Shown here: positions 1 through 44,039 of the stretch, piece by piece
How positions within the stretch are numbered: position 1 is the stretch's first letter
Layout of the letters: each line of letters begins with the position of its first letter
Assembly (NCBI GenBank): GCA_027482195.1
Contig: JAIXWE010000011.1
Location: forward strand, 1 to 44,039
Reading direction: 5' to 3'
Origin: Alphaproteobacteria bacterium
GTDB lineage: Bacteria; Pseudomonadota; Alphaproteobacteria; Micavibrionales; Micavibrionaceae
Length of the DNA stretch: 44,039 nucleotides
Program-made: the position numbers and the translations under genes
Notes under the pieces: model-generated
Told to the model about the DNA's origin: nothing
The model's input: the letters and a program-made list of their open reading frames with translations, nothing else
Databases searched by the model: none

Positions 1-350
1 GCCCATGTTTTGAGTGAGTTCGCACCGGGTGGTGGGTTCATCCATTCTAAACCCCCGCCACTGGGTGAGAAAATGCGACAGCGCGGACTAGTGCAATTGG
101 GATTTGTATATCCGGTTTGAACCGAATTTTCAAAGCTGATTTGAAATTTGCTAAATCCATTTGCGCGAACGCGCGCGACCGCATCACGAAACATATTTCC
201 TTGTTGAATAAGTTCCCCGGCCAAAATGTCGGCGCGCTCTTGGGATAAACCTTGCCCGCCCGTTCCGCGTGAAAGCGCAAAGCCCAACGCTGCAAACAAG
301 GCAACAGCCAAAAGAATATAAAAAAAGATGGAACCTTGCTGGTGTTTCAT
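1..350 (-). CDS. Pilin-like membrane-anchored protein, 3' end cut by window edge
   Basis: This frame is open from the ATG at 350 down to base 1 with no stop (116 codons), so the ORF track missed it. The protein starts MKHQQGS followed by a hydrophobic stretch (about residues 8-26, IFFYILLAVALFAALGFAL), then a polar region. A short basic, Gly-ending leader followed directly by a hydrophobic helix resembles type IV pilin-like or pseudopilin N-termini, although the usual Glu at mature position 5 is absent. A cysteine pair lies in NPNCTSPRC (about residues 83-88). The track ORF 47..304 is another frame of the same bases. The gene lies 9 bp downstream of the next minus-strand gene, suggesting one transcript. 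Function is not recognised; the pilin-like call is an inference from the N-terminus only. Confidence 0.6.
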   Translation of the reverse strand, partial: MKHQQGSIFFYILLAVALFAALGFALSRGTGGQGLSQERADILAGELIQQGNMFRDAVARVRANGFSKFQISFENSVQTGYTNPNCTSPRCRIFSPSGGGLEWMNPPPGANSLKTW

Positions 351-359
351 ATGACCAGT

Positions 360-764
360 CTAACGCAAAAAGGAATGAAAATCACGCTCATGTGATTTCG
401 GAATATGAACCTCAATGACGGAAATTTTATGGTCAGCAAGGGTGAGCAAAATATCCCGCCCCGACCCAATCTCAACATCATCGGTGACGCCCAAGCCTAA
501 AACGGGGCACTCCAGCGCTTCACCTTTTCTTAAGCGATCTTCCACGCGTAAACGTTTGGCGCGGTTGCTATCGGAAAGCTCCTCAGCAGATTTAAGGGTT
601 CCGTCGGGCTTGATCCATTCATGGGCAAACAAGGATTTACGCCAGCTTTTCACAATTGGCTCAATGGCAATTTGCAGTGTGATAAATTTATCTTCCCGCC
701 CTTTAATGGCCGGATTGGTGATGAAATTAACCGCCACATGTGGTGGTAAGGAAGGTAAAGCCAT
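360..764 (-). CDS. Hypothetical protein, 134 aa
   Basis: I do not recognise a family. The protein is soluble-looking and mixed-charge, without signal peptide or membrane segment; it contains a basic middle region (SNRAKRLRVEDRLRKG) and a C-terminal half that looks like alternating strands (DILLTLADHKISVIEVHIP). The start at 764 is supported by an AAGGGG Shine-Dalgarno-like sequence about 6 bases upstream on the minus strand. It reads toward the pilin-like gene with a 9-bp gap, so the two are probably cotranscribed. The opposite-strand ORF 415..813 covers the same bases but has Ser/Arg-rich, low-information sequence typical of an antisense shadow. Confidence 0.6.
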   Translation of the reverse strand: MALPSLPPHVAVNFITNPAIKGREDKFITLQIAIEPIVKSWRKSLFAHEWIKPDGTLKSAEELSDSNRAKRLRVEDRLRKGEALECPVLGLGVTDDVEIGSGRDILLTLADHKISVIEVHIPKSHERDFHSFLR

Positions 765-835
765 ATCACGCCCCTTATGGACAAGAATTTTACTTTACTA
801 TAAAAAGGCATAAGAAAAACTTAACAGTGAAACCC

Positions 836-1024
836 ATGGCCGCTTCTATTTCCTCCCCGTCATCCCCCCCCGAAATAATTCACGTGCCCCGCGATTGTGA
901 CCAGGTAAAATGCGATGGCGGCGGCGGAGCCTTAGGCCATCCCATTGTTTTTTATAGCTTTGATGGGCGCGATTCTGTGACATGCCGTTATTGCGACCGT
1001 GTTTTTGAAAAAACCAAATCTTGA
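836..1024 (+). CDS. Zinc-finger (CHCC-type) small protein, NDUFS6-like
   Basis: A 62-residue protein with the pattern C-x9-H-x14-C-x2-C: CDGGGGALGH followed by FDGRDSVTCRYC. This is the zf-CHCC domain found in small alphaproteobacterial proteins and in the C-terminal half of mitochondrial complex I subunit NDUFS6. It would bind one zinc ion; in bacteria the exact role, possibly linked to respiratory complex I, is not settled. The track ORF begins at 740, but that upstream part overlaps the divergent gene at 360-764. The internal ATG at 836 yields the usual compact length; its ribosome site is weak. The stop codon overlaps the predicted -35 of the hsp20 promoter. Confidence 0.75.
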   Translation: MAASISSPSSPPEIIHVPRDCDQVKCDGGGGALGHPIVFYSFDGRDSVTCRYCDRVFEKTKS

Positions 1025-1048
1025 TTTTTTAACCAAGCTTCTTATATT
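1021..1048 (+). promoter_or_regulatory. Candidate promoter of hsp20
   Basis: TTGATT (1021-1026), a 16-base spacer and TATATT (1043-1048) form a plausible housekeeping promoter. A start near 1055 would give a leader of about 64 bases that contains the thermometer hairpin. I see no clear heat-shock sigma-32 type promoter, consistent with control at the translation level. Confidence 0.4.
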
Positions 1049-1092
1049 TTAGAGAGAGTATTAGTGCTGGAAATCCGGGCTGATCAAAAATT

Positions 1093-1118
1093 TAACTTGC
1101 TCAACTGAGGAGTTTGCA
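1093..1118 (+). promoter_or_regulatory. ROSE-like RNA thermometer hairpin over hsp20 Shine-Dalgarno
   Basis: The leader can fold as AACUUGCUC (1094-1102), loop AACU, GAGGAGUUU (1107-1115). The pairs are C-G, U-A, C-G, then a G-G mismatch, U-A, U-G, a C-U mismatch, A-U, A-U. This buries the GAGGAG ribosome site six bases before the ATG. The UUGCU sequence opposite the Shine-Dalgarno with a G-G mismatch is the hallmark of ROSE elements, which melt at high temperature and are common before small heat-shock genes of alphaproteobacteria. The fold was derived by eye. Confidence 0.65.
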
Positions 1119-1571
1119 ATGACAACACGTTTATCTTTATTTGATTCTCCCCTTTTCTTAGGTTTTGATCAATTTGAACGTACGTTGGACCGTGTGCGCA
1201 AAAGCACATCCGAAGGCTATCCCCCTTATAATATTGAACAAATTGGCGAACATGGCTTGCGGATCACGCTGGCTGTCGCAGGGTTCAGCTTGAACGATTT
1301 GGATATTCAGCTTGAACAAAATCAGTTGGCTATCCGCGGCAAACAAGAAGATGACGCCACACGCACGTATCTGCATCGCGGTATTGCGGCACGGCAATTT
1401 CAACGTAGTTTTGTTTTGGCAGACGGTATTGAAGTTCTGGGTGCGTCACTTGATAACGGCTTGTTGCACATCGATATGAAGCGAGTCGAGCCCGAAGTTA
1501 CCGCCCGCAAAATCGTCATCACCGCGCCGGGCCATGTTGACACATTGAAAATCAATGACGCAAACGCTTAG
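1119..1571 (+). CDS. Small heat-shock protein, Hsp20 family (IbpA-like)
   Basis: A 150-residue alpha-crystallin-type chaperone that binds unfolding proteins in the cytoplasm and keeps them refoldable without ATP. The alpha-crystallin domain spans about residues 37-135, beginning at YNIEQIGEHGLRITLAVAGF and closing with the conserved A-x3-NG-x-L signature seen as GASLDNGLLHIDM. The N-terminal arm (SLFDSPLFLGFDQFERTLDRV) is the class A form typical of IbpA. The ATG follows GAGGAG with a six-base spacer, and this site is sequestered in a ROSE-like hairpin, so translation is probably heat-induced. The following DUF1150 gene is the usual neighbour in alphaproteobacteria. Confidence 0.94.
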   Translation: MTTRLSLFDSPLFLGFDQFERTLDRVRKSTSEGYPPYNIEQIGEHGLRITLAVAGFSLNDLDIQLEQNQLAIRGKQEDDATRTYLHRGIAARQFQRSFVLADGIEVLGASLDNGLLHIDMKRVEPEVTARKIVITAPGHVDTLKINDANA

Positions 1572-1601
1572 TTTGTGATAGAATCATTTAAGAGGTTGAT
1601 G

Positions 1602-1859
1602 ATGACACAAGACAATAATAATGATGTCGATCCAGATGCGCGTGCTTTTTTAAAAGCCTTGTCACCACAAGACTTTCTTGCTTTTGGCATGAATGAATTG
1701 GCTTATGTTGCGCCGCTTCAAGTGACGCATTTTGGTGTAACGCGCACGGCTTATGCCTTGCGTTCTGCGGATGGCGGGACGTTGATGGTCGCGGATCACC
1801 CGCATTTGGCGCTTGCTGCGGCGCGCCAACATGACATGGAAGCGATGATTCTTCATTAA
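1602..1859 (+). CDS. DUF1150 family protein
   Basis: An 85-residue protein matching the DUF1150 family by its core (FGMNELAYVAPLQV, then ADGGTLMVADHPHLALAAARQHDM). The family is alphaproteobacterial and regularly sits just after an hsp20 gene, as here (30 bp gap), which suggests a role in the same stress response; its biochemical function is unknown. The track start at 1575 is a GTG without a ribosome site. AAGAGG at 1590-1595 points to the ATG at 1602 (or 1599). Confidence 0.85.
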   Translation: MTQDNNNDVDPDARAFLKALSPQDFLAFGMNELAYVAPLQVTHFGVTRTAYALRSADGGTLMVADHPHLALAAARQHDMEAMILH

Positions 1860-1907
1860 CCATTATTTTCTTGCCATTTTTGGGGTTGAGAATTTAAAAC
1901 CTCAAGA

Positions 1908-2732
1908 ATGAGTACTGAAAATATTTTAATCGCAACGCATCAGGGAAAAAGATGGGAGATGGAAGATCGCGCTTTTGCGTTTGTTTTTCCAACCCATGAT
2001 CTGCGCTCTCCAGAATTAGATCTCAAAGATTTTTTTGAGGCCGCACATAACGCAACCGAATCACACGAGTCCGGGGCAGTTTTAACTGCGCTTTTTTACC
2101 ACGCGGCAACTCATTCGGCCACGGTGGCACAATTGGGCGATTGCCGCGCTTATGTAAGTTCTGAGAATGGCAAGGGGGGCATGCAAAGTAAAAGATTGGG
2201 TGTCTCGCATACGCCAATCTTAAAATCTGAGAAAAAAACACTTCTTGAGCGCGGTGGTAAGTTGAATGAGACTGAAACAATGGTTTTATCTGATGACGCG
2301 CATGCCGAGGTGGGGGTGACCCGTGCGCTTGGTGATCATCGCTTTTCTTCTTTATCGCGGGTACCTGATATTTTTTCTGAAGCCTGCGGTGCTCTTCCGC
2401 GCCCATTTTATTTGATTGCGATGACGAATGGTTTTTTTATTGGCGGGCGACCAAAAATTACCCGTTATGATACAACCTTTTTGCAAATGTCGTGGGATGA
2501 GAATCCGGTAAAAGCAATGGCGCAAACATGTCTGGTTCAATCAAAGGGAATGGATAATATGGCGTGTGCTGTCACGAAAATTGATCATGATTTTGATCAT
2601 GATGTGTTGATGTTGGTGGTGGATGGGCATAATGGCGCGCAAGCCGCAGACACAATCATCGCCACTGCGCGCGAATTTTGTTTAAGCCGCTATACGAACG
2701 GGGTTGAGGTCTTGGAACACCGCCCGCAATGA
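1908..2732 (+). CDS. PP2C-like protein phosphatase with displaced DGH motif
   Basis: A 274-residue protein with most PP2C-family Ser/Thr phosphatase motifs: GKRWEMEDR (residues 13-21), SGAVLTALF (55-63), AQLGDCRAYV (74-83), SHTP followed by LLERGG (100-117), TRALGDH (138-144) and DN (216-217). Two features are abnormal. The metal-binding VVDGHNG motif, normally just after MED, lies at residues 237-243, after the last conserved motif. The second acidic motif, normally SDG, reads TNG (173-175), losing one metal ligand. The DNA just before the displaced segment has an 11-bp direct repeat (TTGATCATGAT at 2581 and 2593). The gene overlaps the 3' end of convergent ptsN by 51 bp. Activity cannot be judged; the protein could be a rearranged phosphatase or a pseudophosphatase. 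Confidence 0.75.
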   Translation: MSTENILIATHQGKRWEMEDRAFAFVFPTHDLRSPELDLKDFFEAAHNATESHESGAVLTALFYHAATHSATVAQLGDCRAYVSSENGKGGMQSKRLGVSHTPILKSEKKTLLERGGKLNETETMVLSDDAHAEVGVTRALGDHRFSSLSRVPDIFSEACGALPRPFYLIAMTNGFFIGGRPKITRYDTTFLQMSWDENPVKAMAQTCLVQSKGMDNMACAVTKIDHDFDHDVLMLVVDGHNGAQAADTIIATAREFCLSRYTNGVEVLEHRPQ

Positions 2733-3143
2733 CTCATCGGTTTCTTGCGTGCGCAAGGTTTGGCAAAGTTCTTCATCACGCAAAAGCCGCGTGATACGCG
2801 ACAGGCGTTGCAAATGTAAATTCCCATCATTTTCTGGGGAAAGAATGAGCGCGCAAATATCAATCGGGCGGCCGTCATCTGATTCCATCTCAATGGGTGA
2901 TTTCAGTGTTGTTAAAAGACTGACAGGCGTTGTCAGGGGTGTTGATTTGAGATGGGGAATGACAACGCCGCCGCCAATGGCTGAGCTTGATTGTTTTTCA
3001 AAATGCATCAGCTGGGCATAAACCCATGTCATATCAAGAGATGTTGTTGCTCCAATTTTCCACGATAATTGTTGCAACAGGTGTTCAAAATTATTGACCT
3101 GAAGTTGCGGCAAAAAATGCGTGAAGTAAGGATAATGTGACAT
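2682..3143 (-). CDS. ptsN: PTS IIA-like nitrogen-regulatory protein (PtsN)
   Basis: A 153-residue EIIA-Ntr type protein of the nitrogen phosphotransferase system, a regulatory relay that receives phosphate from NPr on a histidine. The active-site signature is GGGVVIPHLKS, with His64 as the phospho-acceptor; family members read G-x-G-x-AIPH. The C-terminal helix bundle (LQRLSRITRLLRDEELCQTL) also fits. The location after rpoN and hpf on the same strand is the conserved proteobacterial arrangement. An intrinsic terminator lies between hpf and this gene, so it may be expressed at a lower level or from its own promoter. Its last codons overlap the convergent PP2C-like gene. The N-terminus is rather divergent, so the start is less certain. 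Confidence 0.85.
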   Translation of the reverse strand: MSHYPYFTHFLPQLQVNNFEHLLQQLSWKIGATTSLDMTWVYAQLMHFEKQSSSAIGGGVVIPHLKSTPLTTPVSLLTTLKSPIEMESDDGRPIDICALILSPENDGNLHLQRLSRITRLLRDEELCQTLRTQETDESLRAVFQDLNPVRIAA

Positions 3144-3203
3144 TCCTGTGCGACCCCCCGAATCAGACTGAATGCAAAACTGAGCTTTGTGTATCTGAAA
3201 ATA

Positions 3204-3229
3204 AAAAAGGCTGCAAGCGCAGCCTTTTT
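3204..3229 (-). terminator. Intrinsic terminator after hpf
   Basis: AAAAAGGCTGC and GCAGCCTTTTT form an 11-bp perfect stem with a four-base loop. On the minus strand the stem is followed by a T-run, so it fits termination (or partial read-through) between hpf and ptsN. The structure is nearly symmetrical. Confidence 0.75.
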
Positions 3230-3252
3230 AAAAAAACTCTTATGCAAAGGTT

Positions 3253-3855
3253 TTAGAGCTGAGCCGCGCCTTTTTCGTCCAATGGCTCCACCCAACCAAT
3301 ATTTCCATCATTGCGGCGATACACCATATTAATGGCATTGGTTTTTGGGTTGCGGAACAACAAAGCCGTTTGCCCTGCCAAATCTAAGCGCATGACCGCA
3401 TCGGAGACCGACATTTTTTGAATACGCATATCGGTTTCGGCAACCACCAAGGCGTCATCCCCAACCGGAATATCTTCCTCTTCCTCGTTGTCCGATTCAG
3501 CCAACACATAATCACGCGCCTTTGTGGTCTCGGCTTCGGGGAGATTTTCAATACGTTCATGATGATCACGCAAACGTGTTTTATAACGGCGCAATTGTTT
3601 GGCAATTTTATAGGCGGTTTCGTCAAAAGCCGCAGGAGCTTCGGGTGCAGTTGAGGTCGCCGACACCATAATATCTTTGCCAACACGTAACGAAATGTGA
3701 CACCGGAAAAAGCCATGTCCTTCTGGAGAGAATGTCACAACTGTGTCAAAAGCGCGGTTAAAATATTTCTGGTTGATATCTTGAAGTTTTGTTGCAACAT
3801 GAGTGCGCAGTGAGTCGCCAACGTCCATTTGCTTGCCGTGAACTGTTAATTCCAT
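3253..3855 (-). CDS. hpf: Ribosome hibernation promoting factor, long form
   Basis: A 200-residue HPF. The N-terminal S30AE domain (about residues 1-105, starting MELTVHGKQMDVGDSLRTHV) binds the decoding centre of idle 30S subunits. An acidic linker (SDNEEEEDIP) follows, and the C-terminal domain (about 143-195, MSVSDAVMRLDLAGQTALLF) mediates 100S ribosome dimerisation in long-form HPFs. The start is supported by AGGAG seven bases upstream on the minus strand. It normally follows rpoN directly; here murI is inserted between them in the opposite direction, so hpf must use its own promoter in the 52-bp divergent gap with murI. Confidence 0.93.
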   Translation of the reverse strand: MELTVHGKQMDVGDSLRTHVATKLQDINQKYFNRAFDTVVTFSPEGHGFFRCHISLRVGKDIMVSATSTAPEAPAAFDETAYKIAKQLRRYKTRLRDHHERIENLPEAETTKARDYVLAESDNEEEEDIPVGDDALVVAETDMRIQKMSVSDAVMRLDLAGQTALLFRNPKTNAINMVYRRNDGNIGWVEPLDEKGAAQL

Positions 3856-3907
3856 GATAAACTCCTATCATTTCTAAAGAGGATTATTTATTTTAACACT
3901 AAGACCC

Positions 3908-4729
3908 ATGAACGAAAACTTAAATCACACGAAAAAAGATCAAGATGTCATCGGAATTTTTGATTCCGGGTGTGGGGGCTTGACCGTGTTACGCGCATTG
4001 CAAGAAAAATACCCGCATGATTCTTATGTCTATGTCGGGGATCTGGCGCGCCTTCCTTATGGCACCAAAAGCCCTGAAACTGTGAAAAATTATTGTGTAA
4101 GCCTTACGAAATTATTGCTGAACTATCGCCTCAAAGCCTTGGTGATTGCCTGCAATACGGCGTCCACTTACGGGGCTCAAGCAGTGCAAGATTTATGTGG
4201 CTCTGTTCCGGTTGTTGAAGTGATTACGCCAGCCGCAAAAGCGGCGATGCTGCATACAAAGAATAATCATATTGCCGTGATCGCGACACAAGGCACAGTT
4301 TTAAATCACGCCTATCAACGTGAAATTCATCACCATAATCCGGATATCACGGTTACGGAGAAAGCATGTCAATTATTGGTTGCGTTGGCCGAGGAAGGAT
4401 GGGTCAAGGATGATATCGCGCGCGCCACATTGCGGCGTTATCTGGATCCGATTTTTGATGTTGCACATGCACCCGACACATTGATTTTGGGGTGTACCCA
4501 CTTCCCGCTTTTTGAAGATATTTTAAAAGACTATTTGGGTAAGGATATTCATCTGATTAACTCTGGTCATGCAACGGCCGCGGCACTTGATCTAATGCCA
4601 GCAACGACCGCGCCATCAACGCACTTCTTGGTTACGGACAGTGTTGATTCTTTTGTCAATAAAGGCGCACGGTTTTTGGGTAAGCCAATTGACAGACAGA
4701 ATGTTTATCTTACGGATATAACGGATTAA
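3908..4729 (+). CDS. murI: Glutamate racemase
   Basis: A 273-residue enzyme that converts L-glutamate to D-glutamate for peptidoglycan precursors. Both catalytic cysteines are visible: one in ACNTAST (about residue 79) and one in LGCTHFPLF (about residue 195). The substrate-binding GIFDSGCGGLTVLRAL is near the N-terminus and the VYVGDLARLPYGTKS motif follows. Its 3' end overlaps the 3' end of rpoN by 4 bp (convergent). The gene interrupts the usual rpoN-hpf neighbourhood. The ribosome site is weak. Confidence 0.96.
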   Translation: MNENLNHTKKDQDVIGIFDSGCGGLTVLRALQEKYPHDSYVYVGDLARLPYGTKSPETVKNYCVSLTKLLLNYRLKALVIACNTASTYGAQAVQDLCGSVPVVEVITPAAKAAMLHTKNNHIAVIATQGTVLNHAYQREIHHHNPDITVTEKACQLLVALAEEGWVKDDIARATLRRYLDPIFDVAHAPDTLILGCTHFPLFEDILKDYLGKDIHLINSGHATAAALDLMPATTAPSTHFLVTDSVDSFVNKGARFLGKPIDRQNVYLTDITD

Positions 4730-6144
4730 GCTTGGCTTTTGCGAATGCGGTTTCGCTGAACAGATGAAGGGATGTTTAAGCTCTCGCGATATTTGGCAAC
4801 GGTGCGTCGTGCGATGGTAATGTTATATTCCGCCAATTTATCAACCAAATCATCGTCAGATAAAATAACATCGCCCTCGGCGTCGATTAAAGATTGAATA
4901 CGGGCCTTCACCGCTTCAGAGGATGTCGTATTCCCATCCGCCGTTTCAATGGAGGAAGAAAAGAAAAACTTTAATTCATAAAGTCCGCGTGGCGTGCCGA
5001 TAAATTTTCCGGTTGTCACGCGTGATACCGTGCTTTCATGCATATCAATTGCTTCGGCAATTTCGCGAAGCGTAAGCGGCTTCATGAATTCAATGCCGTA
5101 TAAAAAGAAACCATCTTGGCGTTCAATAATTTCACTTGCGACTTTTAAAATTGTTTGCGCGCGTTGGTCCATCGCCTTGACAATCCAATTCGCATTATGA
5201 AGCTGGCTTGTAATATATTCACGTTCTTTTGAATCTTTGCTGTGGGTTGTGACAAGGGTGTAATATTCTTGGTTCACCAAAACACGCGGCAAGGTTGCCG
5301 TATTAATTTCAACGCGATATCCCCCGCCTTGATCTTTGGGAAGGCGTTTCATCATCACGTCCGGAATGGCGGTTTGTGCCACGACATGATCAAATAATGC
5401 GGCCGGCTTTGGATTTAGCGCCTTAACTTCTTCCGCCATATCTTTGATGGCGGCTTCTGATACGTTACAAATTTTGCTTAAGGCCGCGTAATCATGCCGT
5501 GCCAATAAAGGAAGATTGGTCACAAATAATTCCATCACCGCGTCCCACTGGCCGCGCTCTTGAAGTTGAAGCATCATGCAATCTTGAAGATTGGTGGCAA
5601 AGATTCCGACCGGATCGCATTGACGCAAAAATTCAAGAACCGAATCAAGTCTCTCTGCTGAGCAGCCAATTTGTTCGGCCAGACTTTGTGTATTTTCACG
5701 CAGATATCCGGCTTCATCCAAGCGGTCAATTAACAAAGTGGCGATGGATCGATCAAGCGGCGGCAATTGGCTCACTGCAACCTGTTCCATTAAATGATCA
5801 CGTAAATTGGTGGGACGCGTAAGATTTGCACCAAATTCTTGCTCCTCATCCAAAAAATCATGCTGGTTTGAGGAGGTGCCCATATTGAATGCGGAGCCAG
5901 CGTCAAAATCATCATCCTGCGATGGTGATGGCGGGGTGGGGGTGTGATAATCCTCGTCGCTTTCTGGCTCTTCTGGATCAAGTTTTTCAAGAAGCGGGTT
6001 TTGTGCAAGCTCCGTTTCCAGCCATTCCTGAAGCTCTAAATTATTGAGTTGCAGCAATTTAATCGCTTGCTGCATCTGGGGTGTCATCACCAGATTTTGC
6101 TGTTGTTTGAGGTCTAAGGTCTGGAGAAGTTTTTTATCAGCCAT
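4726..6144 (-). CDS. rpoN: RNA polymerase sigma-54 factor
   Basis: A 472-residue sigma-54. Region I is Gln/Leu-rich (LDLKQQQNLVMTPQMQQAIKLLQLNN), followed by an acidic region II (DPEEPESDEDYHTPTP), the core-binding domain, a helix-turn-helix, and the invariant RpoN box near the C-terminus, here ARRTVAKYRESL. It directs polymerase to -24/-12 promoters and needs AAA+ activators. It lies 8 bp after lptB, continuing the kdsD-lptC-lptA-lptB operon, which is a typical arrangement in proteobacteria. Confidence 0.97.
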   Translation of the reverse strand: MADKKLLQTLDLKQQQNLVMTPQMQQAIKLLQLNNLELQEWLETELAQNPLLEKLDPEEPESDEDYHTPTPPSPSQDDDFDAGSAFNMGTSSNQHDFLDEEQEFGANLTRPTNLRDHLMEQVAVSQLPPLDRSIATLLIDRLDEAGYLRENTQSLAEQIGCSAERLDSVLEFLRQCDPVGIFATNLQDCMMLQLQERGQWDAVMELFVTNLPLLARHDYAALSKICNVSEAAIKDMAEEVKALNPKPAALFDHVVAQTAIPDVMMKRLPKDQGGGYRVEINTATLPRVLVNQEYYTLVTTHSKDSKEREYITSQLHNANWIVKAMDQRAQTILKVASEIIERQDGFFLYGIEFMKPLTLREIAEAIDMHESTVSRVTTGKFIGTPRGLYELKFFFSSSIETADGNTTSSEAVKARIQSLIDAEGDVILSDDDLVDKLAEYNITIARRTVAKYRESLNIPSSVQRNRIRKSQA

Positions 6145-6152
6145 AATTTATT

Positions 6153-6923
6153 CTATAATGAAAAGCCTTCACCAAGATAGACGCGGCGCACATCTTCATG
6201 ATCAACAATATGTTCGGGCGCACCTTCCGTCAAAACGGTTCCGTTATGAAGAATGTAAGCACGATCAACAATTTTTAAAGTATCGCGCACGTTATGATCT
6301 GTAATTAAAACGCCAATTCCGCGGTTTTTAAGATAACCAATGAGTGTACGAATATCATTCACTGCAATCGGATCGATCCCGGCCAAAGGCTCATCAAGCA
6401 AAATAAATTGAGGACGCGAAGCGAGGGCGCGCGCAATTTCCACACGCCGACGTTCGCCGCCGGAAAGTGCGATGGCGGGGGTGCGGCGCAAATGCGTAAT
6501 TGAAAACTCAACCAATAAATCTTCTAATAAGGTGTCTTGATCAGAAGGCGATAAATCCAAAGTTTGCAATACACCACGAATATTATCCTCAACCGATAGT
6601 CCACGAAAGATTGACGCCTCTTGCGGCAAATACCCAACTCCTAATCGCGCGCGCCGGTACATTGGCAAATGGGTGATCTCTTCCCCGTCTAAGGTAATCA
6701 CGCCGCTATCGGCTGTGACCAGTCCGGTGACGATGTAAAAACATGTTGTCTTTCCGGCACCATTCGGCCCCAATAAAGCGACCGCTTCCCCGCGGTTCAC
6801 ATTTAGCGAGACATCCCGAAGCACGGGGCGTTTTTTATAAGACTTGCTAATGTGGTGAACTGCCAAGCCGTTTGTTAAAGGGCGCAGATAGCGTTTTGGC
6901 GGCGTGGGCGGCAATTGTGACAT
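6153..6923 (-). CDS. lptB: LPS export ABC transporter ATPase LptB
   Basis: A 256-residue cytoplasmic ATPase that powers extraction of lipopolysaccharide from the inner membrane by LptFG. Walker A is [12 protein letters not shown] (about residues 50-61), the ABC signature is ALSGGERRRVEIARAL, and Walker B is FILLDEPLAGIDPIAV followed by the switch His in LITDHNVRDTL. The motif FYIVTGLV after Walker A is typical of LptB. Its membrane partners lptF and lptG are at 24.0-26.3 kb in this window. Confidence 0.97.
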   Translation of the reverse strand: MSQLPPTPPKRYLRPLTNGLAVHHISKSYKKRPVLRDVSLNVNRGEAVALLGPNGAGKTTCFYIVTGLVTADSGVITLDGEEITHLPMYRRARLGVGYLPQEASIFRGLSVEDNIRGVLQTLDLSPSDQDTLLEDLLVEFSITHLRRTPAIALSGGERRRVEIARALASRPQFILLDEPLAGIDPIAVNDIRTLIGYLKNRGIGVLITDHNVRDTLKIVDRAYILHNGTVLTEGAPEHIVDHEDVRRVYLGEGFSL

Positions 6924-6958
6924 TTCTTTAACTTAAGGAGATCGCTTCAAAAAAGCAA

Positions 6959-7771
6959 TCATGGCTTGGATGGCGGTGTCGGGCGTGGCACTGGGCTTTG
7001 TGAACCGGTATAAAACTTTCCGGTTACCCTTTGGTTGCCCTCTTTGGCGCCATACATTTTGCTCAGGCGCGTCGTTAAATCCATGGTCGCACGTGCCCCG
7101 TTTAAAATGTTCGGCCCTTGGGTCAAAGCTACATTTCCAATCAGCTCAACCGTTTTTTGTTGCGCATTATAAATCCCGCGGTTGCTTGTGGCTTTTTCCG
7201 TGGGGGTTGTGATGACAACATTTCCCATCGCTTCGGCGCGGCTTAAGGTTCGTTTGCCTGTTTGGTCTGTTGTCAAAAATGCGGTTACCTGATCCGCACT
7301 GAGTTTATTATTCTGGCTTGTGATAATCGGTGCGCCAATGGCGATAAATTTTCCATCATTCACAAAATATTCAAAACGTTCTTCGCATGTGATGATCATA
7401 TCTTCGCTTTGTAATTTCAAATCCCGGCCACTTAAAACGGCCTTGCCATCATCTAAAGTGTAAACAGCTTTTGCACCGATACCTTGCGATGTGCCCGAAA
7501 TAAGTTTCACATTTCCCTCAGCCGTGATGCGGTAAATTTCGTTGCGCCCATTACGGTCGCGATAATCGGCGGTCAAAAGATCGGCATGAACTTGGAAATC
7601 ACCTTGCTGAGCCACGGCATTTTTTCGTGCAAAATAACGCGTATTCGCACGATCCCATTCCAAAGCTTGATCCGCAGAAATTTCAAGCGGCGCTTGATCG
7701 GATGAAGGTGTTTGCGCGCGTGCTGGAAAAACACCACTCATAAGAATAAAAACAAGAAGTATAAATTTCAT
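6959..7771 (-). CDS. lptA: LPS transport periplasmic protein LptA
   Basis: A 270-residue OstA/LptA-type protein. An N-terminal signal peptide (MKFILLVFILMSGVFPARA, cleavage after ARA) is followed by the OstA beta-jellyroll, including LEISADQALEWDRANTRYFARKNAVAQ-like start sequence and a repeated beta pattern (VVITTPTEKATSNRGIYNAQ, VELIGNVALTQGPNILNGARA). It bridges the periplasm, carrying LPS from LptC to LptD. The C-terminal tail is Pro/Ser-rich (QSPVPRPTPPSKP) and longer than in E. coli. It lies between lptC and lptB in the same operon. Confidence 0.93.
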   Translation of the reverse strand: MKFILLVFILMSGVFPARAQTPSSDQAPLEISADQALEWDRANTRYFARKNAVAQQGDFQVHADLLTADYRDRNGRNEIYRITAEGNVKLISGTSQGIGAKAVYTLDDGKAVLSGRDLKLQSEDMIITCEERFEYFVNDGKFIAIGAPIITSQNNKLSADQVTAFLTTDQTGKRTLSRAEAMGNVVITTPTEKATSNRGIYNAQQKTVELIGNVALTQGPNILNGARATMDLTTRLSKMYGAKEGNQRVTGKFYTGSQSPVPRPTPPSKP

Positions 7772-7781
7772 CGGGTTATCC

Positions 7782-8471
7782 TCAACGATTATGAAGTGTC
7801 ATCTGACTTTTGCCAGTAAAAGAAATTGTTCCTTTCGCCCCATCCGCCATTAAACCTTCCGATTCAATGATGCCAATTGGCCCATGGCCTTGAACGGGGT
7901 CAACGGAGACAGCCTCTTGTGCGGTAATGCTAATCGCCAAACTGTTCATTGTTAGCTCATAACCATCATCATGAAAAAGCCGCACATGCCCGTAAAGTTT
8001 TAAGACTTGGTTGACCTGGTCAAATTCACCTTTGTCGGCTTTTGCGGCCAACCACGCGCCATCTTTTAAATTAATGTCGGCCGTGGGTTGATCGAGAATC
8101 ACAATGTTGAGATTTTCTTCGCTTTGAAAGGCTTTTTGGGCGGTAATCGTATAAGGCTGAAGATCTGAGTCTTTCGATTGAAATTTCGGATTGAGCAATT
8201 CATTACGCCCTTGAATTTCAGGTGCAAGCTCGGCGCGTGGCGGGGGCGGGGTCGTCATTTGTGTTTTGTCAGACCAAACCATCATCACAATAATTAACGA
8301 TACGGCCACCAAAGGAAGTGCAAGGCGTAAGGCTCTTACAAGATATGTGTTGCGGCGCGCACCCGATAAAATATGCGGCACATCTGTATCGGCTGTGCGA
8401 ATAAGTTTATCCAAGCCGTGATGCGAGGAAGTATCCTCACTTGATCCTTTGAAGTTAAGCCTTAATGGCAT
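7782..8471 (-). CDS. lptC: LPS export membrane protein LptC
   Basis: A bitopic inner-membrane protein of about 229 residues that receives LPS from LptB2FG and passes it to LptA. It has a cytoplasmic N-terminal extension, one membrane segment (about residues 46-65, RLALPLVAVSLIIVMMVW) and a periplasmic beta-jellyroll domain. The track start at 8486 is a TTG overlapping kdsD; I prefer the ATG at 8471, which leaves a 7-bp gap after the kdsD stop. The identity rests on topology and position between kdsD and lptA as well as on sequence (YTITAQKAFQSEENLNIVILDQP is LptC-like). Confidence 0.88.
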   Translation of the reverse strand: MPLRLNFKGSSEDTSSHHGLDKLIRTADTDVPHILSGARRNTYLVRALRLALPLVAVSLIIVMMVWSDKTQMTTPPPPRAELAPEIQGRNELLNPKFQSKDSDLQPYTITAQKAFQSEENLNIVILDQPTADINLKDGAWLAAKADKGEFDQVNQVLKLYGHVRLFHDDGYELTMNSLAISITAQEAVSVDPVQGHGPIGIIESEGLMADGAKGTISFTGKSQMTLHNR

Positions 8472-8478
8472 GGGCTTT

Positions 8479-9486
8479 TCACGCAATTCCGGCGCGCAAT
8501 AATTCTTGCACGCGGATCATGCCAATTATTTTTTCGTCTTGTGTAACAACCAAAGAAGTAATGGGGTTTTTTGCTGACGTGATCATAAAATCCAACGCTT
8601 CGACCGCCAATAAATCGGGGGCAATGGTTCGCGGATTGTGTGACATAATGGTGTCAACGGATTTGCTCAATAAATCGGGTGACATGTGACGTTTTAAATC
8701 CCCGTCGGTAATAATTCCCAAAAGGCGATCTTGTGCATCGGCGATCAGGACGGAGCCAAGATTTTTTTCAGACAAAGCGATCAAGGCATGATCCATTTTT
8801 GTGCCAAGGCCCACAACCGCCAATTCTTCGCGCGGGATCATAAAATCAGAAACATGTTTTAATTTTTGTCCCAATTTACCACCGGGATGAAAAACACGAA
8901 ATTGTTCGGCCGTTAAATTCATGCGCTCCAAAAGGGCAATGGCCAAGGCATCCCCCAAAGCCATCATCATTGTTGTAGATGTGGTCGGAGCCAGCCCATT
9001 TGGGCACGCTTCCGGTTCGGGAGGAAGCAGTAAAACGAGTGACGCATGTTTCGCCAAACTGCTTTGTGCTTTGCTTGTCATCGCAATCAAGGGAATATCA
9101 AAGCGTTTCGCGTAAGCGATGATATCAGAAAGTTCAACATTTTCACCGGAGTTGGAGAGAAGGAGAATCACATCCTGATCGGTGATCATGCCCAAATCAC
9201 CATGGCTGGCTTCGCCAGGATGAATGTAATAAGACGGGGTTGCGGTTGATGCCAAGGTGGCGGCAATTTTGCGCGCCACATGCCCTGATTTGCCGATTCC
9301 GGCGACAATCAAACGGCCCGCATTTTTATCTTTCATGGCTTGAATGATTGTCACCGCTTGGGTGAAATTATGATCAAGGCTGCGTGCTAAATGCGCCAAC
9401 GCGTTGCTTTCATGATTTAAAACACGCTGTGCGACTTCTAAATCCTGTGGGGATTTTGTGGAAGTGAGTGGCAGGCTTTGAGTCAT
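8479..9486 (-). CDS. kdsD: Arabinose-5-phosphate isomerase (KdsD/KpsF family)
   Basis: A 335-residue enzyme converting ribulose 5-phosphate to arabinose 5-phosphate, the first step of KDO synthesis for LPS. The N-terminal SIS domain (about 40-200) holds VAGIGKSGHVARKIAATLAS and the metal/substrate region IHPGEASHGDLGMI; two CBS domains occupy about 210-335 (MIPREELAVVG, LLGIITDGDLKRHM, IMSHNPRTIAPDLLA). The link to LPS is reinforced by the following lptC-lptA-lptB genes. Confidence 0.95.
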   Translation of the reverse strand: MTQSLPLTSTKSPQDLEVAQRVLNHESNALAHLARSLDHNFTQAVTIIQAMKDKNAGRLIVAGIGKSGHVARKIAATLASTATPSYYIHPGEASHGDLGMITDQDVILLLSNSGENVELSDIIAYAKRFDIPLIAMTSKAQSSLAKHASLVLLLPPEPEACPNGLAPTTSTTMMMALGDALAIALLERMNLTAEQFRVFHPGGKLGQKLKHVSDFMIPREELAVVGLGTKMDHALIALSEKNLGSVLIADAQDRLLGIITDGDLKRHMSPDLLSKSVDTIMSHNPRTIAPDLLAVEALDFMITSAKNPITSLVVTQDEKIIGMIRVQELLRAGIA

Positions 9487-9498
9487 ATTTTCTTCTTT

Positions 9499-10110
9499 TC
9501 AATGAGCAAAAATATCAAATTCATCCCAGCCAGCAAGATCAAGAGCCGCGCGGCTTGGCAAAAACTCAAAACACGCTTTGGCAAGATGGGCTCGGCCAAC
9601 CCGCCCTAACATCTCATCCAATTTTGTGCGCAATTGATGAAGATAAAGAACATCGCCGGCGGCATAAATCTTTTGCTCCTCGGTTAAGGTCGGGGCTCCC
9701 CAATCCGATGTTTGTTGATTTTTATTGACCTCAATGCTCAACAACTCGCGGCACAAATCTTTTAACCCATGTTTGTCGGTAAAGGTGCGCGCAAGACGTG
9801 ATGCAATTTTTGTACAATAAATTGATTTTAATTCTACTTCAAAATTCAGTTGAATAACCGCAACATCAAAGCGGGCGAAATGAAAAATTTTCTCAATTGA
9901 GTCATCGCTTAAGATACGGCGTAAGTGCGGGGCGGAAAAATCGCTGTTATCAAACTTGACCAAATGCGCGTGACCGTCGCCGCCGGATAGTTGCATGACA
10001 CATAAACGGTCACGATGTGGGTTTAATCCCATCGTTTCGGTGTCAATCGCCACCGAGGAACCAAAGGTAACGTGGGCGGGCAAATCATTGTGATAAAGAT
10101 GAATAGTCAT
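9499..10110 (-). CDS. rnd: Ribonuclease D-type 3'-5' exonuclease (catalytic domain only)
   Basis: A 203-residue DEDDy exonuclease. The acidic residues are D23 and E25 in AIDTETMGL, D82 in FHFARFDVAVI, and Y149/D153 in YAAGDVLYLHQL. RNase D trims the 3' ends of tRNA precursors and other small RNAs. E. coli Rnd is about 375 residues with two HRDC domains; this copy lacks them, as is common for the short alphaproteobacterial form. It lies 47 bp downstream of tRNA-Leu on the same strand and upstream of kdsD. Confidence 0.92.
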   Translation of the reverse strand: MTIHLYHNDLPAHVTFGSSVAIDTETMGLNPHRDRLCVMQLSGGDGHAHLVKFDNSDFSAPHLRRILSDDSIEKIFHFARFDVAVIQLNFEVELKSIYCTKIASRLARTFTDKHGLKDLCRELLSIEVNKNQQTSDWGAPTLTEEQKIYAAGDVLYLHQLRTKLDEMLGRVGRAHLAKACFEFLPSRAALDLAGWDEFDIFAH

Positions 10111-10157
10111 ACCCGAACCCTAGCGTTTTTTGATCATTTTTCCAAGGTTAAGTTAAG

Positions 10158-10244
10158 TGGTGCCCGAAAGAGGACTCGAACCTCCACGTCCTTGCGGACA
10201 CAAATACCTGAAACTTGCGCGTCTACCAATTCCGCCATCCGGGC
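10158..10244 (-). tRNA. tRNA-Leu (anticodon CAG)
   Basis: On the minus strand an 87-base cloverleaf is visible: acceptor GCCCGGA paired with TTCGGGC, D-arm GCGGAATTGGTAGACGC, anticodon stem CAAGT/ATTTG with loop TTCAGGT (anticodon CAG), a long class II variable arm (GTCCGCAAGGAC), T-arm GAGGTTCGAGTCCTC, discriminator A and an encoded CCA. It reads CUG codons. The track ORF beginning at 10157 runs antisense through this gene and is not coding there. Confidence 0.97.
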
Positions 10245-10268
10245 TTTGGGATGTGAAAACTTGTGTTA

Positions 10269-10298
10269 TCGATAGCGAAGATCGGGGTTTGCTGTCAA
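10269..10298 (-). promoter_or_regulatory. Candidate promoter of tRNA-Leu
   Basis: On the minus strand a perfect TTGACA (10298-10293) is followed after 18 bases by TATCGA (10274-10269), placing the start about 15-20 bases before the mature tRNA. The -10 is imperfect. The response-regulator gene on the other strand may start from TATACT at 10328-10333, so the two transcription units diverge here. Confidence 0.5.
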
Positions 10299-10357
10299 AT
10301 GCTATTTCATGCTTCGCCAGATTCCGTTATACTTTTCAAAACCTTGGGGATTTTTCC

Positions 10358-11176
10358 ATGAAATTATTGGTGATTGATCGGGATAGTTTGTCGGCACAAC
10401 TGATGTCTGCGCGACTGACGCCTTTGGGGCATGAGGTCGTGCATATTCCAGCGCGCCCCGAGGGGGTTGACCAATTGGTGCGTTCTGACTTTGACGCGGT
10501 GTTTATCGACCCATCACCACAGACAGATTTAAAGCCTTTGGTCGTGAATATTCGCCGGCAAATTCGTTACACACCTTATATGGTTTTGATGTCGGAAACT
10601 TTGGGCTGGCGTGATGCGTTGGCGCATGGCTTGAACGGGTTCTTGCAAAAACCATTAAGTGGCGAAGCTCTTGACCATATGGTTGAAAATGCCGGGCGGC
10701 TTTTAACACGTGTGCGGGCATTAAGTGCTGAGAATGAAGATTTCCCATCTGCTGGCGGCATTATCGCGAAATCAGCTTTTAATCAGTTGTTTTTATCCTG
10801 CATGGACCGGGCTGATCGTTATGGTGAAAGATCCTACGCCTTGTTTATTCATCTTGAAACTTACAAACAAATTGTTGCGGAGCGTGGGGCCTCGGTTGCT
10901 GACATTGCGGTGGCGGGTCTTGCGCAGCATCTTGTACGGCTGCGTCGTGTGTCCGATATTATTGGTCAAACAAAAACTCAAGAATACGCACTTTTGCTGC
11001 TCAGACCCCAAGATGAAAATGAACCCATTGAGGCCGCTAATCGTTTTGCGGATCAGCTTTCACACGCGCAAGACATTGCCAAAATTTGCGGCATGGGGGT
11101 GATATTAACCGTCAGCTTGATGGACCTTCCAACTGGTGCAGAAGTGGTGCGGCATGTGGTTACTCTGGCGGCTTAA
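10358..11176 (+). CDS. Receiver domain protein with degenerate GGDEF domain
   Basis: A 272-residue protein. The N-terminal receiver domain (about 1-115) has the acidic pair IDRD, the phospho-acceptor D51 in AVFIDPSP and the conserved Lys98 in GFLQKPL. The C-terminal part (about 135-260) follows the GGDEF fold, but the catalytic loop is TQEY at 207-210 instead of GG(D/E)EF, so diguanylate cyclase activity is unlikely; it may sense nucleotides or act as a structural output. I moved the start from 10157 to the ATG at 10358, which has GGGGA upstream and keeps the gene clear of the tRNA. It begins a plus-strand run with a lipoprotein, a Wza-like and a Wzc-like gene. Confidence 0.8.
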   Translation: MKLLVIDRDSLSAQLMSARLTPLGHEVVHIPARPEGVDQLVRSDFDAVFIDPSPQTDLKPLVVNIRRQIRYTPYMVLMSETLGWRDALAHGLNGFLQKPLSGEALDHMVENAGRLLTRVRALSAENEDFPSAGGIIAKSAFNQLFLSCMDRADRYGERSYALFIHLETYKQIVAERGASVADIAVAGLAQHLVRLRRVSDIIGQTKTQEYALLLLRPQDENEPIEAANRFADQLSHAQDIAKICGMGVILTVSLMDLPTGAEVVRHVVTLAA

Positions 11177-11519
11177 TTGTTTGGTTTTTATTTTTTTGCT
11201 GACGGCGTGTGCCTCGACGCCGCCGGATCGTCCGGGCGTGCAAGAGGCCAAAGCCTGCATGAAAGCATTGCGTGAAAATCCGCGTGTTTTGCCCGGTTAT
11301 GTGATTGAAGCCTGCACAAATAACGGCGTTTGGGTTGTGATTGCCGAAGATGAAACCGGTATTCAAAAAGCGCAATTTGATTTTGTAAACGGGGAATATG
11401 CGGGTGTGGAAACAATGGGAATTCTTACCCCCGTGATGGAACTTGATCCAGATTTGGCGGAAAATTTTGCAAGCTTGCGACAAAGCTTGAACAAAGAATT
11501 GTTGGAAGAAAAATTATAA
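11154..11519 (+). CDS. Hypothetical lipoprotein
   Basis: A 121-residue predicted lipoprotein with signal sequence MWLLWRLNCLVFIFLLTAC; the lipobox LTAC places the lipidated Cys at residue 19. The mature part is not recognised; it carries two further cysteines (EAKACMKAL, VIEACTNNG) that might form a disulphide. The ATG at 11154 lies inside the end of the preceding gene (23-bp overlap), and the stop shares TAATG with the next gene, so the operon is tightly coupled. The track start at 11136 is a GTG further upstream with no advantage. Confidence 0.75.
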   Translation: MWLLWRLNCLVFIFLLTACASTPPDRPGVQEAKACMKALRENPRVLPGYVIEACTNNGVWVVIAEDETGIQKAQFDFVNGEYAGVETMGILTPVMELDPDLAENFASLRQSLNKELLEEKL

Positions 11520-12061
11520 TGACACGCTTTATCTTTTCTATTTTTCTTCTGTTTCTCACGGCCTGCGCCCCAGCGACTCCGCATGTGGCTGACACTGATC
11601 TTTTGATATTGGCGGATGATTACACACCGCCCGCGCAACCCTTTCAAAATACAACATCATCCCCTATCCCAGAGTCAGAGCCGATAAAGCAATCATCTCA
11701 AAAATCTCAAAAGCCTCAAAAGCCTGTTACGAAGACGGCCGCAAAACCCATTACAAAATCATCCCCAAAAACAAAACCAACCCAAGTAAAACCAATTCAA
11801 GAATGTGTAACGCCATCGCCGAATGAGGCTTTTCGTGTGGGTGAAACGGTGATGCTCAATATTGTCGGTGAAAAGGATTTATCAGGATTATATGTGATTG
11901 ATGAAGCCGGTTTTATAAGCTTGCCGCTCATTGGAAAAATTCCGGCCAAAGATTTGCTGCCCCCTCAATTGGCAACGCACATTACCAATTCTTATCGCAA
12001 CGGTTATTTGGTGAATCCGGTTGTGGCGGTGACCAAGGGCCCCTCTTGTGGGGTCAAATAA
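11519..12061 (+). CDS. Polysaccharide export lipoprotein, short Wza-like
   Basis: A 180-residue lipoprotein. The signal peptide ends in a lipobox (FLLFLTAC, Cys about residue 16). A Pro/Lys/Ser/Thr-rich linker (about 40-95) follows, then one Poly_export domain (about 104-172): FRVGETVMLNIVGEKDLSG, DEAGFISLPLIGKI, VNPVVAVT. Wza-type proteins form the outer-membrane pore for capsule or exopolysaccharide; this one lacks the SLBB repeats and C-terminal amphipathic helix of full-length Wza (about 350-380 residues), so it may be an accessory or periplasmic component. It precedes a Wzc-like gene, the usual partner. Confidence 0.82.
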   Translation: MTRFIFSIFLLFLTACAPATPHVADTDLLILADDYTPPAQPFQNTTSSPIPESEPIKQSSQKSQKPQKPVTKTAAKPITKSSPKTKPTQVKPIQECVTPSPNEAFRVGETVMLNIVGEKDLSGLYVIDEAGFISLPLIGKIPAKDLLPPQLATHITNSYRNGYLVNPVVAVTKGPSCGVK

Positions 12062-12065
12062 AATC

Positions 12066-13313
12066 ATGAAGCGTTTTTTTATTCTGATTATCGTCTCGCT
12101 TGTTATCGGCTTTGTGGCGGCGTTGTTTTTTAAATCAACGCACGAATTATCACCCGCTTCACCTACCCAGAATTTGCAAGCGTCATTACTGTTGGATCAA
12201 AAGCGATTGACGGAAATTGAGCGTAGTTTGCAAAACTCTGCCGCTGATTTGACATTTTTGCGTGACCCTCAACGGGCAAAAATTTTTGATACATACCAAG
12301 ATTTAATTTTACAACGTGAACAGCTTGCGGTGCGTTACGGCCCCCTTCACCCGGTTATGGCTGAGCTTAATCAAAAAATTGCGACAGCCCATACACAACT
12401 TCAAAGTGCGCGCCGTGCGTATTTTATGGGTTTGGAGCAAGAAAAACAAAGCTTACAGGGAAAAATTTCCCACACTAAAAGAACCATGTTGCAAAGCTCT
12501 GGGTCAACATCTTTGGCAACATATAATGTTGATGTTTTTTACAGTGCGCTTGTTTTCTTAGGTTTTTGTTTTCTTGTGGCCATGGGTTGTATAGTCTTTA
12601 AATATTATGTGGGATCTGTGAGGCATTTAAGTTCATTGGTTGCCCCTTATCATGTTCTTTCATTGGTGCGGTTGCCGCAACATATTCCGGCGCGTGATAA
12701 TTATGTGATAAATTTTCCGGCATCTTTATTCACCGAAAATTTACGCCGTGTGCAAGACGACATCACCCACTTAACAAAATATAATGAAAATACAAAACGT
12801 GCGGTGGTCATTGCCGGTGTGGGGGCTCAACAAAATATGGCCGTGGATGTTGCGGTGGGGCTTGCGCGTTTGGCGGCAAAATCAGGTCAACGCGTTATTA
12901 TTATCGAGGCCAATTTGCGCACACCCATGATGGCGCAATATCTTGATTCAAAAACACATAAAACCCTGACGGATTATTTGACCGGTCGCGCCAAACTTGA
13001 AGAATGCGTCGTGCGTGATGGGGCGCATCAACCTCATCGTCTTTATGCGTCACCAATTCCCTCCACTGCCGCCGATATGATGGCGGGTGAGAAAATGGCC
13101 ACACTTTTGGCATCCTTGCGGCAGATGTATGATCTGTGTCTTATTCTTGCGGCTGACCCTGTGGGGTTTACTGATTCACGGCTTTTGCTGGCTGAGTCGG
13201 ATATTGGCTTGGTTCTTATCGGCAAATATGAGCGCAGTTTTGAGGCCCAGCATCTGGCAAAATCATTCCAGCTTTTGGGCCGAAAGCCGGTTATGTTCGG
13301 GCTTGTCATCTAA
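12066..13313 (+). CDS. Wzc-like polysaccharide co-polymerase with degenerate kinase domain
   Basis: A 415-residue protein with two membrane segments (about residues 3-22 and 158-178) flanking a periplasmic coiled coil that carries the GNVR-type signature VRYGPLHPVMAELNQKI. The cytoplasmic part (about 225-415) has the BY-kinase/ParA-like fold, but every nucleotide motif is eroded: Walker A is IAGVGAQQNMAV without GKS/T, Walker A' is IIIEANLRTP instead of IDADLR, and Walker B is LILAADPVG instead of IIDTPP. There is no C-terminal tyrosine cluster. It is therefore probably a chain-length or scaffold protein, not an active kinase. The ATG at 12066 begins right at the first membrane helix; the track start six codons upstream overlaps the previous gene. 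Confidence 0.82.
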   Translation: MKRFFILIIVSLVIGFVAALFFKSTHELSPASPTQNLQASLLLDQKRLTEIERSLQNSAADLTFLRDPQRAKIFDTYQDLILQREQLAVRYGPLHPVMAELNQKIATAHTQLQSARRAYFMGLEQEKQSLQGKISHTKRTMLQSSGSTSLATYNVDVFYSALVFLGFCFLVAMGCIVFKYYVGSVRHLSSLVAPYHVLSLVRLPQHIPARDNYVINFPASLFTENLRRVQDDITHLTKYNENTKRAVVIAGVGAQQNMAVDVAVGLARLAAKSGQRVIIIEANLRTPMMAQYLDSKTHKTLTDYLTGRAKLEECVVRDGAHQPHRLYASPIPSTAADMMAGEKMATLLASLRQMYDLCLILAADPVGFTDSRLLLAESDIGLVLIGKYERSFEAQHLAKSFQLLGRKPVMFGLVI

Positions 13314-13342
13314 AGCATTGAAATATATTCACAATAAATTTC

Positions 13343-13371
13343 TTGACATACGAACAAAAAAAGAACATATT
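13343..13371 (+). promoter_or_regulatory. LexA-box promoter (SOS-type)
   Basis: A perfect TTGACA (13343-13348), a 17-base spacer and CATATT (13366-13371) form a strong promoter. Inside the spacer lies GAAC-A7-GAAC (13352-13366), which on the other strand reads GTTC-N7-GTTC, the direct-repeat LexA operator of alphaproteobacteria. A repressor bound there would block polymerase, so this transcript should be induced by DNA damage. Confidence 0.65.
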
Positions 13372-13378
13372 AGGAACA

Positions 13379-13489
13379 TAAACGCTCCATTTGCGCCTTG
13401 TCCCTTGTGGCGCTGATCGCGTTTTGTTCCCTGTCCTGTTTGATGCCCCGTATGCGCATTTTCCCCAATGCGTATGCGGGGTATTTTTT
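13379..13489 (+). ncRNA. Candidate leader or small RNA from the LexA-box promoter
   Basis: From the predicted start to the intrinsic terminator is about 110 bases without an open frame that has a ribosome site. It contains a small hairpin (GCGCC at 13393 pairing with GGCGC at 13409) and ends in the long terminator stem. It may be an independent SOS-induced small RNA, or the attenuated leader of the phage-like gene that starts 27 bases after the T-run. This is inference; no RNA family was recognised. Confidence 0.35.
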
Positions 13490-13490
13490 T
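13446..13490 (+). terminator. Intrinsic terminator before the phage-like gene
   Basis: CCCCGTATGCGCATT and AATGCGTATGCGGGG form a 15-bp stem with two G-U pairs and a six-base loop, followed by TATTTTTTT. It can end transcripts from the Wzc-like operon and also those from the LexA-box promoter. Confidence 0.8.
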
Positions 13491-13515
13491 AACCCTGATT
13501 TTTGGAGAAAGCCCG

Positions 13516-13851
13516 ATGTCCACTTTGTTGCCTGTTGATGAAAATACCAATCCCATCCAAGTTTTACGCTTACGTGATCTTGCAACTCACCGCATTACCG
13601 TTACCGCCGTTTCTGCCCGCACCAGCGTTGCCTTTAACCCCACCACCCGTGTTGTGACGTTGGTGGCGACAACGCCAATGTTCGTGCGTTTTGGTAATGC
13701 AACCGTGGCGGCTACGGTGACCGATCACTATATCCCCGCAAACGTGCCTTTCGATGTCGCTATTGGCGGTGATAAGAATGCCCAATTTACTTTTGTCGCC
13801 GCCATTCGCGCCGCGACGGATGGTGTTCTTTACATTTCTGAGAGACATTAA
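13516..13851 (+). CDS. Orphan phage-structural-like small protein
   Basis: A 111-residue protein without signal or membrane segment. The C-terminal half (MFVRFGNATVAATVTDHYIP, then a basic/acidic turn and AATDGVLYISE at the end) has the layout of small phage virion-associated proteins, which typically read F(V/I)xFG...A(T)...(Y/F)LPA...G.LY(V/I)(T/S)E. The start at 13516 has GGAGAAA six bases upstream; the track start at 13468 lies in the terminator. No other phage gene is nearby, so it may be a prophage remnant or a domesticated gene. The upstream promoter with a LexA box suits a prophage origin. Family call by memory of the pattern, moderately sure. Confidence 0.6.
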   Translation: MSTLLPVDENTNPIQVLRLRDLATHRITVTAVSARTSVAFNPTTRVVTLVATTPMFVRFGNATVAATVTDHYIPANVPFDVAIGGDKNAQFTFVAAIRAATDGVLYISERH

Positions 13852-13854
13852 ACG

Positions 13855-13928
13855 CAAAGCAAATTACAAATTTGTTTGTGAACTTAAATTTCAAAGCAAA
13901 TCGCAGATTTGTTTGTGAACTTAAATTT
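13855..13928 (+). repeat. Tandem 37-bp palindromic repeat, two copies
   Basis: Two directly adjacent 37-bp units (13855-13891 and 13892-13928) differ at three positions. Each contains an imperfect palindrome (AGCAAATcgcAGATTTGTTT in the second copy) and ends GTGAACTTAAATTT. The core is nearly the same as the repeat at 19095-19153 in reverse orientation. The array fills the gap between the phage-like gene and the recR stop. Confidence 0.8.
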
Positions 13929-14533
13929 TAAAGCCGTGCACGTGAACGAAGTGCGGTAACAATTGTTCCGTCATCCAGATAATCCAACTCACCCCCCACG
14001 GGTACACCATGCGCAAGGCGTGTGATGGGAACGGAGAAAGGTGACAATTTATCTTGAACAATATGTGCTGTGGTTTGTCCATCAACGGTGGCGCTTAAGG
14101 CAAGAATAATTTCGCGGAAATCATGACGTGTGACGCGCTCAATTAATTGCGGAATGCGCAATTGCTCGGGTGTGATGCCGTCTAAGGCTGATACGACACC
14201 GCCTAAAATATGATAAAGACCTTTATAGGATCCGGTGCGCTCAATCGCCCATACATCTGCCACACTCGCGACCACACATAATAAATTGTGATCGCGGGTG
14301 GTATCGGCACAAATCCGGCATGGGTTAAGTGTATCAAGGTTTCCACAGATGTGACAGCTGGTGACATGTTCGGCCGCATCATCCATGGCGGTAATAAGGG
14401 GCCGCAAAACATCCATCTTATGTTCTAAAAGATAAAGGGCAACACGGCGTGCGGAACGTGGACCCAACCCCGGAAGGGTGGACAAATATTTAATCACCTG
14501 CTCAAGCGGTCCATGATCTTTACGCAGAGCCAT
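13928..14533 (-). CDS. recR: Recombination mediator protein RecR
   Basis: A 201-residue RecR. It acts with RecF and RecO to load RecA on gapped DNA. The N-terminal helix-hairpin-helix (LPGLGPRSARRVALYLL), the C4 zinc finger (CHICGNLDTLNPCRIC) and the Toprim region (LLCVVASVADVWAIERTGSYKGLYHILGG-like) are in the expected order, followed by TRLAHGVPVGGELDYLDDGT near the C-terminus. Length matches the family. It lies 3 bp after lolA; dnaX and ybaB, frequent neighbours, are not present. Confidence 0.96.
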   Translation of the reverse strand: MALRKDHGPLEQVIKYLSTLPGLGPRSARRVALYLLEHKMDVLRPLITAMDDAAEHVTSCHICGNLDTLNPCRICADTTRDHNLLCVVASVADVWAIERTGSYKGLYHILGGVVSALDGITPEQLRIPQLIERVTRHDFREIILALSATVDGQTTAHIVQDKLSPFSVPITRLAHGVPVGGELDYLDDGTIVTALRSRARL

Positions 14534-14536
14534 GGT

Positions 14537-15130
14537 TTAATTAAGGCCTTTGCGTTCAGGGTCACGATATACAAAAAGATCAGAGTTAAGTTTGACGCCA
14601 GATTGTACATCGTAAAGTTCAATCTCGGTGATCATCCCTTGGGCATCTTTGACGCGCCATTTTTTTAATTGAAAAGATGGGGTTTCCACAAAGCCCAACG
14701 TAATCGACCCGGCACCCGGTTGTGCGGCCTGCACCACATTCATCTGTAACAAACCACCACCGCGCATGACGCGGGTTACTTTAAGATCATCATCAAGTGC
14801 AATATCTTTACGCAACAAAAAATCTGCCAAAGTTTGGCTGATGGGGGCGTTGGATTGTTGTTTTAATTCGCCGTCGTAAAAATAAATGAATAAACCATCG
14901 GCCACGACAAAATCTTGTGAAGGCGCATCATATTGAAAGCGTAGCTTGCCAGGACGCGAAAGATAAAAATCACCACGCAGTTGCTTGCCGTCCGGTGCAG
15001 TTTGAATAAAGCGCGCTTGCACCGTTTTCAAATTCGCGAAGTAAGACTCGGCGCGCGTGATTTCCGGTGCTTTGGCGAAAGCAAGGCTGGGAAGAAAAAG
15101 CATCAAAAAGGTCAAAAGAATTTGTTTCAT
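14537..15130 (-). CDS. lolA: Outer-membrane lipoprotein carrier protein LolA
   Basis: A 197-residue periplasmic chaperone that carries lipoproteins from the LolCDE transporter to the outer membrane. It has a signal peptide (MKQILLTFLMLFLPSLAFA, cleavage after AFA) and a LolA-type half-barrel: TVQARFIQTAPDGKQLRGDFYLSRPGKLRFQYD is the conserved start of the domain, and FVVADGLFIYFYD follows. In many alphaproteobacteria it lies next to ftsK, and here ftsK is one gene away. Confidence 0.93.
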   Translation of the reverse strand: MKQILLTFLMLFLPSLAFAKAPEITRAESYFANLKTVQARFIQTAPDGKQLRGDFYLSRPGKLRFQYDAPSQDFVVADGLFIYFYDGELKQQSNAPISQTLADFLLRKDIALDDDLKVTRVMRGGGLLQMNVVQAAQPGAGSITLGFVETPSFQLKKWRVKDAQGMITEIELYDVQSGVKLNSDLFVYRDPERKGLN

Positions 15131-15215
15131 AAGTTTTATCTAATGTTTTTGAAGTTAAAATCCAACTCTAAAGTCATTTTCTTGACAAGAAAACCTATTC
15201 TTGCGAAGAAAAGAG

Positions 15216-16061
15216 ATGCGTATTTTGACACCTCACTCTGATATTGGCTTTGCGAAAGCGTTTTTAGAGGCTTGCGATGCCCGCAACGCCGTCATAAACC
15301 AAGGTGTCACGGGCGTGCTTCATTACCCAAATCGCCAGCAAATGGGGCGTGATTATGGCCGTTTGCAGCGGTTCTTGCGCAATCACTTTTCACTTGCGGT
15401 TAACCCGCATGATACGGATGAGCCACGGGCGATCTTGCTGGTCTCGGGTCCAAAGAAAAAATTTGGCCTCGCTTTCTCGCAAAATCATGTGCAGAGTTTA
15501 TCGCGCAACAAAGCGGAAGAGTTTTTTGGGAAAGTGATGATCTCACAAGCACTTGCTTTGTCACATGCTTTTCCCGAATTTGATCCGGTGATGTGGCGCA
15601 TTTATGAAGGGGATCGCGGGCCGGTTATTGGTCGCCCCCATCTTGATAATGGAGTGCATCGAAAGGGATCGTTTGAGAAAATGAAAATCCTCGCAGAAAA
15701 ATTTGGTGTGACCACACGGCTTGATCACGTGCGTGAGGCGGGGGCGTTGAGTGCCACCATTTCCTTTGGGTCTTTGGGCACGGTTCTTTACCCAACAAAG
15801 CCCGATATGTTGGCTTTAAAAGACGGTGGGTTTGTAAGGGGTTTATACACTCATGCACAAAATGAGGCACCCAAAGGTCCGTGCATTGCCGTTGATGAAG
15901 GTGATGTTTGTGTGATGCGCGCCATTGCGGGATGGAATGATTCACCCGAAAAACTCCCCCAAGTCCACGCGCCTTACCATCATCATTTTGATGATGACCC
16001 GCCGATGAATCCGCGCGGTGCGCGAATCTCAGCTGTCGATTTTTCCTTGGTGCAGGGATAA
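15216..16061 (+). CDS. Hypothetical protein, possible iron/2-oxoglutarate oxygenase-like fold
   Basis: A 281-residue soluble protein that I cannot assign to a named family. The centre has GRPHLDNGVHRKG, an H-x-D pair as in Fe(II)/2-oxoglutarate oxygenases; the C-terminal part has a GDVCVMRAIAGW strand, a His cluster (HAPYHHHFDDD) and RGARISAVDF, where such enzymes have their distal His and the Arg that binds 2-oxoglutarate. The family guess is inference from motif order only. The ATG at 15216 is preceded by a purine-rich AAGAAAAGAG; the track start is a TTG without a ribosome site. It is convergent with ftsK (2-bp gap) and divergent from lolA. Confidence 0.65.
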   Translation: MRILTPHSDIGFAKAFLEACDARNAVINQGVTGVLHYPNRQQMGRDYGRLQRFLRNHFSLAVNPHDTDEPRAILLVSGPKKKFGLAFSQNHVQSLSRNKAEEFFGKVMISQALALSHAFPEFDPVMWRIYEGDRGPVIGRPHLDNGVHRKGSFEKMKILAEKFGVTTRLDHVREAGALSATISFGSLGTVLYPTKPDMLALKDGGFVRGLYTHAQNEAPKGPCIAVDEGDVCVMRAIAGWNDSPEKLPQVHAPYHHHFDDDPPMNPRGARISAVDFSLVQG

Positions 16062-16063
16062 AA

Positions 16064-18487
16064 TTAATACCGCCCCGAATGGTTGCCAACAAGCACTTCG
16101 CGTTTGCCGACATGATTGGCGGGACCCACCACGCCTTGCTTTTCCATCTCTTCGATAATGCGCGCGGCGCGGTTATAACCAATTTGCAAATGACGTTGAA
16201 TGAAACTGGTTGACGCTTTACCCTCGCGCGCAATGAGGGCCAACGCTTGATCATATAATTCATCACCTGAGCTTTGCGCGTCGGAACCTTCTTCCGCAAA
16301 AAGATCACCCTCGGTGATTTCTTCGAGGTAAGAAGGCTCCCCTTGTGCTTTGAGGAAATTGACAACCGATTCCACTTCTCCGTCACCGACAAAGGGGCCA
16401 TGAACACGCGTGATTCGCCCACCGGAAGCCATATAAAGCATATCCCCCATGCCCAATAAGGTTTCCGCACCACCTTCACCTAAAATTGTGCGGCTGTCGA
16501 TTTTTGATGTGACTTGGAAGCTGATACGCGTTGGGAAATTGGCTTTGATCACACCCGTGATGACATCCACCGATGGACGTTGTGTCGCCATGATCAGGTG
16601 AATGCCGGCCGCGCGCGCCATTTGCGCAAGACGTTGAATGGCAGATTCCACATCCTTGCCCGCCACCAACATCAAATCTGCAAACTCATCGACAATAACC
16701 ACGATGTAAGGAAGCTCGGTTAAATCAAGGGGTTGTTCTTCATAAACTGGTTTTCCGGTTTCGGGATCAAAACCAGTTTGAATTTTGCGCATCAACACTT
16801 CGCCTTTGCGGCGCGCTTCTTTGAGGCGTTGGTTATAACCATCAATGTTGCGCACACCCAATTTTGACATGTTGCGGTAACGGTTTTCCATCTCCTGCAC
16901 CACCCATTTTAACGCCACAACTGCGCGCCCGGGTTCGGTGACAACAGGGGCTAAAAGATGTGGAATATCGTCATAAACCGACAATTCCAACATCTTGGGA
17001 TCAATCATAATAAAGCGGCATTTTTCAGGAGGAAGACGGTAGAGGAGAGAGAGAATCATCGTATTCACAGCAACCGATTTTCCCGATCCGGTGGTCCCCG
17101 CCACCAACAAATGCGGCATGCGCGAGAGGTCGGCAATAATCGGTGCGCCGCCAATATCTTTGCCCAACACAAGAGGAAGTTTGGCTTGGGTCTTTTCAAA
17201 ATCGCGCCCTTCCAAAAGATCGCGCAAGAAAACGGTTTGGCGTTTTTTATTTGGCAATTCAATACCAATCACGTTGCGTCCAGGTACAACGGCCACACGT
17301 ACGGACACAGCCGACATGGAACGGGCGATATCATCCGATAAACCAATGACACGGGATGTTTTTGTACCGGGTGCGGGTTCCAATTCATACAATGTGACAA
17401 CGGGCCCCGGATGGATGGACGAGATATCACCCTTGACGTTATAATCTTGCAACACATTTTGAAGAAGTTCCGCATTGCGGCGTAGGGAATTTTCATCAAC
17501 ACGCTCTTCCCCTTTTGACTCAGGCACTTCGTCCAAAAGATCAAGCGGTGGCAATTCCCACGCTGTGGCTTCGCGCAGGTTTAATTTTTCTTGCTTGGGT
17601 GATTTTTTCTCAGGCTTTTCCTTCGCGGGTGATTTCTTGGGACGCACTACGGCGATATCTTGCTTTTTCGTGCGCAAGAAAGACGGCATGTTGGAATCAT
17701 CAAAATCCTCATCCTCGTCATCCTCATTATCTTCCTCTTCATCCTCATCCGGATCAAGATTGGGGGCGTTGCGGGTTTTGCGCCGTGTGAAACTTGGTGT
17801 TGTCTCCTCATGCGTGATTTTTTGGCGCAATAATTGCCACAAAGATGTGGCTCCCGATGCGGCGTGACTTCCCCCCGTTAAAACGGTTTCAATTAAAATG
17901 CGCCGTTCATCCGCGCGCATCGCCAAAGCAACATTCCACAAGAAAATACCAAGCGCAAAAAAGCTGAGTGAAATGACAAGTGTGCTAAGGGTATGGTTAA
18001 GAAAAGGGGAAACCCACCCATTGATAAGGTTGAACAACATAACCCCAACAATGCCGCCGCCATGAGATTGTGCAAGCCATCCGAAAGAAGGAATGACCAC
18101 GCAACCAACAGCACAAAACATCGTACTCAAGGTAAGGGTGAGGATACGCAAACTTAAGGGTGAAAAATCATTCTCACAAAAAATGCGATAACCCCACACG
18201 CACAACGTCACACCGATGATGAAGGAGGCCAAACCAAAAGTTTGCAATAACATATCGGCCGCATAAGCTCCATATAACCCCATCCAGTTTTGAATGTCGG
18301 GGGAGCTGGTCGATGTGTTGAGTGAAGGATCTGAAATTGTGAAACTTAAAAGGGAGAGAATCAAAAAACCACCCATAGCGAGAACCACCAAGGCTTTTGC
18401 TTCGCGGTAACGATTCGCAAAAAATTCTTGGAAGCCTTCCGGAAAAAATCCAAATAAGCGCGGAGCGGGAGAGGCGGTGCGGGGCAT
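16064..18487 (-). CDS. ftsK: DNA translocase FtsK
   Basis: A protein of about 807 residues that couples cell division to chromosome segregation. It has four predicted N-terminal membrane segments, an acidic linker (DPDEDEEEDNEDDEDEDF), then the RecA-like motor: Walker A VAGTTGSGKSVAVN and Walker B YIVVIVDEFADLMLV, with LIMATQRPSVDVITG in the helicase-like region. The C-terminal winged-helix gamma domain that reads KOPS sites is present (ASTSFIQRHLQIGYNRAARI). The track start is a TTG at 18499; the ATG at 18487 fits better. The linker is short relative to E. coli FtsK (1329 residues) but normal for alphaproteobacteria. Confidence 0.96.
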   Translation of the reverse strand: MPRTASPAPRLFGFFPEGFQEFFANRYREAKALVVLAMGGFLILSLLSFTISDPSLNTSTSSPDIQNWMGLYGAYAADMLLQTFGLASFIIGVTLCVWGYRIFCENDFSPLSLRILTLTLSTMFCAVGCVVIPSFGWLAQSHGGGIVGVMLFNLINGWVSPFLNHTLSTLVISLSFFALGIFLWNVALAMRADERRILIETVLTGGSHAASGATSLWQLLRQKITHEETTPSFTRRKTRNAPNLDPDEDEEEDNEDDEDEDFDDSNMPSFLRTKKQDIAVVRPKKSPAKEKPEKKSPKQEKLNLREATAWELPPLDLLDEVPESKGEERVDENSLRRNAELLQNVLQDYNVKGDISSIHPGPVVTLYELEPAPGTKTSRVIGLSDDIARSMSAVSVRVAVVPGRNVIGIELPNKKRQTVFLRDLLEGRDFEKTQAKLPLVLGKDIGGAPIIADLSRMPHLLVAGTTGSGKSVAVNTMILSLLYRLPPEKCRFIMIDPKMLELSVYDDIPHLLAPVVTEPGRAVVALKWVVQEMENRYRNMSKLGVRNIDGYNQRLKEARRKGEVLMRKIQTGFDPETGKPVYEEQPLDLTELPYIVVIVDEFADLMLVAGKDVESAIQRLAQMARAAGIHLIMATQRPSVDVITGVIKANFPTRISFQVTSKIDSRTILGEGGAETLLGMGDMLYMASGGRITRVHGPFVGDGEVESVVNFLKAQGEPSYLEEITEGDLFAEEGSDAQSSGDELYDQALALIAREGKASTSFIQRHLQIGYNRAARIIEEMEKQGVVGPANHVGKREVLVGNHSGRY

Positions 18488-18551
18488 GATAAAATCCAAC
18501 GTGCTTTAAAAAATACTCCTGAGTGTAGCTGGATTGCCGCTGCGTTTCAAG

Positions 18552-18597
18552 TTTTCCACATGCGACGGGCTGTCTGTGGATATTAAGGGATTGTTAA
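18552..18597. promoter_or_regulatory. Inverted DnaA-like boxes and a CtrA-type site
   Basis: TTTTCCACA (18552-18560) matches the DnaA-box consensus TTWTNCACA. The inverted TGTGGATAT (18575-18583) matches at 8 of 9 positions. TTAA-GGGATTG-TTAA (18583-18597) matches the CtrA spacing TTAA-N7-TTAA. All lie in the 200-bp gap between ftsK and the divergent small membrane gene, so they could regulate either one. Predicted by eye only. Confidence 0.4.
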
Positions 18598-18689
18598 ACT
18601 TTTTGCGGTCTGATGAGAGTACATCGTCAGGTCTTTGCACGCATCCCGCAAAGAACACGCACAAGAAAGTTTGTTCAAAGGAGTTGCCC

Positions 18690-19070
18690 GTGATCCACGC
18701 ATCTGGAGCGCGTCTGCCTTTTCATTCGCCCTCGCGCAGCGAATCTTTACCGGATAATTTTGCGATCTACACATTTCCGTTGGCTGAAAATATCAAGAAT
18801 GATGAGTTGGAGCCATGGCGGTTGCAACGTATCTGCACCGATGCGGGGCAAGCATTACAGGAAGCAAAACAGCTTTATAACACACGGCGTTTCGCCCGCA
18901 TTGAAGTACGCCGTCGTTACACCGATGACGGGACGGGCATTTTGCGCGATGAGCCAATTCAAGTTTTGGATATTCAGAAAAATAAACCACTTAAAGATGT
19001 CGCGGCAATTTTGATCACCGCAGCTTTATGTGTGTGCATCGCGGCCGGTTTGGTTTTACTGCGTTTATGA
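18690..19070 (+). CDS. Hypothetical protein with C-terminal membrane anchor
   Basis: A 126-residue protein starting at GTG 18690, chosen because AAGGAG lies six bases upstream; the track start at 18534 has no support and would read through the regulatory gap. The soluble part includes LEPWRLQRICTDAGQALQEAKQLYNTRRFARIEVRRRY, a helix-rich region, and the end is a single membrane segment (about residues 103-123, VAAILITAALCVCIAAGLVLL). I do not recognise a family. A tail-anchored topology, cytoplasmic domain plus inner-membrane anchor, is likely. Confidence 0.75.
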   Translation: MIHASGARLPFHSPSRSESLPDNFAIYTFPLAENIKNDELEPWRLQRICTDAGQALQEAKQLYNTRRFARIEVRRRYTDDGTGILRDEPIQVLDIQKNKPLKDVAAILITAALCVCIAAGLVLLRL

Positions 19071-19094
19071 CTCTGCGCACGGAATTTTTACAGA

Positions 19095-19153
19095 CGAACA
19101 AATCTTTGATTTGCTCCTGATATTTTTCTATGCGAACAAATCTTTGATTTGCT
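19095..19153 (+). repeat. Pair of identical 21-bp palindromic repeats
   Basis: CGAACAAATCTTTGATTTGCT occurs at 19095-19115 and again at 19133-19153, 38 bp apart. The second copy extends to a hairpin, GCGAACAAATC-ttt-GATTTGCTTCGC. The core AACAAATCT--GATTTGCTT is shared with the tandem repeat at 13855-13928 (opposite orientation), so this is a dispersed family. It sits between two convergent genes, where it may also act as a terminator. Confidence 0.8.
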
Positions 19154-19158
19154 TCGCG

Positions 19159-19332
19159 TTAATCTGGCAGCTCGCCGTTCGGGTCATGTTCGACCAGGTC
19201 GGCAACTTGTTGAAAAACGGCCGCATTTTCTTCCATCTGTTCTTTTAACGGCGGGTTTTGTTCACCCAAAGATTGAAAAAAAGTGGCCGCATCGCGTAGC
19301 AATTGTGCGGCAAGTTGAGCATGAGATGGCAT
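19159..19332 (-). CDS. Small conserved-looking protein, 57 aa, upstream operon partner with pheA
   Basis: The ORF track omits this frame because it is shorter than 60 codons. On the minus strand an ATG at 19332 follows AAAGGA at a normal distance, and the frame runs 57 codons to TAA at 19159. The protein is acidic and helical (MPSHAQLAAQLLRDAATFFQ, then KEQMEENAAVFQQVADLVE). It has no membrane segment. It lies 18 bp downstream of pheA on the same strand and so is probably cotranscribed with it. Similar small proteins seem to occur next to pheA in other alphaproteobacteria, by memory, not verified. Function unknown. Confidence 0.7.
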   Translation of the reverse strand: MPSHAQLAAQLLRDAATFFQSLGEQNPPLKEQMEENAAVFQQVADLVEHDPNGELPD

Positions 19333-19350
19333 GGATAATCCTTTCCAAGT

Positions 19351-20199
19351 TTAAGTTAATTTGCGAAACGCATGTGCGGGGTAAGTGCCCATAAAACGAA
19401 TATCTTTAGCAAAAAAAGTGAGCTCTTCGAGTGCCAAGTTTACATCCCGTGATGCGGGATGGCCAATGATTTCTGCATAAAACTTGGCTGTTTTGAACTG
19501 TGCGTCATGATAGCTTTCAAGCTTTACCATCTGAACCTTGTTTGTTGCAAAGCCGCCCAAAGCTTTGTAAAGCGCGGCCGGAATATTGCGGACAGCGAAA
19601 TGCAAGCTGGTTAAAACAGGGTGTGCGTTGTCATGATCCGGCATAAACGCCTCACGCGCAAGAACAACAAAACGCGTCATATTATCATGTGTGTCTTGAA
19701 CGGATGATTTAAGAATATCAAGTCCGTAAATCTCGGCCGCCAATGCGGGGGCAAATGCGGCTTTGGTCGGATCGTTCCACTGTGCAACATCTTGTGCCGC
19801 GCCGGCCGTGTCCGCGTGAATGTGAGGTGTTAATTTAAGTTCTTTGATGATATTGCGACATTGCGGCAAACCATGCACATGGGAATAAACATCACGGATG
19901 GTGTTGATTGTCGCGCCCTTTGGAGCCATAAGCGAAAACTCAATTGGCTGGAAATGCTCCGCAATAATATGAAAGGGGTAATCCGCAAAAAGCCTGTGAA
20001 CATCGGCCACACGCCCGGCAAGATTGTTGTCGACCGGAATGACGCCTAGATCGGCCGCGCCCGATTTTAAGGCTTCGAACGCATCTTCAAAGGTTAAAAA
20101 GGGCAAAGTTATCGCGTGCGGGTAAAGCATGCGCCGCACCCGATCAGAATTTGATCCCGCCACACCATTAATGGCAATTTTTTGGGGTTGAGGGGGCAT
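19351..20199 (-). CDS. pheA: Prephenate dehydratase
   Basis: A 282-residue enzyme that converts prephenate to phenylpyruvate in phenylalanine synthesis, without a fused chorismate mutase. The catalytic domain (about 1-185) shows GVIPVDNNLAGRV, close to the family's PIENS-x2-G, and the catalytic Thr-Arg-Phe triplet in NMTRFVVL. A C-terminal ACT regulatory domain (about 195-275) follows: LHFAVRNIPAALYKALGGFA. The usual ESRP phenylalanine-binding motif is altered to ESYH, so feedback control may differ. Confidence 0.92.
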   Translation of the reverse strand: MPPQPQKIAINGVAGSNSDRVRRMLYPHAITLPFLTFEDAFEALKSGAADLGVIPVDNNLAGRVADVHRLFADYPFHIIAEHFQPIEFSLMAPKGATINTIRDVYSHVHGLPQCRNIIKELKLTPHIHADTAGAAQDVAQWNDPTKAAFAPALAAEIYGLDILKSSVQDTHDNMTRFVVLAREAFMPDHDNAHPVLTSLHFAVRNIPAALYKALGGFATNKVQMVKLESYHDAQFKTAKFYAEIIGHPASRDVNLALEELTFFAKDIRFMGTYPAHAFRKLT

Positions 20200-20298
20200 G
20201 CGCGTAAACTCGGTCTCGACAATTCATCTCGATCTGGTGTAATTTCAAAACGACCATCACCATAAACCAATCCTTTTTATTGTCATACGGTTTTTTGC

Positions 20299-20991
20299 AT
20301 GAATATGAAGTTTAATGTTGCCTTTGCTGCTTTGCTCACCGCCGGAATTATTGCCATGTTGGCGGGTTTTATCTCTGGCAAACTCGTATCACCTGAGCGT
20401 CTTAAAGAAGATGCGGTCAAGGTCGAAGTTGCCGACACAGCCGCTGGTGGAGCGGCCGCACCCGCTATGCCCGAACCCATTTTGGCATTGATCGCCACCG
20501 CCGATATTGAGCGCGGCAAGGCGGTCGCCAAGGCGTGCGCCGCATGTCACCATTTTGAAAAAGGTGGACCGAATGGCGTTGGTCCCGGCATGTGGGGTGT
20601 TGTTGGAAATAAAAAACAAGTCCATGAAGGCTATGCCTATTCGGGTACATTAGATGATAATGGTGAGCCAGATTGGACGTATGAATCCCTCAACAAATTT
20701 TTGTGGAAGCCAAAGGCCTACGCGCCTGGCACAAAAATGAATTTTATCGGCGTGAAAAAACCTGAAGATCGCGCCGCGCTCATTGCGTATTTGCGCACAA
20801 TGGATGATGCACCCGAACCTCTTCCGACCGAGGCACAAATCGCGCAGGAACAAAAAGATTTAGCTCCTCCGGCTCCGGCGGCGGCTGAGGGTACGGCTGA
20901 AACAAAGACGGAAGAAAAGCCTGCAGAGACAAAATCTGATGCGAAGCCAGAAGTAACACCGGAAGAAAAGCCAGAAGTAAAAACACCTTAA
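20299..20991 (+). CDS. Membrane-anchored cytochrome c, CycM/c552-like
   Basis: A 230-residue cytochrome c. An uncleaved N-terminal anchor (about residues 5-27, VAFAALLTAGIIAMLAGFIS) is followed by an Ala/Gly-rich linker and a heme domain with CAACHHF (about 79-85). The distal methionine is probably in PGTKMNFIG. This layout matches the CycM type that carries electrons from the bc1 complex to cytochrome oxidase. After the heme domain is an unusual tail of about 60 residues rich in Glu, Lys, Pro and Ala (EEKPAETKSDAKPEVTPEEK). It is convergent with holC. Confidence 0.92.
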   Translation: MNMKFNVAFAALLTAGIIAMLAGFISGKLVSPERLKEDAVKVEVADTAAGGAAAPAMPEPILALIATADIERGKAVAKACAACHHFEKGGPNGVGPGMWGVVGNKKQVHEGYAYSGTLDDNGEPDWTYESLNKFLWKPKAYAPGTKMNFIGVKKPEDRAALIAYLRTMDDAPEPLPTEAQIAQEQKDLAPPAPAAAEGTAETKTEEKPAETKSDAKPEVTPEEKPEVKTP

Positions 20992-21001
20992 GCTTTAAAT
21001 T

Positions 21002-21448
21002 TTAAGCTTTCTGCGTCCATTTGCCGGCATCATCTTGTTGCCAATATGTCAGATTATGTGCTTGGTCTTTAAGCTGTTTCCAAAACCCGCGCGCGGCTTG
21101 CACTTGCGATTCATTTTGTCCTTCAAAAATGTGACAGACTAAATCAAAGCGGGTGCAATCCCCCCATGTTGCTTCGGGTAATATGAAGCAAGTTTGTGCG
21201 CTGTGTGTGTTCTCAAATTCATCGGTAATCAAAATGGGCGCAGATGAATTTTCATCACCTTTCGTTGCATGTGGTAAAAAACTATCGGGTTTTGTCATCC
21301 ACAACGCATCACTGATTTTTGGGAAAAGTGATTTATCCGATGCGACAATCACTGCTTTCTTGTCGCCCATCACGGCGCGTTCGGTTAAAATGGCAACCGT
21401 CTCATAAAGCGGTTTGCGGTTGAGATGATAAAAGCGAATATCACTCAT
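21002..21448 (-). CDS. holC: DNA polymerase III chi subunit
   Basis: A 148-residue HolC. Chi links the clamp-loader to single-strand binding protein. The family start, MSDIRFYHLNRKPLYETVAIL, is clear; the mid part has ITDEFENTHSAQTCFIL and the end FWKQLKDQAHNLTYWQQDDAGKW, as expected. The track start at 21526 adds a Lys/Arg-rich piece that overlaps the previous gene by far more; the ATG at 21448 gives an 8-bp overlap and the usual length. It follows epmB/kamA and pepA on the same strand. Confidence 0.9.
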   Translation of the reverse strand: MSDIRFYHLNRKPLYETVAILTERAVMGDKKAVIVASDKSLFPKISDALWMTKPDSFLPHATKGDENSSAPILITDEFENTHSAQTCFILPEATWGDCTRFDLVCHIFEGQNESQVQAARGFWKQLKDQAHNLTYWQQDDAGKWTQKA

Positions 21449-22433
21449 GAACTTTGTCTTTTTTATGCGGCGGCGGATAAATATGATGACATCCGTGAAT
21501 GTCTTCGACATGCCATTTATCGGCATTTAAACGCCGCACATAACTGTCGTTAATCGGCACTTTCCCATACCCACCCGGAATATCAAGCACATAAGTCGGC
21601 CAACACAGACCGGATATTTTTCCGCGCAATTCTTTCATCAAGCTCATGCCTTCTTCCATCTCAACACGGAAATGCGCGGTGCCATGAACCAAATCCGGAT
21701 GATGAAGATAATAAGGTTTCACATTATGCGCGACCAGGTTTCGGAATAATTTTTCCAAAATTTTTGCGTTATTGTTGATGCCCTTAAGAAGAACGGTTTG
21801 TGAGATGAGATTAATACCCGCTTGATGAAGGCTTTTTAACGCAGTAACCGCATCATCTGTCAGCTCATCCGGGTGATTAACATGCACGGCAAGATACGTC
21901 GCCTTTGACGATGTCAGTGCCTTGACCAATTCTGGTGTCACGCGTTTGGGGTCAACAACCGGCAAACGCGTGTGAAAACGTATCACGGAAATATGAGGAA
22001 TCGTGTTGATTTTTTCGATAAGGTTTTCAAGACGGCGCGGGGATAAAATCAACGGATCCCCGCCTGAGAAAATAACTTCCCAAATATTTTCATTCTCACG
22101 TAAGTAAGCAAGCGCCTCGTCAATATCTTTGTCATCCGCAACCGCGCCACCCTGACCCACGCGATCTTTGCGAAAACAAAAACGACAATATACGGCACAA
22201 TGATCTGTGGGAAGAAAAAGCACGCGATCGGGATAACGATGAATGATAAGCTTGCTTTTGCTTTTTGCCTCATCCCCAATCGGGTCACGCAAGGCTTGGG
22301 GATCGGGAAGATCTTCGTGATCACTTCGCACATATTGCAGCGCGATTGGATCATGAAGATCTTGGTCAATCTGCTCTTGTAAATAGATGGGAAGTTTTTT
22401 TACAAGCATTGTACTCATACAAATTTTACTCAC
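21441..22433 (-). CDS. Lysine 2,3-aminomutase family radical SAM enzyme (EpmB/KamA-like)
   Basis: A 330-residue radical SAM protein. The cluster motif is CAVYCRFCFRK (C-x3-C-x2-C), and IFSGGDPLILSPRRLENL binds SAM. It also shows RFHTRLPVVDPKRVT and the PLP region YYLHHPDLVHGTAHFRV. The family includes lysine 2,3-aminomutase (about 416 residues) and EpmB (about 340 residues), which converts alpha-lysine to beta-lysine for EF-P modification; length favours EpmB. Epm partners are not in the window. It overlaps pepA by 4 bp (ATGA) and holC by 8 bp, so all three are translationally coupled. Confidence 0.9.
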   Translation of the reverse strand: MSKICMSTMLVKKLPIYLQEQIDQDLHDPIALQYVRSDHEDLPDPQALRDPIGDEAKSKSKLIIHRYPDRVLFLPTDHCAVYCRFCFRKDRVGQGGAVADDKDIDEALAYLRENENIWEVIFSGGDPLILSPRRLENLIEKINTIPHISVIRFHTRLPVVDPKRVTPELVKALTSSKATYLAVHVNHPDELTDDAVTALKSLHQAGINLISQTVLLKGINNNAKILEKLFRNLVAHNVKPYYLHHPDLVHGTAHFRVEMEEGMSLMKELRGKISGLCWPTYVLDIPGGYGKVPINDSYVRRLNADKWHVEDIHGCHHIYPPPHKKDKVHE

Positions 22434-23956
22434 TCATAATGATCGCGGATCAGGCTGTTGAGAAGGCGCACACCATATCCACGCGCAAAGGGCACGGGGT
22501 GAACGGCCTTACCACCGCGTGTCATTGCTGTGCCCGCGATATCAATATGGGCCCACGGGCGTTTTGCGTCGATAAACTCCTCTAAAAATGCGGCGGCTGT
22601 GCAAGATCCACCCAGGCGGCCATTGCCAACATTTTTGATGTCCGCGAATACAGAATCCATTTCCTTGCGGAAATTGCTATCAACCGGCATGCGCCAGATT
22701 TTTTCACCCGACACCGCACTTGCGGCCGATAATTTTTGCCACAATTCATCGCTGTTGCTAAAGACACCCGCATAATCAGCACCAAGTGCAATCATGATTG
22801 CGCCGGTTAATGTGGCCAAATCCACAATCGCTTTCGGGTCATGTTTTTTCTGAATGTAAGAAAGAACATCCGCTAAAACCAAACGCCCTTCTGCATCCGT
22901 GTTCAAAATTTCCACCGTCTTACCGGAATAAGATGTGATGATGTCTTGCGGGCGCGTGGCCTCATCGGAAATTGCGTTCTCCGCCAAGGCGACAATCGCC
23001 ACAACTTGCGCTTTTGATTTGCGTGCGGCAATGACATGCATCGCCCCCACAACGGCGGCCGCACCGGCCATGTCCATCTTCATGTCCATCATGCCTTCGT
23101 AAGGTTTGACGTTCAGCCCACCTGAATCAAAGGTGATCCCTTTCCCCACCAAAGCAACTGGCTTTGTCATTTTTTTGGATTTTGGTTTTTTACCACCATA
23201 CCAACGCATAACAACCACACGCGGCAGATGTTCGGACGCATGACCCACCGCCATCACCAAGTTAAAACCTTGTTTCACCAATTGATCCGGCGAGAGAATT
23301 TCAACATCAACCCCCAAAGGTGTCAGGGTCGTTTTAATTTTTTTCGCAAAAGTTTCTGGATAAAGTTTATTCGGCGGCTCATTCACCAAATCGCGGGTCA
23401 GGCAAATGGCTTTGACTTCTTGTTCAATATTTTTAAGATGATTTGCCGCGCGTTTTTGATCTTTGATAATGACAGCAAGCGTTTGAAGCTTTGCGGTTTT
23501 CTCTTTTTTAAGTGTCGTTTTGTAATGATTGAATTGATAAGACCCTAAACGCATCCCGCTGACAACAGATCCTAAAAACTCAGAAGCGGAAAGATTTTCA
23601 CATTTCACTTCATCGGAATTTAAAAGAATAGCACGTTGTGCCCCATGTGCATTCAACGCTTGCAAAAGTTTACCACCCATTTCTTCCGTATCATGCGCGG
23701 TCACCGTTTTGACATCCCCCACACCCATAAGAATAACGCGCAGGTAAGGAGCCTTGGCAGACAACGCAATGGTCATAGCGTGACCGCTTGCGGCTTTAAA
23801 ATTCGGGTGAGTGCTTAATTGATGTTTCAAAATTCCACCCAATAACTGGTCCAATAACGCGCCCGCTTGGGTCAATTTCTTGTCATCAGCGACATATAAA
23901 ATGGCGGTATCCGCTTTGGCTTTGGTGGAAGTGGTGAGGTCAACGGTAAAGCTCAT
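22430..23956 (-). CDS. pepA: Leucyl aminopeptidase (M17)
   Basis: A 508-residue cytosolic aminopeptidase. The dinuclear zinc/manganese site is visible in VGKGITFDSGGLNVKP and the family signature NTDAEGRLVLADVL. An N-terminal regulatory domain of about 160 residues precedes the catalytic part. The C-terminus RGYGVRLLNSLI is typical. In proteobacteria pepA is commonly followed by holC; here epmB/kamA lies between them. It diverges from lptF, also a common arrangement. Confidence 0.96.
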   Translation of the reverse strand: MSFTVDLTTSTKAKADTAILYVADDKKLTQAGALLDQLLGGILKHQLSTHPNFKAASGHAMTIALSAKAPYLRVILMGVGDVKTVTAHDTEEMGGKLLQALNAHGAQRAILLNSDEVKCENLSASEFLGSVVSGMRLGSYQFNHYKTTLKKEKTAKLQTLAVIIKDQKRAANHLKNIEQEVKAICLTRDLVNEPPNKLYPETFAKKIKTTLTPLGVDVEILSPDQLVKQGFNLVMAVGHASEHLPRVVVMRWYGGKKPKSKKMTKPVALVGKGITFDSGGLNVKPYEGMMDMKMDMAGAAAVVGAMHVIAARKSKAQVVAIVALAENAISDEATRPQDIITSYSGKTVEILNTDAEGRLVLADVLSYIQKKHDPKAIVDLATLTGAIMIALGADYAGVFSNSDELWQKLSAASAVSGEKIWRMPVDSNFRKEMDSVFADIKNVGNGRLGGSCTAAAFLEEFIDAKRPWAHIDIAGTAMTRGGKAVHPVPFARGYGVRLLNSLIRDHYE

Positions 23957-24039
23957 GGTTTTTCTCTTGGTTTTGTAAAAAAATCAACGAAGATGAACCT
24001 AGCATTTACACATCGTTGCGCCAAGGGTAATGTCAAAAA

Positions 24040-25164
24040 ATGATATCTATTATTGACCGTTATGTGCTGCGGCAATTGACGTGGGCGATCCTTTTTATTG
24101 CCGGGGTTTTGACGGCTTTGGTGTTGCTCACGCAATCTATGCGCTTTTTGGAGCTCATTATTGGCGTCGGTGCATCCGGAGGGGCATTTTGGACGCTGGT
24201 GGCTTTGATCATTCCAAAGTTTCTTGAGATTATTTTGCCCCTGGGAATTTTGGCCACCATTTTATTTGTTTATAACCGCGCGATCATCGACAGCGAGCTT
24301 GTGGTGTTAAAAGCTTTAGGGTTTTCCTCGATGCGTCTTGCGCGTCCCGCTTTGATATTGGCGTTTTTGTGCATGATTTTTTTAATGATTGTGATGGTGT
24401 GGGTGGTGCCCGCCACAAACACGCAACTGAATCAAAAACGCCATAATTTGAATGCGCAAATGTCGGCGCTTTTGTTTCGCGAGGGTGTGTTTAATCAAGC
24501 GGGCAACGGCTTGATGGTTTATATTCGCACACGTGATGAAAATGGTGCGTTAAAGGGCGTGATTATTCATGATAAGCGCAACAAAGCCCAACTACCATCA
24601 ACCATTATTGCAAGCAAAGGTATGTTGGTCGCAACCCCGCAAGGCCAGCAAGTGATTGTTTCAGATGGCACACGCCAAGATTTTGACCCCAAAGCGCGCG
24701 TTTTGCGCCGTCTTGATTTTGCCCAATATACAATTGATATTCCCAATGAAATGACCCCGCGGGATCAACGTTGGCGTGAGCCGGATGAGCGATCTTTTAT
24801 TGAGTTGTTGCATCCGGATATGAATGATGTCGACACACAAAAAAATATCAATGCGATGCGTTTGGAGCTTCATAAGCGATTGGCTGTGCCGTTTCTTATT
24901 CCGGCGATGAGCCTTATTGCTTTGTGCGGAATTTTGCTCGGGCCCCTAGATCGGCGCGGACAAAGCAAACGTATTTTGGCAAGTGTTGCGGTTGCCGTCT
25001 TCTTTTATGCCTTTTATTTATTTGCTTATAATATCGGGCGTTCACATGGTGCGGGAATCTTTCTTATGTATGCGCTTCCCTTATGTGTGATTGTGATTGG
25101 GTTAGTATTTTTGAAGGGGTGGAATCATGTGCGCGTGGTTCCTAAAGTACAGGAACATTCATGA
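24040..25164 (+). CDS. lptF: LPS export permease LptF
   Basis: A 374-residue inner-membrane protein of the LptB2FG complex. It begins MISIIDRYVLRQLTWAILF, has three N-terminal membrane segments, a periplasmic beta-jellyroll (about 125-270) and three C-terminal segments, with the cytoplasmic coupling region RAIIDSELVVLKALGFS that contacts LptB. It starts the operon with lptG, overlapping it by 4 bp (ATGA). Divergent pepA shares the 83-bp upstream gap. Confidence 0.93.
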   Translation: MISIIDRYVLRQLTWAILFIAGVLTALVLLTQSMRFLELIIGVGASGGAFWTLVALIIPKFLEIILPLGILATILFVYNRAIIDSELVVLKALGFSSMRLARPALILAFLCMIFLMIVMVWVVPATNTQLNQKRHNLNAQMSALLFREGVFNQAGNGLMVYIRTRDENGALKGVIIHDKRNKAQLPSTIIASKGMLVATPQGQQVIVSDGTRQDFDPKARVLRRLDFAQYTIDIPNEMTPRDQRWREPDERSFIELLHPDMNDVDTQKNINAMRLELHKRLAVPFLIPAMSLIALCGILLGPLDRRGQSKRILASVAVAVFFYAFYLFAYNIGRSHGAGIFLMYALPLCVIVIGLVFLKGWNHVRVVPKVQEHS

Positions 25165-26273
25165 ATTTTGTCACATCCCTCACATCAACTTTGGCGCGTT
25201 ATTTGGCTAAAATTTACATGCTGAATGTGCTTGGCATGGCGGTTATTTTGTCGGGCGTTGTCTTTTTGTTTGATCTTATTGAGTTGCTGCGCCGTTCTGC
25301 AAAGGCGGGTGATGTGTCTTTGGGTATTGTTTTGCAAATGGGCATTTTGAAAATGCCTGAAATGCTTCAAATTATTGCACCCTTTATTATTCTCTTTGCC
25401 GCCTTGTTTACGTTTTGGCAATTAGCCCGGCGATCGGAATTGGTTGTCTTGCGCGCCGCCGGAATTTCGGCGTGGCAATTTCTTCTTCCCATTCTCACCG
25501 TGGCGGTAAGTTTGGGGGTTGTTTTCACGGCCGTGATTAATCCCGTCGGGGCTATTTTTTATGGTCATTACAGCGTTCTTGAAAGCCGTTATTTGAGCAA
25601 AAAAAATAGTTTTGTTGCCGTATTTGATGATGGTTTGTGGTTAAGGCAAGAACAAAAAGATAACAAAGGTTTGATTGTTATTCATGCGGAAGAGGTTGAT
25701 GTTGCGGTGTGGCGGTTGACGGATGTCATGGCACTTTACATTGATGAGGGTGGAAAACTTTCATATCGCCTTGATGCCGATGCGGCGGAGTTGAAAAAAG
25801 GGCAATGGATTTTCCGGGGTGTGACAGACAGCACTCTGGAATCCCAAACCCAACCACTTAAAATGGTTACAGTTCCAACCGATTTAACCGCACAAGATAT
25901 TGAAGATAGTTTTGCGCAACCCGATGCATTAGGGTTTTGGTCGTTGCCCAAAATGATTCATACACTGGACAGCACCGGATTCGATTCAACGCGCTTGCGC
26001 ATTCATTTTCAAAATCTTCTCGCAAAACCGTTTTTGTTCGCGGGGATGATTATTCTGGCTGCGATTGTTGCCTTGCGCCCCCAACGGGCGGGAAGCACAT
26101 TTTTATATATTATTTCAGGTGTTTTGGCCGGATTTGGGATCTTTTTTATCTCAAGCTTTTTGCAAGCTTTGGGCGGGTCGCACCAGATTCCGGTTTTTCT
26201 TGCGGCGTGGAGCCCCGCACTTTTGTGTCTTTTGTTTGGTGTCACCGCACTTTTGACCCAAGAAGACGGATAA
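25161..26273 (+). CDS. lptG: LPS export permease LptG
   Basis: A 370-residue partner of LptF with the same layout: N-terminal segments (YLAKIYMLNVLGMAVILSGVVFLFD), a coupling helix (RRSELVVLRAAGISAWQ), a periplasmic jellyroll (about 125-265) and C-terminal segments (LFAGMIILAAIVALRP). Together with LptB (6.2-6.9 kb in this window) it forms the LPS extractor. There is no terminator in the 190 bp before mlaA. Confidence 0.93.
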   Translation: MNFVTSLTSTLARYLAKIYMLNVLGMAVILSGVVFLFDLIELLRRSAKAGDVSLGIVLQMGILKMPEMLQIIAPFIILFAALFTFWQLARRSELVVLRAAGISAWQFLLPILTVAVSLGVVFTAVINPVGAIFYGHYSVLESRYLSKKNSFVAVFDDGLWLRQEQKDNKGLIVIHAEEVDVAVWRLTDVMALYIDEGGKLSYRLDADAAELKKGQWIFRGVTDSTLESQTQPLKMVTVPTDLTAQDIEDSFAQPDALGFWSLPKMIHTLDSTGFDSTRLRIHFQNLLAKPFLFAGMIILAAIVALRPQRAGSTFLYIISGVLAGFGIFFISSFLQALGGSHQIPVFLAAWSPALLCLLFGVTALLTQEDG

Positions 26274-26331
26274 TATTTCATAATAACGTTGCGAATTTGT
26301 CACAGAGAAATGATTTTATTTTTCCCTTGCC

Positions 26332-26362
26332 TTGATCTAGAAATCGTTTAAGTCCTTATAAT
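26332..26362 (+). promoter_or_regulatory. Candidate promoter of mlaA
   Basis: TATAAT (26357-26362) is a perfect -10. The best -35 is TTGATC (26332-26337) with a long 19-base spacer, so the assignment is tentative. The leader to the mlaA start is about 95 bases, AT-rich, with no structure I can name. Confidence 0.4.
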
Positions 26363-26463
26363 TGTTGTGCTTCGCAATAACTTTAATAGTTTTTTCATGC
26401 GCGTTTGATTTAATTTAAAAAGCGTGACTTTTATGTGACGTTTGTTCGAAAAGGGGTTTATGA

Positions 26464-27210
26464 ATGGCGTTTTCTTCTCAGCTTTCACGCTTTAAGTTTC
26501 TGGCTCTTGCCTGTGCTTCTGTTGTGGCTTTGTCGGCGTGTGGGACCGCAACGGGATCGGATATCGATGATCCGGCCGAAGGGCTTAACCGCGCAATTTT
26601 TAAATTCAATGACGCTGTTGATGAGGCGGTTTTGGAGCCGGTGGCACGGGGTTACCGTGCGGGCGTGCCAAAACCTGCACGTACTGGTGTGCGCAATGTG
26701 TTGCGCAACCTCGAAAGCCCCACTGTGGTTGCCAACAACCTTCTTCAAGGAAATTTGACCGGAGCCGGAGACGCAACAACACGCTTTGTGGCCAACACTT
26801 TGCTTGGTTTTGGTGGTTTGGTTGACGTGGCGGGGAATGAAGGTGTGCGTTACCGCGATGAAGATTTCGGCCAGACATTGGGTGTTTGGGGCGTTGGTAA
26901 TTCCCCTTACCTTGTTTTGCCAATCTTGGGCCCAAGTTCGGTGCGTGATGCAACCGGCATGGTCGTTGATGGTTTCACCGATCCTTTGAATTTGTGGTTA
27001 ATGAACACCGATCGTGAAGAATGGTTCTTTGCCCGCGTGGGTGTTGCCACAATTGACAGACGTGAAGAGCTTCTTGATGCGCTTGCGGATATCAAGAAAA
27101 ACTCGATTGATCATTACGCCGCTATTCGCAGTGCATACACACAACGCCGTGCGGCCGAAATCACCAATGGCGATGGTGGGGGTGATTCATCCTTGCCCGA
27201 TATTCCATGA
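26464..27210 (+). CDS. mlaA: Phospholipid-transport outer-membrane lipoprotein MlaA (VacJ)
   Basis: A 248-residue lipoprotein. The signal peptide ends at the lipobox ALSAC (Cys26). The MlaA core is clear: DPAEGLNRAIFKFNDAVDEAVLEPVARGYR near the N-terminus, then FVANTLLGFGGLVDVAG, FGQTLGVWGVGNSPYLVLPILGPSSVRD and a C-terminal part ending LPDIP. MlaA pulls mislocalised phospholipids from the outer leaflet and hands them to MlaC, whose gene follows. AAAAGGGG upstream supports the start. Confidence 0.95.
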   Translation: MAFSSQLSRFKFLALACASVVALSACGTATGSDIDDPAEGLNRAIFKFNDAVDEAVLEPVARGYRAGVPKPARTGVRNVLRNLESPTVVANNLLQGNLTGAGDATTRFVANTLLGFGGLVDVAGNEGVRYRDEDFGQTLGVWGVGNSPYLVLPILGPSSVRDATGMVVDGFTDPLNLWLMNTDREEWFFARVGVATIDRREELLDALADIKKNSIDHYAAIRSAYTQRRAAEITNGDGGGDSSLPDIP

Positions 27211-27232
27211 TCTGGTGATGCCAAATATTCGC

Positions 27233-27260
27233 AAAAACCCGCCGCAAGGCGGGTTTTTTT
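27233..27260 (+). terminator. Intrinsic terminator after mlaA
   Basis: AAAAACCCGCC-gcaa-GGCGGGTTTTTTT: a GC-rich 6-bp stem extended by A-T pairs, a GCAA tetraloop and a T-run. It separates mlaA from mlaC, so mlaC likely has its own promoter in the following 100 bp. Confidence 0.88.
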
Positions 27261-27362
27261 GATCTTTCTTGCTTTTAGGGTTGCACAACGACGTCTTTAC
27301 GGCGTAAAAAACGAAACCATTTGATAAATTATCGCGAATAAGAAGTAACAGAGGAAAAAAAA

Positions 27363-28052
27363 ATGACCATCGCCCGCTCCGCTTTAATTCTGACCTTGTT
27401 GTCAAGCTTGTCGTTTGCCCCAACATCTTTGCACGCGCAAGATCTGCGTGCCCCAAGTGTTGGCGGATCAATTTACATGGAAGTTGCCGAATCAGCCGCC
27501 CCGCAAAATCAACAAGCGGCCTTTAACTTTGTCAAAAGCATGACGGATCGTGGTTTGGCCTTCTTGGCAAATACGGAGCTGACCAAGGCTCAAAAATCAA
27601 ATGAATTCCGCAAGCTTTTGGAATCAAGCTTTGATCTTGACACAATTGGCCGCTTTGCTTTGGGGCGTTATTGGAACACCGCATCGCCTGCGCAAAAAAG
27701 CGAATATTCGAAGTTGTTTCGCAAGATGGTCGTCGATGTTTATACAAACCGGTTTGATGAATATAAAGGTCAAAAGGTTGAGGTGAAATCGTTTCGCCCC
27801 GTTGGTAATTCCGACACATTGGTGACATCGTTTATTGTTGCACCTTCGGGCGGCGATCCGGTTCAGGTGGATTGGCGCGTGCGCAACAAAGGCGGTTATT
27901 ACAAGATTGTTGATGTGATTGTTGCGGGTGTCAGCATGAGCGTGACACAACGCTCTGACTTTTCATCTGTTATCCAACAAGGCGGCGGTGATTTAGACGC
28001 TCTTTTGGCCAAGCTTCGCAGCGGAAGCTTGAGCAAAGAAAAGCAATCGTAA
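27363..28052 (+). CDS. mlaC: Phospholipid-binding periplasmic protein MlaC
   Basis: A 229-residue periplasmic protein with a signal peptide (to about residue 25, SLHAQD). The MlaC/Ttg2D domain is visible: NFVKSMTDRGLAFLANTELT, FDLDTIGRFALGRYWNTASP and VDWRVRNKGGYYKIVDVIVAGVSM. It carries phospholipid between MlaA and the inner-membrane MlaFEDB transporter, whose genes are not in this window. GAGGA upstream supports the start. It is convergent with the first DotA-like gene (9-bp gap, no terminator seen). Confidence 0.94.
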   Translation: MTIARSALILTLLSSLSFAPTSLHAQDLRAPSVGGSIYMEVAESAAPQNQQAAFNFVKSMTDRGLAFLANTELTKAQKSNEFRKLLESSFDLDTIGRFALGRYWNTASPAQKSEYSKLFRKMVVDVYTNRFDEYKGQKVEVKSFRPVGNSDTLVTSFIVAPSGGDPVQVDWRVRNKGGYYKIVDVIVAGVSMSVTQRSDFSSVIQQGGGDLDALLAKLRSGSLSKEKQS

Positions 28053-28061
28053 TTCATTTTA

Positions 28062-31000
28062 TTATTGAGGCTTTGCCATTTTACCGGCGGCTCCCGCCAA
28101 GCCTTGCAAGGCTTGCGCACCTTGTTGCAATCCACCTGTCACTTGTTGCGTGATTTGCGATCCGGCAATGGCTGTGTATTGCGTCAAGTTCTGAGCCGGA
28201 TCTTGGGTCATATCCGAGAAGGTCGATACAGAGGTCCCCATCCAACGCATAAGCTGATTGGGAATAAGGTCAATCAACTTAAAGGATGACAAGGCCATGA
28301 TGTAAAGAATAACCGCATACATCACGGTGAAGAAAAGTTGGTCGATGGGGCTTCGTACCATTTCTTCAACACGCACATTTCCTTCACCCGTTGGTTCATA
28401 CCCGGTCAAATTCCCAACCACCAGATCGAAAATATCATTTAACACGGCCGCCGATGCCGCAAAGATGGTCACGGCCGCCATTAAACCGAACAAAATTAAA
28501 ATTGGACGTAGGAAGATTTCGAAAATCATATAATAACCATTGGCCGCCGCATCACCCGGCAACCCATTTCCATCAATGCGCAAATGTGCCAACGCCCATA
28601 AAGGCACACCCACCATCGCTTCGAATACACCTTTCACCCAATTGCCCATAGCAAAGAAGAAATAGAGGAACGGCAAAAACGGAATCACATAGAATAAAAT
28701 AAAGCCGGCGGTGAGGGTAATGGTCGCGGCGGAGAAAAACAGACCGCTTACCGACATTGCCAAATTTCCAACGGCGTTTTGCTGGCCCAAGGCTGCGACG
28801 ATTCCACCTGCGGCACCGGCCATTCCTATCCCTAAGTTGCGGATGGTCGCTTCGATCAAACCTTTGCCAATTCCGACAAGTTGCGCCAAAGGATGCGCTT
28901 CACGGTTTTGCGGATCGCGCAGGTTAAACAAACCTTGAATCCCAAACAATGAGCGTATGGCATCCGACAAGACATTGCCAGTTTTGGGTTGGTAAATGCT
29001 GTTTTGCGCGGCGCGATACCAATCTTGATAAATTTTGTTAAGTCCATCTGCGTAAGCGATTTGTTCCGCGCCACCCAAATACATGGCACCACTTCCACCA
29101 CCCGTGGTTGGAGCAAATTGCGTTTCGGGATCAATTCCTTGATTGGTTTGGCGTTTAATGCGCAAGACATCTTCCATCAAAGCGGGCATACGTGATGGTG
29201 ACGGCACATTCCACGCAGCCCCCACCAAAGCCCCATTCATTTTTGCAATTTGATTATACCAGATGGCCGCACCACCCCATCCGCGCGCAATATTTTCGGG
29301 CGGTAAATCAAAGCGATACTCTTTTCCATCAATCGTGACAGATCCACCTTGAATCGCATTGCGTTGCGCGGCGACGGCTTTATTGAGAATGCTGGTGAGG
29401 ATAAGATCTTGTGAACTTAATCCCGAATATTTATCATAAAGACCGGCTGGGTTTTCACCATTGCCCACGCGATAAGCGGTTGAGGCATATTTGGGAATAG
29501 CCTCTTCCCTTGGTCCAATGGCTTGGGCAATTCTTTGCTTTTCCTCATCAGGAATGGAACAGGTTTTCTTTTCAATCACAAAGCTTAAAGCATGTTTCAA
29601 AAGAGCTTGGTCACCCGGGCGGCCGACAACAGGGGTTAACTTCCCGCTATCACACAAGGTATTTTGCGCATAATTTAATGTGGTTTTACCATCGGGGTCA
29701 GTATCACTTCCACCAAAATTGCCCCAAAGATGTTTTAATTGTGAAAAGTATCCTTCTTGGATAACCCGCGCACCCGGTTCAGTCAGAGCGGAGGTCGGTA
29801 AAACAATTTCGCCGCAACTTGGGTAAACATTTCCGGCAAATTGGCCATAGCTGCAATCACGATCGCCAAAGCGGATGGTGATGTCGCCATTGTTACTAAA
29901 GGCCAAGGCATCGTCATAGGATGCGGAAGACAGGCGCTTGGCATTTTTTGCAATGTCGCCGCCACTGCGCACAATCCACGCATCAACAAAAACATTTTCT
30001 TTATTGGAGTTGCATTTATTTGCCTCATCCGCTTGAGGAAGTGCGGAAGGGTCAATCGAGGTGATCGGGTCGGCAACAACGGCGGCGCTTGCTGAATCTT
30101 CCGTAAAGGCTTTGCATGCATGTGCCAATGACATGAATTGCAACATTCCCGCCACATCCGCATTTTGCGGCTTTACCACCAAATTATTGGCATTATTTTT
30201 CATTTCATCTTGAGAGACTTGAGAGAATAAAATCCATCCATTGGTCGCAAAATTTGAACCCCATTTCGCGGCATAAAGCGTGATATATTGCGCGGCGTTT
30301 AATCCGTTAGCGAGGGGGATCAGCAATCCAATCGCCATCACCAAACGAATGGGTGCCCAGACAGAATTGAAACGCTTCCCAAAAGGCACGCCGGTTTGGG
30401 CAGTTTCTGCAATAATCACCACAATAAAATAAAGAAACAGAAAAATACCAACAACCAAAAGTCCCATGCTGTAAAACTGGAACATGGCATGAAGAGCGTT
30501 GTGATAAGGCCACGGAAAAACCGGCGGCGTGTACACGGTTCCGGTTGGGGAGAAATCAAGCTGTAAATCTGCGGATGTGCCTGCACAGGGGCTTGTCATG
30601 GATACACAAGAATTAAAAATTCCCGGTACGCCAAACACCCGATCCATCATAATAAAGGCAAGATCTTGGCTGCCGCGCAGATATTCATTGACTTGAGGAA
30701 GCCCAAAAAATGCACCAAAGGCAAAAGCTTGGGGCATAAATAACGCAACCATAAAGACAAAAGCTTGGAGGATCAGCAAAACAAGCCCAAGCAGAAGGGC
30801 AAAAAAGATAATCACCTGATCAAGATTTTCTTTGCGAAAACGCAAATGGCGCGCGGCTTGGGAAACCACTTGGGCAATGGAATATTGGCCGATATTACCA
30901 GGGCTTAAGTAAGGGTGACCTTCGGGAAGAAGGCGCACACCGCGATAAACTTGGGCCATAAAAAATGCAAAATAACCAAAGCCGGAAAAGAAAAGCTCAG

Positions 31001-31097
31001 AGATGCGCGGCAAAATACGCGGCAAGGTCGCATATTTAACAACTTCCGCCACCCGAACTGATTTGGGGCGCAGTATGTTTGCAGTTTCCGCCGTCAT
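28062..31097 (-). CDS. DotA/TraY-like giant membrane protein A
   Basis: A 1011-residue polytopic protein. Conserved points shared with the two upstream paralogues: PRILPRISELFFSGFG and RLLPEGHPYL near the N-terminus, DLAFIMMDRVFGVPGIFNS, PFGKRFNSVWAPIRLVMAIG, AAKWGSNFATNGW, YPSCGEIVLP, GWGGAAIWYNQIAKMNG, and near the C-terminus GVPLWALAHLRIDGNGLPGD followed by GYYMIFEIFLRPILILFG. These match DotA/TraY of type IVB secretion and IncI conjugation. It has multiple membrane segments with a large non-membrane region between them. A Gln/Gly/Ala-rich tail ends the protein. No other Dot/Icm or Tra gene is nearby. Its own upstream box (31131-31185) suggests separate transcription from genes B and C. 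Confidence 0.83.
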   Translation of the reverse strand: MTAETANILRPKSVRVAEVVKYATLPRILPRISELFFSGFGYFAFFMAQVYRGVRLLPEGHPYLSPGNIGQYSIAQVVSQAARHLRFRKENLDQVIIFFALLLGLVLLILQAFVFMVALFMPQAFAFGAFFGLPQVNEYLRGSQDLAFIMMDRVFGVPGIFNSCVSMTSPCAGTSADLQLDFSPTGTVYTPPVFPWPYHNALHAMFQFYSMGLLVVGIFLFLYFIVVIIAETAQTGVPFGKRFNSVWAPIRLVMAIGLLIPLANGLNAAQYITLYAAKWGSNFATNGWILFSQVSQDEMKNNANNLVVKPQNADVAGMLQFMSLAHACKAFTEDSASAAVVADPITSIDPSALPQADEANKCNSNKENVFVDAWIVRSGGDIAKNAKRLSSASYDDALAFSNNGDITIRFGDRDCSYGQFAGNVYPSCGEIVLPTSALTEPGARVIQEGYFSQLKHLWGNFGGSDTDPDGKTTLNYAQNTLCDSGKLTPVVGRPGDQALLKHALSFVIEKKTCSIPDEEKQRIAQAIGPREEAIPKYASTAYRVGNGENPAGLYDKYSGLSSQDLILTSILNKAVAAQRNAIQGGSVTIDGKEYRFDLPPENIARGWGGAAIWYNQIAKMNGALVGAAWNVPSPSRMPALMEDVLRIKRQTNQGIDPETQFAPTTGGGSGAMYLGGAEQIAYADGLNKIYQDWYRAAQNSIYQPKTGNVLSDAIRSLFGIQGLFNLRDPQNREAHPLAQLVGIGKGLIEATIRNLGIGMAGAAGGIVAALGQQNAVGNLAMSVSGLFFSAATITLTAGFILFYVIPFLPFLYFFFAMGNWVKGVFEAMVGVPLWALAHLRIDGNGLPGDAAANGYYMIFEIFLRPILILFGLMAAVTIFAASAAVLNDIFDLVVGNLTGYEPTGEGNVRVEEMVRSPIDQLFFTVMYAVILYIMALSSFKLIDLIPNQLMRWMGTSVSTFSDMTQDPAQNLTQYTAIAGSQITQQVTGGLQQGAQALQGLAGAAGKMAKPQ

Positions 31098-31130
31098 CTT
31101 GTTACAACACCCTTAATCCCTTAAACACCG

Positions 31131-31185
31131 ATTATGCCATCTTTAGATTACTAAAATTTTATTTAATTTTGTTTAATTTATCACA
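31131..31185 (-). promoter_or_regulatory. Upstream box and -10 before DotA-like gene A
   Basis: On the minus strand TGTGATA, 8 bases, then AAAATTAAATAAAATTTTA, 15 bases, then CATAAT (31136-31131). The 19-bp AT-rich element is identical to one before DotA-like gene C. A -35 hexamer is not evident, suggesting an activator or an UP-like element. Confidence 0.45.
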
Positions 31186-31206
31186 GTCCCCGTATGATTT
31201 GAAGCC

Positions 31207-33981
31207 TTACGCCTCTTCACCACCGTCTTTCGGCCTTTCATTGCGGGCAATGACCTGATTATTATGTTGGGCGTTCTGAGCCAGCTCCTCGGCTCTGCGC
31301 TCTTGCTGGATTGCAATTGGCACCGCAATGGCTTCGCCGGAAGCTTTGCCAAAACCTTGTGCCACACGCGCCAGATCATCACTCAACGTATAACCGGCAA
31401 TCCCCGTATATTGAACCATCTTGTCGGCAATAGGGGGTTCTTTCTCAGCAAATGAATTTACCTGAGACCCGATAAAACGCATGATGGAGTTGGGGATAAG
31501 GTCGATCAGCTTAAAGCACGACATCGCCATCATATATAAAAGCACCGCATACGCGACGGAATAGAAAAATTTATCAAAAGAATCACGGATGCTGGCAACA
31601 CTGTCTTGCGTCAGGCTTCCGTCATCATTTTGCGCGGGCGTGAAACCCACAAGGTTGCTTAGCACCAAGTCAAAAACAGAGTTTAAAACAACCACCAACG
31701 CCGTGAAGGTGATGAATGCGGCCATCAAACCGAACAACGTCATAATGGGGCGAAGCAGAATCTCAAGAAGCAGATAATATCCATTCGCAGCAGATTGCGC
31801 AGGAATTCCATCACCATCAATGCGAATATGTGCCAATGCCCAAAGAGGCACACCCACCAAAGCCTCGAACACAGATTTAACCCAGCGCGCTGCGGCAAAG
31901 AAGAAATATAAGAAAGGGATGAAGGGAATGATATAATAAAGGATAAATCCAACTGTTAAGCCGACAAGCGCAAAAGACATGAACATGTTCGAAGCCGACA
32001 TGGCGGCCGCCGACATAGATTGGAGTGACTCAGAGGTTTGAAATGCCCCCATCATACTTGACGCACCCGCAAGCAAGGATGTCGCACCCAAATACGTAAT
32101 GGTGCGTTCAATGATCCCGCGCCCAAGGGCCGCCATTTTCGCCAACGGGTGAACCCCATCATTTTCACGCAAATCCATCAAGGCTTTCGTGCCAAACATC
32201 ATGTGGAAAAGAGATGCAATCGGCCCACCTGACTTATTTGTTTTCTCGGCGGCTGTCGGGCTATCTTTCGCAAAGGTTTGAAACACACTTGCCAAGAAAG
32301 ACGCAATTTGATTGTTGGAATTGCTGTGCTCGGTCACTTTTGATGCTTCCCAACTTAAGGGGGCCCCACCTTTTATCTCGGGCACGAATTGCAATTCCGT
32401 ATCAATTCCCAATTGCGCGGTGATTTTCATGGATTTCACAAATTCCATGACCAAAGGATAAGAAGCGGGTTGCGGTAATGTTTGTGCCGCCGATGTCACC
32501 GCGCCGTTAATACCCGCAATTTTGTTAAACCACACGCCCCCACCGGCCCACCCCATATCCAAAATTTCTTGGGTCATGTTGATACTTCCCGCATTGACCC
32601 CTTGGGATTTTAATTGCGCAATCTGGTTTTTGACGAGGGCGTTTAATTGCGCCTGATAATTTTGGGCAATATCTTGGTAGTAAGCACGATTGGGTGTTGT
32701 GCAGGTTTCATCCCACGTGCCGGATACTTGAACACTGCATGGATCGCCTTTTTTCGTGAAACCATACGCCATGCGTTGGCCGAAATTTTTAAGTTCTTGA
32801 TCTTGGATCAAGCTTGTTAGCAAAAGATAGAAAACATTATAAAGCGCAAGCGCTTCGGTTTTCCGGCTTGGAATGGGAAGATTAATAATCCCGCAATAAG
32901 GTTTGATTTTTCCGGGATACCCTTCAGAGATTTTTGGATCATCAATACGCGCACCGAAAATAAAGCGAATATCTTGGCCCATATAAAATTCACGCGCATC
33001 CTTAAAACTTTGCCCCGAAAAGGGAATGGCCGAAGAACCCGATGCGGCTGTGCGCGCAAAATAAGGCTCAACCTTGATCCCCAATAATTGATCATAAATC
33101 GCAATACAGGCTTGGGTTAAAAACATTTGATTCAGCACAGGATCAAAATCTGCGGCTTTTGGCGCGGCAATCAATTCATTTGCGGGCGCGCCCAACGGAT
33201 TGGGACCCGATTTCGCATTGAACACAAGCCAGGCATTGGTGGCAAAACTTGATCCCCATTTTGCCATGTTCAAAACCATATATTGCCCGGCACTGAAGCC
33301 ATATCCCATCGGTACCAAAAGCAAAAGTGCAATGACAAGACGAATGGGGACATAAACCTCGGCAAAGCGTCCGCCAAAAGGTGATCCGGTTTGTGCACTT
33401 TCAAGAATCACAGCAATCAGAAAATAAAAAACCAAAAGCCCAGCAATGCACAACATGCCATAGCCGTAAAATTCAAATAAAATATGAAGTCCAACCATAA
33501 AGGCTGAGATATCACCGGCGGATTGTGGGGCGGCCGAAGATCCGAAAAAGCCGGGAATTTGAAACGTACGGTCCAACATCATCAAAGCCAAATCATTGGC
33601 TGGGCGTGGTGTTTGGAACATGCTTCCGAAAAATTGCGTGGCCTCAGCCGAATGGGTTATGGCCATGAAAATGATGCCCACCATCATCGCCAACAACAAA
33701 CCAATTCCCAAAAGGAAGGAGAGGTAAATAAAGATATGATCAAGATGTTTGCCATCAAAGCGCAACAAACGCCCCGACTCCGCCAACACATCGCGCACGC
33801 CATAACGGCCATAAGAGGCAGATAATGTCATCGGGTGACCGGCGGGCAAAAGCCGGCACAGACGAAAAATTTGCGCCATTAAACTCGCAAACCAAAAATC
33901 ATTTGGCGAAAAATCTTTGAGGCGCGGAAGAATTTCCGGCATCAAGCTGTAACGTGCGATGTCAGATCCGCGCGGTATCAT
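31207..33981 (-). CDS. DotA/TraY-like giant membrane protein B
   Basis: A 924-residue paralogue of the genes on either side and the shortest of the three. It keeps RLLPAGHPMT, DLALMMLDRTFQIPGFFGS, PFGGRFAEVYVPIRLVIALL, MAKWGSSFATNAW, KPYCGIINLP, GWAGGGVWFNKIAGING and GVPLWALAHIRIDGDGIPAQ with the following GYYLLLEILLRPIMTLFG. Its ATG overlaps the stop of gene C by 4 bp (ATGA), so it is translationally coupled to C. The C-terminal tail is charged and Gln/Asn/Glu-rich (QQERRAEELAQNAQHNN). Role in a secretion or conjugation-type pore is inferred from family only. Confidence 0.83.
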   Translation of the reverse strand: MIPRGSDIARYSLMPEILPRLKDFSPNDFWFASLMAQIFRLCRLLPAGHPMTLSASYGRYGVRDVLAESGRLLRFDGKHLDHIFIYLSFLLGIGLLLAMMVGIIFMAITHSAEATQFFGSMFQTPRPANDLALMMLDRTFQIPGFFGSSAAPQSAGDISAFMVGLHILFEFYGYGMLCIAGLLVFYFLIAVILESAQTGSPFGGRFAEVYVPIRLVIALLLLVPMGYGFSAGQYMVLNMAKWGSSFATNAWLVFNAKSGPNPLGAPANELIAAPKAADFDPVLNQMFLTQACIAIYDQLLGIKVEPYFARTAASGSSAIPFSGQSFKDAREFYMGQDIRFIFGARIDDPKISEGYPGKIKPYCGIINLPIPSRKTEALALYNVFYLLLTSLIQDQELKNFGQRMAYGFTKKGDPCSVQVSGTWDETCTTPNRAYYQDIAQNYQAQLNALVKNQIAQLKSQGVNAGSINMTQEILDMGWAGGGVWFNKIAGINGAVTSAAQTLPQPASYPLVMEFVKSMKITAQLGIDTELQFVPEIKGGAPLSWEASKVTEHSNSNNQIASFLASVFQTFAKDSPTAAEKTNKSGGPIASLFHMMFGTKALMDLRENDGVHPLAKMAALGRGIIERTITYLGATSLLAGASSMMGAFQTSESLQSMSAAAMSASNMFMSFALVGLTVGFILYYIIPFIPFLYFFFAAARWVKSVFEALVGVPLWALAHIRIDGDGIPAQSAANGYYLLLEILLRPIMTLFGLMAAFITFTALVVVLNSVFDLVLSNLVGFTPAQNDDGSLTQDSVASIRDSFDKFFYSVAYAVLLYMMAMSCFKLIDLIPNSIMRFIGSQVNSFAEKEPPIADKMVQYTGIAGYTLSDDLARVAQGFGKASGEAIAVPIAIQQERRAEELAQNAQHNNQVIARNERPKDGGEEA

Positions 33982-36900
33982 TTCTCTGGCCTCACATCTT
34001 CGCCTTGGCTTTTAAGATCGGCTAATTTTTGCTCTCGTTGCTGGCTGGCGTTTTTCGCATTTTGCTCGCTTAAAATATCACCCGCACTTTTGGGAATTTT
34101 ATAGACAGCATCAATCGCATCATCGGCCATTTTTTTGCCCAAAGTGAATGTGGGGATCGCGACCATAGATCCGACATTATCGACATGGTCATCGGCAATA
34201 TCACCCGGTCCGAAAGTTTGAACACCTGCTCCCGACCACCGCATGATTCCATCCGGAATAAGGTCAATCAATTTGAACGAAGCGGTACCGATCATGTAAA
34301 CGAGAATAATATACATCACCGTATAAAAGAATTGATCCAACACCCCGCGGGCATAAAGCATGACATCACGTGTATAGCCCGCATTATCAATATATTTGGG
34401 TGAATTCGGATCAGGTATAGTTTGCAAAGCAACACGATCAACACCGGTGATGTTGCCCGTGACCAAATCAAAAATTCCGTTCAAGGTGGCCACAGACCCG
34501 CTGAAAACCGCGAAGGCGGCAATCAAGGAAAATACGGTTAAGACGGGGCGAATAAAAATCTCAAGCAATAAGAAATATCCGCTGCTTGCCTCTTTGCCGG
34601 GAAATCCTTCGCCGCCAAGTTTAAGATGGGCAATCGCCCATAACGGCACGCCCACCAAGGCTTCGAAAATTGTTTTCACCCAACGTCCAACGGCGAAGAA
34701 GAAATACATGAACGGCATGAACGGAATCACATAATAGAGAAGCACACCAACAGACAAACCAACAAAGGCAAAATTAACAAACATTTTCGCAGCCATATAA
34801 CTGGCTTCCCCCAGCTCTTTAAATCCGGGTTTGCCCATGCCGTGCATAATCTGTGACAAGCCACCAAAGGCGGCCGCCCCGGCGGAGATCGTCAAATTCG
34901 ACACGGCTTTTTCAATCAAGGATTTCCCAAGTGCGGATAATGCCGCCAAGGGATGGGTTTCCGCGTTTTGCCGGAAATTAAAAATGGGCGAGGTTCCAAA
35001 GATGGCGTTGATGCCACGCAAAATGGGATTGCCATCATCAAAAACTTTTTCTTTGCCGAATAATTGCTCATTCTCGATCAAAGCTTGGCATGTTTTGTAA
35101 TAAACATCGGCTTGTTCTTGTTCAAACTGGCTGAAGGGCTTGCCGGCTTGGGCGGTGACTTGAGCCGCAGTTGACGGGTTGAACGGCGTACATCCCGCAA
35201 GCGTCATATTCGAATCCGTCATGGCTTTTTCGCCAGAGATTCGTTGCATCACATCCGGATAGCGCGTGATGGTCGGAAGCGCAAAGACGGCGGTGATCAT
35301 ATGTCCGTTAACTTCGGCAATACGGTTATACCAAACGCCAGCTCCGCCCCATCCATATTTTAAGAGTCCCGTATCAATTTCAAAGGGATCTTTTTGTCCC
35401 AAAGTTCCGTAGAAAAAGTCAGAGCGCGCAGCGACCGTGGTGTCAAAAGATTGCGCATATTTTCCGGTGTAATAATCCCACGCCGCCAAAGGCCCGATGC
35501 TGAAAATATATTTATATTTGGTCAATGTTGCTTGCCAAAATTCCGCGGGAACAGGTTGGGTGCAATCACCAATTTCGGGCGCGTCACTTCCGGAAACGTC
35601 TTGAATTTTATTGTCATTAAAATCATGCAAACAATAACTGTAACCTGGTTGATTGGCGGATGCGTTAAAGCTGCGAATCTCCTCACGCTTTTTTTGCGCT
35701 TGGGACATGTTGAGATACATGGTGCGGTTGATTGCTTCGGTCAAAAGATCTTGATCGCGATCCATTTGCCCATTGCGCAAAGGTACCAAATCATCAACCA
35801 AGCGCGCCACGGCAAAAAGATAAGCTTCTTGAACAAATTGTGATACCTGAGAGGATCCGGTTGAGGGGATAATAATCTCACCACATGCGGGATATACGCT
35901 TCCCGGATATTCCCCTTTATATTTATCGGCGCGAATGCCGGCAACAAGGCGAATATCACCACCTTGATAAAAATCTGTGAGACGTTTGAAAATTCCATCC
36001 GCACTTGAAAAACCATTGCGCGGACGAAAGGCCGCAATACTTTCATCGCCTCGGATGGCAAAGATACCGGGTACGGTTATTTTTGGCCCGGGATCATTTG
36101 GAGACGGTGTGTTGTAAGAAAAATCACTGTCGCTTTGCCCCAAAAGCCCAACATAATTGTTGTAAACGCTCATACAGGATCGGATCAAAAGCAATTGGCG
36201 GGTTAAATCACCATATTCTTTTTCCGGCAAACCCGGCTTGGAAACAAGATTGGTTCCCACCGATCCGGTTGGGTTGTTTCCGGTGGCTGTGTTGTAAACA
36301 ATCCACGCGTTGGTGGCGAGGCCTGATCCCATTTTCGCAACATAAAGGGTGATCCATTGCGCACTTGAAAACCCATAGGTGATGGGAATCATCAAACCTA
36401 AAGCCGCAACCACACGAAACGGAACCCACACATTTTGAAAACGTTGCCCAAAAGGTTTTCCTGTTACGGTGGTTTCCAAAACAACTTCGATCACCATGAA
36501 CAGAAAAATGACAATCGCGATTAGAAAAAGGGCGGCGTTGTAAAATCCAAAAAGACCGTGAAGTGCCACTTGGGTGACATTCGGGAAGGGGCCATATTCC
36601 GCCGCATTGGTTGTGACTTCGCTGTTAAAAAGCCCGGGAATTCCCAAGGTGCGGTCCATCATAATAAAGGCGATATCATTGGACGGGTCTTCGGTAAGAA
36701 AGAGATTATTGACGCTTAAGCCAAATTGCCCGGCAAAAGCGGGCGAGGTCAGGGCAAAGAAAATGAGGGAAGCGATATAAAGAAAAATAATCACCGTTCC
36801 GGAAAGAATGGCGAGATAAACCAAAATTTGATCGGCATGTTTCCACGACCATGTCAGATGATGGGCTCCAGCCGCCAAGACATGGCGCACGCCATATGTT

Positions 36901-37097
36901 CCAAAAAACCGGCGTTGCAGATAAGGGTGATCCGCCGGCAACAGACGCACCATTGCCATAATCAACGCCATATACCATGGCAAGGCCCCAAAGCCGGATA
37001 AAAATAAGCCACTTATCCGTGGCACAAGGCCCGGAAGTATGGCATATCCGACGGCTTTTTTAGCCGTAATCAAGGGTTTAACCACGACCCCTCTCAC
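33978..37097 (-). CDS. DotA/TraY-like giant membrane protein C
   Basis: The longest of the three paralogues (1039 residues) and first of the C-B operon. It has PGLVPRISGLFLSGFG, RLLPADHPYL, DIAFIMMDRTLGIPGLFNS, PFGQRFQNVWVPFRVVAALG, VAKMGSGLATNAW, YPACGEIIIP, GWGGAGVWYNRIAEVNG and GVPLWAIAHLKLGGEGFPGK with GYFLLLEIFIRPVLTVFS. The large central region has several cysteines (CLHDF, GDCTQP, LAGCTPF, KTCQAL). The tail is Lys/Glu/Gln-rich. The start is a GTG at 37097; GTG 37085 is also possible. A TATAAT (37126-37121) and a box shared with gene A lie upstream. Confidence 0.83.
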   Translation of the reverse strand: MRGVVVKPLITAKKAVGYAILPGLVPRISGLFLSGFGALPWYMALIMAMVRLLPADHPYLQRRFFGTYGVRHVLAAGAHHLTWSWKHADQILVYLAILSGTVIIFLYIASLIFFALTSPAFAGQFGLSVNNLFLTEDPSNDIAFIMMDRTLGIPGLFNSEVTTNAAEYGPFPNVTQVALHGLFGFYNAALFLIAIVIFLFMVIEVVLETTVTGKPFGQRFQNVWVPFRVVAALGLMIPITYGFSSAQWITLYVAKMGSGLATNAWIVYNTATGNNPTGSVGTNLVSKPGLPEKEYGDLTRQLLLIRSCMSVYNNYVGLLGQSDSDFSYNTPSPNDPGPKITVPGIFAIRGDESIAAFRPRNGFSSADGIFKRLTDFYQGGDIRLVAGIRADKYKGEYPGSVYPACGEIIIPSTGSSQVSQFVQEAYLFAVARLVDDLVPLRNGQMDRDQDLLTEAINRTMYLNMSQAQKKREEIRSFNASANQPGYSYCLHDFNDNKIQDVSGSDAPEIGDCTQPVPAEFWQATLTKYKYIFSIGPLAAWDYYTGKYAQSFDTTVAARSDFFYGTLGQKDPFEIDTGLLKYGWGGAGVWYNRIAEVNGHMITAVFALPTITRYPDVMQRISGEKAMTDSNMTLAGCTPFNPSTAAQVTAQAGKPFSQFEQEQADVYYKTCQALIENEQLFGKEKVFDDGNPILRGINAIFGTSPIFNFRQNAETHPLAALSALGKSLIEKAVSNLTISAGAAAFGGLSQIMHGMGKPGFKELGEASYMAAKMFVNFAFVGLSVGVLLYYVIPFMPFMYFFFAVGRWVKTIFEALVGVPLWAIAHLKLGGEGFPGKEASSGYFLLLEIFIRPVLTVFSLIAAFAVFSGSVATLNGIFDLVTGNITGVDRVALQTIPDPNSPKYIDNAGYTRDVMLYARGVLDQFFYTVMYIILVYMIGTASFKLIDLIPDGIMRWSGAGVQTFGPGDIADDHVDNVGSMVAIPTFTLGKKMADDAIDAVYKIPKSAGDILSEQNAKNASQQREQKLADLKSQGEDVRPEK

Positions 37098-37120
37098 TCC
37101 AGACTGGTTTTTCCAATCTT

Positions 37121-37178
37121 ATTATACCTGCCAAATAGATAAAATTTTATTTAATTTTATAAGCTTAAGTGTATCACA
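37121..37178 (-). promoter_or_regulatory. Upstream box and -10 before DotA-like gene C
   Basis: On the minus strand TGTGATA, 13 bases, AAAATTAAATAAAATTTTA, 13 bases, then a perfect TATAAT (37126-37121), about 25 bases before the gene start. The 19-bp AT-rich element is identical to the one before gene A. No good -35 is seen. Confidence 0.5.
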
Positions 37179-37221
37179 AGCCTAAAGCCGGGGGAAGTTT
37201 TGCTTTTCTTTCAAGGAGTGT

Positions 37222-38901
37222 TTAAGCCGCGCGGGTGAGGGGTTTGTATTTAATCCGATGTGGTGTGTCGGCGTCTAAGCCTAAACGGCGTTTGCGGTCG
37301 GCTTCGTAATCCTCATAATTGCCTTCAAACCATACCACTTGGCTATCGCCCTCAAAGGCCAAAATATGTGTGGCGAGGCGATCCAAAAACCACCGATCGT
37401 GCGAGATCACAACGGCGCATCCCGCGAATTGTTCCAAGGCTTCTTCCAATGCCGATAATGTTTCGGTATCCAAATCGTTGGTCGGTTCATCGAGCAACAA
37501 AACATTCGCACCGGATTTGAGCATTTTGGCAAGATGCACGCGGTTGCGTTCACCGCCCGATAATTGTCCGACCTTTTTCTGCTGATCCGATCCTTTGAAA
37601 TTAAACGCCCCGACATAAGCACGCGAGGGCATCTCAATTTTACCCAATTTCAAAACATCCAATTCATCCGAAATTTCTTCCCACACATTTTTGTTGGGGT
37701 CGAGTGTGTCACGTGACTGATCCACATAACCAAGCTTGACGGTCTCGCCAACGCGGAAGGATCCGCTATCGGGTTGTTCCACTTCGGTGATCATCTTAAA
37801 CAGCGTTGTTTTACCTGCGCCATTCGGTCCAATGATACCGACAATGCCACCAGGTGGTAATTTGAAAGACAAATTCTCGATGAGGAGTTTATCACCAAAC
37901 GCCTTGCTGATATTTTGTGCCTCAACCACCACACCACCCAATCGCGGTGGGGTGGGGATGACGATTTGTGTGCGGTGTTGGGTTGTGTTTTCAGACTCCG
38001 CCAACATTTGTTCATAAGCCGCAATACGTGCTTTTGATTTCTTGCGTCGCCCTTCGGGAGATTGGCGGATCCATTCCAATTCCGTCGCCAAGGTTTTTTG
38101 GCGCGCATCTTCCGTTTTCGATTCTTGCTCAAGCCGTTTACGTTTTTGATCAAGATATGCGGAGTAATTTCCTTCATAAGGAATGCCGCGTCCACGGTCT
38201 AATTCCAAAATCCATCCGGTGACATTATCAAGGAAGTAACGATCATGGGTGACCATGATGACCGTGCCTTTGTAATCTTCCAAATGGCGTTGAAGCCATG
38301 CGACACTTTCGGCATCCAAATGGTTGGTCGGTTCATCCAACAATAATAAATCTGGTTTTTCGAGAAGGAGACGGCACAAGGCGACACGGCGTTTTTCCCC
38401 GCCCGACAATTTCGTTACATCTGCATCCGCTGGTGGGCAACGTAACGCATCAAGGGCGATTTCAATCGTGCGATCAAGTTCCCACCCTTCGGCCGCATCA
38501 ATTTTTTCTTGAAGATCACCCATCTCAGCCATGAGCGCGTCAAAATCGGCATCGGGTTCCGCCATCAATTCGCCGATTTTGTTATAACGCTCCACCATGT
38601 CTTTGATGGGTTGTAACGCGACCATCACATTCTCTAAAACATTTTTGGATGGATCAAGTTGGGGTTCTTGCGCCAAGTATCCGATACGCGCACCAGCCGC
38701 CGCCCACGCTTCGCCAACAAATTCTTTATCAATCCCGGCCATGATTTTCAAAAGGGTTGATTTTCCCGAACCATTTGGCCCCAAAACGCCAATCTTGACC
38801 CCAGGCAGGAAAGAGAGGGTAATGCCATTCAAGACGGTTTTCCCGCCCGCATAGGTTTTGGTTAATCCTTGCATCACGTAAACATATTGATAGCTGGCCA
38901 T
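37222..38901 (-). CDS. ettA: Energy-dependent translational throttle protein EttA (ABC-F)
   Basis: A 559-residue soluble ABC-F protein with two ATP-binding cassettes and no membrane segments. Walker A motifs are GPNGSGKST and GPNGAGKTT; signatures are [13 protein letters not shown] and [13 protein letters not shown]; both Walker B sites read LLLDEPTN-(H/D)-LD. The first domain contains the arm insertion, and a linker helix region with [14 protein letters not shown] follows. EttA binds the ribosomal E site and regulates entry into elongation according to ATP level. The ATG at 38901 has AAGGAG upstream; the track start at 39042 adds 47 residues overlapping the next gene region and is rejected. 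Confidence 0.95.
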
Positions 38902-38981
38902 GCGCACTCTCCTTGATAGAATTGCTTTTAGCAGAGTATAATCCCCAAGATCAAACAGAAGATCACAAAAAAGAGGAATCG

Positions 38982-39725
38982 ATGACGGAGAAAAATATTG
39001 CTCAATCAGGGATAGACGACGCCAATCGGGACCGCGCGGCATTTTCGGGGCATGGTTCAGCGTTGGGGGCGGCCGGATTTATAGACCCGCAAGACCAAAA
39101 TAATAATACGGCGGAGTTTTTGGGCCGGCGCGGTGATGTTTTGGCAGTAACTCCACCGATAACTGGTTTTGACGAAATTCGCTTGGCGGCCGCCTGGGAT
39201 CATGCCGAACATGCCGATACCTCCTTTTTGGGAAAATTGCTGAAACGCAAAATGACGGTCGATATCGACCTGGATTTAGGTGTTTTGTATGAAATGAAAG
39301 ACGGGTCGCGCGGTGCGGTGCAGGCTTTTGGCAAATTGATGGGGCGGTATGATGAACCGCCCTTCATCGCTTTGTCGGGGGATGAGCGCACGGGGCGTGC
39401 GGATGGAGAAGACGAATATATCCGCATCAACGGCAAAGCGTGGCCGGATATTAAACGCATATTGACATATATCTATATTTATCGCGGTGTGCCGGATTGG
39501 GCGGGTGCGCGCCCACAAATTCAATTGCGCATCCCAAATCAAAAACCAATGGTTGTCACCTTGGCCTCGCACCACAAAACCAATGTCATTTGTGCCATTG
39601 CCGGGTTGGAAAATGTGCGGGACGGGATTCGCGTGACCAATTACACCGAATATTTCCCCGGACATGCGGAAATGGACCGTGCTTTTGGTTTTGGTTTGCA
39701 ATGGGAAACCGGGCGAAAGAGTTAA
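38982..39725 (+). CDS. TerD-family domain protein
   Basis: A 247-residue protein. The N-terminal 70 residues are low in structure ([14 protein letters not shown]), and the rest is a TerD-like domain: [25 protein letters not shown], then the acidic calcium-site-like [16 protein letters not shown], and [17 protein letters not shown]. TerD-family proteins occur in tellurite resistance and stress operons and bind calcium; the specific function here is unknown. The ATG at 38982 is chosen because GAGGAA lies 3-8 bases upstream; the track start at 38913 has none. It pairs with the TerD gene that follows. Confidence 0.82.
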
Positions 39726-39789
39726 TTGATTTTAAGATGATTTTAATCTCGCCGTCCCATGCTACAGTAAGATAACAAAAGAGACTTTT

Positions 39790-40434
39790 ATGGCTGATAT
39801 CAAAGTAACATCCACCTCTCAGATCGCTGCGACATCTGATGATTCTGTTTTTCGCTTAAAGCGCGGGGAGCAAGTGAATCTGACCCGAATTGATCCGGCC
39901 TTGAAACAGGTGCATGTCGGCGTGGGGTGGGATGTTGTTGGTTTTGACACCGAAGCCCCCGATTTGGATTGCAGTGTTTTTTTATTGGACAAAAAAAACA
40001 AAACGCGCCGCGACGAAGATTTTGTTTTCTACAACAATGCAAAATCAGATGATGGATGTGTCGAACATTTGGGCGATAACCGCACCGGTGCGGGTGATGG
40101 CGATGATGAAACCATTCGCGTTAAGTTGGATGATGTCCCCTATGATGTACATCATATTATTTTTGTCATCTCAATTTACGATGCGGGTGTGCGTGGCCAC
40201 ACCTTTAAAAACGTGCGCAATTGCTTTTTGCGCATTGTCAATGAAGACACCAAGATCGAATTAATGCGCTTTAATTTGGATGTTGAATTTGAATCCGCAC
40301 CCAAGGCCACGGCCGTCATTGTTGGGTCATTGATGCGCGAAGGACAAAATTGGTTTTTTGATGGTATCGGCACGATGGAAGATGGCGGCCTTCCCAAAAT
40401 CGCCACCGATTACGGGATTACTGTTGCGACGTAA
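39790..40434 (+). CDS. TerD-family calcium-binding stress protein
   Basis: A 214-residue TerD. The signature GDNRTGAGDGDDETI, close to the canonical GDN(L)TG-x-GDGDDE, holds the calcium ligands. VHVGVGWDVVG precedes it and HHIIFVISIYDAG follows, as in TerD, TerE and TerZ. It lies 64 bp after another TerD-like gene on the same strand. No terC or other tellurite gene is in the window, so a role in tellurite resistance is not shown; general envelope or phage-related stress is possible. Confidence 0.9.
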   Translation: MADIKVTSTSQIAATSDDSVFRLKRGEQVNLTRIDPALKQVHVGVGWDVVGFDTEAPDLDCSVFLLDKKNKTRRDEDFVFYNNAKSDDGCVEHLGDNRTGAGDGDDETIRVKLDDVPYDVHHIIFVISIYDAGVRGHTFKNVRNCFLRIVNEDTKIELMRFNLDVEFESAPKATAVIVGSLMREGQNWFFDGIGTMEDGGLPKIATDYGITVAT

Positions 40435-40440
40435 GAACCC

Positions 40441-40947
40441 CTAAAACCCTTGGCCTTTTTTCATGTTGAGAAGCTGTGCAGGTTTGATTTTGGGTGATTT
40501 GCCGCCACCCGATCCGCGTTGATCACCAAAACGTTCTTTCGACCGCAAATGTTTTTCCAACATTTCTTCCATGTCGGGAACAAAACCTTGCTCAATTTGT
40601 GCCACCGTGGCACGGAATAAATTGCATGATTTTTCTTCCCAATCATAAATTTTATTATTCCAAAGCTCGTTTTGAATGCGCAAGGTTTTGACCGACCATT
40701 TGTCTTGAATATGCGGTGTGGCTTGCAACCATAAAATTTGTTCCACACTTGCGCCATTGGCACGTGGCGTGTCGTGAATAATTTGAATTTCGGCTTCTAA
40801 TTCATCCCCGTCTGTGTTCATGCGCACTTCGGCTGAAAGGGTTTGGCCTTTTGCGGAATCGGAGGCCGACCATGGCACAAGCTCATAAGGCCCCAAAACT
40901 TGGAAAGCCCCCAGCATCTCACACATTTCTTTTAAGGTTGCGCGCAT
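40441..40947 (-). CDS. Hypothetical protein, 168 aa
   Basis: I do not recognise a family. The N-terminal half looks like alternating strands (GQTLSAEVRMNTDGDELEAEIQIIHDT) and the second half is helical and charged (FVPDMEEMLEKHLRSKERFG), ending in a Gly/Lys-rich tail (GSGGGKSPKIKPAQLL). There is no signal or membrane segment. It is convergent with the TerD gene (6-bp gap) and follows xseA by 20 bp on the same strand, so it may be cotranscribed with xseA. Confidence 0.65.
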   Translation of the reverse strand: MRATLKEMCEMLGAFQVLGPYELVPWSASDSAKGQTLSAEVRMNTDGDELEAEIQIIHDTPRANGASVEQILWLQATPHIQDKWSVKTLRIQNELWNNKIYDWEEKSCNLFRATVAQIEQGFVPDMEEMLEKHLRSKERFGDQRGSGGGKSPKIKPAQLLNMKKGQGF

Positions 40948-40967
40948 AAAACGAGTATATCAGAAGA

Positions 40968-42212
40968 TCATATTTTTTTCACGTTTATTTCCCCGTCTTG
41001 AAAAGAGAGGGTTAAAAGATCATCGCGCGCCGCCGCCGCTTGGGTGAGAATATGCCCGTTTTGGCGCACCACAGCAAAGCCGCGCTTAAGGGTTGATTTA
41101 TAAGATAATGTTTCCAGCATGCGGTGAAGATGGTGAATTTTTTGCTTTGATAGCTCTAATTGAGAGGTGGGCGGGTGAAGCCGCAAGGTGGTGCGTAAAA
41201 ATTTTTCCCGCGCGTTTGAGACCGCATGACGTAAAGCGGCGCGCAATTGATCTGTTAGGTGGTCAAGTTTTTGAACCCGTGTTTCAAAAAAGCGTAACGG
41301 ATCTTTAAGCCGAGTATGAACAAGGTCAAAATAGGATGATGAATCTTTTATCTTGCGTTGAAGTGCGCGTACCATGCGTATGGTGAAATCTTCAACCGTA
41401 AAGATAAGGCTTAATCGCTCCGGCAAGGCAAATTCGGCCGCCGCCGTTGGGGTCGGTGCACGAAGATCGGCGGCATAGTCAATCAAGGTTGTGTCCGTTT
41501 CATGCCCCACAGCGGAGATGATGGGAATGGGGCACGCGGCAACGGCACGTACAACATTTTCTTCGTTAAAGGGCATAAGATCTTCGAGCGATCCGCCGCC
41601 GCGCGCCACAATAATCACATCGGGGCGGATTTTCATTGGTGCAGAATGAAAGCCCGTAATTGCGGCGGCAATGTTATCGGCCGCCCCCACCCCTTGGACA
41701 TTCACCGGCCATACAAGAACATGACACGGAAACCGATCTTGAACGCGGTGTAAAATATCACGAATAACCGCCCCGGTGGGCGATGTCACAACACCAATAA
41801 TTTTGGGCAATGCGGGAAGGCTTTTTTTACGCGCGCTATCGAATAATCCCTCATTCGCAAGTTTTTTACGGCGATCCTCAATCAGCTTTAACAAGGCCCC
41901 TTCGCCCGCAAGCTCCATCTGCTCAATCACAAGTTGATAATTTGAACGTGCGGGGTAAGTGGTAATACGCCCCGTACAAATCACCTCCATGCCCATTTCA
42001 GGTTTAATGGATAATTTGGCCAGTTGGCCCCGCCAACACACAACGCTTAAAACAGAATCGGCGTCTTTGAGATCAGAATATAAATGACCAGAGCTATGAA
42101 TATTAACTTTGGAGAGCTCGCCGCGTACACGGATGCGCGCAAAAGATTGTTCCATCGTTTGTTTGATGGCTGTTGCGATTTCTGAAACACTGAATTCTGG
42201 AAGATTGGACAT
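40968..42212 (-). CDS. xseA: Exodeoxyribonuclease VII large subunit
   Basis: A 414-residue XseA. The N-terminal OB-fold (about 1-105) starts FSVSEIATAIKQTMEQSFARIRVRGELS and contains HLYSDLKDADSVLSVVCWRG. The catalytic core includes IGVVTSPTGAVIRDILHRVQDRFP, VIIVARGGGSLEDLMPFNEENVVRAV and ISAVGHETDTTLIDYAADLRAPTPTAAAE, all strongly conserved. A helical region follows. It degrades single-stranded DNA with XseB, whose gene is not here. It diverges from putA. Confidence 0.96.
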   Translation of the reverse strand: MSNLPEFSVSEIATAIKQTMEQSFARIRVRGELSKVNIHSSGHLYSDLKDADSVLSVVCWRGQLAKLSIKPEMGMEVICTGRITTYPARSNYQLVIEQMELAGEGALLKLIEDRRKKLANEGLFDSARKKSLPALPKIIGVVTSPTGAVIRDILHRVQDRFPCHVLVWPVNVQGVGAADNIAAAITGFHSAPMKIRPDVIIVARGGGSLEDLMPFNEENVVRAVAACPIPIISAVGHETDTTLIDYAADLRAPTPTAAAEFALPERLSLIFTVEDFTIRMVRALQRKIKDSSSYFDLVHTRLKDPLRFFETRVQKLDHLTDQLRAALRHAVSNAREKFLRTTLRLHPPTSQLELSKQKIHHLHRMLETLSYKSTLKRGFAVVRQNGHILTQAAAARDDLLTLSFQDGEINVKKI

Positions 42213-42250
42213 GCTTTATTTTTATCAGAAAAACCTGTTAAATTAAAGCC

Positions 42251-44039
42251 ATGACACAGATTCTTTGGACATACCCTGAATTTCATTTACGCGATGAAGA
42301 ATTCTGCGTGCAGAATCTTTTGAAGTATCTTGATTGGGATGATGTGCGTGCGCGCCGCGTTTCTGAGAAGGCCGCCGCACTTATCACCATTATGCGTCAT
42401 GAAAAATCAAGTTTGGGCGAAATTGAAACAATGCTCAATGCTTACCCACTTCATACAGAAGAAGGTTTGGCGTTGATGACATTGGCGGAATCGGTTTTGC
42501 GCATTCCTGATAAGGATACATTAGATGAATTGATTGCTGAGAAATTATCGCAAGGTGCGTGGGACAAAGCGGGCGGCGGCGATATGTTCACCAACGCGGC
42601 CGGTACGGGCTTGGCGTTGGCTCATAAAACGCTCAACTCTATGTTGGGCGGAATGGGAAAGCCGGTTATTCGCAAAACAATCACCGAAGTTATTCGCCGC
42701 ATGGGCGGACAATTTGTTTTGGGTGAAACGATTGATGAGGCGATGAAGCAAGCGCGTGCTTACCACGCAAAAAAATACCGTTTGTCTTATGATATGTTGG
42801 GGGAAGGGGCGCGCACTTATGATGATTCCCGGCGTTATTTTGAATCTTATGCGACGGCGATTCAAAAAATAAGTGAGCAAGCTTTTGATTCTGATCCTTT
42901 AAAAAATCCAGGAATGTCGGTAAAGCTTTCCGCACTTCATCCGCGTTACACATGGTCGCGCGCACAAGATTGCGTGGCGTCTTTGGTAAAAGATTTGGTA
43001 GCTTTGGCGATGATGGCGAAAGATTATAATATCGCCCTTACGATGGATGCAGAAGAATCGGATCGTCTTGATTTATCTTTAAATATTTTTTCCCAAGTGC
43101 GCGCCGACCCGCTTTTACAAGGATGGGATGGTTTGGGCTTGGCGGTACAGGCCTATGATAAACGAGCCTTCGCGGTCATTGACGATATCGCAAAGCTGGC
43201 AAAAAAAACCGCAAGCAAGATTCAAGTACGCCTTGTAAAAGGCGCTTATTGGGATTCTGAGATAAAGAAAGCGCAAATGGCGGGCCTGCCTGATTACCCT
43301 GTTTTTACGCGCAAGGAAAATACGGATTTATCTTACCTTGCCTGTGCCCAAAAATTATTGTCTTTGCGAGATGTTCTTTATCCGATGTTTGCAACACATA
43401 ATGCGCATACGGCCTGTGCGATTATTGACATGGCGGGGAATGATCAATCGGGGTTTGAGTTTCAACGTCTTCACGGCATGGGTGAGGCATTGGGCGATAG
43501 GGTGGTGGAAAATAATCCGGTGACAATTTATGCCCCTGTGGGTGCTTATGCTGATTTACTGCCTTATCTTGTGCGCCGCATGTTAGAGAATGGAGCATCG
43601 ACATCTTTTGTTCAACATGTGCGTAATGAAAACATACCCTCACATGATTTGGCACACGATATTGTCGCCGCTATTCAAAAACAAAAATTATATCGCCATC
43701 CTTCCATTCCACTTCCAAAAACTATTTTCTCGAATCGCAAAAATTCCCAAGGTTTTGATGTGGCAGATGTACGTGTGCGCCAGGCTCTTCAGCCGCCCAT
43801 TAAAATTTTTGAGGAAGCGACCCCGTTGATTAAAGGTCAGCCAGTCAAGATGGGAAGTCCTTACACGCCGCATGCTCCTCACGATATCGGTTATAAGTTA
43901 TCTTCCGTATTTGTTTCATCGCCGGATCAAGTTGCAACCGCGTTTCATGTCGCGCAACGTGGCTTTGAAATATGGTCACAACAATCTGCATCAAAACGCG
44001 CCGAAGTTTTGAACAATATGGCGGATCGTCTTGAGGGTA
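42251..44039 (+). CDS. putA: Bifunctional proline dehydrogenase / P5C dehydrogenase PutA, 3' end cut by window edge
   Basis: The frame is open from the ATG at 42251 to the window end (596 codons) and is absent from the ORF track for lack of a stop. It starts with a helical arm domain, without the ribbon-helix-helix DNA-binding domain of E. coli PutA, so it is probably not an autoregulator. The proline dehydrogenase barrel follows: RYFESYATAIQKI, MSVKLSALHPRY, VRLVKGAYWDSEIKKAQ, MFATHNAHTACAII, FQRLHGMGEAL and RRMLENGASTSFV, the last being an FAD/substrate signature. The final visible part begins the aldehyde dehydrogenase domain. It oxidises proline to glutamate. Divergent from xseA with a 38-bp gap. 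Confidence 0.95.
   Translation, partial: MTQILWTYPEFHLRDEEFCVQNLLKYLDWDDVRARRVSEKAAALITIMRHEKSSLGEIETMLNAYPLHTEEGLALMTLAESVLRIPDKDTLDELIAEKLSQGAWDKAGGGDMFTNAAGTGLALAHKTLNSMLGGMGKPVIRKTITEVIRRMGGQFVLGETIDEAMKQARAYHAKKYRLSYDMLGEGARTYDDSRRYFESYATAIQKISEQAFDSDPLKNPGMSVKLSALHPRYTWSRAQDCVASLVKDLVALAMMAKDYNIALTMDAEESDRLDLSLNIFSQVRADPLLQGWDGLGLAVQAYDKRAFAVIDDIAKLAKKTASKIQVRLVKGAYWDSEIKKAQMAGLPDYPVFTRKENTDLSYLACAQKLLSLRDVLYPMFATHNAHTACAIIDMAGNDQSGFEFQRLHGMGEALGDRVVENNPVTIYAPVGAYADLLPYLVRRMLENGASTSFVQHVRNENIPSHDLAHDIVAAIQKQKLYRHPSIPLPKTIFSNRKNSQGFDVADVRVRQALQPPIKIFEEATPLIKGQPVKMGSPYTPHAPHDIGYKLSSVFVSSPDQVATAFHVAQRGFEIWSQQSASKRAEVLNNMADRLEG

Follow-up and report, generated by a model that had tools for sequence, protein, structure and literature searches.

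The window analysed here is a stretch of 44,039 nucleotides, and positions 1908-2732 of its forward strand hold an open reading frame that begins with ATG, ends with TGA and encodes a protein of 274 amino acids. The protein matches the Pfam PP2C profile (PF00481) with 41.6 bits, over profile positions 94-194 only; the curated cut-off of this profile is 20.3 bits, so that the window protein and its relative L010 (110.2 bits) both pass for the PP2C/PPM superfamily. In canonical PP2Cs, the DGH motif comes straight after MED. We refer to β1-β2 with MED as block A, to β3-α1 with DGH as block B, and to the remainder up to the DN strand as block C. Read from the N- to the C-terminus, the window protein contains GKRWEMED (residues 13-20), GDCRA (77-81), GVSHT (98-102), TRALGD (138-143), MTNG (172-175), MDNMA (215-219) and finally VVDGHNG (237-243), placing DGH beyond DN. 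The block order is thus A-C-B, and since this is not a rotation of A-B-C (B-C-A or C-A-B), the arrangement is no circular permutation.

An earlier note on this DNA had proposed a DGH motif displaced past DN, a change of SDG to TNG (codons ACG AAT GGT), and a transposed strand-helix unit in place of a simple circular permutation. The first two are present in the window protein as described, and the third is supported by the A-C-B order, which is common to the homologues. The same note had the moved segment running into the convergent ptsN gene; indeed, the two genes overlap by 51 bp. Past ptsN lie hpf, murI and rpoN. Directly upstream of the PP2C gene, positions 1119-1856 hold an Hsp20/IbpA-like gene and then a DUF1150 gene, and the PP2C gene sits between this pair and ptsN. 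The features are:

1908..2732, plus strand: PP2C-family gene with transposed (A-C-B) order, 274 amino acids, identified by its open reading frame, the Pfam PP2C match of 41.6 bits and homologues of the same order
1908..2000, plus strand: segment A, the N-terminal strands with GKRWEMED (motif 1, a metal-ligand Asp), residues 1-31, with strands modelled at residues 6-11 and 20-28
2001..2582, plus strand: segment C, helix 2 to the DN strand with GDCRA, VSH, TRALGD, TNG and MDN, residues 32-225, from alignments and the Pfam match inside it
2421..2432, plus strand: MTNG, replacing the SDG metal-binding motif that is present in 9/9 relatives
2583..2603, plus strand: linker DHDFDHD from the DN strand to the DGH strand, equal in length to that of the relatives compared and holding most of an 11-bp repeat pair
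2604..2732, plus strand: segment B, the transposed DGH strand and helix (VLMLVVDGHNGAQAADTIIATAREF...) followed by the C-terminal tail, from a modelled strand (residues 231-241) and helix (244-261) and from in-silico reordering
2682..3143, minus strand: ptsN (EIIA-Ntr), convergent, overlapping the 3' end of the PP2C gene by 51 bp; Pfam PTS_EIIA_2 80.1 bits, with TIGR01419 as best NCBIfam match

Relatives with the same motif order and their neighbours

A protein search of 142 genomes from the window's order recovered seven homologues that share 22-26% identity with the window protein; a second, alignment-based search of that order returned the identical set. Two further homologues (G311 and G187), from a different order of the class, were found among 385 class genomes with a profile of the DN-to-DGH junction; matches to this profile that end before the DGH positions (L026-L030) were left out of the homologue reading. 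All nine have the order A-C-B, which is thereby present in two alphaproteobacterial orders. Five of the copies (L010-L014) come from alphaproteobacterial MAGs, one of them labelled Micavibrio sp. Counting the window protein, DGH stands after DN (motif 2 after motif 11) in 10/10 members, a departure from the canonical PP2C/PPM motif order, and the junction between the two motifs spans ~22-26 residues in all of them. DGH itself is invariant in 10/10, with a hydrophobic strand before it and a helix after it. The relatives thus show A-C-B and not the normal order, which supports the suggestion of a new PP2C subfamily in the earlier note. One member (G069, L008/L052) has 531 amino acids, consisting of the transposed PP2C domain and ~230 extra residues that seem to include two repeated domains.

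Within the window's order, a PP2C match was obtained in 9/142 genomes, eight of them transposed and one canonical (G094). In the class sample, the Pfam match begins at profile positions 86-94 in transposed members and mostly at 10-31 in canonical ones; two canonical entries depart from this, L083 with a start at 72 and, in G390, the second part of a match that is split in two. Every canonical class PP2C sequence that we read carries ED-DG-GDS-SDG-DN. The NF033484 model (Stp1/IreP PP2C) gave 23.7-33.2 bits for the relatives and no match for the window protein, all below its equivalog cut-off of 230. We found no close relative of the window protein in a plasmid collection, none of L010 in plasmid and phage collections, no transposed PP2C among the 15 loci returned by a viral junction-pattern search, and no match in the PDB sequences with the window protein alone as query.

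The genes around the transposed PP2Cs differ. In L010, L011, L012 and L014, the PP2C gene lies directly 3' of ppk1 (polyphosphate kinase, by Pfam) on the same strand, which suggests a ppk1-PP2C operon; the reading frame upstream of the gene in L013 resembles, by eye, a ppk1 fragment, and in G050 the gene follows what by eye is htpG. In G311 (L050:8909-12140), a manX-type EIIA gene, the HPr gene (ptsH), the PP2C gene and ahcY (by eye) stand in a row, with the PP2C gene 55 bp after HPr, and in G187 the PP2C gene faces a convergent rpoN. A role of the transposed PP2Cs as HPr(Ser-P) or PTS-Ntr phosphatases is a tempting but doubtful reading. Three of them outside the ppk1-linked group (G311, G187 and the window) adjoin PTS-Ntr or rpoN genes, and PP2Cs that dephosphorylate HPr(Ser-P) occur in Mycoplasma pneumoniae and B. 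subtilis, according to references given in PMC6213207. Against this, four or five relatives sit after ppk1 and one after htpG, the adjacency may be incidental, and no HprK was found in the window genome, in G069 or in the incomplete genomes G311 and G187, for which reason we give a PTS-Ntr function low weight.

Two kinases were considered as partners and rejected. HprK as a general partner fails on its lack of detection in 4/9 genomes. As for Hanks kinases, a match above the cut-off was obtained in G129 only and one weak match in the window genome; in most genomes carrying a transposed PP2C, no classical Hanks kinase was found.

Predicted fold and origin of the C-terminal DGH unit

AlphaFold2 models were computed from alignments of six family sequences. 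For L010, an intact relative, the model had a pLDDT of 84.5 and a pTM of 0.86, with the DGH strand at residues 257-263, the following helix at 268-287, and block means of 88-97 except in the tail. The window protein gave 75.3 and 0.80, with the strand and helix of segment B at block means of ~82-90. The best Foldseek matches in the PDB were PP2Cs for both models (E-values of 5.9e-12 with L010 and 4.5e-8 with the window protein), with TM-scores of just 0.5-0.6 from an aligner that is order-dependent; at the level of prediction, the models match the PP2C alpha-beta-beta-alpha fold. By profile match and predicted fold, the family is a homologous variant of the PP2C superfamily without its canonical motif order.

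The published topology of the SpoIIE PP2C domain indicates how the rearranged chain could be accommodated. Its two sheets are ordered b1-b10-b9-b6-b7 and b2-b3-b4-b5-b8; helices join the strands at the top, whereas the b2-b3 loop sits at the base, and the two termini are near each other (PMC3517971). This sheet arrangement implies that b10 (DN) faces b3 (DGH), and that the end of b2, the start of alpha2, the end of b10, the start of b3 and the end of alpha1 all lie at the base. With all the rejoined ends on that side of the sandwich and the DGH strand across from the DN strand, a rewiring of the chain is possible. The structure prediction called for in the earlier note shows a C-terminal DGH strand and helix that are folded confidently, and for the Asp itself we infer a position at the metal site, backed by the SpoIIE topology.

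We propose that the β3-α1 unit with its DGH metal-binding motif was relocated from the second position to the C-terminus, giving the non-circular order A-C-B. Both ends of the unit lie at the base of the β-sandwich, and its excision there, followed by re-attachment through a short loop after b10, would leave the fold unchanged. The chain would run from β2 to α2 and on to the DN strand, then through a 7-residue loop into β3 (DGH) and α1, and the DGH Asp would still be brought to the metal site. It is very likely that we are dealing with a small, conserved PP2C/PPM family in which β3-α1 has moved to the C-terminus with the three-dimensional fold kept, the window copy probably being a weak enzyme or pseudophosphatase. 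That the family represents a natural, conserved, non-circular PPM permutation, forming an undescribed subfamily that retains its active site and occurs in at least two alphaproteobacterial orders, is a likely reading as well. In the open-access literature that we searched, no description of a permuted PP2C was found, and the SpoIIE papers use "permutation" in other senses.

A segment-swapped dimer, in which the C-terminal DGH unit of each chain would complete the partner's active site instead of its own, appears improbable. There is a precedent in the SpoIIE crystal dimer, which exchanges β1-3 so that the DGH-equivalent Asp628 comes from the partner (PMC3517971). However, a linker of ~7 residues and a DN strand opposite β3 would make folding within a single chain easy, and the single-chain models are confident across the DGH unit, although a monomer prediction is compatible with a swap too.

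An origin of the C-terminal motif as a newly evolved or chance element, in a degenerate PP2C that lacks B, we regard as very improbable. DGH is a short motif, and the Pfam matches of the native proteins leave it out; its invariance across the family, within the same strand-helix context, argues against chance. Moreover, when B was put back after A, the PF00481 score rose from 110.2 to 121.2 in L010 and from 41.6 to 48.4 in the window protein, a gain of 7-11 bits, and the match then reached into the B region, whereas reversed B added nothing (104.5 and 39.7) and deletion of B gave 106.4 and 40.1. Modest as it is, the gain has the expected sign in each of the two proteins.

The junction in the window gene carries an 11-bp direct repeat, TTGATCATGAT, at 2581 and 2593, the sole exact direct repeat of such size and spacing in the window. 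Its presence is as the earlier note reported, but its reading as a scar of rearrangement or transposition is rejected: in the five relatives compared, the 7-residue linker is alike and contains no repeat of 8 bp or more, so the repeat is a local feature of the window copy. An assembly or sequencing artefact, in which a misjoin carried the DGH segment to the gene's 3' end, is hardly credible even though the source genome is a single draft of 125 contigs, the repeat sits at the junction and the genomes searched include none of the window's genus, because the same order in nine other genomes, and an equal linker without the repeat in those five relatives, refute the misassembly that the earlier note had kept in view. 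The branches are long in a tree built on the collinear core, in which the transposed rows require two label changes; a single clade of transposed PP2Cs (p-AU 0.395) was neither shown nor rejected.

Metal site and comparison with known systems

The metal-ligand Asp residues of MED, DGH, SDG and DN are all present in L010-L014 and in most relatives, with G311 having DD for DN. MED, DGH and DN are also intact in the window copy; it has TNG where 9/9 relatives keep SDG, and VSH where most have TRDH. We take Asp746 of SpoIIE to be the Asp of SDG and its co-ligands to be those of DGH and DN, a motif assignment of our own, and the Asp of TRDH to be a metal 3 ligand, as in bacterial PP2Cs and probably here. 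In SpoIIE, Asp746 ligates Mn1 with two further Asp residues, and a Ser likewise replaces an Mn3 Asp (PMC3517971). Loss of both the SDG Asp (metal 1) and the TRDH Asp (probably metal 3) suggests that the window copy is probably a weak enzyme or a pseudophosphatase. The pseudophosphatase option raised in the earlier note hence suits the window copy, with its TNG and VSH, but not the family, since the other members keep SDG. Judging from their motifs, the relatives with SDG look like working enzymes, and we infer Ser/Thr phosphatase activity for the intact ones.

The canonical PP2C/PPM proteins (PF00481; PPM1A/PP2C-alpha, T. gondii PP2C 2i44, bacterial Stp1/PrpC) contain the same motifs (QED/MED, DGH, GD, RA-GD, SDG and DN), are alike by Foldseek and Pfam matches, and have what is predicted to be the same fold. 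They differ from the transposed family in their order, A-B-C as opposed to A-C-B with the DGH strand and helix past the DN strand. The SpoIIE phosphatase domain (PF07228) also has the PP2C fold, and its strands 1-3 can be supplied by another chain, as in the crystal dimer, so the usual link to alpha1 is dispensable for that part; in SpoIIE, however, the sequence order is canonical and the exchange takes place from chain to chain. TAB1 and other PP2C pseudophosphatases resemble the window copy in being without metal-ligand Asp residues, and TAB1 structures were among the Foldseek matches of the predicted models, but the motif order of TAB1 is canonical. The DGHGG-type PP2Cs on viral contigs (L031, L032, L087) have YQEDR, DGHGG, GDSP and RALGD-type motifs close to those of the transposed family and differ from it in their normal A-B-C order. 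In L031, the reading frame next to the PP2C looks like a gene for a UvrD-like helicase into which intein-like segments are inserted.

Profile annotation matches the transposed PP2Cs only partly, and a search that insists on the order of the motifs or on full-length coverage would overlook or truncate them. Circularly permuted enzymes are a familiar finding, whereas the movement of one internal strand-helix unit with an essential metal ligand, the fold being kept, is rare. Here such a rearrangement would affect a main protein phosphatase fold, and a family with both intact and degenerate members would allow direct tests of chain rewiring at constant fold.
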